This document shows, piece by piece, positions 1 to 64,000 of a stretch of 64,000 nt of DNA; position 1 is the first letter of the stretch; each line of letters starts with the position of its first letter. The stretch covers positions 1-64,000 of the forward strand of contig CASFZH010000025.1 in assembly GCA_949299115.1 (NCBI GenBank), read 5' to 3'. The notes beneath the pieces were generated by a model, which saw nothing but the letters and a program-made list of their open reading frames with translations, was not told the origin of the DNA and did not search any database. The translations under genes were made by a program, and so were the position numbers. Source of the DNA: an uncultured Helicobacter sp. Lineage in GTDB: Bacteria > Campylobacterota > Campylobacteria > Campylobacterales > Helicobacteraceae.

Positions 1-249
1 TTTAATTGTCTTGTTTCGTTTAAGTATCAATGTAATTAACCCAAAATTACATTGATTCCATAACATATAATATAAATACTAGGCGTTCATTCAATCTTTT
101 CACTAAAATTATATATTATTTGATTACTAATAGTATGGCTTAAGCACAACTCTATAATGATACAATCTAGTTTATGTGATGGTGTTTTTCGTAAAGCATT
201 GTTTGAAAATATGCTACGCAATAAATGTAGATTAACACGTAAAATTTAG

Positions 250-760
250 TTTATTTTGTATGCCTTTTTTTGTGTTTTATTGTAAAGAAGTCTAGTAATA
301 TATAATATAAACTACTTTGATTTTTTGTTGATTTTAATGTAATTTCTTTGTTATTCTTAATATATTTCTGCAATGTGCTATAAGCTATATTATAATCTTT
401 TGCTATTTGTCTTATTGATTTAGGTGCACTTTAAGAGCTTTGTGATAAGCATGTAAGGCTTTTTGTATTTGTTCTCTAGTCTTTGCTATTGATGTAAGGT
501 TTATTGAAAATACATAATTGTCTATTTTTGATTGCTCACACTCAATACAAAAGCAGAAAATATTCTAAAAGATCCAAACAGTACTCAAATTCTTCTAAAA
601 ATTTCATAAGAACAACAAATATGTTTTAATTTTCCTCAAAATATACCCCATTCAGATTTTGCAATCATACTGAAAGAATTAAAAATAACCAGGTTAGAGT
701 TAGCCCAATAAGCGATAAAGAATGACTTATTCATTATAATATAATAAACCATAATAATAC
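250..760. pseudogene. Decayed DNA-binding protein fragments
   Basis: No intact gene is visible in the first 800 bases. On the - strand (about 520 down to 250) two reading frames together give a helix-turn-helix segment: REQIQKALHAYHKALK in one frame, continuing as SAPKSIRQIAKDYN in the next, so a single frameshift near 430 separates the halves. The second half resembles the Psq/resolvase-type HTH of transposases and phage regulators. On the + strand (about 640-730) SDFAIILKELKITRLELAQ is followed by a stop and looks like the start of an XRE-type HTH. Both are inferred relics of mobile-element regulators; the family assignment is tentative. Confidence 0.35.
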
Positions 761-808
761 TAAAATCTAGACTTTCATTACAATACTAGACTAAAGTGAA
801 AAATAAGA

Positions 809-1519
809 CTAAATTTCTGGCTCTTTTGGCTTTAAGAAACCAATCCGATTATTAGCATAATCCACAATCCTATTGGCAATACGTTGCAAAGGCAGTATCT
901 CTCGAACTGCTCCTATTTCAATAGCTTTCTTTGGCATACCAAATACAACACAACTGGCTTCGTCCTGAGCAATCGTATAAGCACCATTATCAAACAATTC
1001 TTTCATGCCAATCATACCATCATCACCCATACCTGTAAGAATAACAGCTAAGGTATTTTTGCCTGACACATTATTAGCACTACGAAATAATATGTCTACA
1101 CTTGGTCTATGTCTATTGATACGTCTCTCATCAAACGGAGTAGCATAATATTTACCACCCTCATAACTTAATACAACATGAGCACCACCATTAGCAATAT
1201 ATGCACTATCTGGTTGTAACTGCACTTTTGAGTTAACCTCAAAAACACTAATTTTACTATTAGAATCTAATCTAGTTGCAAGCGAACTTGAAAACATCTT
1301 TGGTATATGTTGTACAACGACAATAGGCGGTAATCCTATTGGCAATGCAGAAAAAATTTTATTTAATGCCTCAGTGCCTCCCGTTGAACTTCCTATAACG
1401 ATTAATTTTTCGCGAGATAAAGTGCAAGGATTCTTTGCTAAGATAGTATCCGGATGGTATTTTTCTTCGATTTGTTTTGATAAGATACTATTTGTTTTTT
1501 TATCGTGAAATAATGCCAT
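809..1519 (-). CDS. cheB: Chemotaxis protein-glutamate methylesterase, receiver-less CheB
   Basis: This 236-residue protein removes methyl groups from chemoreceptor glutamates and resets chemotaxis signalling in the cytoplasm. It carries only the C-terminal catalytic domain: the nucleophile motif GSSTGG (Ser45), His71 in VVQHIP and Asp167 in LTGMGDDG form the expected Ser-His-Asp triad. The usual N-terminal receiver domain is absent and only a 35-residue lead precedes the catalytic fold, as is known for Campylobacter CheB. The ATG has an AGGA Shine-Dalgarno seven bases upstream. It lies 32 bp downstream of cheR on the same strand, so the two form an operon. Activity cannot be controlled by CheA phosphorylation of an attached receiver. 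Confidence 0.93.
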   Translation of the reverse strand: MALFHDKKTNSILSKQIEEKYHPDTILAKNPCTLSREKLIVIGSSTGGTEALNKIFSALPIGLPPIVVVQHIPKMFSSSLATRLDSNSKISVFEVNSKVQLQPDSAYIANGGAHVVLSYEGGKYYATPFDERRINRHRPSVDILFRSANNVSGKNTLAVILTGMGDDGMIGMKELFDNGAYTIAQDEASCVVFGMPKKAIEIGAVREILPLQRIANRIVDYANNRIGFLKPKEPEI

Positions 1520-1551
1520 ATCATTTTCCTAAAAATAATCTCTAATAATAT

Positions 1552-2415
1552 TTAGATGGAATATTCTGAATTACGTATAAAAATTTTATTTCCAAGTCTA
1601 TCGAACTTATCTCCCATTCCTAAAATATCTTCGGAATGACCCAAATACAAAGTGCCACCAACCTTTAAAACATTATGTAGCTTTGCCAAAATTTTTTCTT
1701 GATCTTTTGGTTTAAAATAAATAAGAACATTACGACAAAAAACCATGTCAAATTCCTTAGAACTAAAGGGATAATTTTTATTAAATAAATTAAGTTGTTG
1801 AAAAGTTATCATACTTTTAAGTGAATCTTTTGCACGTAAGTGCATGATACCATTTGGTAAGATTTTTACAATACTAAAATATTTCTCAAGCTCTACCCAA
1901 TCTGGAATCTTATTTAATCTTTTATCAAGCGTATATTCACCTTTTTTTGCAATTTCAAGCATATTAGTATCAATATCAGTGCCAATGATTTTAATATTAG
2001 CATGTGATTTATATAATGTCTTTGCATACAAACATGTTGCTGCAATAGAATAAACCTCTTCGCCACTTGAACTTGCGGAACAAAAAATCTTAATGGTGTC
2101 ATTATTGCGTAGTAGCGGTATTAATGAACGATTAAGCATGTCATCAAAATGGTATGCCTCACGGAATAAATCTGTTTTGTTGGTAGTAAAACTATTTATA
2201 AAAGCCTGTTTTACTTGAGAATCCGTCTTTATGCAACGCAATAAATCATCAAGGGTATGAATATTATAACAAACAGGATCTTTGAGTAAAAGAGTAATTC
2301 TATTATGTATCATAGTTTGTTTAGAATCTGTAAGATAAATACCACAGACCTCATATAAGATATTTTGTACTTGATGTAATCCTTTAGAATCTAAAAGTAT
2401 CGCATTATGTTTCAA
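1552..2415 (-). CDS. cheR: Chemoreceptor glutamate methyltransferase CheR
   Basis: This 287-residue protein methylates receptor glutamates using S-adenosylmethionine, opposing CheB. Visible motifs are the SAM-binding segment CSASSSGEEVYSI near residue 113, the acidic loop GTDIDTNML, and FCRNVLIYF followed by the late strand GGTLYLGHSE. The length is close to the family norm. The start is a TTG at 2415 with a good AAAGAGG Shine-Dalgarno five bases upstream. It is first in a cheR-cheB pair and is transcribed away from pdxJ, with about 100 bp of shared upstream sequence. Chemotaxis is central to mucosal colonisation in this genus. Confidence 0.93.
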   Translation of the reverse strand: MKHNAILLDSKGLHQVQNILYEVCGIYLTDSKQTMIHNRITLLLKDPVCYNIHTLDDLLRCIKTDSQVKQAFINSFTTNKTDLFREAYHFDDMLNRSLIPLLRNNDTIKIFCSASSSGEEVYSIAATCLYAKTLYKSHANIKIIGTDIDTNMLEIAKKGEYTLDKRLNKIPDWVELEKYFSIVKILPNGIMHLRAKDSLKSMITFQQLNLFNKNYPFSSKEFDMVFCRNVLIYFKPKDQEKILAKLHNVLKVGGTLYLGHSEDILGMGDKFDRLGNKIFIRNSEYSI

Positions 2416-2478
2416 TAAAACCTCTTTATTTTTAAATGTTAAAAAATAATATGCTAGTATTTTTCTAGATTTTCAAGT

Positions 2479-2484
2479 TATAAT
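2479..2484 (+). promoter_or_regulatory. Likely -10 element for pdxJ
   Basis: A perfect TATAAT lies 33 bp upstream of the pdxJ ATG, placing a transcription start near 2491 and leaving room for the AAAAGGA ribosome site just before the start. No -35 is obvious, which is normal for sigma-80 promoters of this group. Confidence 0.5.
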
Positions 2485-2516
2485 AGTAGCATATTTTATT
2501 AAAAAAAGGAATATAC

Positions 2517-3305
2517 ATGAGACTTGGAGTAAATATTGACCATATAGCCTATCTACGTGAAACACGGAAAATTAATGATCCAGACCCGCTAGAGGCTATT
2601 TTTATCGCTAAAAGAGCCGGGGCCAATCAAATTACCATTCATTTACGAGAAGATAGAAGACATATCCATGACAGTGATGTGATACGTATCATAGAATCAA
2701 GTTTTTTGCCTGTTAATGTAGAATGTGCTATTGCAAGTGATATAGTTGATTTTCTATGCGATATAAAACCATACAGAATCACACTTGTGCCAGAAAAAAG
2801 AGATGAAGTAACCACAGAAGGAGGGTTGCTTGTAGGCAATCATTTGTTACCTATAATACAAAAGTTCTATGATAATGATATTGACATTGCCTTATTTATT
2901 GATGCAGATTCTAAAGCTGTAGTTGAAAGTGCTAAATTGGCAAATGCTATACAAACTACAATTGGTGTAGAATTGCACACTGGACGCTATGCAAATATAT
3001 CTTTAAGTTTAGAATCTAATCTCTCACGCACCCAGCATAGTATAAAAGAATTTGAAATTTCAAGACGACATTTACAGCAACATCTAAATCAAGAATTAGA
3101 AAATATAAAAAATGTAGCAAAATTAGCTAAAAAAGAAGGGCTAAAAGTCTATGCTGGACATGGACTTAATTACCACAATGTGAGTAAAATTGTAGAAATT
3201 AAAGAAATAGAAGAATTAAATATTGGACAAAGCATTATTGCAAGATCTATTTTTACAGGCTTAGAACAAGCCATAAGAGACATGAAAGCTTTATGTGTCC
3301 AATAA
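2517..3305 (+). CDS. pdxJ: Pyridoxine 5'-phosphate synthase
   Basis: PdxJ condenses 1-deoxyxylulose 5-phosphate with 3-amino-2-oxopropyl phosphate in the last ring-forming step of DXP-dependent vitamin B6 synthesis. The 262-residue TIM-barrel protein shows the family signatures GVNIDHIAYLRETR at the N terminus, TIHLREDRRHI, VPEKRDEVTTEGGL, GVELHTGRYA and the C-terminal glycine-rich phosphate site YAGHGLNYHNV. Length is normal. The start follows an AAAAGGA site. pdxA, its usual partner in Helicobacter, is not downstream here; the next gene is pldA after about 210 bp. Confidence 0.95.
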   Translation: MRLGVNIDHIAYLRETRKINDPDPLEAIFIAKRAGANQITIHLREDRRHIHDSDVIRIIESSFLPVNVECAIASDIVDFLCDIKPYRITLVPEKRDEVTTEGGLLVGNHLLPIIQKFYDNDIDIALFIDADSKAVVESAKLANAIQTTIGVELHTGRYANISLSLESNLSRTQHSIKEFEISRRHLQQHLNQELENIKNVAKLAKKEGLKVYAGHGLNYHNVSKIVEIKEIEELNIGQSIIARSIFTGLEQAIRDMKALCVQ

Positions 3306-3465
3306 TAAACTATTTTTATGTTAAAATTATGAAAACTATAAATATTAGAAATGACAAATTGAATATACATAGAATACCATGAATATCATAAATTCAAGCT
3401 TTTTATATTACAATCAAAAAATATGGACATTACAATATTTCAAGTTTTAAATATTTGCTAAATTG

Positions 3466-3478
3466 TTTTTTTTTTTTT
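3466..3478 (+). repeat. Poly-T tract (13) upstream of pldA
   Basis: Thirteen consecutive T residues end 40 bp before the pldA start codon. Tracts of this length slip during replication, and in Helicobacter such tracts near promoters alter the transcription level. A phase- or dose-variable pldA promoter is an inference. Confidence 0.6.
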
Positions 3479-3518
3479 GGTTTAATTATTAACTAACTAA
3501 AAAAATAAGGTTTTTATA

Positions 3519-4508
3519 ATGTATGGATTTAAAAAATGGGCTTTAATGGCAATTATTGCAATAAAACTTTCAGCTAATCAAGATTCAATAGAAAAGCAAG
3601 GCGACATAACAGTGCAAAGCAAACCACAAATTAAAACCTTTAGTCTTTTTTATGTGAAAATTCCTTATGAAGCTACACAAAAAAATGAAAAAATTTTGCA
3701 ATACTTTCCCCTCATTTATAAAAAAGCCCAGCTTTTAAATCCGCCGCTGAACGATACAACACAGCCTACCTATCAAGATTCCCTCAATCCCAAATCTTTA
3801 TTGCCCATTGAAGAATGGCGTGGTAATTATGTTATGGAAGTCTACAATTTTGCAAGCATGTATGATGCAAATTTTATTAAGGCAGAAACTAAGGCTCATG
3901 TCAGTTTTAGAGTGCCGATTGTTAGGAATTTTATAGATTCTGGTGGATCTTTATATTTTGCCTTTACAAATGTCTTTTTTTTCCAATTTCTTAATGAAAA
4001 AGCAAGTTCTCCTGTTAGAGATAGTGATTTATCCCCAGAATTTCTTTGGGTTTGGCCACTCAATATAGATTTTCTAGGTGGCAAAATACAAGAATTTACG
4101 ACAGGTTGGAGACATATTAGCAATGGAGAAGTAGGAGATAGAAGTCGGGGGACTGATAGATGGATTTTTAAGTTAATATGGACATCTGGCAAATTTGGGG
4201 TAGATTTAGAATTTTTTATGCCCACGCGTTATTATAGTGAAAATATAGATATTTATAAATATTTGGGCATTGGAGACATTAAAATATTTTTTAGACACAA
4301 AAAACATCTACTTGATTGTACAATCAAAGGGCTTTTCCGCATTAATTATTCATATATGCAATATTCTTCATTTGAATTAGGCTATACCTACAAACTCAAT
4401 CCCTACTTTGGGATTTATACCCAATATTTTGTGGGATATGCCGATGTCCTCTATGAATACAATAGATTTGCTCACAGAATAGGAATTGGCATAAGAAGTA
4501 TTCTATAA
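3519..4508 (+). CDS. pldA: Outer membrane phospholipase A
   Basis: OMPLA is a beta-barrel enzyme that hydrolyses phospholipids in the outer membrane and acts in lipid asymmetry, acid adaptation and haemolysis in Helicobacter. The 329-residue protein begins with a signal peptide and contains the catalytic block GWRHISNG, giving His199 and Ser201. The position equivalent to the enterobacterial triad Asn156 (Ser+12) is Asp213 in SRGTDRW, if the spacing is conserved. The C terminus is rich in aromatic alternating residues, as expected for barrel strands. Start ATG with an AAGG site. The upstream T13 tract suggests variable expression. Confidence 0.9.
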   Translation: MYGFKKWALMAIIAIKLSANQDSIEKQGDITVQSKPQIKTFSLFYVKIPYEATQKNEKILQYFPLIYKKAQLLNPPLNDTTQPTYQDSLNPKSLLPIEEWRGNYVMEVYNFASMYDANFIKAETKAHVSFRVPIVRNFIDSGGSLYFAFTNVFFFQFLNEKASSPVRDSDLSPEFLWVWPLNIDFLGGKIQEFTTGWRHISNGEVGDRSRGTDRWIFKLIWTSGKFGVDLEFFMPTRYYSENIDIYKYLGIGDIKIFFRHKKHLLDCTIKGLFRINYSYMQYSSFELGYTYKLNPYFGIYTQYFVGYADVLYEYNRFAHRIGIGIRSIL

Positions 4509-4744
4509 TCAAGATATTCTAATATATAGAATCAATTTAATAAAATATAATGATATTTAGATATTATTATATGTAATAGAATAATTTTATGTTTTATTCT
4601 ATTCTTGCAATTTTTCCTATTTCTATCATATTATTTACTTTTTTACCCATTTCATTTAAAAATGTTTAGTTAATACTCAATTGCATATAAAACGCTTTTG
4701 TATTGCAAATTAAAAATATATTTTGTCGTTTTTTTCTGCTATGG

Positions 4745-4750
4745 TATAAA
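4745..4750 (+). promoter_or_regulatory. Likely extended -10 element for the acetate permease operon
   Basis: TATGG immediately precedes TATAAA, about 43 bp upstream of the DUF485 gene start. This is a good extended -10 box for a vegetative promoter driving both downstream genes. Confidence 0.4.
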
Positions 4751-4792
4751 TAGCTTTAAATAATATAAAGCAATTTTCACAAGGAGGCAATC

Positions 4793-5131
4793 ATGAGTAA
4801 GGCAACTGCACAAAATGCAAAAGAAAGGTTTTACAAATTTGTTTCATTTAGAAATAAATTTTCATTATTTTTATCATGTATTATTTTTCTTTGTTATTAC
4901 GTTTTTGTAGCAAGTATCGCATTTGCACCAAATATTTTAGGATATCGTTTAGGACCAAGTGCTATTACACTCGGTGTTATGAGTGGCATATTTATTATTA
5001 TTTTGTGCATTGTAACAACGGGAATTTATACCTTTTTTGCTAATAAGTATTTAGATAAAGAGCAAGAAGAAATATTGCAAGAACTCGAAGAAACTGGAGT
5101 TATTCAGGATTTACAGAAAGGTAAAATATAA
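4793..5131 (+). CDS. DUF485 (YjcH-like) inner membrane protein
   Basis: This 112-residue protein has two strongly hydrophobic helices (about residues 24-46 and 62-84) between a basic N terminus and an acidic, coiled C-terminal tail. The size and layout match DUF485/YjcH, which is almost always encoded directly before the sodium/acetate symporter actP. That is the arrangement here, with 92 bp between the genes. Its molecular role is unknown, though co-transcription with ActP implies a role in monocarboxylate uptake. The start has an excellent AAGGAGG ribosome site. Confidence 0.85.
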   Translation: MSKATAQNAKERFYKFVSFRNKFSLFLSCIIFLCYYVFVASIAFAPNILGYRLGPSAITLGVMSGIFIIILCIVTTGIYTFFANKYLDKEQEEILQELEETGVIQDLQKGKI

Positions 5132-5223
5132 AATGTTAAGAGAATCTAGCAACAATATATTTCATATTGTTACCAATATAATAGATTCTGTAATACTCAA
5201 ATTATTTTATTAAGGACAAAAAA

Positions 5224-6879
5224 ATGCGTAAGATTTATTTGATTTTGATGTTATTTGGTTTAAGTCAGTTTGCATTTTCTGCTGGTATTGACGCAGCAAA
5301 TGTAGAAAAAAGTAGCATTAACTATACTGCTATTACAATGTTTGTTGTGTTTGTAGTGGCAACACTTGGAATCACATACTTTTCTAATAAAATTTCACAA
5401 TCTACACAGGGTTTCTATACAGGTGGTGGGAATATTTCAGGTGTACAAAATGGCATTGCCATAGCAGGAGATTATATGAGCGCTGCTAGTTTTCTAGGCA
5501 TTGTGAGCTTAGTTTTTAGTAATGGGTTTGACGGGCTTGTGTATGCTATCGGATTTCTTGTTGGTTGGCCAATTATCATGTTTTTAATAGCAGAAAAATT
5601 TAGAAATTTAGGTAAATTTACTTTTGCAGATATTGTTGCTTATCGTTTAAGCTCTCGCTCTGTACGTACGATTTCTGCCATAAGTGGCTTATGTGTCATT
5701 GTTTTTTATCTTATCGCACAAATGGTTGGAGCTGGATTACTTATACAATTACTTTTTGGTTTATCTTATAACACAGCAGTATTTCTAGTTGGAATCTTAA
5801 TGATTTGCTATGTTACTTTTGGTGGTATGCATGCTACAACTTGGGTGCAAATTATCAAAGCAATCCTATTACTTGGAGGATGCACATTTATGGCAGTAAT
5901 GATTCTAATTTTAGCAGATTTTGACCTAAAACATTATTTTGATATGGCAATCCAAAATCATGAGAAAAAAGAACTTATTATGCAACCCGGAACATTTTTA
6001 CCAGACCCAATATCGGCATTTAGTTTAGGGCTTGGTTTAATGTTTGGCTCTGCAGGCTTACCGCATATCCTCATGCGTTTCTTTACTGTTAAAGATGCCA
6101 AAGAAGCAAGAAAATCTGTATTTCTTGCTACTGGGTTGATTGGCTATTTTTATATTTTAACATTTATTATTGGTTTTGGTGCAATAGCATTCTTATTATC
6201 AAATCCAGATTTCATAGATTCTAACGGACATTTTATAGTCGCAAAAAATATGGAAGCCGTGGTATTAGCTAAGGTGTTAGGTGGTAACATATTCTATGCC
6301 TTTATTGCAGCTGTCGCTTTTGCTACTATTTTAGCTGTTGTCGCTGGACTCGCCATATCTGGGGCAGGAGCTATTAGTCATGATTTATTTGTGAATGTTA
6401 TAAAAAATGGTAATGTAGATTCGAAAACAGAATTAAAAGTTACACGAATATCCACTATATGTTTAGGTATTTTAGCTATTTTACTAGGCATTGCTTTTAA
6501 TGGACAAAATGTAGCCTTTATGGTTGGACTTGCTTTTGCTATTGCCGCTAGTGTGAATTTTCCTATCATCTTACTTTGTATATATTGGAGAAATCTCACT
6601 ACAAAAGGAGTTTTATTTGGCGGATTAATCGGACTTATAAGTGTGCTTCTATTAGTTATTTTAAGTCCAAGCGTATGGGTAAAGGTTTTAGGATTTGAAA
6701 CAGCCATTTTCCCTTATGACCATCCAGCAATTTTTACTATGCCAATTTCTTTTATCGCTATTTATGTTTTTTCTAAGTTTGATACTAGCGAACGTGCAAA
6801 AATTGACAAAGCAGGATTTAATGCACAAGACTTTAGGGCACAAAGCGGTGTTGGAATCAGTAGTGCAGTAGCACACTAA
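5224..6879 (+). CDS. actP: Cation/acetate symporter ActP
   Basis: This 551-residue sodium:solute symporter (SSS family) has a cleavable-looking N-terminal hydrophobic segment followed by about 13 transmembrane helices. Family hallmarks visible include FYTGGGNISGVQNGIAIAGD, DYMSAASFLG and GLPHILMRFFTVKDA, typical of ActP/MctC acetate-glycolate permeases. It follows the DUF485 gene as in enteric actP operons, but acs is not in the window. Acetate and related short-chain acids are plausible substrates for a gut organism. The specificity is inferred from family and context. Confidence 0.9.
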   Translation: MRKIYLILMLFGLSQFAFSAGIDAANVEKSSINYTAITMFVVFVVATLGITYFSNKISQSTQGFYTGGGNISGVQNGIAIAGDYMSAASFLGIVSLVFSNGFDGLVYAIGFLVGWPIIMFLIAEKFRNLGKFTFADIVAYRLSSRSVRTISAISGLCVIVFYLIAQMVGAGLLIQLLFGLSYNTAVFLVGILMICYVTFGGMHATTWVQIIKAILLLGGCTFMAVMILILADFDLKHYFDMAIQNHEKKELIMQPGTFLPDPISAFSLGLGLMFGSAGLPHILMRFFTVKDAKEARKSVFLATGLIGYFYILTFIIGFGAIAFLLSNPDFIDSNGHFIVAKNMEAVVLAKVLGGNIFYAFIAAVAFATILAVVAGLAISGAGAISHDLFVNVIKNGNVDSKTELKVTRISTICLGILAILLGIAFNGQNVAFMVGLAFAIAASVNFPIILLCIYWRNLTTKGVLFGGLIGLISVLLLVILSPSVWVKVLGFETAIFPYDHPAIFTMPISFIAIYVFSKFDTSERAKIDKAGFNAQDFRAQSGVGISSAVAH

Positions 6880-7699
6880 GCAGCAAAATTGATACACTTA
6901 AAATGTCATAATCTTTAAGACTATTGTCAAAAATATATTTAAGGTAAAATTGCATAATGTTGGCATTTTGCCTTTTATTTTTTAGAAGTCTCCTATAATC
7001 ATCTATAATACTCCGTATTGAATGCACCAAAGTCCTATCTTCATCACAATAATACCAAATTCTTAAATTGCAAACCAAACTATTTCAAGATATAGAAAAA
7101 TCTAAAATATTCCGATTTACTCCATTTATCCACAAAATAACCGATAGGCGATTGTAAAAAATCTTGTTATCCTAAAATACTAGAAATAATGATTTATTGA
7201 ATTAGTAATAATTTAAATATAAAATCAATATGAAAAAATATTTAAGATTTTGTTAAAATTCAAATTTTAAGTAAACTTGTTTATTATAATGTATTGGCAA
7301 TGAATCCATATTATACTGCTATCTTACATTGAGAAACTATAAATACAATTTTTATAAACAAAAGAGCTTTTAGCATACCAACATTTCTCTTTAAACTTTT
7401 GGAAAGACACAAAAGTTTTAGATTATTCATAGTATTATGGGTGCAAAATAGTATTTTCTCTATTTAATTTTAAATGCAAGTATTATGATTCTATATGTTG
7501 TGAGCATTAATTATATTATTAAATAATATCCATTTTTGATATAGTATAAATAGAGGGAATCTTGATTGAACATATTACCAGTACACTCGGATTTTAATAA
7601 TACATTAAATCTTCATGCAATCTACACATTCTGACATGTAGAAAAATCACAAATCACAACTATTACCTATAAAATCTTAAAAATCTCAATATCATTTAT
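6880..7699. other. 820-bp AT-rich intergenic region
   Basis: No convincing gene is seen between actP and magIII, which converge here. A 73-codon open frame on the - strand (6857-7078) lacks a ribosome site and overlaps the actP end; it was not accepted. No terminator hairpin with a T-run was recognised by eye. Confidence 0.5.
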
Positions 7700-8542
7700 C
7701 TATAAATTTTTATAAAAAGTCAATGACTTTTTTAATCTATGTGTTTTACCGCATTCTACAATTTTTCCATGCAATCTTGCCATAATCTGTGCTAAAGAAA
7801 TATCAAAATCATAAAGTTGTTTGGCTTTTTCTAAATTAGTTGTTAAAAAATACTGCATATCTTCATAATATTCATATTCAAAGCCTAAATAAGATAATAA
7901 TCGCTGTGTATAAGCATCAACGACAATTTCTTCTCTTTTTAAGGCATAGTTAAGTATACTTGAAGCAGTTTCATTGCCAATACCCTTTTGATTCAAAAGC
8001 CACTCTTTTGTAACCTCTGTACTAAAATTTTCAAAATTTTTAAAATCCTTTAATAAATTCATAGCAAATGTTATAATTCTCTGCGATTTTTGTGTATAGA
8101 ATCCAGCATTCTTAATTAAAGGCATGATGGTTTGCATTGAAGAATTACATAAAATCTCCAATATGTGATTATGATATTGTGATTGTGCAATATAAGCTAA
8201 ATGAGGAAATGTATAATGTTGAAAGGCTGATTCTACAGTAGTGAGATGAGATGCTATATCTCCAGTATGAATAATTTTTGTATAAAAAAAATTATAAAGA
8301 TTTCGTAAAGCTAAAGCAGCATTTTGATATTTTGTATTCTGTCCTAAAATAGCTGCAAAACATAAACTTAAATTAGGTTCATGCTTTAAAGCCCCATTTA
8401 TTTCAATGCCATTTTGAATTTTTACGGATAAAAAACTTGGCCACCACCAACTGTTGCAATCTCCAACGTAATAATGAGGTTTTAAAGCTCGTAGTAACTC
8501 AAACCCATTTGCAACATTAAGATGAGTAAATATATATTGCAT
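7700..8542 (-). CDS. magIII: 3-methyladenine DNA glycosylase, MagIII type (endonuclease III superfamily)
   Basis: This 280-residue base-excision repair enzyme resembles H. pylori MagIII (HP0602, 218 residues), which removes 3-methyladenine. It carries the WWWP motif (residues 32-35), a TQN-like segment GQNTKYQNA, the helix-hairpin-helix QKGIGNETASSIL, catalytic Asp209 in VVDAYTQ, and Lys260 in the ARLHGKIVE block. Glu191 keeps the spacing to Asp209 seen in the H. pylori enzyme. No iron-sulfur cysteine cluster is present. The protein is about 60 residues longer than the H. pylori form, mainly between residues 40 and 125. It follows the cold-shock-like gene by 22 bp and is probably co-transcribed. 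Confidence 0.88.
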   Translation of the reverse strand: MQYIFTHLNVANGFELLRALKPHYYVGDCNSWWWPSFLSVKIQNGIEINGALKHEPNLSLCFAAILGQNTKYQNAALALRNLYNFFYTKIIHTGDIASHLTTVESAFQHYTFPHLAYIAQSQYHNHILEILCNSSMQTIMPLIKNAGFYTQKSQRIITFAMNLLKDFKNFENFSTEVTKEWLLNQKGIGNETASSILNYALKREEIVVDAYTQRLLSYLGFEYEYYEDMQYFLTTNLEKAKQLYDFDISLAQIMARLHGKIVECGKTHRLKKSLTFYKNL

Positions 8543-8564
8543 CTACTATAACTTTTACAGATAT

Positions 8565-10034
8565 TTATTCTTTCATACTAGCAATTTGCTCTTTTGTGAT
8601 TAAAACAATATTTGGTTCTTTGTTATATTTAGATTCCTTAGTGTCTGCAAGAACTCTCTGCAATGCAGCCCTATCTAAATTTGTGGGGTCGATATAAATG
8701 CCCTCAAATTTTTCTTTATTTACTGCTACAAAAAATTGAGAATCTTTTTTTGCAATAACAACATTATTATTTTTTGACATACTCATAATTTCAATTTTAA
8801 TATTTACTTCAACTTTTGGCTGATTAGTGAGAATCAAATATTTTTTGACATATTTAGCTTGATGATGTGTATAATACTTATACATAGCTAATTCATTCGC
8901 AGCAGTTATTTTATTTTTATCAAGCTTTTTTATAGTTTGTCCTAAAAAGGTCATCATGCAATATGGTTCATTAATATCATGTTTAAAGAACACATTTCGA
9001 ATTGAAACAGATTTCATGCCAAATTCCCAAATCTGGTTATCAAGCTGAGTAGCAGTAACATTAAGTGCCTCTTCAGTTTTATCGCGTAACATATTTACAG
9101 TTTTGCGAAATACAGCTTCAAAAATCTTTAAATTTTTTGCTGCAAAATTTTTACACATAGTTTCTAAATTTTCCAGTGCTTTTGTGAGTGTTTGACTTTC
9201 CTCATGGGCTTTATCAGCATTTGTTCTTACTCTTGCAATCTTCTCTTTTAGCTCATTTTCATCTCCTCTTTTAGCATCTAGGCGATTGCGTAAAACTTTT
9301 AATTCATGGCTTGAAATTCTGATTTTATTTTGTAACTGCATAATTCGCTCTTTCAAGCCATTTGCTGCACGAACTGCACCTTTGTAATTAAATTGAAATT
9401 CTAAAAACACCTCTTCAAACACTCTTTCCGGGTTTACTTCATTCTTTGAGAAAAAATTATGGGAATATTCTAATGCCATAAGTCTAGAGTGATATTCGGC
9501 AAACATATCAATATTAAGTTTTCTATCTGAAAAAATGAGATGATCTAAAGCCTTTGAAAGAAAGCGTTTGCAAATAGAAAAATTAACAAGTGGGGATATT
9601 GATGGAATATCTACTTCTTTTAGAAACTCGATACTTCGCAACTCAAGAGCAAAATACTCTTTAATACAATCCTGCACACTGCGATTTATAGCTATATCAT
9701 CTAATTTAAGATAGTTTGTTTGTGCGAATATTTTTTGCACTTCTTTTGCACGCAACTCAGACTCTTTATTTTTTAATTCCTCATCTGTATTACTTTTCCA
9801 AAAGTCAATTTCCCGTATCAATGCATCTGGTGGAAAATCTTGATATTTTGATGCTCTAGCATCAGTTACCAAAACACCACCTTCATTTGTTCTAAACTCA
9901 ACATACATGCCTACTGCTGGACGATTCCTACCATCATGCCAACTATCTTTTTTTAATTCGAAAATTTTTTTAGAAGCATTCATAATAACACCAGAACCAG
10001 TGGTAGCAGTATACCGCGTTATTTTTCCATGCAT
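8565..10034 (-). CDS. Uncharacterised protein: cold-shock-like N terminus, coiled coil, conserved C-terminal domain
   Basis: The function is not recognised. The 489-residue protein starts with a segment resembling a cold-shock/OB fold (MHGKITRYTATTGSGVI through about residue 65). A helical middle follows, then a clear coiled coil around residues 225-295 with many charged heptads. The C-terminal 110 residues alternate hydrophobic strands (VVIAKK, FFVAVN, GIYIDP, NIVLITK) and could be a divergent receiver-like alpha/beta domain. No signal peptide or membrane helix is seen. AAGGAG lies five bases before the ATG. Its closeness to magIII may reflect a stress or nucleic-acid role, but that is only positional inference. 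Confidence 0.7.
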   Translation of the reverse strand: MHGKITRYTATTGSGVIMNASKKIFELKKDSWHDGRNRPAVGMYVEFRTNEGGVLVTDARASKYQDFPPDALIREIDFWKSNTDEELKNKESELRAKEVQKIFAQTNYLKLDDIAINRSVQDCIKEYFALELRSIEFLKEVDIPSISPLVNFSICKRFLSKALDHLIFSDRKLNIDMFAEYHSRLMALEYSHNFFSKNEVNPERVFEEVFLEFQFNYKGAVRAANGLKERIMQLQNKIRISSHELKVLRNRLDAKRGDENELKEKIARVRTNADKAHEESQTLTKALENLETMCKNFAAKNLKIFEAVFRKTVNMLRDKTEEALNVTATQLDNQIWEFGMKSVSIRNVFFKHDINEPYCMMTFLGQTIKKLDKNKITAANELAMYKYYTHHQAKYVKKYLILTNQPKVEVNIKIEIMSMSKNNNVVIAKKDSQFFVAVNKEKFEGIYIDPTNLDRAALQRVLADTKESKYNKEPNIVLITKEQIASMKE

Positions 10035-10111
10035 TAAAACTCCTTAAGTTTTGGCTATGTGGCTTTTGATATTTAAAATTGCCTAATATTTTATGATACA
10101 CAAAATTCTGT

Positions 10112-10117
10112 TATAAT
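10112..10117 (+). promoter_or_regulatory. Likely -10 element for ftsK
   Basis: A perfect TATAAT sits about 20-45 bp upstream of the two candidate ftsK starts. Transcription would begin near 10124, giving a very short 5' leader. Confidence 0.4.
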
Positions 10118-10137
10118 TTTAACAAAAAAAATAAATT

Positions 10138-13100
10138 TTGCAACAAGGATTTAACATAAAAAAAATTTATCTTTTTGTCTTTATAAGTTGTTGTGTGTTA
10201 TTTTTATGGTTTGTAACTATATTTGGTTATACAGACCCAAATATTGCATTGCAAGGTGTATATGTAAAAAATCATCTATTTAAAATAGATGGATTTAGTA
10301 ACAATTTTGCCAACTTCAACAGAGATATGTTTGGATACCTAGCTTATGTATACTTACCGCTATTATTGATTCCAATATATAGATTCCATGACGATATGAG
10401 CTATTCGTTTCGCAAAATCAAACTCACATTTGCGTATCTTTTGCTTTTTGTGTCATTGTTAGTGCTGCAATCAATTATTTTTAATTCAGGGACACTGGGA
10501 AATCTTATTAGAGATTTATTACATCCGTATATTGGGACTTTTGGCGTCTTTTTTTTATCTTTTATAGGCATAATTTTATCGTTAGTTACTATTTCAGAGA
10601 AAATGATAACATTCATCATACAATATTTTGGAGGAACGTTGAACATGTTGGGTAAGTCTTTGAAAAAAAGCATCAAAAAAGGTATCGAAAAAATCAAAAT
10701 GATATACGTAGATTTCAATCTTGACTATCTACAACGAGCTAACAAAAGAATGTTGCATCTTGAATATAGCGAAATTGTTACTATGCCAAGAAGTAAATAT
10801 ACATTCGATGAATCTTTAATTGAGCCACCACTTGATGAATACATTAAGACAACACCGCTATTTCAAGAAAACCAACATATACAAAATCAATCTAATCACA
10901 CACATATAAATGAAAATGACGTATCTCATAAACCACAAAACACAAATACACAGGAGCAATATGAACAAATTGACGATGCACACACAGATTCTCTATGCAA
11001 CGTAAAGTCTCCAGAATCTACAAAATCGCAAGGTGTAATATCCCAACAAAACCAAGTGAGCAGAATAACCTCAAATCAACAATTATCATCACAATACATT
11101 GATGATACAAACAAACAAGACTTCACTTATTTACAACATGATTATACTGCATATTTTTCTCATACTCCACATACACAAATACAAACCACAAATGATGATG
11201 AAGATGTATTAAAAAGATTCCAAAAAGCAAATGCACATATAAAAATTAGTCAACCAACACAGCCTATTTCAGCAGTCAACAACCATGAACATACTGCATT
11301 ACGATTCAAACTCACAGAGGAATTACCGAATCCACTCCAAACTTTTATAAAAGAAAAACCAAATGTTCAAGATTCTTGGCTACTTCAAGATTCTAAACTA
11401 CAAGCAGCTACACAACCAAAAACTATTGATACCACACAACCGCAAGATTCTATAATACGTGAAATATCAAAATCCAACAATACAATATCCACCAACACGC
11501 TTGATATTCCTCGCAATGATTCCTTAGACTCAAAAGAAATAACACCTGACACTCAAAATTCTAGTATATATTCGCACATAACACAAGCACAATATGATAT
11601 TGCAACAATACAACAAAAACAACCCTATAATACTTTACAACAACACAATGCCATGATAACCTCCAATAAAACAACACCCTCTGAAGACAATCTCCGTAAA
11701 AATCACACAACCATCTCAATGCAGCAATCCGATTCAATACAGAATATATCCTCTATGCCGCTACATAGCACCTACAAAACAATGGATATGAATTTCACAA
11801 AAAATACGACAACACAACAAGCCCAACCCAATAACACTATGCTAACAACATTACAACAGGAATCTAAAAAATCACAAGAATCTTTGATATCTTATCACTT
11901 TGAAGATGACTTACAAAATTCATGTATATTACATGTAGAACAAGAAATGCCGCCACAAGAAATTCTTGACACAGCAACCTTATCTCATAATACATCTAAT
12001 AGTGAAGAGTCAAGAGAAAAAAATAACCCAGATAACACACAAAATATGCTTTCTAATGATACTTCGTCATCAACAAATACAAATGAACCACAAAATATTT
12101 ACAAAACATTTCACCATATCAACACAGATACAACATTGACCCAAAAGAATATTGAAAAAAATCTTTCTACAAATGACACAAAAAATGACAATGCACACAC
12201 AGACAAAGAAACAGAAATTGTATTTTCTATGCCAAATGACTATCTTTTGACAGAAAGCAACGATTGGCAAGATTCTGACATATCATTATTGCAATCTCAT
12301 GCGACACAAATTGACAATATTATGCCTATTGAACTCACTGAAATTACAGCAGAAATAAACACAAACACATCGCCATCTTTCATTAACAATATATCACAAC
12401 AATACAATACCATGTCAACACCACAATATCCATCATTATTAGAAAATCCGACTATATCCCCCAACATATCTACGCCATCACAATATACAAGCCACGTTGC
12501 TACCTATCATATTCCCCTATATGATGTTCAAACAAATCACAAAGACACAACATTATCAAATTTTACAACACTAAACAAAGATGTTATGCCAGAAACAGTT
12601 GCCAATACTCATACAAAAACAGTTATCACAAGCTCTCAATCTATCGTCGACAATATAGAATCTATACCATTAGAAACACAGCAAGATACTACACCAAGTA
12701 ATCATGCCACCGTATCAGACACATATCAAGACATAATGCAAATTGATAACGATACTACATATATATTACCAAACACCAATCTATTGCAACATTCACAAAT
12801 ACAAGAAAATATTGAAGATCAAGAAATTGACGGCAAAATCGAGAATCTTCTTACTAAACTTAAAGTATTCAAAATTAAGGGAGACATTGTGCATGTTTTC
12901 ACAGGACCAGTAGTGACTACATTTGAATTTCGCCCGGAACCAGATGTAAAAGTCAATAAAGTTTTAGGATTACAAGATGATTTAGCAATGGCATTAAAGG
13001 CTAAAAGTATTAGAATTCAGGCTCCAATACCCGGAAAAGATGTTATGGGAATAGAAATCCCAAATAATAAAGTAGCAACTATATTTTTACGAGAGATATT

Positions 13101-14127
13101 AGAATCTTCATGTTTTAAAGAGGCTCAAGATGCATTAACCATCATATTGGGGAAAGACATTATGGGAGAACCGCTCATTGTAAATCTTGCACAATTACCC
13201 CATTTGCTTGTCGCAGGAACAACGGGAAGTGGTAAATCGGTGGGAGTAAATGCCATTATTCTTTCATTATTGTATCGCAATAATCCAGATGATTTAAAGC
13301 TCATGATGATTGATCCAAAACAAGTAGAATTTGCTCCTTACGAAGATTTACCGCACCTTATCACACCAATCATTAATTCACCTAGCAAAGCTATACAAGC
13401 CCTACAAGCAGCAACTATTGAAATGGACAAACGCTATAAAATACTATCTGAAGCAAAAACAAAGAGTATTGTATCGTATAATGAAAAATCAGATACAAAA
13501 ATGCCATTCTTCGTCATTATTATTGACGAATTAGCGGATTTGATTATGACAGGCGGGAAAGATGCGGAGGTCCCAATAGCACGTATTGCACAAATGGGAA
13601 GAGCTGCTGGCATACATCTCATCATTGCCACACAACGAAGTAGCACAAATATTGTTACAGGAACAATTAAAGCAAATCTTCCATCAAGAATTAGCTATCG
13701 AGTTGGTAATAGAATAGATTCTAAAGTTATTTTAGATGATTCTGGTGCAGAAAGACTGCTTGGTAATGGAGATGGTTTATTTGCTTCTCCGCAAGGTTTA
13801 AGACGCATTCACGCCCCATGGGTCAGTGAAAAAGAAATAGAAAATGTCGTAGCTTTTATAAAACAACAAAAACAACCACAATATGATGAGAGTTTCTTGA
13901 ATGAGAATAAATCTGATTGGAACATAGTAAATAAATCAAGTGGTGAAGGAGGACTTTTAGAAGAGGCAAAAACTATAATTTTACGCGATAATAAAACCTC
14001 AATCAGTTATTTGCAACGTAAATTAGGTATAGGCTACAATAAAGCTGCTTCACTCATAGAATCTTTAGAAAATGAAGGATTTTTATCAGCACCAAATAAC
14101 AAAGGTGAAAGGAGTATTATAAGCTAA
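10138..14127 (+). CDS. ftsK: DNA translocase FtsK with giant low-complexity linker
   Basis: FtsK anchors at the division septum and pumps chromosome dimers and termini through it. The protein has four or five N-terminal membrane helices (residues 8-175). A hydrophilic linker rich in Thr, Gln, Asn, Ser and His runs from about residue 235 to 890. The conserved motor follows: Walker A GTTGSGKS at 1027-1034, IDPKQVEFAPYEDLPHL, Walker B IIIDELADLI and IARIAQMGRAAGIHLIIATQR-type core. A gamma winged helix for KOPS recognition closes it. At 1329 residues it is far longer than H. pylori FtsK. The start is uncertain: the TTG at 10138 has no ribosome site, whereas AAGGA at 10145-10149 is ideally placed for an in-frame ATA at 10156. 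Confidence 0.93.
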   Translation: MQQGFNIKKIYLFVFISCCVLFLWFVTIFGYTDPNIALQGVYVKNHLFKIDGFSNNFANFNRDMFGYLAYVYLPLLLIPIYRFHDDMSYSFRKIKLTFAYLLLFVSLLVLQSIIFNSGTLGNLIRDLLHPYIGTFGVFFLSFIGIILSLVTISEKMITFIIQYFGGTLNMLGKSLKKSIKKGIEKIKMIYVDFNLDYLQRANKRMLHLEYSEIVTMPRSKYTFDESLIEPPLDEYIKTTPLFQENQHIQNQSNHTHINENDVSHKPQNTNTQEQYEQIDDAHTDSLCNVKSPESTKSQGVISQQNQVSRITSNQQLSSQYIDDTNKQDFTYLQHDYTAYFSHTPHTQIQTTNDDEDVLKRFQKANAHIKISQPTQPISAVNNHEHTALRFKLTEELPNPLQTFIKEKPNVQDSWLLQDSKLQAATQPKTIDTTQPQDSIIREISKSNNTISTNTLDIPRNDSLDSKEITPDTQNSSIYSHITQAQYDIATIQQKQPYNTLQQHNAMITSNKTTPSEDNLRKNHTTISMQQSDSIQNISSMPLHSTYKTMDMNFTKNTTTQQAQPNNTMLTTLQQESKKSQESLISYHFEDDLQNSCILHVEQEMPPQEILDTATLSHNTSNSEESREKNNPDNTQNMLSNDTSSSTNTNEPQNIYKTFHHINTDTTLTQKNIEKNLSTNDTKNDNAHTDKETEIVFSMPNDYLLTESNDWQDSDISLLQSHATQIDNIMPIELTEITAEINTNTSPSFINNISQQYNTMSTPQYPSLLENPTISPNISTPSQYTSHVATYHIPLYDVQTNHKDTTLSNFTTLNKDVMPETVANTHTKTVITSSQSIVDNIESIPLETQQDTTPSNHATVSDTYQDIMQIDNDTTYILPNTNLLQHSQIQENIEDQEIDGKIENLLTKLKVFKIKGDIVHVFTGPVVTTFEFRPEPDVKVNKVLGLQDDLAMALKAKSIRIQAPIPGKDVMGIEIPNNKVATIFLREILESSCFKEAQDALTIILGKDIMGEPLIVNLAQLPHLLVAGTTGSGKSVGVNAIILSLLYRNNPDDLKLMMIDPKQVEFAPYEDLPHLITPIINSPSKAIQALQAATIEMDKRYKILSEAKTKSIVSYNEKSDTKMPFFVIIIDELADLIMTGGKDAEVPIARIAQMGRAAGIHLIIATQRSSTNIVTGTIKANLPSRISYRVGNRIDSKVILDDSGAERLLGNGDGLFASPQGLRRIHAPWVSEKEIENVVAFIKQQKQPQYDESFLNENKSDWNIVNKSSGEGGLLEEAKTIILRDNKTSISYLQRKLGIGYNKAASLIESLENEGFLSAPNNKGERSIIS

Positions 14128-14719
14128 TATTATTTTTATACATTCTACGTTCTCCTTCTTATAATACAAATTGAAATATTTATAACTATTGAATCGCAGA
14201 AATGCTATTATACCATTACAGCATATTAAGGAACAACTATTTGACATTTATATAATAAGGTTAATTTGATTAGACTAATACCATTGAGTATATGTAAAGA
14301 TAGATAATATTAAAATAAGTTTGGTGTTACCACAGACTTAATACTCTAATCTTTCAGGAATTATCAATATAATGACACATTCAATTATCACATCACAATA
14401 GTCTAAAACAAATAGCTATAACAAATAAATTTGTCATAGAGCGATATTTTTACAAAACTCAAATTACAGAAAAATATAAAACTTGTAAAAAATAAGACAA
14501 AACATTAGCAAAACTACATATATTACTAATAAAGCTATCATGCAAGATTCTGCAAGATGGAGCAAATCACATCAACAGAGAACTACAAACATCAAAGAAA
14601 ACAAGCAATACATGATCCCTTCAATTCATAATATAAGTAGTATTAATGTAGCAATGTATACTCACATCTTATCAACGAAACATTAAAAATTATAAGTAAT
14701 TTATAATTACTACGATAAC
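14128..14719. other. 590-bp intergenic region
   Basis: This AT-rich stretch lies between the convergent 3' ends of ftsK and the FkbM gene. No open frame with a ribosome site, RNA gene or clear hairpin terminator was recognised. Confidence 0.5.
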
Positions 14720-15874
14720 TTAAGAATCTAAAACTTCACAGAGCAATGCCGTTTCTGCACTGATATTAAAATTAGCAGGTCTCACTATGCGAAAACTATA
14801 TCCAAGATTCCATGATTCGATCATAGGTTTAATCTCAAAAAAATCACTGCCTTGATGATATATACTAATGAGCATAGCAGGCTTTTGCTCCATTATGGTT
14901 TGTGTGGCTCCCTTTAAAAATTCCATTTCAAAACCCTCAATATCCACCTTAATAAAACCGACCTCAATGTTATGTTCCTTTATGTAAGAATCTAAGGTAA
15001 TAATTTCTGCCCATTCAAACTTATCATTATGCTGATATTGTGTCAGCAAACTTGATGCACCACCATTAACACCAATTTGTAATTTTTGATACGTAGCACC
15101 AAGCCCCTTATTAATTGGAATGACTCTAGAGGTTTTATTAAGCTCCAAAGTTTTCAACATAAGAGCATAGTTTGTTTTTGTAGCCTCAAAAGCATAAACA
15201 TTTCTAATAGTAAAATCTTGAAAAATAAGTGCTGTATCACCAATATATGCCCCAACATCAATGATATTTTTTTTCCTGATTCTATCAAGTGTCGTAAAAG
15301 ATTGTATATTGTATTTTTCATAAAATGTATGACTACTCATAGCATCCATTGGCAAAAAATACCCATTATAACAATATATATCATTGTGTAACTGTATAAT
15401 ATTGGGGTAAAACTCATGCTGAATTTTATATAACATTTGTGCCTCTTTTTGAGTAAGGTCATAGACATGATAGTGTGTGTTTGCATATTTCTCTTTGACC
15501 ATGTGTATATATTGTTTTTTTAATCTCTTTATTAACAATGTTAATATTTCTTTACTTACGTCATCCAATCCTTTATAGAGTTGAGATATTTTTTCAACAA
15601 TATCTGGACTTTCTACAATATACTTCCCAATATTTAATGACATCTCATCTCCACCATAAAGATGGTATCTTTTTATTCTAACACTATCTTTTGTTCTATA
15701 ACATTTTATACCACAGAATCTATATTCATAGGCGACATATTCTAATTCACCCCCCCCCCCCGTATCTATAGCCAATACATATCGCGTTCTTTTTATAAGA
15801 GGGATTCCAAAAATCCATAAAACCCGAGTTATTGCATTATTAGCATTAAATCGTTGAATACCAAAAAATTTCAT
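14720..15874 (-). CDS. FkbM-family SAM-dependent methyltransferase, phase-variable
   Basis: FkbM-family enzymes methylate sugars or other small groups, often on surface glycans in Campylobacterota. The start at 15874 follows AAAGGAG at good spacing, giving 384 residues; an upstream open extension lacks such a site. The SAM-binding core is IDVGAYIGDTALIF near residue 200 with YAFEATKTNY, and the family signature FIKVDIEGFEMEFLKGA follows. A run of 12 Cs at 15750-15761 (12 Gs on the coding strand) encodes the Gly stretch in AIDTGGGGELEY, so one-base slippage would truncate the protein within the first 60 or so codons. The gene is ON as sequenced. The substrate is unknown. Confidence 0.88.
   Translation of the reverse strand: MKFFGIQRFNANNAITRVLWIFGIPLIKRTRYVLAIDTGGGGELEYVAYEYRFCGIKCYRTKDSVRIKRYHLYGGDEMSLNIGKYIVESPDIVEKISQLYKGLDDVSKEILTLLIKRLKKQYIHMVKEKYANTHYHVYDLTQKEAQMLYKIQHEFYPNIIQLHNDIYCYNGYFLPMDAMSSHTFYEKYNIQSFTTLDRIRKKNIIDVGAYIGDTALIFQDFTIRNVYAFEATKTNYALMLKTLELNKTSRVIPINKGLGATYQKLQIGVNGGASSLLTQYQHNDKFEWAEIITLDSYIKEHNIEVGFIKVDIEGFEMEFLKGATQTIMEQKPAMLISIYHQGSDFFEIKPMIESWNLGYSFRIVRPANFNISAETALLCEVLDS
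15750..15761 (-). repeat. Poly-G (12) contingency tract inside the FkbM gene
   Basis: Twelve consecutive Cs on the + strand lie near the 5' end of the coding frame. Poly-G/C tracts of this length are the classic slipped-strand switches of Helicobacter and Campylobacter surface genes. Confidence 0.9.
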
Positions 15875-15983
15875 TATCACTCCTTTACCATTGCACAATA
15901 GTAACATCAAGATTTATATTTAAGCCCATATTAATACAACTACAATATTTATAGTTATCAACCTATCAAAAACAAAACTTCAG

Positions 15984-16907
15984 TTAAATTTTATTCGCAC
16001 TACCAAGTATTTGCATGCGTTCCACAATAACCTTACTCATGGCTTCCATAGCTGGTGCAAAAAATTTACGTAAATCAAATTGCGTCCTATCTTTATTGGC
16101 AAGTTTTCTAACCTCTGCAATAAATGCAATACGTAAATCAGTATCAGTATTTACTTTATTAATACCACCTTTTATCGCCTCTTGTAAGAATGAAAAAGGT
16201 ACGCCCTTGCTATGCCCAATATCACCACCACTTTCTTGGAAACTTATACGGACATCATCTGGAATAGCACTTGCACCATGCAATACAAGTGGTATTTTTG
16301 TCAACTCTTTAACTTGCTTTAATCGCTCAAAATCTAATTTTGGTTCCCCTTTGAATTTAAAAGCTCCATGGCTCGTACCTATTGCTGGAGCAAGATAGTC
16401 TACTTTTGATTCTCTAACAAATTGTTCCGCCTCTTGTGGATTTACTAAAACAGCTTCTTTTTCGCTTACAGAAATATTGTCTTCAATTCCCATAAGCCTA
16501 CCAAGCTCTGCTTCAACGCCTACGCCATGCTCATGTGCCATTTTTACAACCTTCGAAGTTTCTTCTAAGTTTTCATTAAATTGATAATGTGAAGCATCAA
16601 TCATTACAGAAGTAAAACCAGCTTCAACTGCCTTTTTACATGATTCAAAACTTGTTCCGTGATCAAGATGCAATGCTACTGGAATGTGTGGATAACGTTT
16701 GCTCATAGTTTTTACCATGCCAACAGCCATATCAATTCCCATATATTTTATCGCACCTTCACTTGCTTGCACAAAAATAGGAGACCTTGCTTGATGTGCA
16801 GCTACAAAAATTGCATTAAGCATTTCGAAGTTTACAAAATTAAATGCACCAACACCATATTTTTCTTTATTTGCCTTATTAAGAATTTCTTGTCCATAAA
16901 CCAACAT
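15984..16907 (-). CDS. fba: Class II fructose-bisphosphate aldolase
   Basis: This zinc-dependent aldolase interconverts fructose 1,6-bisphosphate with dihydroxyacetone phosphate and glyceraldehyde 3-phosphate, mainly for gluconeogenesis in this genus. Starting at the ATG at 16907, nine bases after AAGGAG, gives 307 residues, the length of the H. pylori enzyme; upstream ATGs are too close to the site or lack one. Asp82 and His83 in LHLDHGT are the catalytic and zinc residues, with further zinc histidines in GTSHGAF and VLHGAS. The GGINKVNTDTDLR phosphate-binding block is intact. It is transcribed away from porCDAB across a 500-bp gap. Confidence 0.96.
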   Translation of the reverse strand: MLVYGQEILNKANKEKYGVGAFNFVNFEMLNAIFVAAHQARSPIFVQASEGAIKYMGIDMAVGMVKTMSKRYPHIPVALHLDHGTSFESCKKAVEAGFTSVMIDASHYQFNENLEETSKVVKMAHEHGVGVEAELGRLMGIEDNISVSEKEAVLVNPQEAEQFVRESKVDYLAPAIGTSHGAFKFKGEPKLDFERLKQVKELTKIPLVLHGASAIPDDVRISFQESGGDIGHSKGVPFSFLQEAIKGGINKVNTDTDLRIAFIAEVRKLANKDRTQFDLRKFFAPAMEAMSKVIVERMQILGSANKI

Positions 16908-17410
16908 ATACATATTCTCCTTAATTAAAATAACATGAAAGAGAAGCCAACTCTCCAATAAAAATCAAAAATGTAAATAACGATAATAGAAATTGTAGCA
17001 AAAAACTCTTAATTCTATTAAAAAATCAGTGATGATAGGTTAATGTAAGTAAAAAAAAATATTCTATTCAATTATAAATGTAACAATTTTGTAATAAATT
17101 GTAATAAAAAAAATATAAAGTGTTTCACTTTGATACATCATTTTCAATAATTTATTATGATATAACAATAAAACTGAAAGATTTACAAAATATTAGGTAG
17201 AATTCTCTTAAGCACACTCTTATAGATAAAATTTCAATTTTTGTAAACTGGTCTTCATCTAAAGTTTTTTATTTAAAGACACTATCTGTATAAATATTGT
17301 TTGTTAATTACAACACTATCATAAACAATATATAAGAGTATGTAAATTCTAAATTATATAGGTATCCCTGAATGTACTTATATTAACCCAATAATAAAGG
17401 AGAACATTCA
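16908..17410. other. Divergent promoter region between fba and porCDAB
   Basis: About 500 bp of very AT-rich sequence separates two divergent metabolic units. No gene is seen. Several TATAAT-like hexamers occur and no single promoter could be chosen. An AAAGGAG site precedes porC. Confidence 0.4.
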
Positions 17411-17971
17411 ATGTTAGAAATTAGATGGCATAGCAGAGCTGGTCAAGGTGCTGTGACGGGTGCTAAAGGATTAGCTGACGTAATTGCTGGAACAGGCAAA
17501 GAAGTACAGGCATTTGCTACATATGGATCTGCAAAAAGAGGTGCAACTATGGCAGCTTTTGATAGATTTGACGACTCTCCAATTCTGAATCATGAAAAAT
17601 ATATGGAGCCAGATTATGTATTAGTTATTGATCCGGGATTGACATTTATTGCAGATATTTTTGAAAATGAAAAACCTACAACAAAATACATTATCACAAC
17701 ACATTTAAGTAAAGATGAATTAGTTGAAAAAAAACCAGAACTTAAAACAAAAGAATTCTATATTGTGGATTGTATTAAAATTTCTCTCAAAGCATTAGGT
17801 AAGCCAATACCAAATGCCCCTATGCTTGGTGCTTTCATTAAAATATCTAAAATTTTACAAATAGAAGATTTTAAAGAGTCTTTCAAAAAAGTATTAGGCA
17901 AAAAATTACCACAAAAAATTATTGAGGCAAATATGTTAGCGATTCAACAAGCCTATGATGAGGTTCATTAA
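17411..17971 (+). CDS. porC: Pyruvate:ferredoxin oxidoreductase, gamma subunit
   Basis: The 186-residue gamma subunit belongs to the four-subunit enzyme that oxidatively decarboxylates pyruvate to acetyl-CoA and reduces flavodoxin or ferredoxin. Its opening RWHSRAGQGAVTGAKGLA is the family signature of POR/KOR gamma subunits, followed by QAFATYGSAKRGA. The order porC-D-A-B on one strand with short gaps matches the H. pylori operon, and the start follows AAAGGAGA. In Helicobacter this oxygen-sensitive enzyme replaces pyruvate dehydrogenase and is the target of activated nitroimidazole chemistry. Confidence 0.96.
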   Translation: MLEIRWHSRAGQGAVTGAKGLADVIAGTGKEVQAFATYGSAKRGATMAAFDRFDDSPILNHEKYMEPDYVLVIDPGLTFIADIFENEKPTTKYIITTHLSKDELVEKKPELKTKEFYIVDCIKISLKALGKPIPNAPMLGAFIKISKILQIEDFKESFKKVLGKKLPQKIIEANMLAIQQAYDEVH

Positions 17972-18009
17972 TTAACTTGATATAAAAAATATAATTAAAA
18001 GGATTGACA

Positions 18010-18414
18010 ATGCAAAATATTACTAAAGGTTGGAACGATCTACTTCCTGGTGCAGTAGTATTTCCTCTTGAAACAGAAGGAGAAAAAAGTCTTGACTTAC
18101 ATCAAGAAGATAGAAAATATACTGAATATAGCTCTTATACACTGAGTGTAGCACATTGGCGTACAGAAAAACCTATATATAATACTCAACATTGCATCAA
18201 TTGTTACCAATGCTGGGTGTATTGTCCAGATAGCTCCATTCTTGTACGAGATGAAAAAATGACAGGCGTAGATTATCAACACTGCAAAGGTTGCGGTGTT
18301 TGTGCTGATGTATGCCCCACAAATCCAAAATCTCTTATCATGTTTCAAGATTTTATTGAAACTCAAGATGCCATTAAACAATGGCCAGCAAAAGAAAAGA
18401 AGACAAAGGAGTAA
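18010..18414 (+). CDS. porD: Pyruvate:ferredoxin oxidoreductase, delta (ferredoxin-like) subunit
   Basis: This 134-residue electron-transfer subunit carries two 4Fe-4S clusters. The cysteine motifs are CINCYQCWVYCPD and CKGCGVCADVCPTNP, the classic CxxCxxCxxxCP pattern twice. The ATG at 18010 follows AAAAGGA at normal spacing and is preferred over a TTG two codons earlier that sits directly on the ribosome site. It is the second gene of porCDAB, with 38 bp after porC and only two bases before the porA ATG. Confidence 0.95.
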   Translation: MQNITKGWNDLLPGAVVFPLETEGEKSLDLHQEDRKYTEYSSYTLSVAHWRTEKPIYNTQHCINCYQCWVYCPDSSILVRDEKMTGVDYQHCKGCGVCADVCPTNPKSLIMFQDFIETQDAIKQWPAKEKKTKE

Positions 18415-18416
18415 AT

Positions 18417-19640
18417 ATGGCAAAAACATATGAATTGCAAGAAGTTGAAGTGTGGGATGGCAATGTCGCTGCAAGTCATGCCCTAAGACAAGCACAAATC
18501 GATGTTATGGCGGCTTATCCCATTACGCCATCTACTCCCATTGTACAGGATTATGGCAGCTTTGTTGGGAATGGCTATATAGACGGCGAATTTGTGCTAG
18601 TAGAATCTGAGCATGCTGCAATGAGCGGTTGCGTTGGTGCAGCAGCAGCCGGAGGACGAGTTGCCACTGCAACAAGCTCTCAAGGATTAGCACTAATGGT
18701 TGAAGTTTTATATCAAGCAAGCGGCATGCGATTACCCATCGTTTTAAATTTAGTTAATCGTGCCTTAGCATCACCATTAAATATTCACGGAGACCATTCA
18801 GACATGTATTTATGTCGCGATGCAGGTTGGATACAGCTGTGTACATGCAATCCACAAGAAGCCTATGATTTTAATCTTATGGCATTTAGAATAGCAGAAG
18901 ATTATGAAGTACGTGTGCCAACAATTGTAAATCAAGATGGATTTTTAAGCTCTCATACTGCACAAAATGTGCGTCCGTTAAGTGATGAAGAGGCATACCA
19001 ATTTATCGGTGATTACAAAGTAAAAAATGCCATGCTTGATTTTAGTAAGCCTATTACTTACGGTGTTCAAGCTGAAGAAGATTGGCATTATGAACACAAG
19101 GCACAACTCCATGCCGCCATTATGAATTCTTTGCCTGTTATTGAAAAAGTTTTTCATGAATTTAAAAACAAAACTGGTCGCGAGTATAAACCAGTCATGT
19201 GTTATGATATGGATGATGCAGAAGTAGCAATATTTGCTATCGGCACAACTTCAGAATCTGCTCGAGTAGCTGCAAAAACTATGCGTTCTAGAGGAATTAA
19301 AGCAGGTGTTGTAACATTGCATGTCTTACGCCCATTCCCATACATACAAATTGGTGAAGCATTAAAAAACACAAAGGCAATAGCAATTATGGATAAATCC
19401 TCACCTGCGGGTGCAATGGGGGCCATGTTTAATGAAGTTGCAGCAGCAATTTGCCACACTAATGTAGCAAAGTTGCCACTTTTATCAAACTATATATATG
19501 GATTAGGTGAAAGAGATTTAACACAGAAAGATATCATAAAAATTTATGAGGAATTAACACAAGATGCAAAGAATGGTAAACTCACACATAATATTCAACA
19601 GTGGATTTGTTTACGTGGTGCAAAAATGGGATTTTATTAA
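18417..19640 (+). CDS. porA: Pyruvate:ferredoxin oxidoreductase, alpha subunit
   Basis: At 407 residues the length matches H. pylori PorA. The subunit contributes the pyruvate-binding domain: AAYPITPSTPIVQDYG near the start and EHAAMSGCVGAAAAGGRVATATSSQGL are the conserved pyrimidine-domain blocks. The C-terminal region holds the transketolase-like domain with GVVTLHVLRPFP. The ATG at 18417 has AAAGGAG directly upstream, overlapping the end of porD. An earlier in-frame start within porD is unlikely. It works with PorB, which binds thiamine diphosphate. Confidence 0.96.
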   Translation: MAKTYELQEVEVWDGNVAASHALRQAQIDVMAAYPITPSTPIVQDYGSFVGNGYIDGEFVLVESEHAAMSGCVGAAAAGGRVATATSSQGLALMVEVLYQASGMRLPIVLNLVNRALASPLNIHGDHSDMYLCRDAGWIQLCTCNPQEAYDFNLMAFRIAEDYEVRVPTIVNQDGFLSSHTAQNVRPLSDEEAYQFIGDYKVKNAMLDFSKPITYGVQAEEDWHYEHKAQLHAAIMNSLPVIEKVFHEFKNKTGREYKPVMCYDMDDAEVAIFAIGTTSESARVAAKTMRSRGIKAGVVTLHVLRPFPYIQIGEALKNTKAIAIMDKSSPAGAMGAMFNEVAAAICHTNVAKLPLLSNYIYGLGERDLTQKDIIKIYEELTQDAKNGKLTHNIQQWICLRGAKMGFY

Positions 19641-19694
19641 TTTTTGTGTATTTCTATAGGTAACATAAATAAAAAGACTATTAAAAGGATTATA

Positions 19695-20639
19695 ATGACA
19701 AAAGAAATTAAAAATCTAAAACAATTTAGTAAAACTGCAGAAAGATTCGAAGGTGCTCATTTATTATGTCCGGGTTGTGCACACGGTATGATTGTAAGAG
19801 AAGTGCTAAACGCCGTAGATGGTCCTATTGCCATTGGTAACTCCACTGGTTGCCTAGAAGTATCTAGTGCAGTTTATCCTCATACTTCATGGAATGTTCC
19901 TTGGATTCATATCGGTTTTGAAAATGGTTCTACTGCAATTTGTGGTGTTGAAGCAATGTATAAAGCCCTTGCAAAAAAAGGAAGATATAAAGGACAAAAA
20001 CCTAAATTTGTAGCATTTGGTGGCGATGGTGCAACATATGACATTGGTTTTCAGTTTATTAGTGGTTGCTTTGAAAGAGGTCATGATTTTACATATATAT
20101 GTCTTGATAACGAAGTTTATGCTAATACTGGTGGACAACGCAGCGGATCTACGCCACTTGGAGCAAGCACCTCAACTACACCCGCTGGTAAAGTAAGTTA
20201 TGGAAAAAAACAACAAAAAAAAGATATGTTAAGTATTATGGCAGCACATGGAAGTCCTTATGTAGCACAAGTAGCACCAAATAAATGGAAAGATATGGCA
20301 GCTAAAATCAAACGTGCTATCGATACAGAAGGACCAACATTTATTAATGCGATGAGTGCCTGCACAACAGAATGGAAGTTTAATTCCAATCATACGATTG
20401 AAATGAGTGACTTGGCAGTTGATAGTCTTGTTTTTCCTCTTTATGAAATCATTAACGGGCATGAATTACATATTACCTATCGTCCTAAAAAAATAATTCC
20501 TGTGCGAGATTACCTCGGGGCACAAGGACGTTTTAAACACTTATTCAAACCAGAAAATGAACATATAATCGAACAGTTTCAAAAAGATGTAGATGCTAGA
20601 TGGGAAATGTTACAAAGACGGGAGGAAGCAAAACTTTAA
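19695..20639 (+). CDS. porB: Pyruvate:ferredoxin oxidoreductase, beta subunit
   Basis: This thiamine diphosphate-binding subunit has 314 residues from the ATG at 19695, which follows AAAAGGAT; the length equals H. pylori PorB. The early LLCPGCAHG supplies cluster-type cysteines. The ThDP motif is FGGDGATYDIGFQFISG, leading to LDNEVYANTGGQRSGSTPLG, the hallmark of POR beta subunits. It ends the porCDAB operon. The next 1.5 kb carries no intact gene. Confidence 0.96.
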   Translation: MTKEIKNLKQFSKTAERFEGAHLLCPGCAHGMIVREVLNAVDGPIAIGNSTGCLEVSSAVYPHTSWNVPWIHIGFENGSTAICGVEAMYKALAKKGRYKGQKPKFVAFGGDGATYDIGFQFISGCFERGHDFTYICLDNEVYANTGGQRSGSTPLGASTSTTPAGKVSYGKKQQKKDMLSIMAAHGSPYVAQVAPNKWKDMAAKIKRAIDTEGPTFINAMSACTTEWKFNSNHTIEMSDLAVDSLVFPLYEIINGHELHITYRPKKIIPVRDYLGAQGRFKHLFKPENEHIIEQFQKDVDARWEMLQRREEAKL

Positions 20640-21129
20640 CATTAAGAACATTAACTAGAACCTAGGAATATCTAGATTAAGTATTTTTCTAAATCATAAT
20701 GGTTACATACGTGTGTGAAATAAAATAAAATTTTCGCCTTATATGCTTATTTTAAATTATAGAATACTCCCGACAACACATATGTATTCATTATGTGACA
20801 ACCTATTGTATACCATATTTTTAAATTCAACACAAATTATCATATAGCCACAGTAACTCTAACTTATAAAAAATTCTGATTTCTATAAGCAATCTTACAT
20901 TATTTCATGAATATAATTAAATTAAATCCTTATTACAATAAGATTTGGAATCTATCTTGTTTTCGACAAAAAAATCATTAGTATGCTAACATGAAAATTT
21001 GATAATGCGAGAAAGCAGACATAGTCACCATACACGTAATACCAGCTTAACTTAGAACTCACAAACGACAAACTGAGAATTTTATAAATCATAGAGTAAT
21101 TAAGTATAAATAACACGTGGTGGTGAAGG
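20640..21129. other. Non-coding stretch downstream of porB
   Basis: About 490 bp with stops in all frames and no recognisable element. It leads into the decayed segment that follows. Confidence 0.4.
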
Positions 21130-21886
21130 ATAACTACATATAAACTTACTAGAAAATATTATTAAAGACAAGGCATAAATAGCGTATCTTTCTGCCTTTA
21201 GTTTTAGTATAGGAAATTATAAAGATTCCATACTCATTAAACCTATTGATAATGGTAATTATGAATATCAATAAGGAATTAGAATCAAGAAAGCAATTTA
21301 GATAGTGAATATGAATCTTATCGCGATTGTTAAAAATATAAATATTCAAGCGGAACTTAATCCAACTAAAGTTCGCTTTTATAGACCAATAAACTACACA
21401 ACGCACCTTAAGTAAATAAAGATTGAATAAATGATGAAATAATTTTTGGCGATGTGGGTATGGGATATAATGTAAAATACTCTGTGAGATTATTCCTGTG
21501 GATATAGAAGTCTCTAAGGATTTAGTGGCAAAAGAGAAAAGTAGGCGATAGATTCATACAAATACATTCAAAATACACTAAAAAGGGTAATGATAACGAG
21601 AGCTATCATGATTAAATATGGAGATTCAAAAAAATGAAACATACAAAAAAAAGGATTGTTCCAAAGAGTCAACAAACGTGAATTAAGCTGCTAGAACCAC
21701 ACTTGATGTGTATTCTACTCAAAATGCGATAGCATTTGGTATGCTGATAAACGATTTACTAAGAGAATTCAAGCTTTTGAATCTATTCTAAAAAAACTTT
21801 TTCTAGAGACTTTGAGAGATTCTGAAACTTCAAAAGATGTAGAAAGATTTTTTTTGAGTCTAGTGGCAAAGGCAACAAAACAATGA
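21130..21886 (+). pseudogene. Decayed gene fragments of unknown origin
   Basis: Several protein-like pieces separated by stops and frameshifts read on the + strand: IAYLSAFSFSIGNYKDSI and NIQAELNPTKVRFYRP near 21180-21410; DVGMGYNVKYSV and VDIEVSKDLVAKEKSRR near 21440-21550; then TTLDVYSTQNAIAFGMLI and, after a shift, FESILKKLFLETLRDSE to a stop at about 21886. They look like remains of one or more real genes rather than random frames, and a terminator-like hairpin follows directly. No family could be named; an origin in a mobile element is possible. Confidence 0.4.
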
Positions 21887-21904
21887 TGTAAAACACCTCT
21901 ATGT

Positions 21905-21928
21905 AGCACAGATAGACGTGCTTTTTTA
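21905..21928 (+). terminator. Probable intrinsic terminator
   Basis: AGCAC pairs with GTGCT across an eight-base loop and is followed immediately by a run of six Ts. It lies just after the last fragment of the decayed coding segment. Confidence 0.5.
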
Positions 21929-22143
21929 TTGTTCTATTCCTTAATAAAAGCAAAAAAAATTATCAATCTTTTATATTTATAGACAAAATATTAAAAATCA
22001 ATCAGCTTATCAATTTAATTCTATACACATTTACAAACACCACAAAAGAACTTGGAATAATTTTTGTAATCCATGACTTTTCAATAAATATAAACTTTAT
22101 ACGTTATAATATTAGAAGTATTTTTTATTACTAAGGAGGATTT

Positions 22144-22773
22144 TTGCGTTTTATCTTATTATTGACTCTTTTAATAGATATGGTATATGCAATAGATTCC
22201 AAAACACAAAATTCTAAAAATATACAACACAAACTACAAATTGAATGTATTATTCATGCAAAAAAAGATTCTTGTATAAAGCTTATTGACAATGGTCTGC
22301 CAAATATATACGAATGCAATATCAAACAAGAGTGTGGCATTATAGGAATAATTTTTCATAATGCAAATCGTAAGAAAGAAGCCATTCCATATTTTAAAAA
22401 AATACAAGAACTAAGTGATATAGAAAATCACAATAGCGTAGGATTATTTTACAAGCAAGCTAAAGATTACATCAATGCAAAAAAACATTTTGAATTAGGA
22501 TGTGCAAAAAAGTCTATGCAAAGCTGTCTTAATCTTGGCATCATGTATCACAATGGTCAAGGTATTAAACGCGACTACAAGCAAGCAATAAAGCTATATA
22601 AACAAGCATGTGAAGCCCACATTGGTGAAGGTTGTTATAATGTTGGATTGCTCTACCACAACGGACAAGGAGAGCAAGCAAGCATGACAGAGGCAAAAAA
22701 ATATTTTCAAAAATCATGTGATAAGCATTATCAAGATGGATGTGAATGGGTTGCAAAATTGCAAGATTTTTAA
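22144..22773 (+). CDS. Secreted Sel1-repeat protein (Hcp-like)
   Basis: The 209-residue product has an N-terminal signal peptide (LLLTLLIDMVYA) and tandem Sel1-like alpha/alpha repeats. The best are around LNLGIMYHNGQGIKRDY and YNVGLLYHNGQG, with paired cysteines about 36 residues apart as in the disulfide-rich Helicobacter cysteine-rich proteins. Those Hcp proteins are periplasmic or secreted and bind peptidoglycan-derived or host ligands; some hydrolyse beta-lactams weakly. The gene starts with TTG four bases after AGGAGG. It stands alone between long gaps, so context adds nothing to its role. Confidence 0.82.
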   Translation: MRFILLLTLLIDMVYAIDSKTQNSKNIQHKLQIECIIHAKKDSCIKLIDNGLPNIYECNIKQECGIIGIIFHNANRKKEAIPYFKKIQELSDIENHNSVGLFYKQAKDYINAKKHFELGCAKKSMQSCLNLGIMYHNGQGIKRDYKQAIKLYKQACEAHIGEGCYNVGLLYHNGQGEQASMTEAKKYFQKSCDKHYQDGCEWVAKLQDF

Positions 22774-22897
22774 AATCTTAGGTAATGTAACCTTATAGTG
22801 TTTAGAATCGATTCTGGCATTAATAACTAATAATTCCTTAGAATTAAAGCCCTACTTTCATGACCTTTTCATCTCTTTAAAGCTATTCTAAAATGAG

Positions 22898-23317
22898 TTA
22901 TCGAGAACTATTGGTATTTCCTCCTTGTATTTTAATCTTTGTAAGTTTATTTTGATACACAGAATCACTTATTCGTTTCAATTTTTCTTTTTGTGCTACA
23001 CGTGAAAAACCTCTGATATACAAGACATAATCTCCACTTAAATCCATAGAAATCTCAAATGCATGATTATTTTTAGTATCTTGAAAATTATAACCAATAA
23101 GATTTCCAGACAATGTACCAACAATTGGTTCACCACCATGTATAGTAATTGTTTTTCCGCTTTTCTTATCAATTTGATTATATGCCACATCTTTACACGT
23201 TTTGCTTTGCACTTCACATCGTGAAGATATCCAAATTAGATAATTATCACTCTCAAAAGCAGCTCCGCCATATGACACTGCCGAACAAAAAAGTAAACAA
23301 ATAATCCACAATCTCAT
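22898..23317 (-). CDS. Secreted protein of unknown function
   Basis: This 139-residue product starts at the ATG at 23317, seven bases after AAGGAG. It has a signal peptide (LWIICLLFCSAVSYGG) and a small mature domain with two cysteines in RCEVQSKTCKD. Beta-strand-like stretches such as HAFEISMDLSGDYVLYIRGF follow. It might form a small disulfide-bonded periplasmic fold, but no family was recognised. It is a single gene convergent with the Sel1 gene. Confidence 0.65.
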   Translation of the reverse strand: MRLWIICLLFCSAVSYGGAAFESDNYLIWISSRCEVQSKTCKDVAYNQIDKKSGKTITIHGGEPIVGTLSGNLIGYNFQDTKNNHAFEISMDLSGDYVLYIRGFSRVAQKEKLKRISDSVYQNKLTKIKIQGGNTNSSR

Positions 23318-23622
23318 ACACAATCTCCTTGAAATATACGTAATTTAAAATCTAAACCATTAAGCTATTGTATCAAATTAACTAGGAATATGCAATATTT
23401 ATAAATTCTCACACCATAGAAACTATGTGTAATCCTATTATACACCTACTTATATGCTGATTTAGAATAAAACAAATTTAAAAAACTATGAAATCTTAGA
23501 GAAATTGTGTTACAATATATTTTTATGGCAAATTTGTAGTTTACAAGATACACTATTTACGGTTTTAAACTATTTACAAAATTTAATATCGAAATTCTAA
23601 ATCTTTAAAGAAAGGTTTTTAA

Positions 23623-24732
23623 ATGAATAAACTTGCACGTGTCTTAGTAATCTTTGGTGCAATTCTTATTATTATCTTACTTATTGCTTTATTTTTTGGT
23701 TCAAGAAAAATAGCTCAAGAGATTGAAAAACGACTGAATCAAAGTATGCAAAATGCCAAAACACAGCTTGAGCAATCCCCACATGATAACAACTATGCAA
23801 TCCAAAATTTTGACTACACTCCATTTAAATGTAATGGCTTAATGGATTACACATGCCAATCAGATTCAATTACAATGTATGCAAAAGACCCAACCACACG
23901 TGATAATCAAACCTACAATAACATACATTTAAAGAACATTGTTTTAAGTATAAGGGATATTAGAAATAAAAACTATCTCTCTTTTGATATAGAAACAGCT
24001 ATTGATTATCCACATATCGATAAATTTTTTGGTGATTCCAAAACTGGTATTTTAGTATCCTTTTTCAATCAAAATGCAGAAGCCATCTTACCGAATAGAG
24101 TACACTGCAAACAAGACTTTACTTATAAGGATTCACTAGATTTAGAATCTAATACCCTCAATGTTGAAACAGTATGCGACTTTGAATCACAAGTGCTTAC
24201 CACACAAATTAAAGCTACGAATATTTTTATTCCAAAAATCGATAAATCTCATATTTTAGGGATATTATATGAAATTGCAATGGCAATGAATGAAGACATA
24301 AATAAAAAAGACTTACAAGCACAAAATATCCCCCATGAATTAGAATCTCTCTATGTTTCTTTACAATCCAAGCAAACATTTAAAGACTTCCTGACACAAA
24401 ACACAAGATTATCCGATGAACAAAAACAAACATTGCAAACGCAGCTTGATGCGAATATAGTGCTAATGAAATCAGTGGGAATCCGATTTTTGAAATCATA
24501 CATTGGACAAAGTGGAGCAAATATCGGACAAGGCATAAGCGATTTTATGCAAGGTAATGTTAAGAAACTTAATATTGGTTTGCACCTAAAAACCAAAAAT
24601 TTTCAACCATTTAAAAATCTATATGCAATGAATATTATAGAATGGCTTACTTATATCAACAAAAATTATACTATACAATCATATTCTGATAACAATGAGA
24701 CAACACATACTCATAGCACAACAAAGCAATAG
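23623..24732 (+). CDS. Membrane-anchored protein of unknown function
   Basis: The 369-residue protein has one N-terminal transmembrane helix (about residues 7-27, VLVIFGAILIIILLIALFFG), so most of it should lie in the periplasm. The rest is mixed alpha/beta with cysteines at FKCNGLMDYTCQSD and later single positions, consistent with disulfides. A Gln/Lys-rich helical stretch lies near residues 250-275. AAAGAAAGG precedes the ATG. It resembles lineage-specific hypothetical proteins of Helicobacter; no function is inferred. Confidence 0.7.
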   Translation: MNKLARVLVIFGAILIIILLIALFFGSRKIAQEIEKRLNQSMQNAKTQLEQSPHDNNYAIQNFDYTPFKCNGLMDYTCQSDSITMYAKDPTTRDNQTYNNIHLKNIVLSIRDIRNKNYLSFDIETAIDYPHIDKFFGDSKTGILVSFFNQNAEAILPNRVHCKQDFTYKDSLDLESNTLNVETVCDFESQVLTTQIKATNIFIPKIDKSHILGILYEIAMAMNEDINKKDLQAQNIPHELESLYVSLQSKQTFKDFLTQNTRLSDEQKQTLQTQLDANIVLMKSVGIRFLKSYIGQSGANIGQGISDFMQGNVKKLNIGLHLKTKNFQPFKNLYAMNIIEWLTYINKNYTIQSYSDNNETTHTHSTTKQ

Positions 24733-25347
24733 AAACAAATACAATATATCAAATAGAAAATGAAAAAGATTCAAATTCCATATTCAATAATGAAAATGAG
24801 AAAAAACGTGCTATTTGATACACCCAATGATAATGAATTGCTAGAATCATCATCATTACTTGAATCCTAGATATACATATACTGTATCAAATAAAAATAA
24901 CATAACAATCCTATTGTATAAAGCAAAATAGCACTACAAATAAATTTTCAGCAATCCCTACCATAATCCACTCTATGTAGTGAAAAGATTGCCCATATTA
25001 TATATGAGTATTTAGCAAATTATTTCTACTAAAAGTTTATATGAGATATTACAAGACTCAAGCATCTTCTCTTAATGTAAAACACTAATTTTTAGTTTCA
25101 GTGTTATATTGTTACTTTTATATTATTTTTAAAAATATCTAATTCTATAAAGCTACTTTATTATCCATTGTATGTAACAAATCTGTATTTATATTTTAAT
25201 ATCATTATAAAATATAAAAATTATGTTACTTTAAGTAATTTTTATGTAAATTAATTTTTACAATTTTACCACTTTAGAATCAAAAAAAAAAAAAACATCA
25301 TAAAATATATCAATACTTCACAAACTTATTATCTTGAAGGAGGAATT
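24733..25347. other. 615-bp intergenic region
   Basis: AT-rich, without recognisable genes. It ends with a poly-A run at 25282-25295 and the AAGGAGG ribosome site of the CitMHS gene. Confidence 0.45.
25282..25295 (+). repeat. Poly-A tract (14) upstream of the CitMHS transporter
   Basis: Fourteen As end 52 bp before the start codon, where slippage could change promoter or leader spacing. Regulatory effect is inferred from comparable Helicobacter promoters. Confidence 0.5.
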
Positions 25348-26742
25348 ATGCAGACTATGCTAGCTATTGTCGGTTTCGTTGGATTAATAGCTATGGTAAT
25401 ATTGCTTTTAAAAGAAAAAACTTCTGTGCAAGTTACATTCATACTTATTTCTGGAGTAGTTGGCTTTGGACTTGTTGGATTAGAATCTTTAAGCCATTTT
25501 GGACTCCATCTTGAAATTGGCAAAGCACTTGGGATAAAAGGTGATTATTTTGGATTAAAGGAGCTTTCGTCTTTTGTAAAAAAGGGAGTTATGAGTGTCG
25601 CAGAGACTGCTGCCCTATTTCTTTTCTCCATACTCTTTTTTACAGTCTTAAATACATCAGGTATGTTTGATAAAATCATTAACGCTTTAATAAAACAATG
25701 TGGCAAAAATACATATAGCGTTACGATTCTCACTGTGGTGGTAGCCGTTATAGCGCATTTAGACGGCACAGGGGCTTCTACATTCTTAATTGCTATCCCT
25801 GCTCTTATGCCAATTTATCACAAGATGGGTATGCGACCCACTACGATGATGATGCTTACTGTATCTGCCATGGGAGTCATGAATCTGCTTCCTTGGGGTG
25901 GACCAACTTTACGTGTTGCTATTATTACAAATCAAGATGTTACCGAGCTTTGGACAAGACTTATGCCAATACAAGGTGTATGGCTAGTATTTTGCCTCAT
26001 ACTAGCGATATATATGGGATTTGTAGAATCACAAAGACTTAAAAAATTGGGTATCACTTTGGACAATAGCAAGCAAAGCCTAGATTCCCATAAAGAGATA
26101 ACACAAGAGACATTCATGCTAAGGAGAGATAACAATTTTGTCGTGAATTGCTTTTTGCTTATCTTTGTCCTTGTGTTGTTGGTATTTGCTGGATTTCCTA
26201 GTTATTTCCCTTTTATGATTGGCTCTACTCTCGCACTTTTAATCAATTATCCAAATCTTAAAAATCAAGATAAAGTTGTTAAAAAAGCTAGCTCATCAGC
26301 TATCATGATGGCAACGACACTTCTAGCTGCTGGTGTCTTAATTGGTGTTTTTGATAAATCAGGCATTATGAAAGTTATGGCTGGACTTATCCTTAATATC
26401 ATGCCCGAATCTCTTGGCACATATTTACCCATTATTATTGGAATATTAGCTGTGCCGATGGCAGTCATCTTTTGCACAGATTCCTACTTTTATGGAATCT
26501 TGCCCATTGTGGCAAGCGTTGGAGCGGCATTTGGTATCGATGCGGTTACGCTTGGCATTGTTATGGTTGTGTGTAGAAACAGTGCGACTTTTATGAGTCC
26601 CGTAGTCCCCGCCACTTTACTTGGCTGTGGATTAGCAAATATTAGTGTCAAAGAACATGTGCAAGCAACATTTTTTTACGCATGGATAATCAGCATTGCT
26701 TGTCTCATATCTGGATACCTCTTAGGTGTCATTCATCTTTAA
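25348..26742 (+). CDS. CitMHS-family citrate/divalent-metal symporter
   Basis: This 464-residue inner membrane protein has about 11-12 hydrophobic helices. Conserved blocks such as VIAHLDGTGASTFLIAIPAL and LPWGGPTLRVA match the CitMHS branch of the ion transporter superfamily, which takes up citrate or related acids complexed with divalent cations together with protons. The GGPT loop is the putative substrate-binding signature. An excellent AAGGAGG site precedes the ATG. The outer membrane porin gene starts 13 bp after its stop, so the two likely form an uptake pair. Confidence 0.85.
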   Translation: MQTMLAIVGFVGLIAMVILLLKEKTSVQVTFILISGVVGFGLVGLESLSHFGLHLEIGKALGIKGDYFGLKELSSFVKKGVMSVAETAALFLFSILFFTVLNTSGMFDKIINALIKQCGKNTYSVTILTVVVAVIAHLDGTGASTFLIAIPALMPIYHKMGMRPTTMMMLTVSAMGVMNLLPWGGPTLRVAIITNQDVTELWTRLMPIQGVWLVFCLILAIYMGFVESQRLKKLGITLDNSKQSLDSHKEITQETFMLRRDNNFVVNCFLLIFVLVLLVFAGFPSYFPFMIGSTLALLINYPNLKNQDKVVKKASSSAIMMATTLLAAGVLIGVFDKSGIMKVMAGLILNIMPESLGTYLPIIIGILAVPMAVIFCTDSYFYGILPIVASVGAAFGIDAVTLGIVMVVCRNSATFMSPVVPATLLGCGLANISVKEHVQATFFYAWIISIACLISGYLLGVIHL

Positions 26743-26755
26743 TTAAGGAGTTTCT

Positions 26756-28303
26756 ATGCAAAAAATCAGTATTCTGCTTTCTAGCATTTGTTGTTCAGTT
26801 CTTTTTGCCCAAACACAAGGAAATTCTGAAGCACAATCTCAAGTGATGGAATCTAGCACAACCACAACAATCTCTAAAGAACAGAAAGAAGCCACTATAG
26901 ATTCTCTCTATAAAGATATATTTAAAAAGGCAAGTGTGAAAGGCTTTGCCTTTGGGAGAGTTCATTCTATACATGGACCACGTGGCGAGGGATTCTCACA
27001 ACAATATCGCATAAAACTTGATGTAACCACAGGGAAAATTTATGGATTTAGCCTCACAGGTGGAATCTTTTTTTCTCAAGGCTCATCAGCCATTGATGCA
27101 GGACGTACAACTGATGGTGATGTACAAGGAGCAAGAGGTACAGCATATAATGATAATTTTGCAGATAGATTCAATGTTGGCACGATTTATATGAGTAAAG
27201 AATTCAATGTAGAAAAAGCAAAACTCAATGTTAAAATCGATGCGGGAAAAATGAATATCGCATCACCTCTTAATGACAAAAATTTAGATTTAGGCTTAGG
27301 AGGTGCATTAAATATCAAACATACTACAAATAATGCCGAGTTTAAATACTATGCCGCTTTTTTTGATAGCTGGAATACTGACCATGCAAACTATAATATC
27401 CGTAGACGAGGGCTTAATGGCACAACAAATATTAATGGCATACCACCTCTATTTACTAATGCTACCTTAGTAGACCAAGAAGCCGCAGCAGTCGGCATTG
27501 GGAATAATTTAACTATCTTCCATATTAATACAAAGCTTTTTAAAAATCTTAGTATCAATGCCTTGTATGCGAATATTTACGGGCTTTTTGATTATATGGC
27601 TTTTGGTGATATTGGTTATAAACTCAATATCACAAAGAATCAAAACATTACATTTTTAGCACAGATTGCCGCTGCTGGAATGAGTAATAATCCACATATT
27701 GACATAGGGCATAAAGGCAATGCGGTTAACAATAACTTTGGTTATGAATTTGCCAATCTTTCAGCAAAACATAGAGGCGTATATAATATCCAGGTAAAAT
27801 ATAAGGTGGGAGGTTTTTCAACCAAATTGGGGTACTTAGGTAGCTTTGGTGATGGCTATGGAGTTTTACTCGCACATAAAAGTGGCATTGACACTGCAGG
27901 TAAAGTATGGAATGGTAATTTTACGGCAACCTATGAAGGATTAGGCTTTTTGGGTTCTGGAAGCTTTAGGGGGACAAGCCTTAGCGTTGCTTATCTTGCT
28001 ATGAAATATACCTTTACGATTCCACTCGCAATCGGACTTGATGTGAGCTATCTTTTTGGTAATAATAATTTTCCTCTTTTAGATGCTGCATGGGCAAATG
28101 TCCAGACACATAGTCTTGCTGCCGAAAGCGGCGGGAGTTTAGTCGGTGGTAAGACAACTTTTGTTAACGCAAATTTCTTTGAGATTACACCTTCGATTAG
28201 TTATACATTCTTTAAACATTTTGAAATCTCTTTTTTTACAGCGGTATTCGTTGGTGACCTTGAGTTTATCAAAACACGGACAGAGCTTAAATGGACATTT
28301 TAA
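26756..28303 (+). CDS. Outer membrane porin (MOMP/OprD-like)
   Basis: A 515-residue protein with a signal peptide (SILLSSICCSVLFAQ), a Ser/Thr-rich lead, and a barrel of alternating hydrophobic strands ending in the terminal aromatic KWTF required for outer membrane assembly. Sequence character, such as SVKGFAFGRVHSI and the Gly/Asn-rich loops, fits the Campylobacter/Helicobacter major outer membrane protein family. Its ribosome site AAGGAG lies between it and the CitMHS stop, so it is co-transcribed. It probably provides the outer membrane pore for the same substrate; this is inference from operon structure. Confidence 0.82.
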   Translation: MQKISILLSSICCSVLFAQTQGNSEAQSQVMESSTTTTISKEQKEATIDSLYKDIFKKASVKGFAFGRVHSIHGPRGEGFSQQYRIKLDVTTGKIYGFSLTGGIFFSQGSSAIDAGRTTDGDVQGARGTAYNDNFADRFNVGTIYMSKEFNVEKAKLNVKIDAGKMNIASPLNDKNLDLGLGGALNIKHTTNNAEFKYYAAFFDSWNTDHANYNIRRRGLNGTTNINGIPPLFTNATLVDQEAAAVGIGNNLTIFHINTKLFKNLSINALYANIYGLFDYMAFGDIGYKLNITKNQNITFLAQIAAAGMSNNPHIDIGHKGNAVNNNFGYEFANLSAKHRGVYNIQVKYKVGGFSTKLGYLGSFGDGYGVLLAHKSGIDTAGKVWNGNFTATYEGLGFLGSGSFRGTSLSVAYLAMKYTFTIPLAIGLDVSYLFGNNNFPLLDAAWANVQTHSLAAESGGSLVGGKTTFVNANFFEITPSISYTFFKHFEISFFTAVFVGDLEFIKTRTELKWTF

Positions 28304-28332
28304 ATAGAAATACTCTATGACATCGCTACTAT

Positions 28333-28587
28333 GTGGTAGTAATAACACAAAAAAGCCCGATATTTACGCTATATATAACACTTAAAAAATATGCTAAAAT
28401 AAGACTTATATATACTTTTATAAATTTACATGTTAAATTCTATTTAAAAGTTACGACTACGCAATACAAAACAGAAAAAGATATAATAAAGAGTATTAAA
28501 GAGTTTGAAAAAAAGACTAATGATAAGAGTGGCAATAAGAAACTATATTTAATCAAAGATAGTGTAGTTAAAAATCTCTATCTTTGA
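28333..28587 (+). CDS. Doubtful small open frame
   Basis: Eighty-four codons with a basic, helix-rich C-terminal half (EKDIIKSIKEFEKKTND). There is no ribosome site and no family resemblance. The 3' end lies inside a 14-bp inverted repeat. It could be a gene relic. Confidence 0.2.
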   Translation: MVVITQKSPIFTLYITLKKYAKIRLIYTFINLHVKFYLKVTTTQYKTEKDIIKSIKEFEKKTNDKSGNKKLYLIKDSVVKNLYL

Positions 28588-28591
28588 TTAA
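28549..28591. repeat. 14-bp perfect inverted repeat
   Basis: TTAATCAAAGATAG at 28549-28562 is mirrored by CTATCTTTGATTAA at 28578-28591 with a 15-base loop. There is no following T-run, so it is not a standard terminator. It may be a mobile-element end or RNA structure. Confidence 0.55.
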
Positions 28592-29885
28592 GAGCTGCTA
28601 AACAGAATACAAACATAAGCTTTATTTATAGAAAATAGTTCATGAAGTTTTAAACTACACAGCCATCATGCAAACTTTTTTGATTCCATATAGAATCTGC
28701 ACACAGCTATTGTAATGAAAATCAAAAAATTTTAGAATCTCATTATGGATTGCAACCTCACTCTGCATAATCTCATGTCAATGTCCAAGCAACACAAAAA
28801 ATAAACAGACTGGAAAAGATAATTTTGCAATACAGTCTTAGTCGCATATAGATTAAGAATCTCATCAAAGCAATGATTATATAGAGTCTAGATTCTCATA
28901 CACACATGTTAATCTATTATGCCTGAGGATATGAAGTATCCGAAACATCTAAAATTCAAGAATCTAAAAAGAATCTAGAATCTTGTCATTTAGATTCTCT
29001 ATTGCTTCACTTTAGTTATAATAACAATATGTATATCCTGCTTTTTGGATTGTTTCGTTATGCTTACACTGCCTTACAGTAGATAAAATATTGAAGAATC
29101 CATAAATAATTTTTGAGAATCTGAAAATCTAGCCATATTGATGCTAAAAATCTGAAGCAACTAAAGTATAGATTCGTAGATTCTAAAAGTGTAGATTCTA
29201 GAATTTAAAACCCTAGATTCTAAGGCTAACACTAAAGAATTAGTCTTCCATCTATCATCTCTACAAGCTTACAGAATCTGAAACACGAATCGTAGAAAAA
29301 AGCGGCAAATAATATAGCAATATTTACATTTTGTAAAGATGAAAAAAATGTGAAGCATTGCATAAAATACCACATACACTACTTTTACTACTTTGCATAA
29401 AATAACGAGATTCAAAGCTCAGCCTCTCTATAACATATCACAAATAGGTGATTATCGCATTGACTCTATAAATTTTGCAAAGCACTGCTATTACTTGTGT
29501 AATTAACATTGTAATAGATTCCGCCATTCACTTATACGAGCCTAGCATTACGCAATATTGCCAAATAATAACAATTTTATAACTCTATAAAATATCACTA
29601 CACAAAAACACGCACAAAATAGGGCTTTTACTATGCTTATAAGTAAAATATCATATAGCAATAAAAGTATATACAATGTGGTTAAGATTAAAGTTATGAG
29701 ATTATCTACTATATTTATTGAGATTTTTACAGTAATTGCTTCTATGATTTATGTTTAGCTATTGAGATAATCTCAACGTTAAAAGTTTAGGTTATCATGT
29801 ATTGCATTTTGTTTATTTGTAGCTTTTTATAATAAATCATTATATGTATATTACTTAGAATATGGAACAAAAATTTATAATACAA
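28592..29885. other. 1.3-kb gene-free region left of the CRISPR array
   Basis: No intact gene is seen. The sequence is peppered with AGATTCT/AGAATCT heptamers (for example around 28960-29220). Its right end contains an AT-rich segment partly duplicated on the other side of the array. Confidence 0.5.
29605..29848 (+). repeat. Left copy of array-flanking direct repeat
   Basis: Blocks near 29608-29660 (ending in ATATCATAT) and 29772-29845 (CTCAACGTTAA, then TTATTTGTAGCTTTTTATAA) recur in the same order at 33455-33510 and 33821-33945. The copies are diverged and the right copy has extra sequence. This copy directly precedes the first CRISPR repeat. Confidence 0.5.
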
Positions 29886-32800
29886 ATTTTAGTCTCTTTA
29901 TAAATCTTTCTATGCTAAAATATATGCCAGAAAAACCAAAATTAACACAAGGTTTTAGTCTCTTTATAAATCTTTATATGCTAAAATTAGCATATCGGTG
30001 TGAAATATCACTTTATCGTTTTAGTCTCTTTATAAATCTTTATATGCTAAAATTTTGATTTCTTTATACACTACTTTTTGAGAGTTTTAGTCTCTTTATA
30101 AATCTTTCTATGCTAAAATTAGCTCCGACGTGATTAGATCCATTTTTGAGTTTTAGTCTCTTTATAAATCTTTCTATGCTAAAATTAAAATCCCTTTAGG
30201 AATAACAAGCTTTTTGTTTTAGTCTCTTTATAAATCTTTCTATGCTAAAATTAACACTAGGGTGAACGTCATCGCCCATGCGTTTTAGTCTCTTTATAAA
30301 TCTTTCTATGCTAAAATTGCGGTGTATCCCACGCTTTCAGTGGTTAGTTTTAGTCTCTTTATAAATCTTTCTATGCTAAAATTTAAGGGTGATTTAAAGT
30401 TACCTTTGACTGGTTTTAGTCTCTTTATAAATCTTTCTATGCTAAAATAACAGATAGCAAGGCTGGGAATGTAGCATAGTTTTAGTCTCTTTATAAATCT
30501 TTCTATGCTAAAATTTATAGCGATACTCGTCATATCGGTCAATGTTTTAGTCTCTTTATAAATCTTTCTATGCTAAAATAATATATCTCCTTGTTTAGCG
30601 AAAGCGTAAGTTTTAGTCTCTTTATAAATCTTTCTATGCTAAAATCACACCTGCTTGAAATCCTTGAGAAATCTGGTTTTAGTCTCTTTATAAATCTTTC
30701 TATGCTAAAATTGTAACCACGTACTGTGATATATATGTGTCGTTTTAGTCTCTTTATAAATCTTTCTATGCTAAAATTGTCCTGCATACTCTATCACCAA
30801 ATGAAAAGTTTTAGTCTCTTTATAAATCTTTCTATGCTAAAATACGATTGGATGAGTAGTCATAGTCCTTTTTGTTTTAGTCTCTTTATAAATCTTTCTA
30901 TGCTAAAATCAATCGACAATGGTATCTTGATCGTGGTTTGTTTTAGTCTCTTTATAAATCTTTCTATGCTAAAATCAAATTTTCTTTTCTATCGTATAAC
31001 ATTTAGTTTTAGTCTCTTTATAAATCTTTCTATGCTAAAATTTTATCATTGGGAATATAACTGTAGGTTGTGTTTTAGTCTCTTTATAAATCTTTCTATG
31101 CTAAAATAGAATAGGCGGGGCTATATTGAGTGCTGTTGTTTTAGTCTCTTTATAAATCTTTCTATGCTAAAATACTTAACCCTATCCCTATTGTTGCGAA
31201 TTTGTTTTAGTCTCTTTATAAATCTTTCTATGCTAAAATAGACAAATTATTAAAATAAACACAATCTAAGTTTTAGTCTCTTTATAAATCTTTCTATGCT
31301 AAAATATCAGAAAGCTTAGGATTAACTATGATCGAGTTTTAGTCTCTTTATAAATCTTTCTATGCTAAAATTTCGGCTTTAACCTCTTCAGGCTCCTTTT
31401 GTTTTAGTCTCTTTATAAATCTTTCTATGCTAAAATTCATCATTCAAATAAAGCTCCTTAGTATAAGTTTTAGTCTCTTTATAAATCTTTCTATGCTAAA
31501 ATTATATAGAGTAGAATGTTTTTTTTTTTTTTGGTTTTAGTCTCTTTATAAATCTTTCTATGCTAAAATACCAGTAGCGGCAGCCTCGTAGATATTTTGG
31601 TTTTAGTCTCTTTATAAATCTTTCTATGCTAAAATACCATACTCGGATACACAAACATACGATATGTTTTAGTCTCTTTATAAATCTTTCTATGCTAAAA
31701 TGCAGATAAACCATAATCACTCATATTATATGTTTTAGTCTCTTTATAAATCTTTCTATGCTAAAATAACCTCAGAGCGTGGGACCTGCGACCACTGGTT
31801 TTAGTCTCTTTATAAATCTTTCTATGCTAAAATCTTCAATCCGTTTCCGTAGATGTTTATTGGGGTTTTAGTCTCTTTATAAATCTTTCTATGCTAAAAT
31901 AAATATAATAACGTGAAAATGAGGCCGACAGTTTTAGTCTCTTTATAAATCTTTCTATGCTAATATAAATCTTTCTATGCTAAAATTCAGGAACTTTTGT
32001 AACTAATGATTGAAGGTTTTAGTCTCTTTATAAATCTTTCTATGCTAAAATTCCGTTCAGAATTTAACGCATTACAATTTAGTTTTAGTCTCTTTATAAA
32101 TCTTTCTATGCTAAAATCTGATAGGGCGAACAACACTGAAACATCTTGTTTTAGTCTCTTTATAAATCTTTCTATGCTAAAATTAAAATGCCTTTAGGGA
32201 CAACAATTCTCCTGTTTTAGTCTCTTTATAAATCTTTCTATGCTAAAATACTAACTCCATCTTTGATAAGCCTATCAATGTTTTAGTCTCTTTATAAATC
32301 TTTCTATGCTAAAATTAAAATGCCTTTAGGGACAACAATTCTTTTGTTTTAGTCTCTTTATAAATCTTTCTATGCTAAAATCTTTAAAATTTTTACGAGC
32401 CAATCCAATTCGTTTTAGTCTCTTTATAAATCTTTCTATGCTAAAATATCAGAAAGCTTGGGATTGACAATTATAGAGTTTTAGTCTCTTTATAAATCTT
32501 TCTATGCTAAAATACCACTTACAGTTACATCCCGAATGATAAAGTTTTAGTCTCTTTATAAATCTTTCTATGCTAAAATGGACCTGCGACCAAGTGTAAC
32601 CAAATTTAGGTTTTAGTCTCTTTATAAATCTTTCTATGCTAAAATCAGGAAAGTCGAGTTATTTGTTGAGTTTGAGTTTTAGTCTCTTTATAAATCTTTC
32701 TATGCTAAAATTTAGACTGTCGCCGATGGTTGCTCCTGTGATGTTTTAGTCTCTTTATAAATCTTTCTATGCTAAAATAAAAAAACCGAAACGCGTAAAG

Positions 32801-33110
32801 CCTCTTGCGTTTTAGTCTCTTTATAAATCTTTCTATGCTAAAATCGCCATGTTTTGAAGCATAAGACGATTCGCAGTTTTAGTCTCTTTATAAATCTTTC
32901 TATGCTAAAATTCACTGTGGGTGAGGGGGGATCTTTCTTAAGTTTTAGTCTCTTTATAAATCTTTCTATGCTAAAATCTTTCATGAACTCGTTGTGTCTC
33001 TCGATTAGTTTTAGTCTCTTTATAAATCTTTCTATGCTAAAATTCTGATAGGGCGAACAGCACTGAAACATTCTGTTTTAGTCTCTTTATAAATCTTTCT
33101 ATGCTAAAAT
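29886..33110 (+). CRISPR. Type II-C CRISPR array, 49 repeats and 48 spacers
   Basis: The 36-nt repeat begins GTTTTAGTCTC and ends TATGCTAAAAT, with spacers of 29-31 nt and a period of about 66. Orientation follows from similarity to the Campylobacter jejuni type II-C repeat, which begins GTTTTAGTCCC in the crRNA sense, and from the matching anti-repeat downstream; crRNAs read on the + strand. Repeat 1 starts with A instead of G and repeats 2 and 3 carry C25A, so the left end looks older. Repeat 32 (31931-31986) is 56 nt long through a 20-nt internal duplication. Each repeat ends in TGCTAAAAT, an extended -10 that could drive transcription from every unit. Several spacers are variants of one another. 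Confidence 0.99.
31931..31986 (+). repeat. Aberrant 56-nt CRISPR repeat with internal duplication
   Basis: The repeat reaches GCTAA, then restarts at TATAAATCTTTC and finishes normally, duplicating 20 nt of its 3' half including the -10-like end. The following spacer is 29 nt. Confidence 0.95.
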
Positions 33111-33114
33111 ACCC

Positions 33115-33143
33115 TTGAAATTGAGAAAATATTAGGATACAAT
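33115..33143 (+). promoter_or_regulatory. Predicted tracrRNA promoter
   Basis: TTGAAA at 33115-33120 and TACAAT at 33138-33143 are separated by exactly 17 bp. This predicts initiation at about 33150, the first base of the anti-repeat. Confidence 0.7.
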
Positions 33144-33149
33144 TCACAT

Positions 33150-33262
33150 ATAGAAAGATTTATAAAGAGACTAAAATAAACTTGTCGGTTAGTGCAGGGT
33201 GCGAGATTCATCTTAAGAATCTGCCAAAAATCCCAAAACCGATATGACTTATACAGCGTATT
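33150..33262 (+). ncRNA. Predicted tracrRNA
   Basis: Bases 33150-33176 are perfectly complementary to 27 nt of the CRISPR repeat, and the next base allows a G-U pair with the repeat's first G. The ACTAAAATAAA junction matches the C. jejuni tracrRNA. Downstream, AGATTC at about 33204-33209 pairs with GAATCT after a short loop, nested inside TCGGTT pairing with AACCGA, a compact fold that could serve as the Cas9-binding tail. A well-spaced promoter lies immediately upstream. The 3' end is uncertain because no T-run terminator is obvious; 33262 is an estimate. Confidence 0.85.
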
Positions 33263-33452
33263 TACTACAATATTCATAATGATTACCATCTTATCTACAA
33301 TAACAAAATAACAATAAGATTTTTTATAACAGTATTGCTATTTCGTACTATCCTTAACCACGAATAACTCCAATCATTCAACGACTTTGCATACAATACA
33401 ACATTTTTATTATATGTTTTGTATAGTGATATAGCATCACAATCTACACTTA

Positions 33453-33945
33453 TAAACACGCATAAAATAGGACTTTACTATGTTTATTAATAATATCATA
33501 TCATATTATTATGTGTTATTTGTAATATTCATATTAATAAAAGTATATATAATTCTTATGTAAATTAAACCTGTAAATTTGTTTTGCAGTAATCCTGTAT
33601 ATACGCTTTTATGCTTTAAGTACTTAAAAAAGATTCTAGACTCTTATTAATTTATTTTGTATTATTTTACAATTTCTACATAGTTTAACTTATTTTATAT
33701 TTAAATGTTTTTGTAAGCAATTGTAAAGCTTTTGAATTATTTTCAAAACATATTCTTATATTTAAATGAATAACCTTATTGTGTTTAGAAAGTATTCATC
33801 TTAAAAGGAATATGTTTAAACCTCAACGTTAAGAGCTTAATGTATCGTTATATCTAGTATAGTAAGATTACCTACTTTTTGAAAAAAGTATTTATATTAA
33901 CTCGTATTACATTTTTGCTTATTTGTAACTTTTTATAATAATTAT
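33453..33945 (+). repeat. Right copy of array-flanking direct repeat
   Basis: This is a diverged, longer copy of the AT-rich segment found left of the array, lying between the tracrRNA and the cas2 3' end. Shared blocks include AACACGCA/TAAAATAG near 33456, CTCAACGTTAA near 33822, and TTATTTGTAACTTTTTATAA near 33919. The remaining sequence from 33263 to 34008 holds no gene. Confidence 0.45.
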
Positions 33946-34008
33946 TGTATATCAAGTTTGATATTTGAATATCCCACCCATTACCCACTGTTCTACATAT
34001 TCATGACT

Positions 34009-34359
34009 TCAATCCTCCATCTTTTCATCAAAACTAAAAAGTGTGAGATTTTTTTGGTTATTCATCTGTTCATTAAAGCTCTCACTCCCAAGCAAAATTT
34101 CCATAGAATCAAACTGCTTCTCTGTGATGATAAGACAGCGGATACTCCCCCTTGGCGGGACAAACTTCCTCACATTATTGATAGCGGCTTTTGCAGATGC
34201 ACTACCCTTACAGATTCGCATATACACGCTAAATTGCATCATAAAAAAGCCAAGCTTAATAAGATTATTACGAAACTTCGTGCCTGTCTGCCTATCTTTC
34301 TTAGTCTTAGTAGGCAAATCAAACATCACCAGCACCCGCATAAACTTATCCTCCACCAT
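34009..34359 (-). CDS. cas2: CRISPR-associated endoribonuclease-like integrase subunit Cas2
   Basis: Cas2 is the structural partner of Cas1 in the spacer-integration complex. The 116-residue ferredoxin-fold protein has the typical opening strand RVLVMFDLPTKTKKDR, with the conserved Asp after the first strand, and ends in a strand block (SIRCLIITEKQFDSMEIL). It starts three bases after the cas1 stop, so the genes are translationally linked. It is the last gene of cas9-cas1-cas2 and converges on the array and tracrRNA. No csn2 or cas4 follows, which defines type II-C. Confidence 0.95.
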   Translation of the reverse strand: MVEDKFMRVLVMFDLPTKTKKDRQTGTKFRNNLIKLGFFMMQFSVYMRICKGSASAKAAINNVRKFVPPRGSIRCLIITEKQFDSMEILLGSESFNEQMNNQKNLTLFSFDEKMED

Positions 34360-34362
34360 ACC

Positions 34363-35280
34363 CTACTCCATACAAACCACCACCAATGGTTGCCCATACA
34401 ACAAAGCATTTTTAAACCGCTGCACATACTGATTAATCGCTCGACTTAGCGGGAAACTCTGCCCTCCCACCTTTGCCTCACTTTGTAGATTCTCAATCAA
34501 AGCCTTTTTATCCTGCTTGCTCATACACTCCAAATCCTCATCAAGAGAATCTAGCCCCCTAGATTCCAAAAGCCCAAGCACACATCTATCCACAAAAGGA
34601 CGAAACACCTCGATAATATCATCACAGAGATTAAATTGATTAAACTGATTGCTATGCTTTATCCCACTCCAAGTGAGTAGCCCACTCATACACACACTAC
34701 GGATTACACAGCTCCGCACGATAGCATAGCCATAATCTAGCAAGGCATTGTGAATCTTGTGTTTGGCTTTGCGTGAAAACCCTATCCCAAAAAGTGTCTT
34801 AAAATACAATGCTGCTGCCTTCGCCTCAACATTACTAGCATCATCTGCCTCTACTTTTTCACACATTCTCGCCAACTCCGCTGCTTCTGTAATATAGCCA
34901 CAAGATTGCAACACAGAGGCTTGATTAGCAATTTTATTTTGCACGATTTGCTGCCAAAGCTTTGCCTTAGATTCTGTGCTCACAGCGATTTGCTCTCTTG
35001 CCACTTGCGCATTGGCAAAATGCCCCAAAAATGGCGTGAAAATTCCATTGATAGCATGTGTCCTATCACAAGTAAGCACCAGCACTTTAGATTCTGCTAA
35101 TGCACTCAAAAGCGCTTGGGTAATCGTGATTTGAGGGCTTTCTAGCACCACACAATGCAAATCCTTGATATAGAGTTTTGCCACCTCATCATTTCCCGCT
35201 ATTACTAAATGATTATCTTGCAGGCTAAGTTTTGCTCTACTTGATATGATGACATTTTTAAATGCCTCATCATAGCCCAT
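34363..35280 (-). CDS. cas1: CRISPR integrase Cas1
   Basis: Cas1 is the metal-dependent integrase that inserts new spacers at the array. The 305-residue protein begins with the N-terminal beta domain (NVIISSRAKLSLQDNHLVI). The helical catalytic domain includes the family block VEAKAAALYFKTLFG, and the conserved acidic segment LLDYGYAIVRSCV and a downstream NLCDDIIEVFRPFVD block are all present. The acidic metal ligands are visible in those blocks. AAGGAG precedes the ATG, 19 bp after the cas9 stop. It appears complete, so spacer acquisition should be possible. Confidence 0.96.
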   Translation of the reverse strand: MGYDEAFKNVIISSRAKLSLQDNHLVIAGNDEVAKLYIKDLHCVVLESPQITITQALLSALAESKVLVLTCDRTHAINGIFTPFLGHFANAQVAREQIAVSTESKAKLWQQIVQNKIANQASVLQSCGYITEAAELARMCEKVEADDASNVEAKAAALYFKTLFGIGFSRKAKHKIHNALLDYGYAIVRSCVIRSVCMSGLLTWSGIKHSNQFNQFNLCDDIIEVFRPFVDRCVLGLLESRGLDSLDEDLECMSKQDKKALIENLQSEAKVGGQSFPLSRAINQYVQRFKNALLYGQPLVVVCME

Positions 35281-35299
35281 TGTATCTCCTTATTATCTT

Positions 35300-38200
35300 T
35301 CATTGTGCATTATTTTGCTTCCGATGTTTCTTAGGAGAAGTCTTGAGGGCGATAGGCTGCCTTGGCTCATATTTTGCCTCTTTTATTTCCCCTAGCGGCG
35401 AAACCTTGTATTTTTTAAAGACTTTGAGATTTTGAATGCTTCCCCTACCCACCACCTCTTTTTCTATGGCTTCGCTAAAAAGCTTCTTTTGATTCTCATT
35501 AATCTTCGTAATATCATTGCAATGATGTCTAACCTTAATCCTCCCATCTGATGCATCTAAAGACACAAAATACGCTAATTCTGGCTTTTCCATATCTCTT
35601 TTCTGCACCTCTATCAAATCATCTTTAAAAAGCGAAAAACAAAACTCATAGTTAGAATCCATCTCTAGCCAGTCCTTGATAATCCTATCGTTATCCTTGC
35701 CACTCACCACAGCTTTATTAGGCAAGATTCCAAGGGCAAAATCCATCGTATAAATAGGCACAGCATAGAATCTCCCGCTTTTTTTGTGCTTAAAAATATC
35801 CACACGCACCATAGGTCCATTTACCACGATTTTTGTCCCAATCTGTCGTATTTTGCCTAGTGCTAATGCCTTCTTAACACCCTCTGAGCTCCCATAATCC
35901 CTTTTAGAAAACTTTTTCTTGTATTTAGAAATTTGCTTCCATTCTTTTTCTGGCAGTCCTTTTTGCTCCTCCGCAATTTCTTGCTCACTCTTTCGTTGCC
36001 AATAAAAAAGCTTCCCATTTTGCTCCTGATAAAATGTTTCCTCATGCAACGCCCCTCTTGCCCGCTTCCTTGGTGGGCGTGAGACAAAGATTTGCCCCAC
36101 TTTTGCTAGCACCTGCTCCCTAAAGCCGCTAAAAGGCTCAAAAAACGCCCTTTGTGTCTTAAACTCCTCTTTTGCTAACTCTTTAGCATAGAATCTTGCC
36201 TTTAAGCTTTCTTGGTTTTGTCTAAATTGTGAGAATCTCTGTATCATCGCCGCATTGATATAAGCGATGATAATCGCATCGATAGCGTGGTGGGTATGCT
36301 CATAGCGGTTTTTGCTACCCAATCCCCAAAAATGCCGCATAGTCGCAGTTAGCATTCCCTTCACTGCTTCCACATGAATCTTGCTGTCTTTCTCTCCCGC
36401 AATAAGTGCTGTGTTTTCATGAGAATCTAGCGGCAAAAATTTCAAATACTCTTTAGTGTAGTTAGCAATCAAACGCGCGATATAGCCAGAATCCACGATA
36501 TTACGACTTTTAAACCCAGCCTCTCTATCTCCAAAGCCTTTGTCCAAAATCCGCTTTGCCTTTTTCTTTGGATAGCCACTCCTAAGGGCTAGAGATTCTA
36601 TCTCTCCCCATTTTTGAGAATCTCCCCCAAATGCCTCATAGGGTGTTTTATTGCCCTTGTTTTGATTCTCATTTGTAAAAACCAGCACTTTATTCATATA
36701 GCTATCATCGCTACTTCGCGAATAAGGCAAAATATGGTCGATTTCTAACGCTCCTTGCTCCTTGAGATTTGCTAAAGTGATTTTCCTCCCACTATATACA
36801 CATATTTCATTCTGCTCCCTAAAAAGCCGCAATTTCAGGATATTCCCCTCACTTAGTGTCAATCCCAGCTTCTCGCACTCTTGCATAGCCTGCACCCTTG
36901 CTTGATGGTTACTCTCTATCTCTTTTTTGTATTTTTCTCTCTCTTGGAAGTTTTTTCCCACATCTCGCGTAAGCTCAATGTGAATCTTATGCACACTTCC
37001 ATATTTTGCAATCAAAGCATTAAGAATCTTACGATACTCCGCTATCGCCCTATGCACCACCGGATTTGTTAGCTCATCGGCATAGATACTCTCACAAAAG
37101 GGTGGCAAAAACTTGCTCTTTTTGTCATTATGCCGCGCCTTTAGCCCTGCTAATTTGCACGCCTCATCATACCGCATTCCCTCTCGCATAAATGGCAAAA
37201 TCTCGCTTAATGCCTTAAGGCTCAAATTAATATGACCACTAAAATCCATAGGCATTAGCTGTGCAATCTGCTCCTCGCTCAATCTCCTATATGTACGAAG
37301 CTTTTTGGCTAGCTCCTCTTCATCTTTGATAAGCGTCATATCTCGTGCGATAGAATCTGCCAATGCTCTATCCCCTGCTATCTCACTTAGAATCTCGCAA
37401 AACTTTTTTAGATTCTTATGCTCTATGAATTTTTTAGTTTCAGGATTTGAGGTCTTTTGTTTGTGTGTAGAATCTCCATTTGTGTTTTTGGATTTTCTAG
37501 CCATATAATCTACTTCTTTAAAGCGGATTCTCTCATCAATATGCAAAATCTTGCGTAATTGCGCAAAGCTCAAGCTCCCCTTTTCACACACAGCCTTAAA
37601 CACAGAATCTAACATTTGCTTATATTGCCCTTTGCTATACACTTCCCCACTTTCTTTACTTATATAGGTTAGCACATTAATGGTTTTGCTAAGTGTGATA
37701 AACTCCACGGCACTAAGAGAGCATTTTGGCGCACGAAATTCATCAGGATAAAATGTGCATTTTCCCACAAGGTGCGAAAAATCCTTAAGCGGTCGTCGAT
37801 AAAAAGCAATCTGAAAAATCTCATCTAAAAACTCTTTGGTCAGTGAGAATCTAGCCCCTTTTTTATGAGTCTCTTGCTTTGTGCAATCTCTCATCTGCTT
37901 TGCACAATCTCCTAGAAACTGCCCACTTTGAGAATCTCCTATCTTTGGGAATCCAAGCTCTTTTTGTCGTGCAAAAATCAGCTCCAATTCCCGATATAAA
38001 TCCGCTTGCAACATACAATTTTCATATGCCCCACTCTTATTGCGTATGGGTTTTATTGCCCGCACCTTTGCTCCAAACGCATGATGAGGATTCTTGATTA
38101 CAAGACTTTCAGCCATTGTATTGCCCACTTCCCCATTTGCTGCACTCTCTGTGCTTTTATCTCGAACTTCCTTACACGGTATCCATTGATCCCCTATCCA

Positions 38201-38746
38201 CACTTCACAAAATTCTTTATAAAAATACTCGCCAATTGTGCGGTATTTGGCTACTTTTAGACTATTTTCTTGCAATGCTTTTTGAATCTTACCCTGCTCT
38301 TTTTTCTTACTCTCATCATTACCTACAAGCCTCGTATTGTTATTGCTATAGCCACGATGCTTTGCGATATGTAAAATCACTCTAGCAAGCTCCTCCTTAC
38401 TCAAAGCCCTCTCTAGTGCCTCATATCGCAACGCATAAGGATTGGTAAGATTTGTGCCACTAAAAGCCTTAGGCAATTCACCATCAGCTGAAATATAATC
38501 TTGATAGCACAAGCCCCACTCTTTTGCAAGAAGTCTTTTCAACATCTCTAGCCTACTTTTGCGTCTTGAAAGTCGCTTGCGAGTGCTTCTTGCCTCTCTA
38601 CGCGGGAGGGCTAGAGAATCTCCTGTTTTGGGATTTTCTGCTTTGGTAAATATCCGCACCCCACAATCTCGCAATTCCCCATTTTCTACAAATGCCCAGC
38701 CAATCGAGGCAATCCCAATATCAAAGCCTAGAATCTTTGTATGCAT
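35300..38746 (-). CDS. cas9: Type II-C Cas9 endonuclease, 1148 residues
   Basis: Cas9 uses crRNA:tracrRNA to cleave DNA. It is clearly related to C. jejuni Cas9 (984 residues) but about 160 residues longer. RuvC-I is ILGFDIGIASIGWAF with Asp9, followed by the Arg-rich bridge helix. RuvC-II has Glu591 in HIELTRDVGKN, the HNH nuclease has His671 in LEIDHILPYSRS and Asn694, and RuvC-III has Asp823 in HHAIDAIIIAY. All catalytic residues are therefore intact. Extra sequence lies in the recognition lobe (about residues 180-290) and near the start of the PAM-interacting region, where a Lys/Glu-rich insert follows ALHEETF. AAGGAG precedes the ATG. It heads the cas9-cas1-cas2 operon. Confidence 0.98.
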   Translation of the reverse strand: MHTKILGFDIGIASIGWAFVENGELRDCGVRIFTKAENPKTGDSLALPRREARSTRKRLSRRKSRLEMLKRLLAKEWGLCYQDYISADGELPKAFSGTNLTNPYALRYEALERALSKEELARVILHIAKHRGYSNNNTRLVGNDESKKKEQGKIQKALQENSLKVAKYRTIGEYFYKEFCEVWIGDQWIPCKEVRDKSTESAANGEVGNTMAESLVIKNPHHAFGAKVRAIKPIRNKSGAYENCMLQADLYRELELIFARQKELGFPKIGDSQSGQFLGDCAKQMRDCTKQETHKKGARFSLTKEFLDEIFQIAFYRRPLKDFSHLVGKCTFYPDEFRAPKCSLSAVEFITLSKTINVLTYISKESGEVYSKGQYKQMLDSVFKAVCEKGSLSFAQLRKILHIDERIRFKEVDYMARKSKNTNGDSTHKQKTSNPETKKFIEHKNLKKFCEILSEIAGDRALADSIARDMTLIKDEEELAKKLRTYRRLSEEQIAQLMPMDFSGHINLSLKALSEILPFMREGMRYDEACKLAGLKARHNDKKSKFLPPFCESIYADELTNPVVHRAIAEYRKILNALIAKYGSVHKIHIELTRDVGKNFQEREKYKKEIESNHQARVQAMQECEKLGLTLSEGNILKLRLFREQNEICVYSGRKITLANLKEQGALEIDHILPYSRSSDDSYMNKVLVFTNENQNKGNKTPYEAFGGDSQKWGEIESLALRSGYPKKKAKRILDKGFGDREAGFKSRNIVDSGYIARLIANYTKEYLKFLPLDSHENTALIAGEKDSKIHVEAVKGMLTATMRHFWGLGSKNRYEHTHHAIDAIIIAYINAAMIQRFSQFRQNQESLKARFYAKELAKEEFKTQRAFFEPFSGFREQVLAKVGQIFVSRPPRKRARGALHEETFYQEQNGKLFYWQRKSEQEIAEEQKGLPEKEWKQISKYKKKFSKRDYGSSEGVKKALALGKIRQIGTKIVVNGPMVRVDIFKHKKSGRFYAVPIYTMDFALGILPNKAVVSGKDNDRIIKDWLEMDSNYEFCFSLFKDDLIEVQKRDMEKPELAYFVSLDASDGRIKVRHHCNDITKINENQKKLFSEAIEKEVVGRGSIQNLKVFKKYKVSPLGEIKEAKYEPRQPIALKTSPKKHRKQNNAQ

Positions 38747-38928
38747 TTTGACTCCTTATTCATTTTACTCATTATGATAGACAGATTACATGACAACTTG
38801 TCGATAACGTAAACGCCGTGATGCTCAAAATAACTGCAATTACATCTTAAACTTCATCATAAGCTAAAAACAACATTACAAATTTTATAGAATCATCAAA
38901 AGACAAACATCAAGTAACATAGAGAAAT

Positions 38929-39660
38929 CTATAAATATTTTCTAGCACCCCTATAAACTCTTTTCCAATAATTATTTTCAAGGTTTGCAATGGTTACTTT
39001 TTTGCCTTTTCCTGGAGCATGAATAAACTTCCCATTACCTATATAAATTCCCACATGATTCACTGCCTTGCTTTTATTGGTTGTAAAAAACACAAGATCT
39101 CCAGCTTGTAGATGAGACTTTAAAACAAATTTTCCTGTATTAAATTGGTCACGTGAGATTCTAGGTAGAGAGAGACCATTTAGCTGATACACCGCACGAA
39201 CAAGCCCACTGCAATCAAAACCACTAGAGTTTGTTCCACCCCATTTATATGGGACACCAAGATATTGATGTGCATCTCTTGCAAGATTTTTTCGAATAGT
39301 GTCTTTTTTGGAATCTTTTTGATTAATAGCATAACTACTTGGACTTACAATCATATATTCATCTATAAGTTTTTGTTTTTTATATTGCAATGCCATTTTA
39401 CTTGCTAAAGCAGAATCTTTGTAATTTCCAAATCGCACTTTATACATATCCTTTTCCTTAAAGAAAAAAGCATCCAATTTCTTTTTATTAAGTAAATCTG
39501 CAAGATTCCACGCATTTTCAAGCTTTTTAAAACTCCCAACTTGTATACTATATGCAAGACTAGCAATATTTTTCTGTATCGGCAGCTTGTCAGTATGAGA
39601 GCTTGCAAACGAAAAACTACTATAATAAAAAAATAGTATAACAATACCTATTTGTTTCAC
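38929..39660 (-). CDS. SPOR-domain NlpC/P60 peptidoglycan endopeptidase
   Basis: This 243-residue cell-wall hydrolase carries a signal peptide, a SPOR domain (SIQVGSFKKLENAWNLADLL through YKVRFGNYKDSA) that binds denuded septal glycan, and a C-terminal NlpC/P60 domain. Catalytic Cys is in GFDCSGLVRAVY, with histidines in VNHVGIYIG and FIHAPG. It should cleave peptide stems of peptidoglycan in the periplasm, probably at the division site. The GTG at 39660 is preferred because GGGGA lies just upstream; an earlier TTG has no ribosome site. Confidence 0.88.
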   Translation of the reverse strand: MKQIGIVILFFYYSSFSFASSHTDKLPIQKNIASLAYSIQVGSFKKLENAWNLADLLNKKKLDAFFFKEKDMYKVRFGNYKDSALASKMALQYKKQKLIDEYMIVSPSSYAINQKDSKKDTIRKNLARDAHQYLGVPYKWGGTNSSGFDCSGLVRAVYQLNGLSLPRISRDQFNTGKFVLKSHLQAGDLVFFTTNKSKAVNHVGIYIGNGKFIHAPGKGKKVTIANLENNYWKRVYRGARKYL

Positions 39661-39793
39661 TAGATTCCCCAATTAGTTAGAATACTCGATTGTAATGCAA
39701 GATTATCAAAGAATGTAAATGGTAACAAACGTAGTTAAATGAAATAAGCAAGAAACGATATGATTTAGAATCTCAAAACAGAATCCATAATAG

Positions 39794-40696
39794 CTATTCG
39801 TAATATTCTTGAATATCCTTTTTTGAATGTAACCATGGTTGATATGTCGTTTTAGTAGTATCACAATAACGGCAAAAAGGTATAGGTTTAGCTAAGAATT
39901 GCAAAATATCAGAATAGGTCGTAGTGGGAATATGAATATCTATAGAATCAAATGTTGAAGTTTGAAGATTCTGCTTAAAATGAGTGTTAAAATATGATAT
40001 ATTTGAGGCAACAGAACATGGATAAATTTTACCGTTACTAAGCTGGGTACAACTATTAGCACGATGGCAATGAATGAAACTTATAAAAGGGTCGCAATCT
40101 CCTTTTGGATTCAAACAGGTTTTAAAGCTATATTTTTCCTCTTCACCATAAAATTTAAATGTGATATTATAGTCTTCACATCGCTTACGTATTGAATCCC
40201 AATCAATGCCAATAGGATACTTTGTTGGGGTAATCTCTATTTTGCAATCCCTGCATGTTTCCCAAAAGCTTTCATCTTGTTTTGGCAGCAAAATTCCATT
40301 TGTGATAATATGAATGGTGCTATATGGAAAATATCGTCTTGCAATGCGACAATATTCTTTACAATTCTTATTTAATAGTGGTTCACCTCCTATAATAGAA
40401 ATAGTTTCAATAAAGCCTTGTGAAAGCTCACTTAACCTTTTTATATCTTTTTCAAATTGTGCCATATCATAATGTGATTTTTTAGCAAATTGAGAAAAAT
40501 GATCACAGCTATAACAATGTAAATTACAATGAGCAGTGATGTCAACAGAAATACTTCGCAAGAAAGCTTGTGGTGTGAGCCTTGCCATATAATTTGTCTG
40601 GAGTCGTAGAGTATTTTCAAGAAATTCGTGCTGTTTGCGGTTTTTAATAATTGAATGCACCCATTTTGTTGGCTTCAGTCGCTTTAAAAACTTCAT
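39794..40696 (-). CDS. Radical SAM protein
   Basis: The 300-residue enzyme has the radical SAM cluster motif CNLHCYSCDHF (CxxxCxxC) near residue 57, the GGEPLLN SAM-binding strand and ITNGILL. The C-terminal part has additional cysteines (SCTQLSNGKIYPCSVASN and IPFCRYCD) resembling a SPASM-type auxiliary cluster. Such enzymes in Campylobacterota modify peptides, cofactors or surface sugars; the substrate here is unknown. AAGGA precedes the ATG, and a 14-base homopolymer lies 39 bp upstream. No partner gene adjoins it. Confidence 0.85.
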   Translation of the reverse strand: MKFLKRLKPTKWVHSIIKNRKQHEFLENTLRLQTNYMARLTPQAFLRSISVDITAHCNLHCYSCDHFSQFAKKSHYDMAQFEKDIKRLSELSQGFIETISIIGGEPLLNKNCKEYCRIARRYFPYSTIHIITNGILLPKQDESFWETCRDCKIEITPTKYPIGIDWDSIRKRCEDYNITFKFYGEEEKYSFKTCLNPKGDCDPFISFIHCHRANSCTQLSNGKIYPCSVASNISYFNTHFKQNLQTSTFDSIDIHIPTTTYSDILQFLAKPIPFCRYCDTTKTTYQPWLHSKKDIQEYYE

Positions 40697-41455
40697 AGTT
40701 TATCCTTAATCTTAATAAGTTACGACCACATTACCAAAAAAAAAAAAAACAAAATGGCAACATAGAGTAAATATAATGTTAAAAAATAAAAATAACAATG
40801 ACATTGCAAAGCAATATATAACAACTTACATGGATAGAAAAAACTTTGCAGATTCTATTTTCTGCCAACCTTGTGCATTATCTATAAAATAATACTGAGA
40901 AATAAAAAGCTATGCAGACATCAAATACTAGATGTTAGACGATTGTTTATCTTAGAATCTTATAGAGAAATAATTTGGAATTCTAAGAATCTTGTTGCTG
41001 TCTTTCTTGTTATTGCGAGAATTCTTATTGGCAGTTTCATTCTTGTTAGTAGATTTATGGCAATCTAGGATTCTGATTGTAGAATCTCTCATGTCGAATT
41101 TTTAGGTCAAATATCTTGGAGAAAATCATTTTTAGGATTGTTTCACTTAATACTAAGATATTTTGGATATTTTGCCTTCTTAAGATATTTCTCTTTATTT
41201 TTTAGATGTTTTATTATCGCAAGATTTTATTGCATTTATTGAGATTTCGCCTAAAGCTCAACTAATGGGAAAGACAAGAGGACGTAAGGAAGCCAAATGA
41301 ATAAGGCTCAATATGACATGGGAATATGATAAAAAGAGCCTAATATGATAGAATCTTAGAATCCCCGCAATATTCAAGTCCATATTTAACCCCTATCTCT
41401 ATTTTTCTCCATTCTGTATACCATTCTTTCAATTTTTAAACAATAGCTTAAAAAA
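40697..41455. other. 760-bp intergenic region
   Basis: It contains the poly-A run at 40736-40749 and some AGAATCT heptamers. A 65-codon frame at 40871 lacks supporting features. No RNA gene was recognised. Confidence 0.45.
40736..40749 (-). repeat. Poly-T tract (14, coding sense) upstream of the radical SAM gene
   Basis: Fourteen As on the + strand lie 39 bp upstream of the start codon, matching the spacing of the T13 tract before pldA. Slippage-modulated transcription is inferred. Confidence 0.5.
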
Positions 41456-42736
41456 TTAAAACATAAAACGAATGCCACCATTAATCTCAAATGTATTGGG
41501 TAATCCATATTTGCCAAAATGTGTGTTACTGATATTTGCAATAGCACTCAATGTACGTGTGATTCCAAATTCTGCCATTACATTCAATTCCCCCTGCACT
41601 AATCCATTAATATTACCACCATAAAACTGTGAGCCATTAAAAAATGTCGCACCATAAGCAACATAAGCATTGAGTTTCCCATCAAGCAAATTCAGTCGTA
41701 AGGCACCATAGACTAAATGAGCATTTTTTCCCATTTTGATAGCTCTACCACCCCACACAAAAAATGGTTGGATATTATTGTAAAATGAATAGAGCATATT
41801 GCTTTGTGTGCCATTACCAACACCCAATATTCCAAGACTCCCCATTCCCGCATCACCAGTTGCCACATAGCCTATCATACCGTCTATATTGCGATAGCCA
41901 AGTGTAATTTTAGAATCAAAAAGAAATGTGTTAGTTTGAAAAGCCCTTATGTTATCACTGTCCTCAAAACTTCCAGCAAAACCCAAATCCGCTCCAATCC
42001 ACCATACACTATTATTAAAACGTAACGCCCAATGTAATCTTGCCCCAGCAGTAGCAAAAACACCGGGTATAAAAGTGCTAAATACACTCATAGAGGTAGA
42101 GTTTTTTCTATCACTTTTATCACCAGTTAGATGATAATGGATTCCAAGATTAAACCAACCAGTCGTATCAAGTCTCCTAAATTGTGAAATTTCATAATAG
42201 CTAACACGTCCATAATTATACGCCCATATTAATTCTAATACAAAATTCTTAAAGCTAGCATTACGAAACCATATCCCATCAATAAGATGATTTACCCACT
42301 CACTTATTGGCTGAAATCGCCCAGCTTTTATGGCAGTATCACCATCATAATATTCAAGAAAAGATTCGCCTAATGCAATGCTACTATCACCTAAAATAGC
42401 ATTCCCAGTATTATTAAAAAAATCCCTTCTCATACCATTACTTGGACTAAATATCGCTTGAGCAGCACGAAAAGATATAGCTGCACGCATATTATAGTAG
42501 AATCCAGTTGTATATCCCAATCCCACAGATGCATTAATATATCCACCATTACCAAGTAATTTGTTTTCCCCATATAGATTATTAGGATAGTACCCAGTAT
42601 TGCCATTGCTTGACATATAATTACCATACAAAACAATATCTATTAATTTTTCTCCATTCAATAACGCATCATCAAGTGTCTTATACTGTGCAAAACAAAC
42701 AGAGATACAAACAATAAAAAAAACAAAAAAACGCAT
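41456..42736 (-). CDS. Helicobacter outer membrane family protein
   Basis: This 426-residue predicted beta-barrel has a signal peptide (RFFVFFIVCISVCFAQ) and a C-terminal phenylalanine (GIRFMF), the outer membrane assembly signature. Aromatic, Gly- and Asn-rich strands run throughout, such as WFNLGIHYHLTGD and WALRFNNSVWWIGADLGF. It resembles the Hof/OprD-like proteins of Helicobacter; pore specificity is unknown. The start at 42736 is chosen because AAGGAG lies just before it, within an upstream extension that could encode five more residues. Confidence 0.82.
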   Translation of the reverse strand: MRFFVFFIVCISVCFAQYKTLDDALLNGEKLIDIVLYGNYMSSNGNTGYYPNNLYGENKLLGNGGYINASVGLGYTTGFYYNMRAAISFRAAQAIFSPSNGMRRDFFNNTGNAILGDSSIALGESFLEYYDGDTAIKAGRFQPISEWVNHLIDGIWFRNASFKNFVLELIWAYNYGRVSYYEISQFRRLDTTGWFNLGIHYHLTGDKSDRKNSTSMSVFSTFIPGVFATAGARLHWALRFNNSVWWIGADLGFAGSFEDSDNIRAFQTNTFLFDSKITLGYRNIDGMIGYVATGDAGMGSLGILGVGNGTQSNMLYSFYNNIQPFFVWGGRAIKMGKNAHLVYGALRLNLLDGKLNAYVAYGATFFNGSQFYGGNINGLVQGELNVMAEFGITRTLSAIANISNTHFGKYGLPNTFEINGGIRFMF

Positions 42737-42788
42737 AACTCTCCTTACCATGCGATTGTATTACTATGCCATTAATAAATGAAAGTTT

Positions 42789-43841
42789 TTATTGTATCCA
42801 AAGATTATCAAGCAAACGTACACTTCCAACACGGACTGCAAGCAGAAAAATACATTTTTCTGCTCGTGTCGTAATCTCTAAATCATGGGTATAAAAATCC
42901 ATGTAATCTATTTGCAAAGATTCTAAAATTTTCATTGCTTCATTTTTTAATACCGTTGTGTCTCTCTCATTGTCTTGTATGATACGAGATTCTATATGAA
43001 ATATTGCTTTTGGAATCAAGATTGCATCTTGCCGTTGTTTGGAATCCAAATATACATTTCGGGAGCTAAGGGCTAATGCGTCAAAATCACGAATTATAGG
43101 CATGCCTATAATCTGAATAGGTATACATAAATGACGCACCATTTTTTGAATGATTAGGAGTTGTTGTGCATCTTTTTTGCCAAAATATGCACGTGTTGGC
43201 ATGATAAGATTAAAAAGCTTTAATACAATCTGCAAAACTCCAGCAAAATGTGTTGGGCGATAATATCCCTCTAAAATGTACCCCATTTTCTTTGGTGGAT
43301 TCAGCGTGATTTCATCTTCTTCATACATGATTTGTGATGTTGGAATAAATACAATATCAACATCTAAGTTTTTACAAAGTTGCATATCATTTTCAAGTGT
43401 TCTTGGATATTTTGCTAAATCCTCATTTGGAGCAAACTGCGTAGGATTCACAAAGATTGATACAATAGTAATATGATTGTGTGTAGTACTAGCTTGTATA
43501 AGACTCTTATGTCCATCATGTAAAGCCCCCATAGTAGGCACTAGACCAATACTTGGTATGGTAGAATCTAAAGTGAATATCTTACTCGAATCACTATGTA
43601 TGGAATCATCAGAATTATGGATTGCTTTTCTGTATTCATAATATTGTTGTTGTTTGTATGCAATGGCTTGCTGCAATTCTTGCTTAGTTGTAGCAATATA
43701 GAAAAAATCTTTGTGTGTCATGGTAATGGTATCATGATATTGTGTAGCAAACATTCTTACATTGAAGTAGCAATTTGTTGTAGTATTTAGCTTTGTCGTT
43801 TTACAATATGCCCGATAAGCTGCTATATCCTTGTCATACAT
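42789..43841 (-). CDS. panC: Pantothenate synthetase
   Basis: PanC joins pantoate and beta-alanine with ATP in coenzyme A synthesis. The nucleotidyltransferase core is intact: VPTMGALHDGHKSLI with the HxGH signature, FVNPTQFAPNEDLAKYPRT, VLKLFNLIMPTRAYFGKKD and LSSRNVYL. The 350-residue protein is longer than the usual 275 or so. About 40 residues precede the first core strand (FFYIATTKQEL), and roughly 25 Ser/Asp-rich residues are inserted before GLVPTMG. AAGGA lies at proper spacing before the first ATG, supporting the long form. panB and panD are not in the window. Confidence 0.93.
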   Translation of the reverse strand: MYDKDIAAYRAYCKTTKLNTTTNCYFNVRMFATQYHDTITMTHKDFFYIATTKQELQQAIAYKQQQYYEYRKAIHNSDDSIHSDSSKIFTLDSTIPSIGLVPTMGALHDGHKSLIQASTTHNHITIVSIFVNPTQFAPNEDLAKYPRTLENDMQLCKNLDVDIVFIPTSQIMYEEDEITLNPPKKMGYILEGYYRPTHFAGVLQIVLKLFNLIMPTRAYFGKKDAQQLLIIQKMVRHLCIPIQIIGMPIIRDFDALALSSRNVYLDSKQRQDAILIPKAIFHIESRIIQDNERDTTVLKNEAMKILESLQIDYMDFYTHDLEITTRAEKCIFLLAVRVGSVRLLDNLWIQ

Positions 43842-43897
43842 GGTTTATCCTTATAATACAGATGTAAATACAATTGATTATTTTTATAAAAGGCTGA

Positions 43898-45259
43898 CTA
43901 TGTTTGTTGTAGTATTGAAGAAAGTCGTGCTATAAAAATGACAAGTATCATAAGTGGAGCTAAAACCCTAAGACAAAATAACCATAACTCAAAAATACAT
44001 TCATATCTAAAAAAACCAATAGTCCATTGTCTTAATGTTGCTTTTGGGATAAAATACCCTATAAATAAAGAACCAAAAAAGCTACCCCAAGTAAGCAAGA
44101 TATTAGCACTAAGCCATACACTCCAATCAAAAAGATTTCTACCGAAAAATGTGAGATAGCTTGAAAACTCTGCATTCATGGAAAATATGACTATCACACC
44201 TACAACAAAAATTAAAAAAGTAACCCCATAAGTAATAATAGAGCGGGAAAATTTTGTCCTATCATCTAAATATTTTACACATGGTTCAAGGAGTGACACT
44301 GTCGATGAGATTCCAGCAAAGAGTAATCCTATCATAAAAAATATTGATAAAACATTGCCAAATATGCCAAAATGCCCAAACATAACAGGCAAGGTAATAA
44401 ATACTAACCCGGGACCATCACTTACATGTTTCACATCACCATATTCAAACACAAAAGCAAAAATCATAAGTCCAGCCACAAGAGAAATGATAATACCAGA
44501 AAAAACAATACAAAATGCACTTGAAAGCAAATTCTGTTGTTTACTCATATGCGAAGAATAGGTAAGAATAGTCCCAGCACCAAGTGATAATGAAAAAAAG
44601 ACTTGCCCCATAGCATCAATAACAACCTGAGAATTAATCTTTGAAAAGTCTGGTTTAAACATGAATGCAATACTTTGAGAAAAGCTATGAAGCGACATGG
44701 CATAGAACAATAAGCCAAAAAATATAACAAAAAGCATTGGCATAAGAATATAATTGAGTTTTTCAATGCCTTTTATGCCATGCACTATGCTATAAGCAGT
44801 TATAAATAATATTATTGCAAAACAGAGAATCTGATAAGGTAGCTGTTGCATGCTAGAGCTAAAATCAATAAATATAGCTTTACTTGTTGCAAAATCACTT
44901 GGCAAATGAAAACTCACATATACCAAATAATACAATACCCAACCCAATACTGCACAATAAAACGTAAGTGTAACGGGACCAGCAAATAGCACCAACCCCA
45001 TAAAACGCCATGGAGTCTTTTCATTATGTGCTATGTGTTTAAAGCTATCGGGAACGTTTTTTCTGCCTTGTTGCCCAATCAACATTTCTGCAATAAGCAT
45101 AGTAATGCCAATTGAGAGAGCAATACCTAAAAATAAAAGCACAAATGCACTACCACCGCTTGTGCCAGTAGCAGTTGGAAAACGCCAAATATGCCCAAGT
45201 CCAATGGAGCTACCAATAGCTGCAAGAATAAACCCTATTTTTCCAAAATCTTTTTGCAT
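43898..45259 (-). CDS. Neurotransmitter:sodium symporter (SNF) family transporter
   Basis: The 453-residue inner membrane protein has about 11-12 hydrophobic helices and the family opening GFILAAIGSSIGLGHIWRFP, where the unwound first helix binds sodium and substrate in LeuT-type carriers. TGTSGGSAFVL and SLGAGTILTYSSHM are further conserved blocks. Bacterial members import amino acids with sodium; the exact substrate cannot be read from sequence. AAGGA precedes the ATG. It lies 57 bp upstream of panC and may be co-transcribed. Confidence 0.9.
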   Translation of the reverse strand: MQKDFGKIGFILAAIGSSIGLGHIWRFPTATGTSGGSAFVLLFLGIALSIGITMLIAEMLIGQQGRKNVPDSFKHIAHNEKTPWRFMGLVLFAGPVTLTFYCAVLGWVLYYLVYVSFHLPSDFATSKAIFIDFSSSMQQLPYQILCFAIILFITAYSIVHGIKGIEKLNYILMPMLFVIFFGLLFYAMSLHSFSQSIAFMFKPDFSKINSQVVIDAMGQVFFSLSLGAGTILTYSSHMSKQQNLLSSAFCIVFSGIIISLVAGLMIFAFVFEYGDVKHVSDGPGLVFITLPVMFGHFGIFGNVLSIFFMIGLLFAGISSTVSLLEPCVKYLDDRTKFSRSIITYGVTFLIFVVGVIVIFSMNAEFSSYLTFFGRNLFDWSVWLSANILLTWGSFFGSLFIGYFIPKATLRQWTIGFFRYECIFELWLFCLRVLAPLMILVIFIARLSSILQQT

Positions 45260-46577
45260 ACTATTCCTTAAACAGATAAGAAGCTCACGTAAAAATTCTA
45301 TAAGAATTAGTGAGCCTTAAAAATAAACCATAATTTTTCATAAGTCTTAATATTCTAACAAATTTTACATTTACTTTTAATTATTACTATTTTTAAAACG
45401 CAATTATGCCTTCAATATTCCCTATAAACACAATAGCATAATTTTATAGAATCTACATATCCTATTTTCTTAATCTCACAAGAGCTATGCTTTTCTAAGA
45501 AATCCATTATTTGCATCTCCTAATTATAAAAATATAACATGCACAACACAAAAACATAGATTGCATTCCATAATAGAAAATAGAGATAAAAAGCTTGTAT
45601 CAGGTTGAGTACTCAACCCAAGTATAATTATGAAAGATACAATACTATAAGAAAGGATTCTAAAATAGAGAAGCAATAAAATAGAAGTAAAACGTAAGCA
45701 TCACATATCCTAGAAAGATAAAGATAATGTGTATAGCTAAAATCTCAAAAACTTGATACAATAGAAAAATTACACCAATGATAAATATAAATCGATGAAT
45801 CATGATTTTTCTAATATGATGTATCTGCAAAAAAACCTTTGGATAAAAATATACAGATTATAATCTAAAGAATAGATTCCATAATTACTAAAAATACCAC
45901 GTGAAGAAATACCACGTCAAGGAGTATTGTATCAAAACCTATTTATCACAAACTCGATACAAACTATACAATAAAAATCTTTTCTTCCAGACTTTATAAA
46001 AAACATCTCATTCGCATCTCAGTAGAATCACAAGACTACAAGAATAGCCAATCTCTATACTACACAAAAAACTCCATACAATCCACCATTTAGTCTCTTA
46101 TGCTAGTCAATTTTTCATGTTAGTTAGCACCTTTTTGTGTTAACAAATTCTTATTTGTAGCAATAGGAGAATTGATTCACACTACTGCATATATCGTATA
46201 ATATTTGATGTAAGATATGTCTTGCAGTTTTATCCTTGTATTACAAGACTCAAATCATTGATACTAAAAGATCGATCTACTAAAACCCCAGTAATGCCCC
46301 ACAATTGCTCTTGCTATATTGCTCATCTTAAGTTAAATGTAATACAGCCTATTAACAATAAATCTCATATTTAGCTTAAAAGCAAAATTGTCGATAAAAG
46401 ACTACTATGTGATTCTATGACTGTCACAGTAAGAGTGCTTTCTGTATTCTCATTTATAGAGAATTTTATAATTTACAACACATCTCTCTATACTATAAGC
46501 ACAATCTTTCATTGCTATTTCCACAATATAGTCCTCTTATTTTATACAAAGATACATATAAATCTTAAAAGAACTCA
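45260..46577. other. 1.3-kb gene-free region
   Basis: No gene with coding character or ribosome site is seen between the NSS transporter and the TonB receptor. The only notable feature is a 16-bp palindrome at 45603-45618. The region may be decayed. Confidence 0.45.
45603..45618. promoter_or_regulatory. 16-bp perfect palindrome (possible operator)
   Basis: GGTTGAGTACTCAACC is self-complementary, in a stretch with no gene within 340 bp. It could be an operator relic or a protein-binding site. Confidence 0.3.
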
Positions 46578-48791
46578 TTACCATTCTACTCTCAAACTTA
46601 TCCAATAATTTCTACCGGGCAAATGTCTCTGATAGGCATTAACATAGCTCATTTGAGTGCTATTGAATCGATAATCTAAAAAGTTTGTATTAAGTAAATT
46701 ATTGATAGAAAATGTAAGAATATAATGTTTGAAAAATTTATAATTCAAGGCTAAATCAAGCAACACATAATCTCTATAAAATTCTCCTAATATCTCACGT
46801 GGATTCCCACCTCGATTTGAAGGGAGTGTAGGTGTCATAAAATTTCCCTGTAGACGTAAATACGCAAAGAAATTTTCATATTTATAATTGATTTTTGCCA
46901 TGAGTTTATGCATAGGGATAGCATTTACGGGAAGTCCAGCATTCGCTCCCGATAACTGCTTAGTATAAGTAAAAGAATAAGCCGCATCAAAGCTCACTCC
47001 CCAAAATGGCTTTGTTTGCAAAGAAGCTTCTGCACCAGTTACCAAACTTCTATCGACATTTTCAAAATAATAACACACTGATGCTGATGTCGGACAAGTA
47101 AATCCACCGGGCAAACTTGCCCCTTGTGTAGCTGATAAGGTTTGAATCTGGTCTGTAAAATCAGTATAGAATCCTGTTAGATTGATATAGATTGGGTCAG
47201 TATCAAAAATGATGCTAAATTCATAATTCCATGATTTCTCCGCTTGCAGCCCATAATAACCATATTCATATTCATTTGTGGTAGAAATATTATAGAGTCC
47301 ATTATAGCTTTCAGAAAGATTTGGTGTCAAAAATCCACCTGCTACCCCTGCCTTGAAAGTAAGCCACTTGGTAGGATTGTAATTGATAAAAAATCTAGGT
47401 GTGGGCATAGCACTATAGAGATTAGCATAATTATAACGCAAACCTAAAGTAGTAGAAAATTGGTCAGTGATAAAATATTGTGCTTCAGCAAAAGCGGCAA
47501 ATTGATGTTGGTCTCTATTAAAGCTATCTGCTCTTACATAGAGTTGTTCATATAAATAATATAGCCCACCTGTGAAAGCTAAATCCCCCCATTCCCTAAA
47601 ATCAAAGTCATTATTATACATAGAGCTTAAGACTATTGTATCATTTTGACGTAACGATGCCCAATTCAGCGGATTACCTAAGCCTATATCGCCCCCAAAA
47701 GTTTGTCCGCCATTTGTTTGCGGAATCCGCTGTGTTAAAGTGTACTGTGCATAGCTTTGCAATTTCCCCCAGCTGTATTCACCATCATGGCTTAAGCTTA
47801 TATTTGCCTTATTAAAGCCATTGATAGAAGTTACAGAATTACCCGAAGTATTAAGAGAGGTGTTTCTAAGATGATAAAACTCCCCATCAAGATAGATATT
47901 ATTTTGAGCATTTGGCGTGTAGCTTATCCTGCCACCTGCATTATAGTTATACCATGCACCGGGTGAATGTGTAGAGTAAGGATTACCATTTCGACTAGGA
48001 ATTGGAGAGTAAAAATAGCTAGGCTGACTATATTTGCCTGAAGCTCGGAGATTCATAAAGAGTTTGTCTTTTATAACAGGGCTTGCCACATAAGCATTCG
48101 CTCCATAGTTATCACCCCAATTTTCCCTTTGCTCTTGTATGGTTGATTCCACCATGACACTTCCTGTAAATTTCTCGGGATTTTTCTTAGTAATAATATT
48201 GATAACTCCCCCTAGTGCATCTGCCCCATACACTACTGATGCTGGACCTCTGATAACCTCTATACGCTCAATCATAGAAAGAGGCGGCATAAAACTTGTA
48301 TGTGCTCCATTAAAGCCATTTGCCTCAAAGCCACCATTAACATTTTGCCGCTTACCATCAATCAAGATGAGTGTATAGCTTGAACTTAACCCCCGCATAT
48401 AGATTTGTGTCTGCCCTGTTTTTGTTGCCTCTGCATAGACACCGGGAACATCTTGAATAGCATCGCCTAAATCTTTAATTGGACGCGTAAGAATCTCTTC
48501 TTTAGGCACTACTGTAATAGAAGCAGGAGCATCTTTTTGGTCTTGTTTAAAGCCCGTGGCTGTCGTTACAATGGATTGTAATTTATAAGAGTTTGTACTA
48601 CTAGAATTATTGCTAGAATCCGCAAAAGATTGTCCAGTAGCTTGAGTAGCTTGAGTAGTTTGAGTAGTTTGATTGTTGTTAGAGAACGAATTGGTTTTAT
48701 CCCTATCGTCCTCTGCATGCACAAAAGAATGTGAAAGGGTGAGTAGATAAAAACTACAAATAAGAGCTATATTTATTTTATTACTTTTCAT
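46578..48791 (-). CDS. TonB-dependent outer membrane receptor, siderophore type
   Basis: A 737-residue receptor with signal peptide, a Thr/Gln-rich lead (NQTTQTTQATQATG), a plug domain and a 22-strand barrel ending in WISLRVEW. The plug shows ITVVPKEEI, DAIQDVPGV, IYMRGLSSSY and the conserved ERIEVIRGPASVVYGADALGGVINIIT, close in style to ferric-enterobactin/CfrA- and CirA-like receptors. It should import an iron or other metal chelate using TonB-ExbB-ExbD. The start at 48791 follows AAAGGA; an upstream ATG contains that site. No partner ABC transporter adjoins. A TAATAAT/ATTATTA element upstream suggests Fur control. Confidence 0.9.
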   Translation of the reverse strand: MKSNKINIALICSFYLLTLSHSFVHAEDDRDKTNSFSNNNQTTQTTQATQATGQSFADSSNNSSSTNSYKLQSIVTTATGFKQDQKDAPASITVVPKEEILTRPIKDLGDAIQDVPGVYAEATKTGQTQIYMRGLSSSYTLILIDGKRQNVNGGFEANGFNGAHTSFMPPLSMIERIEVIRGPASVVYGADALGGVINIITKKNPEKFTGSVMVESTIQEQRENWGDNYGANAYVASPVIKDKLFMNLRASGKYSQPSYFYSPIPSRNGNPYSTHSPGAWYNYNAGGRISYTPNAQNNIYLDGEFYHLRNTSLNTSGNSVTSINGFNKANISLSHDGEYSWGKLQSYAQYTLTQRIPQTNGGQTFGGDIGLGNPLNWASLRQNDTIVLSSMYNNDFDFREWGDLAFTGGLYYLYEQLYVRADSFNRDQHQFAAFAEAQYFITDQFSTTLGLRYNYANLYSAMPTPRFFINYNPTKWLTFKAGVAGGFLTPNLSESYNGLYNISTTNEYEYGYYGLQAEKSWNYEFSIIFDTDPIYINLTGFYTDFTDQIQTLSATQGASLPGGFTCPTSASVCYYFENVDRSLVTGAEASLQTKPFWGVSFDAAYSFTYTKQLSGANAGLPVNAIPMHKLMAKINYKYENFFAYLRLQGNFMTPTLPSNRGGNPREILGEFYRDYVLLDLALNYKFFKHYILTFSINNLLNTNFLDYRFNSTQMSYVNAYQRHLPGRNYWISLRVEW

Positions 48792-48855
48792 ATAGTTTCC
48801 TTTCAAAATTAGATATTGTGCAATAATTATAATGTGAAAAAACTTAAATATATAT

Positions 48856-48873
48856 TAATAATTGATATTATTA
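48856..48873. promoter_or_regulatory. Possible Fur-like operator
   Basis: TAATAAT and ATTATTA are inverted around a four-base centre, 65 bp upstream of the TonB receptor start. The Helicobacter Fur consensus has the same arms with a one-base centre. The site is plausible but sits in extremely AT-rich DNA. Confidence 0.3.
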
Positions 48874-49563
48874 TATAAAAATTAAAATAGAATATATATA
48901 TTCTTATAATTATAATATTATGATAATAATACTATATCATTAAATTTGTATAAATGCTTAACCACAATACTCAAGAAGCGACATGACATAAGATATGTAC
49001 TTTTTATTGTCAATTTTGGCAAGTCATGGTAACATCACTATTTTCACATACAAAATTGACAATCACACGCTCACTTTCCATAAAATAACAAATTGTAAGC
49101 CTTTGTCAATAAATACAAATATTGTAATTCATGACATGATAAATATATAATAAGCAGATATGCCATCAAAATGAATATGTATTATTCATTGCTTATCAAA
49201 ATAAAGAGTATAAAGTCAGTATTTTGCCTCATTGCAGATAATTCTATTACGCTTTGTTGGATTGCATATTACCTTTATCTCCAAAACCTGTCATCTTACG
49301 GTTGTTATAAAAAAACAAATTTTTACAATTCCTTAATTTGTATCCACACAAATCCATAAATTTCTCAACAATGACTGCAAAATATAATATGATAGAATCG
49401 CAACTTCTACAAATCATAGAAGACCAAAATTGGAAATGACTAAAATTAACAAGGACTAAAATTAGATTCCATGTCAATAAACTTTACCTATATTTTACAT
49501 AAAGAGTAAAAAGGTTTTACAAAATAGTTTTATAATCCCTCATATTTTATTATATGAGGAAAC
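48874..49563. other. 690-bp intergenic region before the phosphonate operon
   Basis: It holds the divergent upstream regions of the TonB receptor and the phosphonate operon. No gene is supported. TTTTATAATCCC near 49530 is a possible -10 for the operon. Confidence 0.4.
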
Positions 49564-50589
49564 ATGAAATTATTATTTTTACCTTTATTAATTTTTTTAC
49601 TATTAGGCTGTGTGCAAGATAAAAAATCCAAGTTACGAAATGATGATAAATTGCTTATCTATACAACCTTTGAAAACGAACAAGTCTCGCAATATATTCA
49701 AGCATTTAATGCAGCTTACCCAAATATACAAACTGAAATTATCGTGGATTCCCATGGTGTGATTAGTGCAAAAATACTTGCAGAAAAAAATAATCCCAAA
49801 GCTGACATCATTTTTGGATTATCCGTATTTAATATGGAACAATTAAAAAGAGAGAATCTCCTCGCTCCACTCATAATTGAAAATTTATCTGATTTTCAAG
49901 AACTATTTAGAGATTCCAATAATCCGCCCTATTATGTCGGACTGTCTGGTGTGGAGAGTGCAATCATTGTTAATGAAAAAGAGTTGAAGAAACAATCATT
50001 ACCTATTCCAAAATCTTACAAAGACTTAACAAATCCTATTTATAAGGGTCTTATCACGATGTCAAATCCCACAAGCTCTGGTACTGGATTTTTGAGTGTA
50101 GCAGGTTTTATCACATTATTTGGAGAAAATGAAGCATGGGAATATATGAAAGCACTGAATCAAAACATTGCACTTTATACCCATTCTGGCTCAAAACCTG
50201 CACGCATGGCATTAAGCGGGGAATATCCTATTGGAATTTCTTTAGGCTATCGTGGACATAAAATGTTAGTTGCTAATCAACCTATTACCATGATTTTTGC
50301 AGATGAAGGGTATGGCTGGGATTTAGAATGCCTAGCCCTTATCCAAAAAGATTCTATCAAACCAAATGCCCAAACATTTATAAAATGGGCAAGTAGCGAT
50401 GAAGCTATGAAACTGTATGCAGAGAATAATGCCCTTACAGGCATTAAACAAAATACAACGCCGCTAGGTTATCTTAGTAATCCGTATGAGAATCTACTTG
50501 CCGTTGATTTTGTAGATTTTTCTAAACAAAGAGACAGAATCCTAAAAACTTGGAATACAAACTTTGATATAAAAAGTGAGACAAAATAA
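49564..50589 (+). CDS. 2-aminoethylphosphonate ABC transporter, substrate-binding lipoprotein
   Basis: The 341-residue protein has a lipoprotein signal ending LLLGC (Cys16), so it is anchored in the periplasm. The mature part is a family 1/iron-type binding fold (LLIYTTFENEQVSQYIQAF, KADIIFGLS, SNPTSSGTGFLSV) typical of AEP-binding PhnS-like and ferric FbpA-like proteins. The downstream phnX and phnW genes argue for 2-aminoethylphosphonate rather than iron. Its stop overlaps the next ATG by one base (TAATG), marking the start of a tightly coupled five-gene operon. Confidence 0.85.
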   Translation: MKLLFLPLLIFLLLGCVQDKKSKLRNDDKLLIYTTFENEQVSQYIQAFNAAYPNIQTEIIVDSHGVISAKILAEKNNPKADIIFGLSVFNMEQLKRENLLAPLIIENLSDFQELFRDSNNPPYYVGLSGVESAIIVNEKELKKQSLPIPKSYKDLTNPIYKGLITMSNPTSSGTGFLSVAGFITLFGENEAWEYMKALNQNIALYTHSGSKPARMALSGEYPIGISLGYRGHKMLVANQPITMIFADEGYGWDLECLALIQKDSIKPNAQTFIKWASSDEAMKLYAENNALTGIKQNTTPLGYLSNPYENLLAVDFVDFSKQRDRILKTWNTNFDIKSETK

Positions 50590-51575
50590 TGCCTCTATTA
50601 GAAATCCGCAATCTTTATAAAAGCTTTGAAGAATACGAAGTTTTGAAGGATATTAATTTAAGCATTAAAAAGGGGGAATTTATTTCATTGCTAGGTTTTA
50701 GCGGTTGTGGTAAAAGCACACTTTTGCGACTTATCGCGGGACTAGAGATGGCAAGTAGCGGTGCAATATTTTATAAACAGCAAGACATCACCAAAACAAA
50801 GGCATCTAAACGTAAATTTGGTATGGTCTTTCAATCCTATGCTCTTTTCCCACACATGAATGCCTATAATAATCTTGCATTCCCGCTAAAAGAACAAGGT
50901 TATTCAAAGAAAAAAATCAAGCAAATTGTAAGCGAGAGTTTTGAGCTAGTAGGATTAGTGGGTAATGAAAAAAAATTTCCAAGAGAATTAAGTGGTGGAC
51001 AGCAGCAAAGAGTGGCAATAGCACGTGCATTAGCATTAAAACCAAAGATTCTCTTGCTTGATGAACCATTAAGTGCCTTGGATAAAAAAGTACGCCAAAA
51101 GTTACGCAATGACATTAAAGCTATACACAAAGAGTTAGGTATCACAAGCATTATGGTAACGCATGACCAAGAGGAAGCAATTAGTATGTCTGATAGAATC
51201 GCTATCATGAATGAAGGCAGAATCATACAAGTTGATACACCACAAGAGATTTATAGTAATCCAAAAGATTTTTTTAGTGCAAATTTCATTGGCGACATCA
51301 ATACCTTTTATATGCAAGATTCCATAGCATTGATACGACCCGAACACATTACATTGCAAAAAGATAAAGGTGTCAATAAGTCAATAGTAAAAAATATTGA
51401 GTTTTTAGGAAGCTTTTTTAGAATCACACTAGATTCCATTGACAAACATCATGCAGATAGCATTATCTGCAATATATCGCCAAAAGATTTCAGTGAGTTA
51501 GCTTTGAGTATTGGCGATGAGGCATACTATCATGCCCATGAAGAATATATGCTATATTTTAAGGATATGCAATGA
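50589..51575 (+). CDS. 2-aminoethylphosphonate ABC transporter, ATPase
   Basis: This 328-residue ABC ATPase has Walker A GFSGCGKSTLLRL, the Q-loop in MVFQSYALFPHM, signature LSGGQQQRVAIARAL, Walker B ILLLDEPLSALD and the H-loop in MVTHDQEEA. The C terminus forms the MalK/PotA-like regulatory domain (IALIRPEHITLQ). It energises import by the fused permease encoded next, whose ATG overlaps its stop by four bases. Confidence 0.9.
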   Translation: MPLLEIRNLYKSFEEYEVLKDINLSIKKGEFISLLGFSGCGKSTLLRLIAGLEMASSGAIFYKQQDITKTKASKRKFGMVFQSYALFPHMNAYNNLAFPLKEQGYSKKKIKQIVSESFELVGLVGNEKKFPRELSGGQQQRVAIARALALKPKILLLDEPLSALDKKVRQKLRNDIKAIHKELGITSIMVTHDQEEAISMSDRIAIMNEGRIIQVDTPQEIYSNPKDFFSANFIGDINTFYMQDSIALIRPEHITLQKDKGVNKSIVKNIEFLGSFFRITLDSIDKHHADSIICNISPKDFSELALSIGDEAYYHAHEEYMLYFKDMQ

Positions 51576-53272
51576 CTGCCTTTAGAACAAAGCCCAATAG
51601 TTTGAGCTTACAAGCACTCAATATACATTCATTTCTTTTTATTTTTTGCATTGTGATTGTAGGCATTTTTTTAGTCATTCCACTTCTTTTTCTTTTATTC
51701 TATGCTTTTTTAGATAATAATGGGAATTTTGTGGGATTACAAAATTTTAGATTCTATCTTAGTCAAGAGTCTCTGTCTGCTTCATTGAAAAATACCATTT
51801 TTGTGTCCATTACCTCTACATGCTGTGGTGTAGGTTTTGCCCTAATCTTTGCTTATGCTATTCTACGAACAAATATTCCATATAAAAAGATTCTCTATTA
51901 TATCGCTAGTTTTCCATTATTTGTGCCAAATCTTATGTATGGATTGGGACTTGTGTATCTCTTTGGTAATAAGGGGATACTAACAACTTTATTTGGTTTG
52001 GAAGACTTCTCTATCTATGGCTTTCTTGGAATCATAATAGCACAAAGTATTTATGTCTTTCCTCAAAGCTTTTTAATCCTCTATTTAGGGCTAAAATCAA
52101 GTGATTATAGACTGTATGAACAAGCAAAAATAATGGGAATCTCACCCTTTAAAAGTTTTTTACACATTACATTACCTAGCATTAAATTACCGCTAATAAG
52201 TGCTATTCTTGTTTCTTTTATTCTTTGTTTTACTGATTTTGGGACACCCATTATTATTGGTGGTGGGTACAGCGTACTATCCATAGAGATTTATAAACAA
52301 ATCATAGGTGCACAAAATCTTAGTATGGGTGCTACTCTAAGTCTTCTTATGTTTATTCCCTCCCTGATTGCCTTTGTGATTCTAAAAAAGGTAGAAAAAC
52401 GTACGCAAAGCATAAGCACAAAAGCTACACATTATAGAATAGATTCTAATCCTTTAAGGGATAGCATCTTTTTTATTTTAGCAAGCATTCCAATTTTGAT
52501 TATTATTGGGGTAATGTTTGCAGTTTTTCTAGCCTCCATTATTACACTCTATCCACACGATTTAAGCTTGACTCTTCGACATTTTCTGATTAAATCAAGC
52601 CTTGATGGCATAGAAACATTGAGTAATTCTCTTATTATTTCTTTACTCTCTGCCATTTTTGGCACTGCCTTTACATTTTTCTTTGCCTACCTCTATCATG
52701 TTAATAAAAATGCTATCTTGCGTAATATCGCAAATTTTTTAGTTTTACTCCCTGCTGCATTGCCCGGGCTTGTGCTTGGAATCTCCTATATTCTCTTTTT
52801 TAATCAGCCAGATTTCAAGTTAGCAGAAAATGTATATGTAGTAAATGCTTTTTATTGGTTATATGGGACATTGTGGATTCTTGTTGCTTGTAATATCACA
52901 CATTTTTTCTCTGTCCCATCACTAAGTTTTAGAAATGCACTATGCAAGGTTGATTGTGAATTAGAATCTGTATCGCATACTATGGGGATAAGCAGGTGGA
53001 GTATGTTCAAACATGTCTATATTCCACTTTGTTTGCCTACAATATTAGAAAATTTTATGTATTTTTTCTTAAACTCTATGGTAAGCATTTCAGCAGTTAT
53101 TTTTATTTATAGTGCCTCTAATAAAATGGCGGCAATTACTATTGTGCATTTAGATGAAAAAGGTTATATAGAAGAAGCTGCCGCTCTTGCCATTTTGATT
53201 CTATGTATCAACTTGGGCGTTAAGCTACTATATGACTTTGGAATTAAAAAGTATAGTAAGGAGAAATCATGA
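51572..53272 (+). CDS. 2-aminoethylphosphonate ABC transporter, fused two-domain permease
   Basis: The 566-residue protein contains two complete BPD-type permease domains in tandem, each with about six helices. Each domain has an EAA loop: the first around YEQAKIMGISPFKSFLHITLP, the second around ESVSHTMGISRWSMFKHVYIP. One chain therefore replaces separate PhnU and PhnV subunits, as in FbpB-like and many AEP systems. The start overlaps the ATPase gene and the end overlaps phnX by four bases each (ATGA), indicating translational coupling. Confidence 0.88.
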   Translation: MTAFRTKPNSLSLQALNIHSFLFIFCIVIVGIFLVIPLLFLLFYAFLDNNGNFVGLQNFRFYLSQESLSASLKNTIFVSITSTCCGVGFALIFAYAILRTNIPYKKILYYIASFPLFVPNLMYGLGLVYLFGNKGILTTLFGLEDFSIYGFLGIIIAQSIYVFPQSFLILYLGLKSSDYRLYEQAKIMGISPFKSFLHITLPSIKLPLISAILVSFILCFTDFGTPIIIGGGYSVLSIEIYKQIIGAQNLSMGATLSLLMFIPSLIAFVILKKVEKRTQSISTKATHYRIDSNPLRDSIFFILASIPILIIIGVMFAVFLASIITLYPHDLSLTLRHFLIKSSLDGIETLSNSLIISLLSAIFGTAFTFFFAYLYHVNKNAILRNIANFLVLLPAALPGLVLGISYILFFNQPDFKLAENVYVVNAFYWLYGTLWILVACNITHFFSVPSLSFRNALCKVDCELESVSHTMGISRWSMFKHVYIPLCLPTILENFMYFFLNSMVSISAVIFIYSASNKMAAITIVHLDEKGYIEEAAALAILILCINLGVKLLYDFGIKKYSKEKS

Positions 53273-54051
53273 AAACACGAGCAGTTATTTTTGATTGGGC
53301 TGGGACGACCATTGATTATGGTTGTTTTTCACCTCTTGGAGCTTTTGTTCATGCTTTTAAAGAGTTTGGATTGACACTTAGCATTGCAGAAGCAAGAGAG
53401 CCTATGGGAATGCTAAAAATAGAGCATATACGAGCATTATTCAATATGCCTACCATAAAAAAGCAGTTTCTTGCTCTCTATAAAAGAGAAGCAAATGAAA
53501 ACGACATAAAAGCACTCTATGAATCATTTGAAAAAAGCATATTTGCCACATTGCCAGACTATACTGCATTGCTCCCCTTTGTATCCCAATCGGTACGTTT
53601 ATTAAGAGATATGGGAATCAAAATAGGCTCAACTACGGGATATACAAAAGCCATGATGGATACTATTATCCCGCTTGCTAGTGCAAATGGCTATACACCT
53701 GATTGCTGTATCGCCTCTGATGAATTAGGCTATGGACGACCTTATCCTTATATGATATATGAATGTGCAAGACGTTTGAATGTGTATCCGCAAGAATGTA
53801 TTGTCAAAATAGGCGATACCGCCATTGATATGCAAGAGGGCAGAAATGCAGGTTGCAAGGTCATTGGTGTGGTGCTTGGAAGCTCTACACTTGGACTAAG
53901 CATAGAAGAGGTGCAAACAATGCCAAAAGATGAACTAGAAAATCGCAAGAATCAAGCCAAGGTGAAACTGTATGAAGCAGGTGCACACCTAGTTATTGAT
54001 GATTTAAGTAGTTTAGAAACTGCTTTGCAAATAATAGAAACATTACAATAG
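53269..54051 (+). CDS. phnX: Phosphonoacetaldehyde hydrolase (phosphonatase)
   Basis: PhnX breaks the carbon-phosphorus bond of phosphonoacetaldehyde, yielding acetaldehyde and phosphate. The 260-residue HAD-superfamily enzyme has the nucleophile Asp9 in VIFDWAGTTID. Lys50 in MGMLKIEHIR, in the cap domain, would be the Schiff-base lysine that sets phosphonatases apart from ordinary phosphatases. The later motifs STTGYTK and VKIGDTAIDMQEGRNAG bind phosphate and magnesium. Its place between the transporter and phnW identifies the AEP pathway. Confidence 0.95.
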   Translation: MKTRAVIFDWAGTTIDYGCFSPLGAFVHAFKEFGLTLSIAEAREPMGMLKIEHIRALFNMPTIKKQFLALYKREANENDIKALYESFEKSIFATLPDYTALLPFVSQSVRLLRDMGIKIGSTTGYTKAMMDTIIPLASANGYTPDCCIASDELGYGRPYPYMIYECARRLNVYPQECIVKIGDTAIDMQEGRNAGCKVIGVVLGSSTLGLSIEEVQTMPKDELENRKNQAKVKLYEAGAHLVIDDLSSLETALQIIETLQ

Positions 54052-54060
54052 GAGACAACT

Positions 54061-55191
54061 ATGCAAGACTTCTCTTTCATTCCAAACAATGAATATATAC
54101 TTTTAACCCCGGGACCACTCTCTACAAGTAAACGTGTACGTGCAGCCATGCTCAAAGACTTATGCACTTGGGATAAAGATTATAACTTTATCGTGCAAGA
54201 CATTCGACAAAGACTGCTTTCTATATCGAATCTATCGCAAGATTATACAACTATTCTTATGCAAGGTAGCGGCAGTTTCGCTGTTGAGAGTGTCATCACA
54301 ACGGCACTTGGTAATGGCTATAAATTGTTGATTTTAATCAATGGTGAATACGGAAGAAGAATAGAGCAAATTGCAAAAATCTCGGGAATCCCACATATCT
54401 CTAAGAGTGTAGAAGAATGTGAAATCATTACCCCGCAGCTCATAAGAGAAGCTTTACGAGATAACACAATCACACATGTGGTATTGGTGCATTGTGAGAC
54501 AACAACAGGGATTCTCAATCCTTTGGAATCGTTATGTAAAGAGATAAAGCAACATAATAAGATTCTCATTATTGATGCAATGAGCTCTTTTGGAGGTATC
54601 CCTATAGAGATAGAGAATCTTGGTATTGATTTTCTCATTTCATCGGCGAATAAATGTATCCAAGGTGCCCCGGGCTTTGGCTTTATCATCGCGAAAAAAG
54701 AGAGAATGGAGCAGCTGAAAGGAAATGCAAAATCTTTAAGTTTAGATATGTATGCACAATGGGAATGTATGGAAAATCATGCAGGTAAGTGGCGTTTTAC
54801 ATCGCCTACACATGTAGTTATGGCTTTTAGAGAAGCATTACTTGAGCTTGAAAGCGAAGGTGGTATAGAAATAAGACATAAGCGTTACGCACAAATGCAG
54901 AAAGTTTTAAGTGAGAGAATGGAAGACATAGGGTATCAATGCTATATTGATAAAAAATACCATTCGCCAATCATTACGACTTTTTGCTATCCAGATTCCA
55001 ATTTTTTTAGTTTTCATGATATGTATGAATACTTGAAATGCAGGCATTTTGTGATTTATCCGGGTAAGCTAAGCCAAGCAGATACTTTTAGAATCGGAAA
55101 CATAGGTGACATCTATTTAAGCGATATAGAAAGATTGCTTGGATTAATCCAAGCATATAATCAAGGAGTACAAGTGCAATCAAAAAGTTAG
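54061..55191 (+). CDS. phnW: 2-aminoethylphosphonate:pyruvate transaminase
   Basis: PhnW moves the amino group of 2-aminoethylphosphonate to pyruvate, forming phosphonoacetaldehyde for PhnX, plus alanine. The 376-residue class V aminotransferase shows LLTPGPLSTSKRVR at the start, MQGSGSFAVES, the PLP aspartate block IIDAMSSFGGIP, and the Schiff-base lysine in SSANKCIQGAPGFGF. It is the last gene of the operon, nine bp after phnX. The pathway lets the cell use AEP as phosphorus and nitrogen source. Confidence 0.95.
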   Translation: MQDFSFIPNNEYILLTPGPLSTSKRVRAAMLKDLCTWDKDYNFIVQDIRQRLLSISNLSQDYTTILMQGSGSFAVESVITTALGNGYKLLILINGEYGRRIEQIAKISGIPHISKSVEECEIITPQLIREALRDNTITHVVLVHCETTTGILNPLESLCKEIKQHNKILIIDAMSSFGGIPIEIENLGIDFLISSANKCIQGAPGFGFIIAKKERMEQLKGNAKSLSLDMYAQWECMENHAGKWRFTSPTHVVMAFREALLELESEGGIEIRHKRYAQMQKVLSERMEDIGYQCYIDKKYHSPIITTFCYPDSNFFSFHDMYEYLKCRHFVIYPGKLSQADTFRIGNIGDIYLSDIERLLGLIQAYNQGVQVQSKS

Positions 55192-55395
55192 AAATGCAAA
55201 TTTATGCCACTATTTTTACATCAATTATCCCTAAATTCAATCAAAAGTAAATTGTAGGAATGATTGACTCACAAAATCACATATTTTCCTACAAGAATCT
55301 TTTCATCTATCTTAATAACAGCCAATCTCTCGTTCAAAGAAATACTTTGTTTGTAGCTTTGATTCCCATAATAACCACCTTTTCTCTCATTTGCT

Positions 55396-56869
55396 CTAGT
55401 AATGCAAAAAAGCCTGTGTGCGTAAGGCTGCTCCTTCACTATTGAGATGATAAGATGTATCAAAGAAATACTTACGCACAAAATGAAAATCTCTAAAATC
55501 TCCATAAATTTCGATATTGTGAGTTTTGAGTTGGGCTTTAAGATTTTGTATTTTTTCAAAAGTTTTTGAATCATTGAGACTAAAGCCTAGATTCTCTAGG
55601 GTAACAGGATAGGTTAGAAATACTTTGATATTCTTAGATTTAGCAAATTCTACTAAGCGATTGTATTCAGAGAGAAAAAAGGGAGAAAGCTTGAGATTAA
55701 CTGCTAGGTAATCAAAGTTTTTAGAATAATGTGTGCCAGTATGTCCGCAAAAATCTCCATATTTGTTTAGAGATTTGTAATCATAGCCTCCATAGCCTTT
55801 AGATTCTAAAAATTCCCTCTTTGCTTCAAAATTAAAAGGAAGTTGTGAATCTAAGATATTTTGTAAATTGAAATGAGTTTGTGATATAAAAGAAGTATGA
55901 GAATCTGTAGATTCTGTGTTTATTTGAGAATTGAAATGACTTTGAGAATCTGTATTCTTAGATTCTACAGATTGTATAGTATTGTGAGAATTGAAATGAG
56001 TTTTAGAATCTGTAGATTCCACATTATTGTGAGAATTGAAAGATTCTGCATTATTTTCAATATCTAAAGAATCTTGAGATTCTAAAAGAGTTTGAGAATC
56101 TAAATGACTTTGTGATATAAAAGAAGTATGTGAATCTGTAGATTCTGTGTTTATTTGAGATTCTAAAACATTCTTATATTCTCTTTGTTTAGATTCGCTT
56201 CCTATTGATTCATTACTTTTGGATTCATTACTTTTGATTGATTCACTTTGCTTAGAATCTTTTTGTGTAGATTCTTTTTTGATTGATTTGCTTTGTGTAG
56301 ATTCTTCAGTCGCTCTTGCTCCTTCAGAATGACGAGATACATTGTATTGTGTGTTTTGAGATTCTAAAGATTGCTTGATTGTTTGAGAAACATAGGATTC
56401 TGTGTTTGTTTGAGATTCTTTATGAGTTTGAGAATCTGTAGTAAGCGATTCTAAGATAGTTTGAGAATCTGTAGATTCCACATTATTGTGAGAATTGAAA
56501 GATTCTGTATTATTTTCAATATCCAAAGAATCTTGAGATTCTAAAACATTCTGAGATTCCATGTTTGTCTGTGAAACTCTTTATGTTACTTCTTCTTTCT
56601 CTTTGGAATCTGTATGCACTGATTCTCTTGTCTCTTTTAGAATCTCTTAAAGATTCTAAAAGAGTTTGAGAGTCTTTAAGTGTAGATTCTACAGATTGTG
56701 ATTCTAAAATACTTTGTGAATCTGTAGATTCTGCATTATTGTGAGAATCTTTTTGTGTAGATTCTAAAGGTTCTTTCTTTGCTTCAGGGTTAAAAACATT
56801 GTGTGGATTGACAAGAGTTTGAGAGTTTAAAATCTTGATAGAATACGACAAAGTTTCTAGATTCTGCAT
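55396..56869 (-). pseudogene. Broken SGNH-hydrolase-like gene expanded by Ser/Glu repeats
   Basis: Only the last 150 residues look like a folded domain. FAKSKNIKVFLTYPVTLENLG and FFDTSYHLNSEGAALRTQ (Asp and His spacing) resemble the end of SGNH/DltD-like acyl-hydrolases. Upstream, the frame is filled with ES/DS repeats (LESQDSLDIENN occurs twice) encoded by AGATTCT/AGAATCT heptamers. A frameshift near 56630 and an in-frame TAA near 56585 separate a 117-codon upstream piece from a 388-codon open frame beginning at 56562. No signal peptide or ribosome site is seen. The SGNH N-terminal block is missing. I infer a decayed surface-modification gene invaded by repeats. Confidence 0.6.
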
Positions 56870-57096
56870 TTGGATATTTCAGCTAACACCTCAAACTAGA
56901 ATCGAAAATCTAGTCATAGGAAATCTAGAATCAAAAACAATCTTAAATACCTCGCAAATAACCATATAACCGAAATCTCACTTTTTAAGCCTCAAATTCA
57001 TCGTGCAACAATGCACGTTTTCCAATCTCATTAAATAATCACCTTACATTGTGTTATAATTATAATCTCTGCAATAAATTTGATGTGAGGAGCAAT

Positions 57097-58281
57097 ATGC
57101 ACAATACGGATTTGATTTCTTTTAGCATTATTGTATTATTAATCGTGATTGCACCGTATATCAGTCGTTTTACTCGTATTCCCATAGCAGTCGTGGAGAT
57201 TCTTATTGGAACTATTGCTTGTTATTTTGGACTCTTTAAAAGTTCAGAAACAATAAAAACTGTCGCACATATAAGTTTCTTATATCTTATGTTTTTAGCT
57301 GGTATGGAAGTAGATTTACGTGGATTTAGTAAACTTGGAAAAGTATTTTACAAAAAAGCTATTATATACTTCATAACATTATATCTTCTAGCTTTTTTAA
57401 TTGTTGTAGTATGCAATCTTGAATGGATTTATGTAGCAATTTTTCCTGTTATGAGTTTAGGAATGATTATGACCTTAATACGAGATTATGGGAAAAATAA
57501 AAAATGGCTAGATATTGCCTTAAAGATAGGGATTGTAGGAGAATTAGTTAGCATTACTGCTCTTGTTACGGTGCAAAATGCTTATTCACAAGTTGAATCC
57601 ATAGGACATTCATGGGCTTTTTATAAGGCATTTATCGTACTTAGCATTTTTGTGTTAACTTTTATCGTACTTTTTCGTATTGGAAAAATCGTCTTTTGGT
57701 GGAAACCAACATTAAAACTTTGGTTTATGCCAACAAATGATGACAACAATCAAGACATTCGCTTTAGCTTTATGCTCTTTTTTGTGCTTATTGGAATCAC
57801 AAATCTCATAGGTATAGAAGATGTCTTAGGGGCTTTTTTGGCTGGTATGGTTGTAGCGACCTTTTTTGCCTATAAGCATGATATGGTACATAAGCTTAAT
57901 GATGTCGGATTTGGATTTTTTGTCCCACTATTTTTTATATATGTTGGTTCAACATTAAAAATAGAGGAAATTTTACAGGATTACCGTATAGTTATAAATG
58001 GAATCTCTATTGCTTTTGGCATGCTATTTGTGCGTCTTATCGCCGCAAATGTCGCTTTTGGGTCATATTTTAAAAGCATAAAAAATACAACATTATTTGC
58101 CCTAAGTGATTGTATGCCGCTAACATTTTTAGTCGCTGTGGCAACTCTTGGATTAGGACTTAATGCCATAAACCAATCTCAATACTACTCTTTAATCATT
58201 GCAGCTTCTTTTGAAGGTGTGTTTTTTACAATTTTTATCAAAATTATCGTCTATACTATAAAACCTACACGAAAAAAATAA
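57097..58281 (+). CDS. Cation:proton antiporter, CPA2 (KefB/Na+:H+) family
   Basis: This 394-residue inner membrane protein has about 12 hydrophobic helices with the CPA2 character: TRIPIAVVEILIGTIACYFG near the start, FLYLMFLAGMEVDLRGF, and LGAFLAGMVVATF followed by GFGFFVPLFFIYVGSTL. It exchanges Na+ or K+ for protons and should aid pH or salt homeostasis. No TrkA-N regulatory domain follows the membrane part. The ATG at 57097 has GAGGAG upstream and is preferred over an earlier frame without one. Confidence 0.88.
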   Translation: MHNTDLISFSIIVLLIVIAPYISRFTRIPIAVVEILIGTIACYFGLFKSSETIKTVAHISFLYLMFLAGMEVDLRGFSKLGKVFYKKAIIYFITLYLLAFLIVVVCNLEWIYVAIFPVMSLGMIMTLIRDYGKNKKWLDIALKIGIVGELVSITALVTVQNAYSQVESIGHSWAFYKAFIVLSIFVLTFIVLFRIGKIVFWWKPTLKLWFMPTNDDNNQDIRFSFMLFFVLIGITNLIGIEDVLGAFLAGMVVATFFAYKHDMVHKLNDVGFGFFVPLFFIYVGSTLKIEEILQDYRIVINGISIAFGMLFVRLIAANVAFGSYFKSIKNTTLFALSDCMPLTFLVAVATLGLGLNAINQSQYYSLIIAASFEGVFFTIFIKIIVYTIKPTRKK

Positions 58282-58761
58282 ACATAATCTTAAGAAAATG
58301 ATGAATCAATATAATTGTTTCAATCCTCGTAGTCTTTAGTATTTTCAAGTATTTCTTTTCTCTCTATTCTATTTCATTTTGGTTTTAGTATCTCTATGAG
58401 TCGTGTAGAAATAATTATGCAATAATAGCCTAGTTTATCACGCCTTTTTGTCTTGTAGCTTCTATCTTTCCATATCAACATTTTAATTTTATTTATCATT
58501 ATTATTAATTTTTGGGAATCTGTAATGTGAATTGCACTATTTCTTGTAAAATCTATGGCTTTAGATTCTAATTTTCTATTAATTGCCTAGTATCTCATAA
58601 GCACATACTTTTCTTGTATTCATTATTAGGATATTTATGACTTTCTATCATATTTTACAAAGCTCATGATAGCTACATGTTACTATAATTACATATTCTT
58701 TACTAAAACATAGATACATTCATCTTTGATATTTTGTGAGATTTACTCTATATTTCATAGA
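58282..58761. other. 480-bp intergenic region
   Basis: AT-rich sequence between the convergent antiporter and hldE genes. No gene or clear hairpin terminator was recognised. Confidence 0.45.
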
Positions 58762-60186
58762 TTACGATTGTGCAATATTTTGTATTTTCTTAATGATATG
58801 TGTCGTGCTTCTTTCCTCAATAAAATCAATTAATTCTACAGACTTAGCATATTTTGCCCCAACCACCTCTTTATTAGCATAATCTGCACCTTTTACCAAT
58901 ACAGACGGACGTATCTTAGCAATCAAATTCTCTGGTGTATCAGTATCAAAAATAATCACATAACTCACACATGCTAATCCTGCTAAGACCATAGCTCTAT
59001 CATGTTGTGCATTAATAGGGCGACTATTCCCCTTTAATCGCCTCACAGATTCATCACTATTCAATCCAACAATTAAGACATCGCCTAACTTTCTTGCTTT
59101 CTCAAGATAACTTACATGTCCATAATGCAAAATATCAAAACAACCATTAGTAAAAACTACTTTTTTATGTTGCAAAATATCCTCAATATCACTTAAATGT
59201 GCAATAATTTTTGACTTGGCATCTTTAATGACACGGCGAGGTGCAAGGAAATCTTGGATTTCACCTAGACTTGCGGTAGCACTACCAAGTTTCCCTATTA
59301 CGACTGCTGCTGCGGCATTTGCAAACGTGGTAGCTTGGCTAAGATTAGCACCTTGTGCTAACTGTAGGGCTAAAGCAGCGATTACTGTATCCCCAGCTCC
59401 ACTTACATCATAAACTTCCCTTGCAATTGTTGGCTTCTTATGTAACACTTCATTACTATCCAAATACCCTATTCCATCTTCACTTAAAGTAATAAGAGGA
59501 TAGGACACATGACAAAGAGTACGTAATTCTTTAAGACAATCAGATAATGTTATATCATCGCAAATCGTTATACCTGTAGCTTCCATAGCCTCCTTTTTAT
59601 TAGGCGTAAGCAAAGTCGCATTTTTATATTTTGCGTAATTTGTGCCTTTAGGATCACATAAGACGGGTATAGCAAAGCTATTAGCTAATTTAATGAGCTT
59701 TTGTGTAAAACTATCACTCAACACACCTTTCAAATAATCACTTAGAATCATGCAATCATATTGGACAATAGTACTTTGTATGCTTTCAAACATTTCCTCA
59801 TATATATTGGGTTCAAGATTATGTGTGGCTTCTTTATCAATGCGTAACATCTGATGTTTAACAGACATAACGCGTGTTTTTATGGTTGTCGGGCGATTTG
59901 ATTTATAACAATGTGCTTGAATACCCTTATTTATCAAACAATCACGCAATAATAAACCTTCTGCATCATTACCAATAGCCCCATAAATACTCACTTGAGA
60001 ATCCATTGCAATCAAATTGTTTGCCACATTACATGCTCCACCAAGGCTAAAATCCTCCTTTTCAATCCTTACAACTGGCACTGGAGCTTCTGGTGAAAGC
60101 TTATTGGCACTTCCCCAAATATATTTATCAAGCATCAAATCGCCAATGATAATAATATGAGTGGCTTTATGTTGTTGTATTACCAT
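58762..60186 (-). CDS. hldE: Bifunctional heptose-7-phosphate kinase / heptose-1-phosphate adenylyltransferase
   Basis: HldE carries two steps of ADP-heptose synthesis for the lipopolysaccharide inner core. The 474-residue protein has an N-terminal ribokinase-like domain (GDLMLDKYIWGSANKLSPEAPVPV, LGGACNVANNL, catalytic DVSGAGDT) and a C-terminal nucleotidyltransferase (FTNGCFDILHYGHVSYL with the HxGH motif, GLNSDESVRRLKG). Length and domain order are normal. Its start overlaps the end of hldD by seven bases, so the pair is coupled. ADP-heptose and its precursor are known activators of host ALPK1 signalling. Confidence 0.97.
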   Translation of the reverse strand: MVIQQHKATHIIIIGDLMLDKYIWGSANKLSPEAPVPVVRIEKEDFSLGGACNVANNLIAMDSQVSIYGAIGNDAEGLLLRDCLINKGIQAHCYKSNRPTTIKTRVMSVKHQMLRIDKEATHNLEPNIYEEMFESIQSTIVQYDCMILSDYLKGVLSDSFTQKLIKLANSFAIPVLCDPKGTNYAKYKNATLLTPNKKEAMEATGITICDDITLSDCLKELRTLCHVSYPLITLSEDGIGYLDSNEVLHKKPTIAREVYDVSGAGDTVIAALALQLAQGANLSQATTFANAAAAVVIGKLGSATASLGEIQDFLAPRRVIKDAKSKIIAHLSDIEDILQHKKVVFTNGCFDILHYGHVSYLEKARKLGDVLIVGLNSDESVRRLKGNSRPINAQHDRAMVLAGLACVSYVIIFDTDTPENLIAKIRPSVLVKGADYANKEVVGAKYAKSVELIDFIEERSTTHIIKKIQNIAQS

Positions 60187-61439
60187 ATCTTTTTTCCTTG
60201 CATGATATCTTCATAAATAGTTTGAATATGTGGAACATAATCTTTTATTCCATCTTCAAGAGTATAACGTGGTGTATAATTTGGTAAAAAATTATGAGAA
60301 TCAGCTAAGGTATGATTCTGAAAAAAAGGATATGGGTTTTTGATATATTCTATATTGCACTCTATTTGCAATTCCTTTTTTAGAATCTCCACAATATCAT
60401 TATAACTCCTTGATATACCAAATCCCACATTATAAATCGCGCCATGTTGTAACCATTCTTGCATAATTGTTTCTGCTTTTTCTTTAAAGGTATTTCCAAA
60501 TATTGTTTTTATATTCATTTCTTGTAATGGTGGTTCTTTTGGCATACTCACATCATTAAAAGTTTTGTGGATTCGCTGCCATTCTAATGTTTGCTTTGCA
60601 CTATCACGTAATCCATACACTAATTCAATGATTTCTAAAGCTTTCATATTAGCTGCTATGACGTCTTCTATATATACAAAATCTCGTTGCTGTTCTCCAA
60701 ACTCAAAAAGTTTTACAACTTTATTTTGCAAAGCTTGTAATGCAAGCTGCAAAATCATAGAAGAAGTTTTGTGTTTGTAAAACTCATTCCTTCCATAAAC
60801 ATTAAAATAACGCAATCCAATAATAGCCACCCCTCTTTTTTGCAAAAGTTCCTGAAAACGCACATTTTCTCTATCCATACAAAGCTTTGAATATCCATAA
60901 ATATTTTCTGGAATCTCATTTATTCCGACACTATTTGGTGCTTTGGTATTACCATATACTGCTGCTGAACTAGCATAAATAATATGAGAATTATGCTGTA
61001 AAGCAAGCTTTATAAGATTCTTAAATGCTTGCAAGTTAACATGTAAAATATGCTTCATATCCATACATGTTGTGTCCGACACTGCTGCTTGATGAAAAAT
61101 ATAATCAATCTTACTGTTATTTTTATAGACATACCGTATATCTTGAAGACTCGCAATATCCAATGGTAAAACCTCAACATTTGGATATAAAACTAAATTT
61201 TTAAAATGCCCCAAAGTCTTTGGATTCCCGTTAGAAAATTGCAATTCATCACGAAAATAATCAAGTGCTAGAATCTTGCATTTCGGGTGATTTTGTGCAA
61301 AATATGCCACCAAATTACTTCCAATAAATCCTGCGGCCCCTGTAATCATTATCGTTTTGGAAGAAAGATTAAGGCTATCATATCGCTTTAATGTGTCATT
61401 TTTTGATGATTCTTGTTGAACAGTATCTAATTGTGCCAT
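60180..61439 (-). CDS. hldD: ADP-L-glycero-D-manno-heptose-6-epimerase with internal insertion
   Basis: HldD performs the last step in making the ADP-heptose precursor of the LPS core. The SDR fold is clear: NADP-binding TGAAGFIGSNL near residue 33, IFHQAAVSDT, and the catalytic YGYSK (Tyr181, Lys185). At 419 residues it is about 90 longer than usual. A 27-residue lead precedes the first strand, and roughly 60 extra residues (about 270-332, Glu/Lys/Met-rich) lie between NMKALE and GAIYNVGFG. The frame is unbroken, so both extras are probably translated. gmhA and gmhB are not adjacent, unlike in H. pylori. Confidence 0.95.
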   Translation of the reverse strand: MAQLDTVQQESSKNDTLKRYDSLNLSSKTIMITGAAGFIGSNLVAYFAQNHPKCKILALDYFRDELQFSNGNPKTLGHFKNLVLYPNVEVLPLDIASLQDIRYVYKNNSKIDYIFHQAAVSDTTCMDMKHILHVNLQAFKNLIKLALQHNSHIIYASSAAVYGNTKAPNSVGINEIPENIYGYSKLCMDRENVRFQELLQKRGVAIIGLRYFNVYGRNEFYKHKTSSMILQLALQALQNKVVKLFEFGEQQRDFVYIEDVIAANMKALEIIELVYGLRDSAKQTLEWQRIHKTFNDVSMPKEPPLQEMNIKTIFGNTFKEKAETIMQEWLQHGAIYNVGFGISRSYNDIVEILKKELQIECNIEYIKNPYPFFQNHTLADSHNFLPNYTPRYTLEDGIKDYVPHIQTIYEDIMQGKKIW

Positions 61440-61561
61440 GACATTACCTTATAGTTTTTTTGCTTATCATTGTATCATATTTTATTGTAAATTGCTTTAC
61501 GATTCTAAAGTGTTGTATATCTAATCATAGCCTATTGCCTATGTTGATTTCAGCATTGCTA

Positions 61562-62659
61562 CTAATGCCATGTAAGAGTCTTAAAATGCATTTTTTTATA
61601 ACGTCCAAATTGACCAATCACATGTATATGTATACGAGAAAGCTTTGCAATTTTCTGTAACATAGTAAGATATTTTGGTGAGAAACTAAAAAGCAATTCA
61701 TATTCTTCTCCACTTTGATATATTTCTTTTTGTATCGGTCTGAATGCTTTAAACTGCAAAGAATTGAGGGACTCCAAACGTCGAATCTCATTTGCCAATC
61801 CATCACTTATATCCATGCAAGCATGAATAGCTTTTTTAGCTTTTACCATAAAATTACATCGTAACACAGGATTCATAAAGCGTATATGTCTATTGCGAGA
61901 TTCTATCGCATGAGCTGGGATTTTATTGATTGTAGCACCATATCGCAAAAGATTTCTTAATGTTTTAAGACTGCTACCAATATTTGTCTTCCTACTGCTT
62001 GTATAAGCTAAAAAATCTCCACATTGCACACTTTTCCTAGATAGGTATTGACTGCATAATTTACCAATTAAAGTAATATGGAATCCCAATGCATCTCCCT
62101 TTGTCGTATCACCACCAATAACAAAAATTCCATACTGTTTACATACTGATTGTATGCCTTGCACTATTTCTAAAATAGATGTTTTTTGTAAATTATGGGG
62201 CAATGTAATTGCTAAAAGAGCATAGAGAGGTAAAGCACCAGAGCCAATAATATCAGAGATATTAACAAGAAAGGCTTTTCGTGCGAGACTTTCATAACTT
62301 AGCCACTGATTTGGCATAACATATCGCCATAATTGTGTAGTGTGGTTATGGTATTCATAATGTTGCATAACGCTTGAAAGATTGGGTATCTGTTTATGAA
62401 TGCAATATCGTGATGAAGCATGCGATGAAATCGGTTTGCATGTTATTTGATGATATGGCATTTGTAAAGAATCGTGTATGCAACGAAAATGTATATTCTC
62501 CACAAAACTATCCATTGCAATAACATAACGATTCTGTTTATTATTTGCATGAATTGCTTTTGAACTCAAAAGTCCCGCGAGCAAATAACAATCATCATCT
62601 AGTGTTTTTGTAATACCGCTTTGCATAAGAGAATGCAAAAAAAAATTTTCCATATCCAT
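61562..62659 (-). CDS. thiL: Thiamine-monophosphate kinase
   Basis: ThiL phosphorylates thiamine monophosphate to the active diphosphate, needed among others by PorB in this window. The protein shows the AIR-synthase-like features ITKTLDDDCYLLAG, VIAMDSFVENIHF, LVNISDIIGSGALPLY, VIGGDTTKGD, CMDISDGLANEI and SGEEYELLFSF. The start at 62659 lies five bases after AAGGAGG, giving 365 residues. That is longer than typical (about 325), owing to a His/Tyr-rich insertion of about 50 residues between the first metal-binding block and SYESLARKA. Confidence 0.92.
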   Translation of the reverse strand: MDMENFFLHSLMQSGITKTLDDDCYLLAGLLSSKAIHANNKQNRYVIAMDSFVENIHFRCIHDSLQMPYHQITCKPISSHASSRYCIHKQIPNLSSVMQHYEYHNHTTQLWRYVMPNQWLSYESLARKAFLVNISDIIGSGALPLYALLAITLPHNLQKTSILEIVQGIQSVCKQYGIFVIGGDTTKGDALGFHITLIGKLCSQYLSRKSVQCGDFLAYTSSRKTNIGSSLKTLRNLLRYGATINKIPAHAIESRNRHIRFMNPVLRCNFMVKAKKAIHACMDISDGLANEIRRLESLNSLQFKAFRPIQKEIYQSGEEYELLFSFSPKYLTMLQKIAKLSRIHIHVIGQFGRYKKMHFKTLTWH

Positions 62660-62748
62660 ACATGCCTCCTTAACAAAGCATATTTTACATGATTTTTTAT
62701 AAAAAATCATGTTATAATTCTGTAAAAATGCAACTTTAGAGAACTTAG

Positions 62749-63696
62749 ATGTCTAACGCCTATCACAAAGAATATCCGCATAATGACTCCACATCCACTA
62801 CAACACATGATAATACCAATATTCAAGAAGAAATTGCTGTATCGCAAAACTCTCATTATACAAAAGATCCGCACACCACGTCTCAAAGCGATACACACAA
62901 ACAGACGACACCATCTCATACAAAACATCTTGCAAATCCAGTGCATTTGATATTAGAAAACCCAAATCACGATGATGAAAAAAGCGATGACATTCCAAGT
63001 GATATAGCACATGAAATCATCATGCCTCTCACAACACACACAGATGATAAAGAAGTATCAATACCTCATTCACAAGAATTTGAATCTCCATCATCACCTA
63101 TTACCACGCAAGATACACATAATCCAGATAAGGTGTCTCAAGAAGACAAACAAATAGATTCAGATAATACACAATTGCAAACACCCAATCCACAAGCTAA
63201 TCAAGTCGCCACACCAGACAATCCAATAGACACCACAATAACGCAATATGATGACACACAGACCACACAAAAACACAAACCACAATATACTTCTGTCCTC
63301 CATGCTGACCAATTAGACCTACATGATGCACCAAATTCAGAATCGCAACAAGACACATCGCTTCCAAATAATGCCATTAATGACATATTCATTCAAGACA
63401 TTGTATATAATAAACAAACAAGCAAAAATAAGAAAAAGATTAAAAAAGTAAAAAAATATAAGCAAAATTGGAACTACATTCTGTATTCAAAAAGACTTTT
63501 TGCTGGCATCGTTATTATTGCAAGTTTTATTGGACTATACGGAGGATATTTACTATTTGGCACCACATCTTTTGAAGTATTATGGCAACTTCATCAAGCA
63601 AAAAATGTGATGATAAAAGAAATAGAAGAAAGTCGTATAGAAAATGCACAACTACAAAAAAAAGTTTTAGAATTACAATCTCTAGAGCCAAAATAA
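62749..63696 (+). CDS. FtsB/DivIC-like septum protein with long disordered N terminus
   Basis: The 315-residue protein begins with about 220 residues of hydrophilic Ser/Thr/Gln/Asp/His-rich sequence without predicted structure. A Lys-rich stop-transfer patch (residues 226-240), one membrane helix (about 250-270) and a short coiled coil (EIEESRIENAQLQKKVLELQ) follow. Helix, FGTTSFEVLWQL junction and coil match the septum-formation-initiator family (FtsB/DivIC), which bridges FtsL and FtsQ. The N terminus would be cytoplasmic and the coil periplasmic. Homology of the C-terminal 70 residues is inferred from pattern only. Confidence 0.65.
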   Translation: MSNAYHKEYPHNDSTSTTTHDNTNIQEEIAVSQNSHYTKDPHTTSQSDTHKQTTPSHTKHLANPVHLILENPNHDDEKSDDIPSDIAHEIIMPLTTHTDDKEVSIPHSQEFESPSSPITTQDTHNPDKVSQEDKQIDSDNTQLQTPNPQANQVATPDNPIDTTITQYDDTQTTQKHKPQYTSVLHADQLDLHDAPNSESQQDTSLPNNAINDIFIQDIVYNKQTSKNKKKIKKVKKYKQNWNYILYSKRLFAGIVIIASFIGLYGGYLLFGTTSFEVLWQLHQAKNVMIKEIEESRIENAQLQKKVLELQSLEPK

Positions 63697-64000
63697 TATC
63701 AAAAATACTTATCATATTAAAAATAATTACAATCTTGATTCTAAAAATAGTTGCTATATTACACATAGATAGCAATATTACAGACATTGACTATTAGCTT
63801 AATAAACCAAATTATTAACATTCCATTACCATAACACTCTAAATAATCTCACAAAGTTATATCGCAATCACAAAAGAAAGGGTATGGTTATGATACAGGA
63901 TTAATGATACGGAGCAACACAATGGGCTTTTTACAATATCAGTATGCTATTTTATGCCATATTCATATTTTGTAAAACATCTTACCTCAATGTTATTCAA
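63697..64000. other. Terminal non-coding stretch
   Basis: No gene is supported in the last 300 bases. Small open frames here are AT-rich shadows without ribosome sites. Confidence 0.4.

Follow-up and report, generated by a model that had tools for sequence, protein, structure and literature searches.

How does a single CRISPR array come to hold several spacers that resemble one another without being identical? The question is raised by an array in a 2.6-Mb Helicobacter genome, which we analyzed within a window of 64,000 nucleotides on contig C25. The array (29886–33110, plus strand) consists of 49 repeats of GTTTTAGTCTCTTTATAAATCTTTCTATGCTAAAAT and 48 spacers of 29–31 nt. Facing it on the minus strand is a cas9-cas1-cas2 operon (38746–34009), made up of cas9 (35300–38746; 1148 aa; TIGR01865), a type II cas1 (34363–35280; TIGR03639) and cas2 (34009–34359; TIGR01573). 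The relatives of this Cas9 were Helicobacteraceae throughout, with a top identity of 58%. In the list of open reading frames covering 29500–38929, these three were the only cas genes in the neighborhood of the array, with no csn2, cas4 or other cas gene seen, and this is the gene content of a type II-C system. A probable tracrRNA lies beside the array (33150–33246, plus strand), recognized by its sequence and predicted fold (z = −1.9). It carries the anti-repeat ATAGAAAGATTTATAAAGAGACTAAAAT at its 5' end, with positions 33150–33177 being complementary to the array repeat, and is preceded by a promoter-like TTGAAA-N-TACAAT sequence; the region had no match in Rfam. The CRISPR-Cas system is thus of type II-C. 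By analogy with type II systems in general, the crRNAs should be read from the plus strand, which would make the 3' end of each spacer its PAM-proximal, or seed, end. Variant repeats at the left of the array suggest that the left end is the old one.

Three other features of the array region were observed. The 3' part of the repeat at 31931–31985 is tandemly duplicated internally (TATAAATCTTTCTATGCTAATATAAATCTTTCTATGCTAAAAT), resulting in a unit 19 nt longer than the others. The spacer at 31503–31533 contains a run of 14 T residues (TATATAGAGTAGAATGTTTTTTTTTTTTTTG), which is unusual in a crRNA. AT-rich stretches that look alike are found on either side of the array (29606–29677 and 33454–33553), share three 23-nt matched blocks of 83–91% identity, and are perhaps the remains of an old duplication around the array.

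The first-pass annotation had described three groups of spacers as diverged copies of the same coding sites. These groups are real, in that the top spacer-spacer local scores of 27 (32184/32316), 25 (32118/33044), 20 (31306/32448) and 17–18 (30186 against 32184 and 32316) exceed the maxima of 10–16 obtained with shuffled arrays, and the peptides reported for them were reproduced upon re-translation. All spacers discussed here are given by their plus-strand coordinates. Family A contains the spacers at 30186–30215, 32184–32213 and 32316–32345, which encode KKLVIPKGIL, RRIVVPKGIL and KRIVVPKGIL on the antisense strand; by eye, the first of these resembles a C-terminal motif of VP4. Family B contains the spacers at 31306–31335 and 32448–32477, both encoding SIIVNPKLSD in antisense. 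Family C contains the spacers at 32118–32147 and 33044–33074, which encode KMFQCCSPYQ and RMFQCCSPYQ in antisense and probably correspond to the start of VP4, judged by eye. In all three families the repeat-proximal ends of the members line up exactly (ATGTTTCAGTGYTGTTCGCCCTATCAG is an example of a family sequence).

The two spacers of family B share 25 of 30 bases, and their differences fall at coding positions 3, 6, 9, 12 and 18, all of them third codon positions that leave the amino acids unchanged (P = 0.001 against random placement, taking the best of six frames). We found a fourth family, D, that had escaped the first-pass annotation. Its members at 31042–31071 and 32514–32543 both encode TTYSYIPNDK, the former in antisense and the latter in sense, such that the second covers the site of the first in the opposite orientation. 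The spacer at 31042 is identical to the reverse complement of that at 32514 at 25 of 30 bases from end to end, and the five differences are again all synonymous (P = 0.001). The earlier claim that changes are confined to synonymous or conservative positions holds for family B. For families A and C amino-acid conservation alone was not significant (P = 0.23–0.64), and the evidence for these families is their end-to-end nucleotide identity. The first codon of family C probably sits upstream of the start codon, in which case the K/R change found there would be uninformative as to selection on the protein. Among the pairs compared, third positions accounted for 16 of 21 differences (P = 7e-5); each pair or link of a triple was entered once, and one misaligned comparison was left out. 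An additional pair missed by the first-pass annotation, 31768 and 32580, overlaps at one coding site at an offset, with 13 bases in common (GGACCTGCGACCA, equivalent to KFGYTWSQVPRSEV). The array thus holds two or more spacers on one protospacer with coding-constrained differences, the pattern by which same-site recapture is recognized.

Similar spacers could also arise if a spacer was duplicated within the array and the copy then mutated. Duplication does occur in Helicobacter arrays: in Helicobacter sp. MIT 11-5569 (G373, L156/L248), spacers 9/11 and 10/12 form identical, alternating pairs, an ordinary array duplication. In the window array, however, the repeats flanking the spacers are identical although the spacers themselves diverge at as many as 8 of 30 positions, and every difference within families B and D is synonymous. 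The opposite orientations of 31042 and 32514 strongly disfavor duplication within the array. For families B and D the synonymous differences, together with the orientation in the case of D, refute duplication followed by mutation, and as a general account of the families we consider it scarcely credible. Repeated capture of the same protospacers from relatives, as proposed in the first-pass annotation, is the best explanation. There is good support for such captures having been independent and drawn from diverged relatives whose proteins are conserved.

To what, then, do the spacers correspond? The first-pass annotation had pointed to Helicobacter prophages and plasmids. No spacer matched a plasmid, and searches of the host genome outside the array and of 119 genomes of the family, using all but four of the spacers, gave nothing beyond chance-level matches. 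Family B was found in its own genome and genus only in the array. Among 399 genomes of the order, the Phage_F capsid was absent except from one phiX174-like contig of 5392 bases in a Helicobacteraceae assembly (L092/L093, G319 contig C1), which is most likely a sequencing control. Part of the 48 spacers could not be assigned and some of these may target prophages, plasmids or host genes, but as the source of the spacers such elements are very improbable.

The targets instead appear, from sequence resemblance, to be tiny single-stranded DNA microviruses (Microviridae). We compared peptides of 9–10 residues to a growing microvirus set with shuffled controls, and found that spacers at six sites of the window array resemble conserved motifs of VP1 or VP4 (Rep). 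The spacer at 31768–31797 encodes QWSQVPRSEV in antisense, similar to the VP1 N-terminal peptide QFSQVPKAEI (score 37, compared to 36 for the 99% level of the control), and the VP1 of microvirus L269 begins with MANRLFSQVP. The overlapping spacer at 32580–32609 encodes KFGYTWSQV in antisense. The antisense peptide IDRYDEYRY at 30515–30543 resembles IPRYDEYRY of VP1 (score 45); 30 viral stretches matched the pattern RYDEYRYxxP, nearly all of them 4–5 kb long. A sense peptide, RLSPMVAPV at 32712–32742, resembles RMSPMVAPV of VP1 (score 42, control maximum 38). Two sites point to VP4. The antisense peptide ISYVCVSEYG at 31636–31665 resembles LRYFCVSEYG (score 42, control maximum 38), and CRPHFHVIIF at 31901–31930, also in antisense, corresponds to the HUH motif (score 47), with 26 of 28 nt found in the VP4 gene of KX513866. 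The MFQCCSPYQ of family C is similar by eye to MQCRSPYY at the VP4 start of MG945846 (L263).

Searches at the DNA level gave a consistent result. When the 48 spacers were compared to 50,697 phage records, the single match was to a gokushovirus VP4, and for a DNA query comprising five sites (30515, 31768/32580, 32712, 31636 and 31901) the ten best phage records were all Microviridae. The matches of window spacers to Microviridae genes thus consist of peptides and one short DNA match. Apart from the match of 26/28 nt in a conserved motif, no exact or near-exact protospacer of any window spacer was present in the collections searched, and patterns built from the family or site sequences had zero matches in the viral contig collection. 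An environmental clade related to L160 was considered as the target and rejected, as its resemblance is limited to the RxxPMVAPV motif and VP4, with no DNA match.

The spacers also show a marked codon phase. Of the 48 spacers, 39 have an open reverse-complement frame 0, compared to 23.9 ± 3.6 in shuffles, with the other five frames being near expectation. We attribute this phase to the PAM. In the three flanks that could be read from homologues, CC occupies PAM positions 5–6: these are the conserved FGY before the RYDEYRY site, the GGTTAC before the 31768 site as read from spacer 32580, and the MHP that follows RMSPMVAPV in MG945779 and MG945846. The flanks and the codon phase together suggest that the PAM used by the array is NNNNCC, and probably NNNNCCA. 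On the coding strand an NNNNCC PAM corresponds to a GGN glycine codon, and spacers chosen next to it would therefore be antisense and in frame 0. In the relevant genomes 46% of the NNNNCCA sites belong to the antisense frame-0 class and 77% are antisense, and ACCA has the highest antisense frame-0 share (53%) of all four-base words at positions 4–7. The codon phase and the antisense bias are most simply a PAM effect. Strand-specific uptake from single-stranded DNA was also considered as a source of this bias, but need not be invoked given that NNNNCCA sites are already 77% antisense.

More direct evidence comes from a related Helicobacter array. For the array of one related Helicobacter (G367), all nine phage records matched were Microviridae, in a query that also included two spacers from G270. 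Eighteen of the 37 spacers in the G367 array match pig or chicken microvirus DNA with no more than 7 mismatches, beside a shared NNNNRTAR-like PAM, and spacer 15 of this array (GYSDRYQEYR) and window spacer 30515 fall on overlapping parts of VP1. This array also contains a diverged pair of the kind predicted by recapture, spacers 18 and 28 (GAILGSAAIT and GAILGGAGIT), whose best site is one position in the VP2 (pilot-protein) gene of MT135457. The site is followed there by GCTGGTAGTG, which fits the G367 PAM (GTAG); the spacers have 6 and 9 mismatches to it, the exact phages being missing. Microvirus-like spacers were likewise found in H. cinaedi, H. equorum and Helicobacter sp. 10-6591, and diverged spacer pairs in the arrays of G349, Helicobacter sp. 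10-6591 and H. cinaedi. Microvirus-like spacers are thus present in L155, L245, L247 and L249 (from G367, H. equorum, 10-6591 and H. cinaedi, respectively), and three of the arrays seen hold diverged same-site pairs.

We consider it likely that this type II-C array repeatedly sampled a Microviridae lineage and that the same sites were recaptured from diverged relatives. According to this model, the host would have met several diverged members of one lineage of single-stranded DNA phages of about 4–5 kb. Spacers would be taken only beside the PAM, which would leave approximately 120–370 eligible sites; our counts per microvirus were about 372 for NNNNCC and 123 for NNNNCCA. With so small a genome and so few PAM-limited sites, the same site would be recaptured from relatives differing largely at synonymous positions.

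A potential concern is whether chance sampling suffices to produce the families. We simulated the case in which all 48 spacers hit one lineage (40 runs each) and obtained about 2–3.5 same-site pairs for NNNNCC and 4–8 for NNNNCCA, compared to six observed when the triple is counted as three. These data indicate that the recurrence is for the most part a consequence of the small genome. However, the simulations gave 4–9 detectable partial overlaps compared to the one observed, and under uniform sampling the probability of seeing the exact-site reuse together with no more than one partial overlap was 0–0.025. A pure birthday effect is thus strained as the full explanation. Because fewer partial overlaps were seen than uniform sampling would give, an extra site preference or selection is needed, and it is likely that such a preference, or re-sampling, acts on top of small genome size.

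One form that this could take is directed recapture, in which an existing spacer that imperfectly matches a new phage variant directs Cas9 to the site, after which acquisition favors that site, by priming or escape-driven renewal, beyond what random re-sampling would give. The first-pass annotation had noted that the two closest pairs differ chiefly at the repeat-proximal end and had viewed this as re-sampling of escape variants. The positions are as described: counted from the PAM-proximal end, 32184 and 32316 differ at nucleotides 2–3, next to the 3' repeat, and 32118 and 33044 at nucleotides 2, 3 and 15, mostly beside it. Since a seed-mismatched spacer would protect poorly against a new variant, recapture would be useful to the host, and escape-driven re-sampling is plausible as a cause of the families. 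In addition to the low probability under uniform sampling, directed recapture is favored by the concentration of second family members at spacers 34–40 (P about 0.01, post hoc). On the other hand, with all spacers directed at one lineage the three-base PAM by itself already gives 4–8 same-site pairs, some partial overlaps may go unnoticed where the phages are diverged, and the polarity of the array is only tentative. Priming in type II systems draws spacers from near the cut, not from the same site, which also counts against it. On balance we regard directed recapture as unlikely. A more specific version, in which an older, partially matching spacer returns both Cas9 and the acquisition complex to its exact protospacer in either orientation, is more doubtful still; if true, directed recapture on a diverged single-stranded DNA phage would renew memory instead of spreading it over the genome.

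Same-site recapture is already known from Legionella pneumophila. In its type I-C system, the element LME-1 is targeted at overlapping regions by paired spacers of unequal age, of which the older is mismatched in the seed or PAM. Such pairs were interpreted as the outcome of escape and subsequent acquisition of a new spacer (Rao et al. 2016, PMC5071653), a precedent that favors directed recapture here. The Legionella case involves primed acquisition against a 30-kb episome of known sequence, whereas the window array is type II-C, its target is probably a single-stranded DNA phage of 4–5 kb whose exact protospacer was not found, recapture is in exact register, and one pair is in opposite orientation. 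The type II-C systems of Campylobacter jejuni and H. cinaedi resemble the window locus in having the same type of 36-bp repeats, cas9-cas1-cas2 and an adjacent tracrRNA. The PAM proposed here, NNNNCC(A), differs from the NNNNRTAR-like PAM of G367 and is unlike that of C. jejuni.

Microviridae are among the commonest phages of the gut virome, and to our knowledge few have known hosts. H. cinaedi was assigned to type II-C by its Cas9, in a CRISPR study whose main text reports no Microviridae targets (PMC5640232), and a machine-learning study predicts H. pylori as a microvirus host (PMC11096546). Within the literature searched, the link between Helicobacter spacers and Microviridae appears to be new. 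The spacers in the arrays of the window, G367, H. equorum, H. cinaedi and 10-6591 represent evidence for a host of pig, chicken and related microviruses, and thereby link Helicobacter to a virus group that is very common in the gut. The window array comes with a testable PAM and, having captured one site repeatedly at varying degrees of divergence, provides a modest archive of how phages evolve under pressure from CRISPR.
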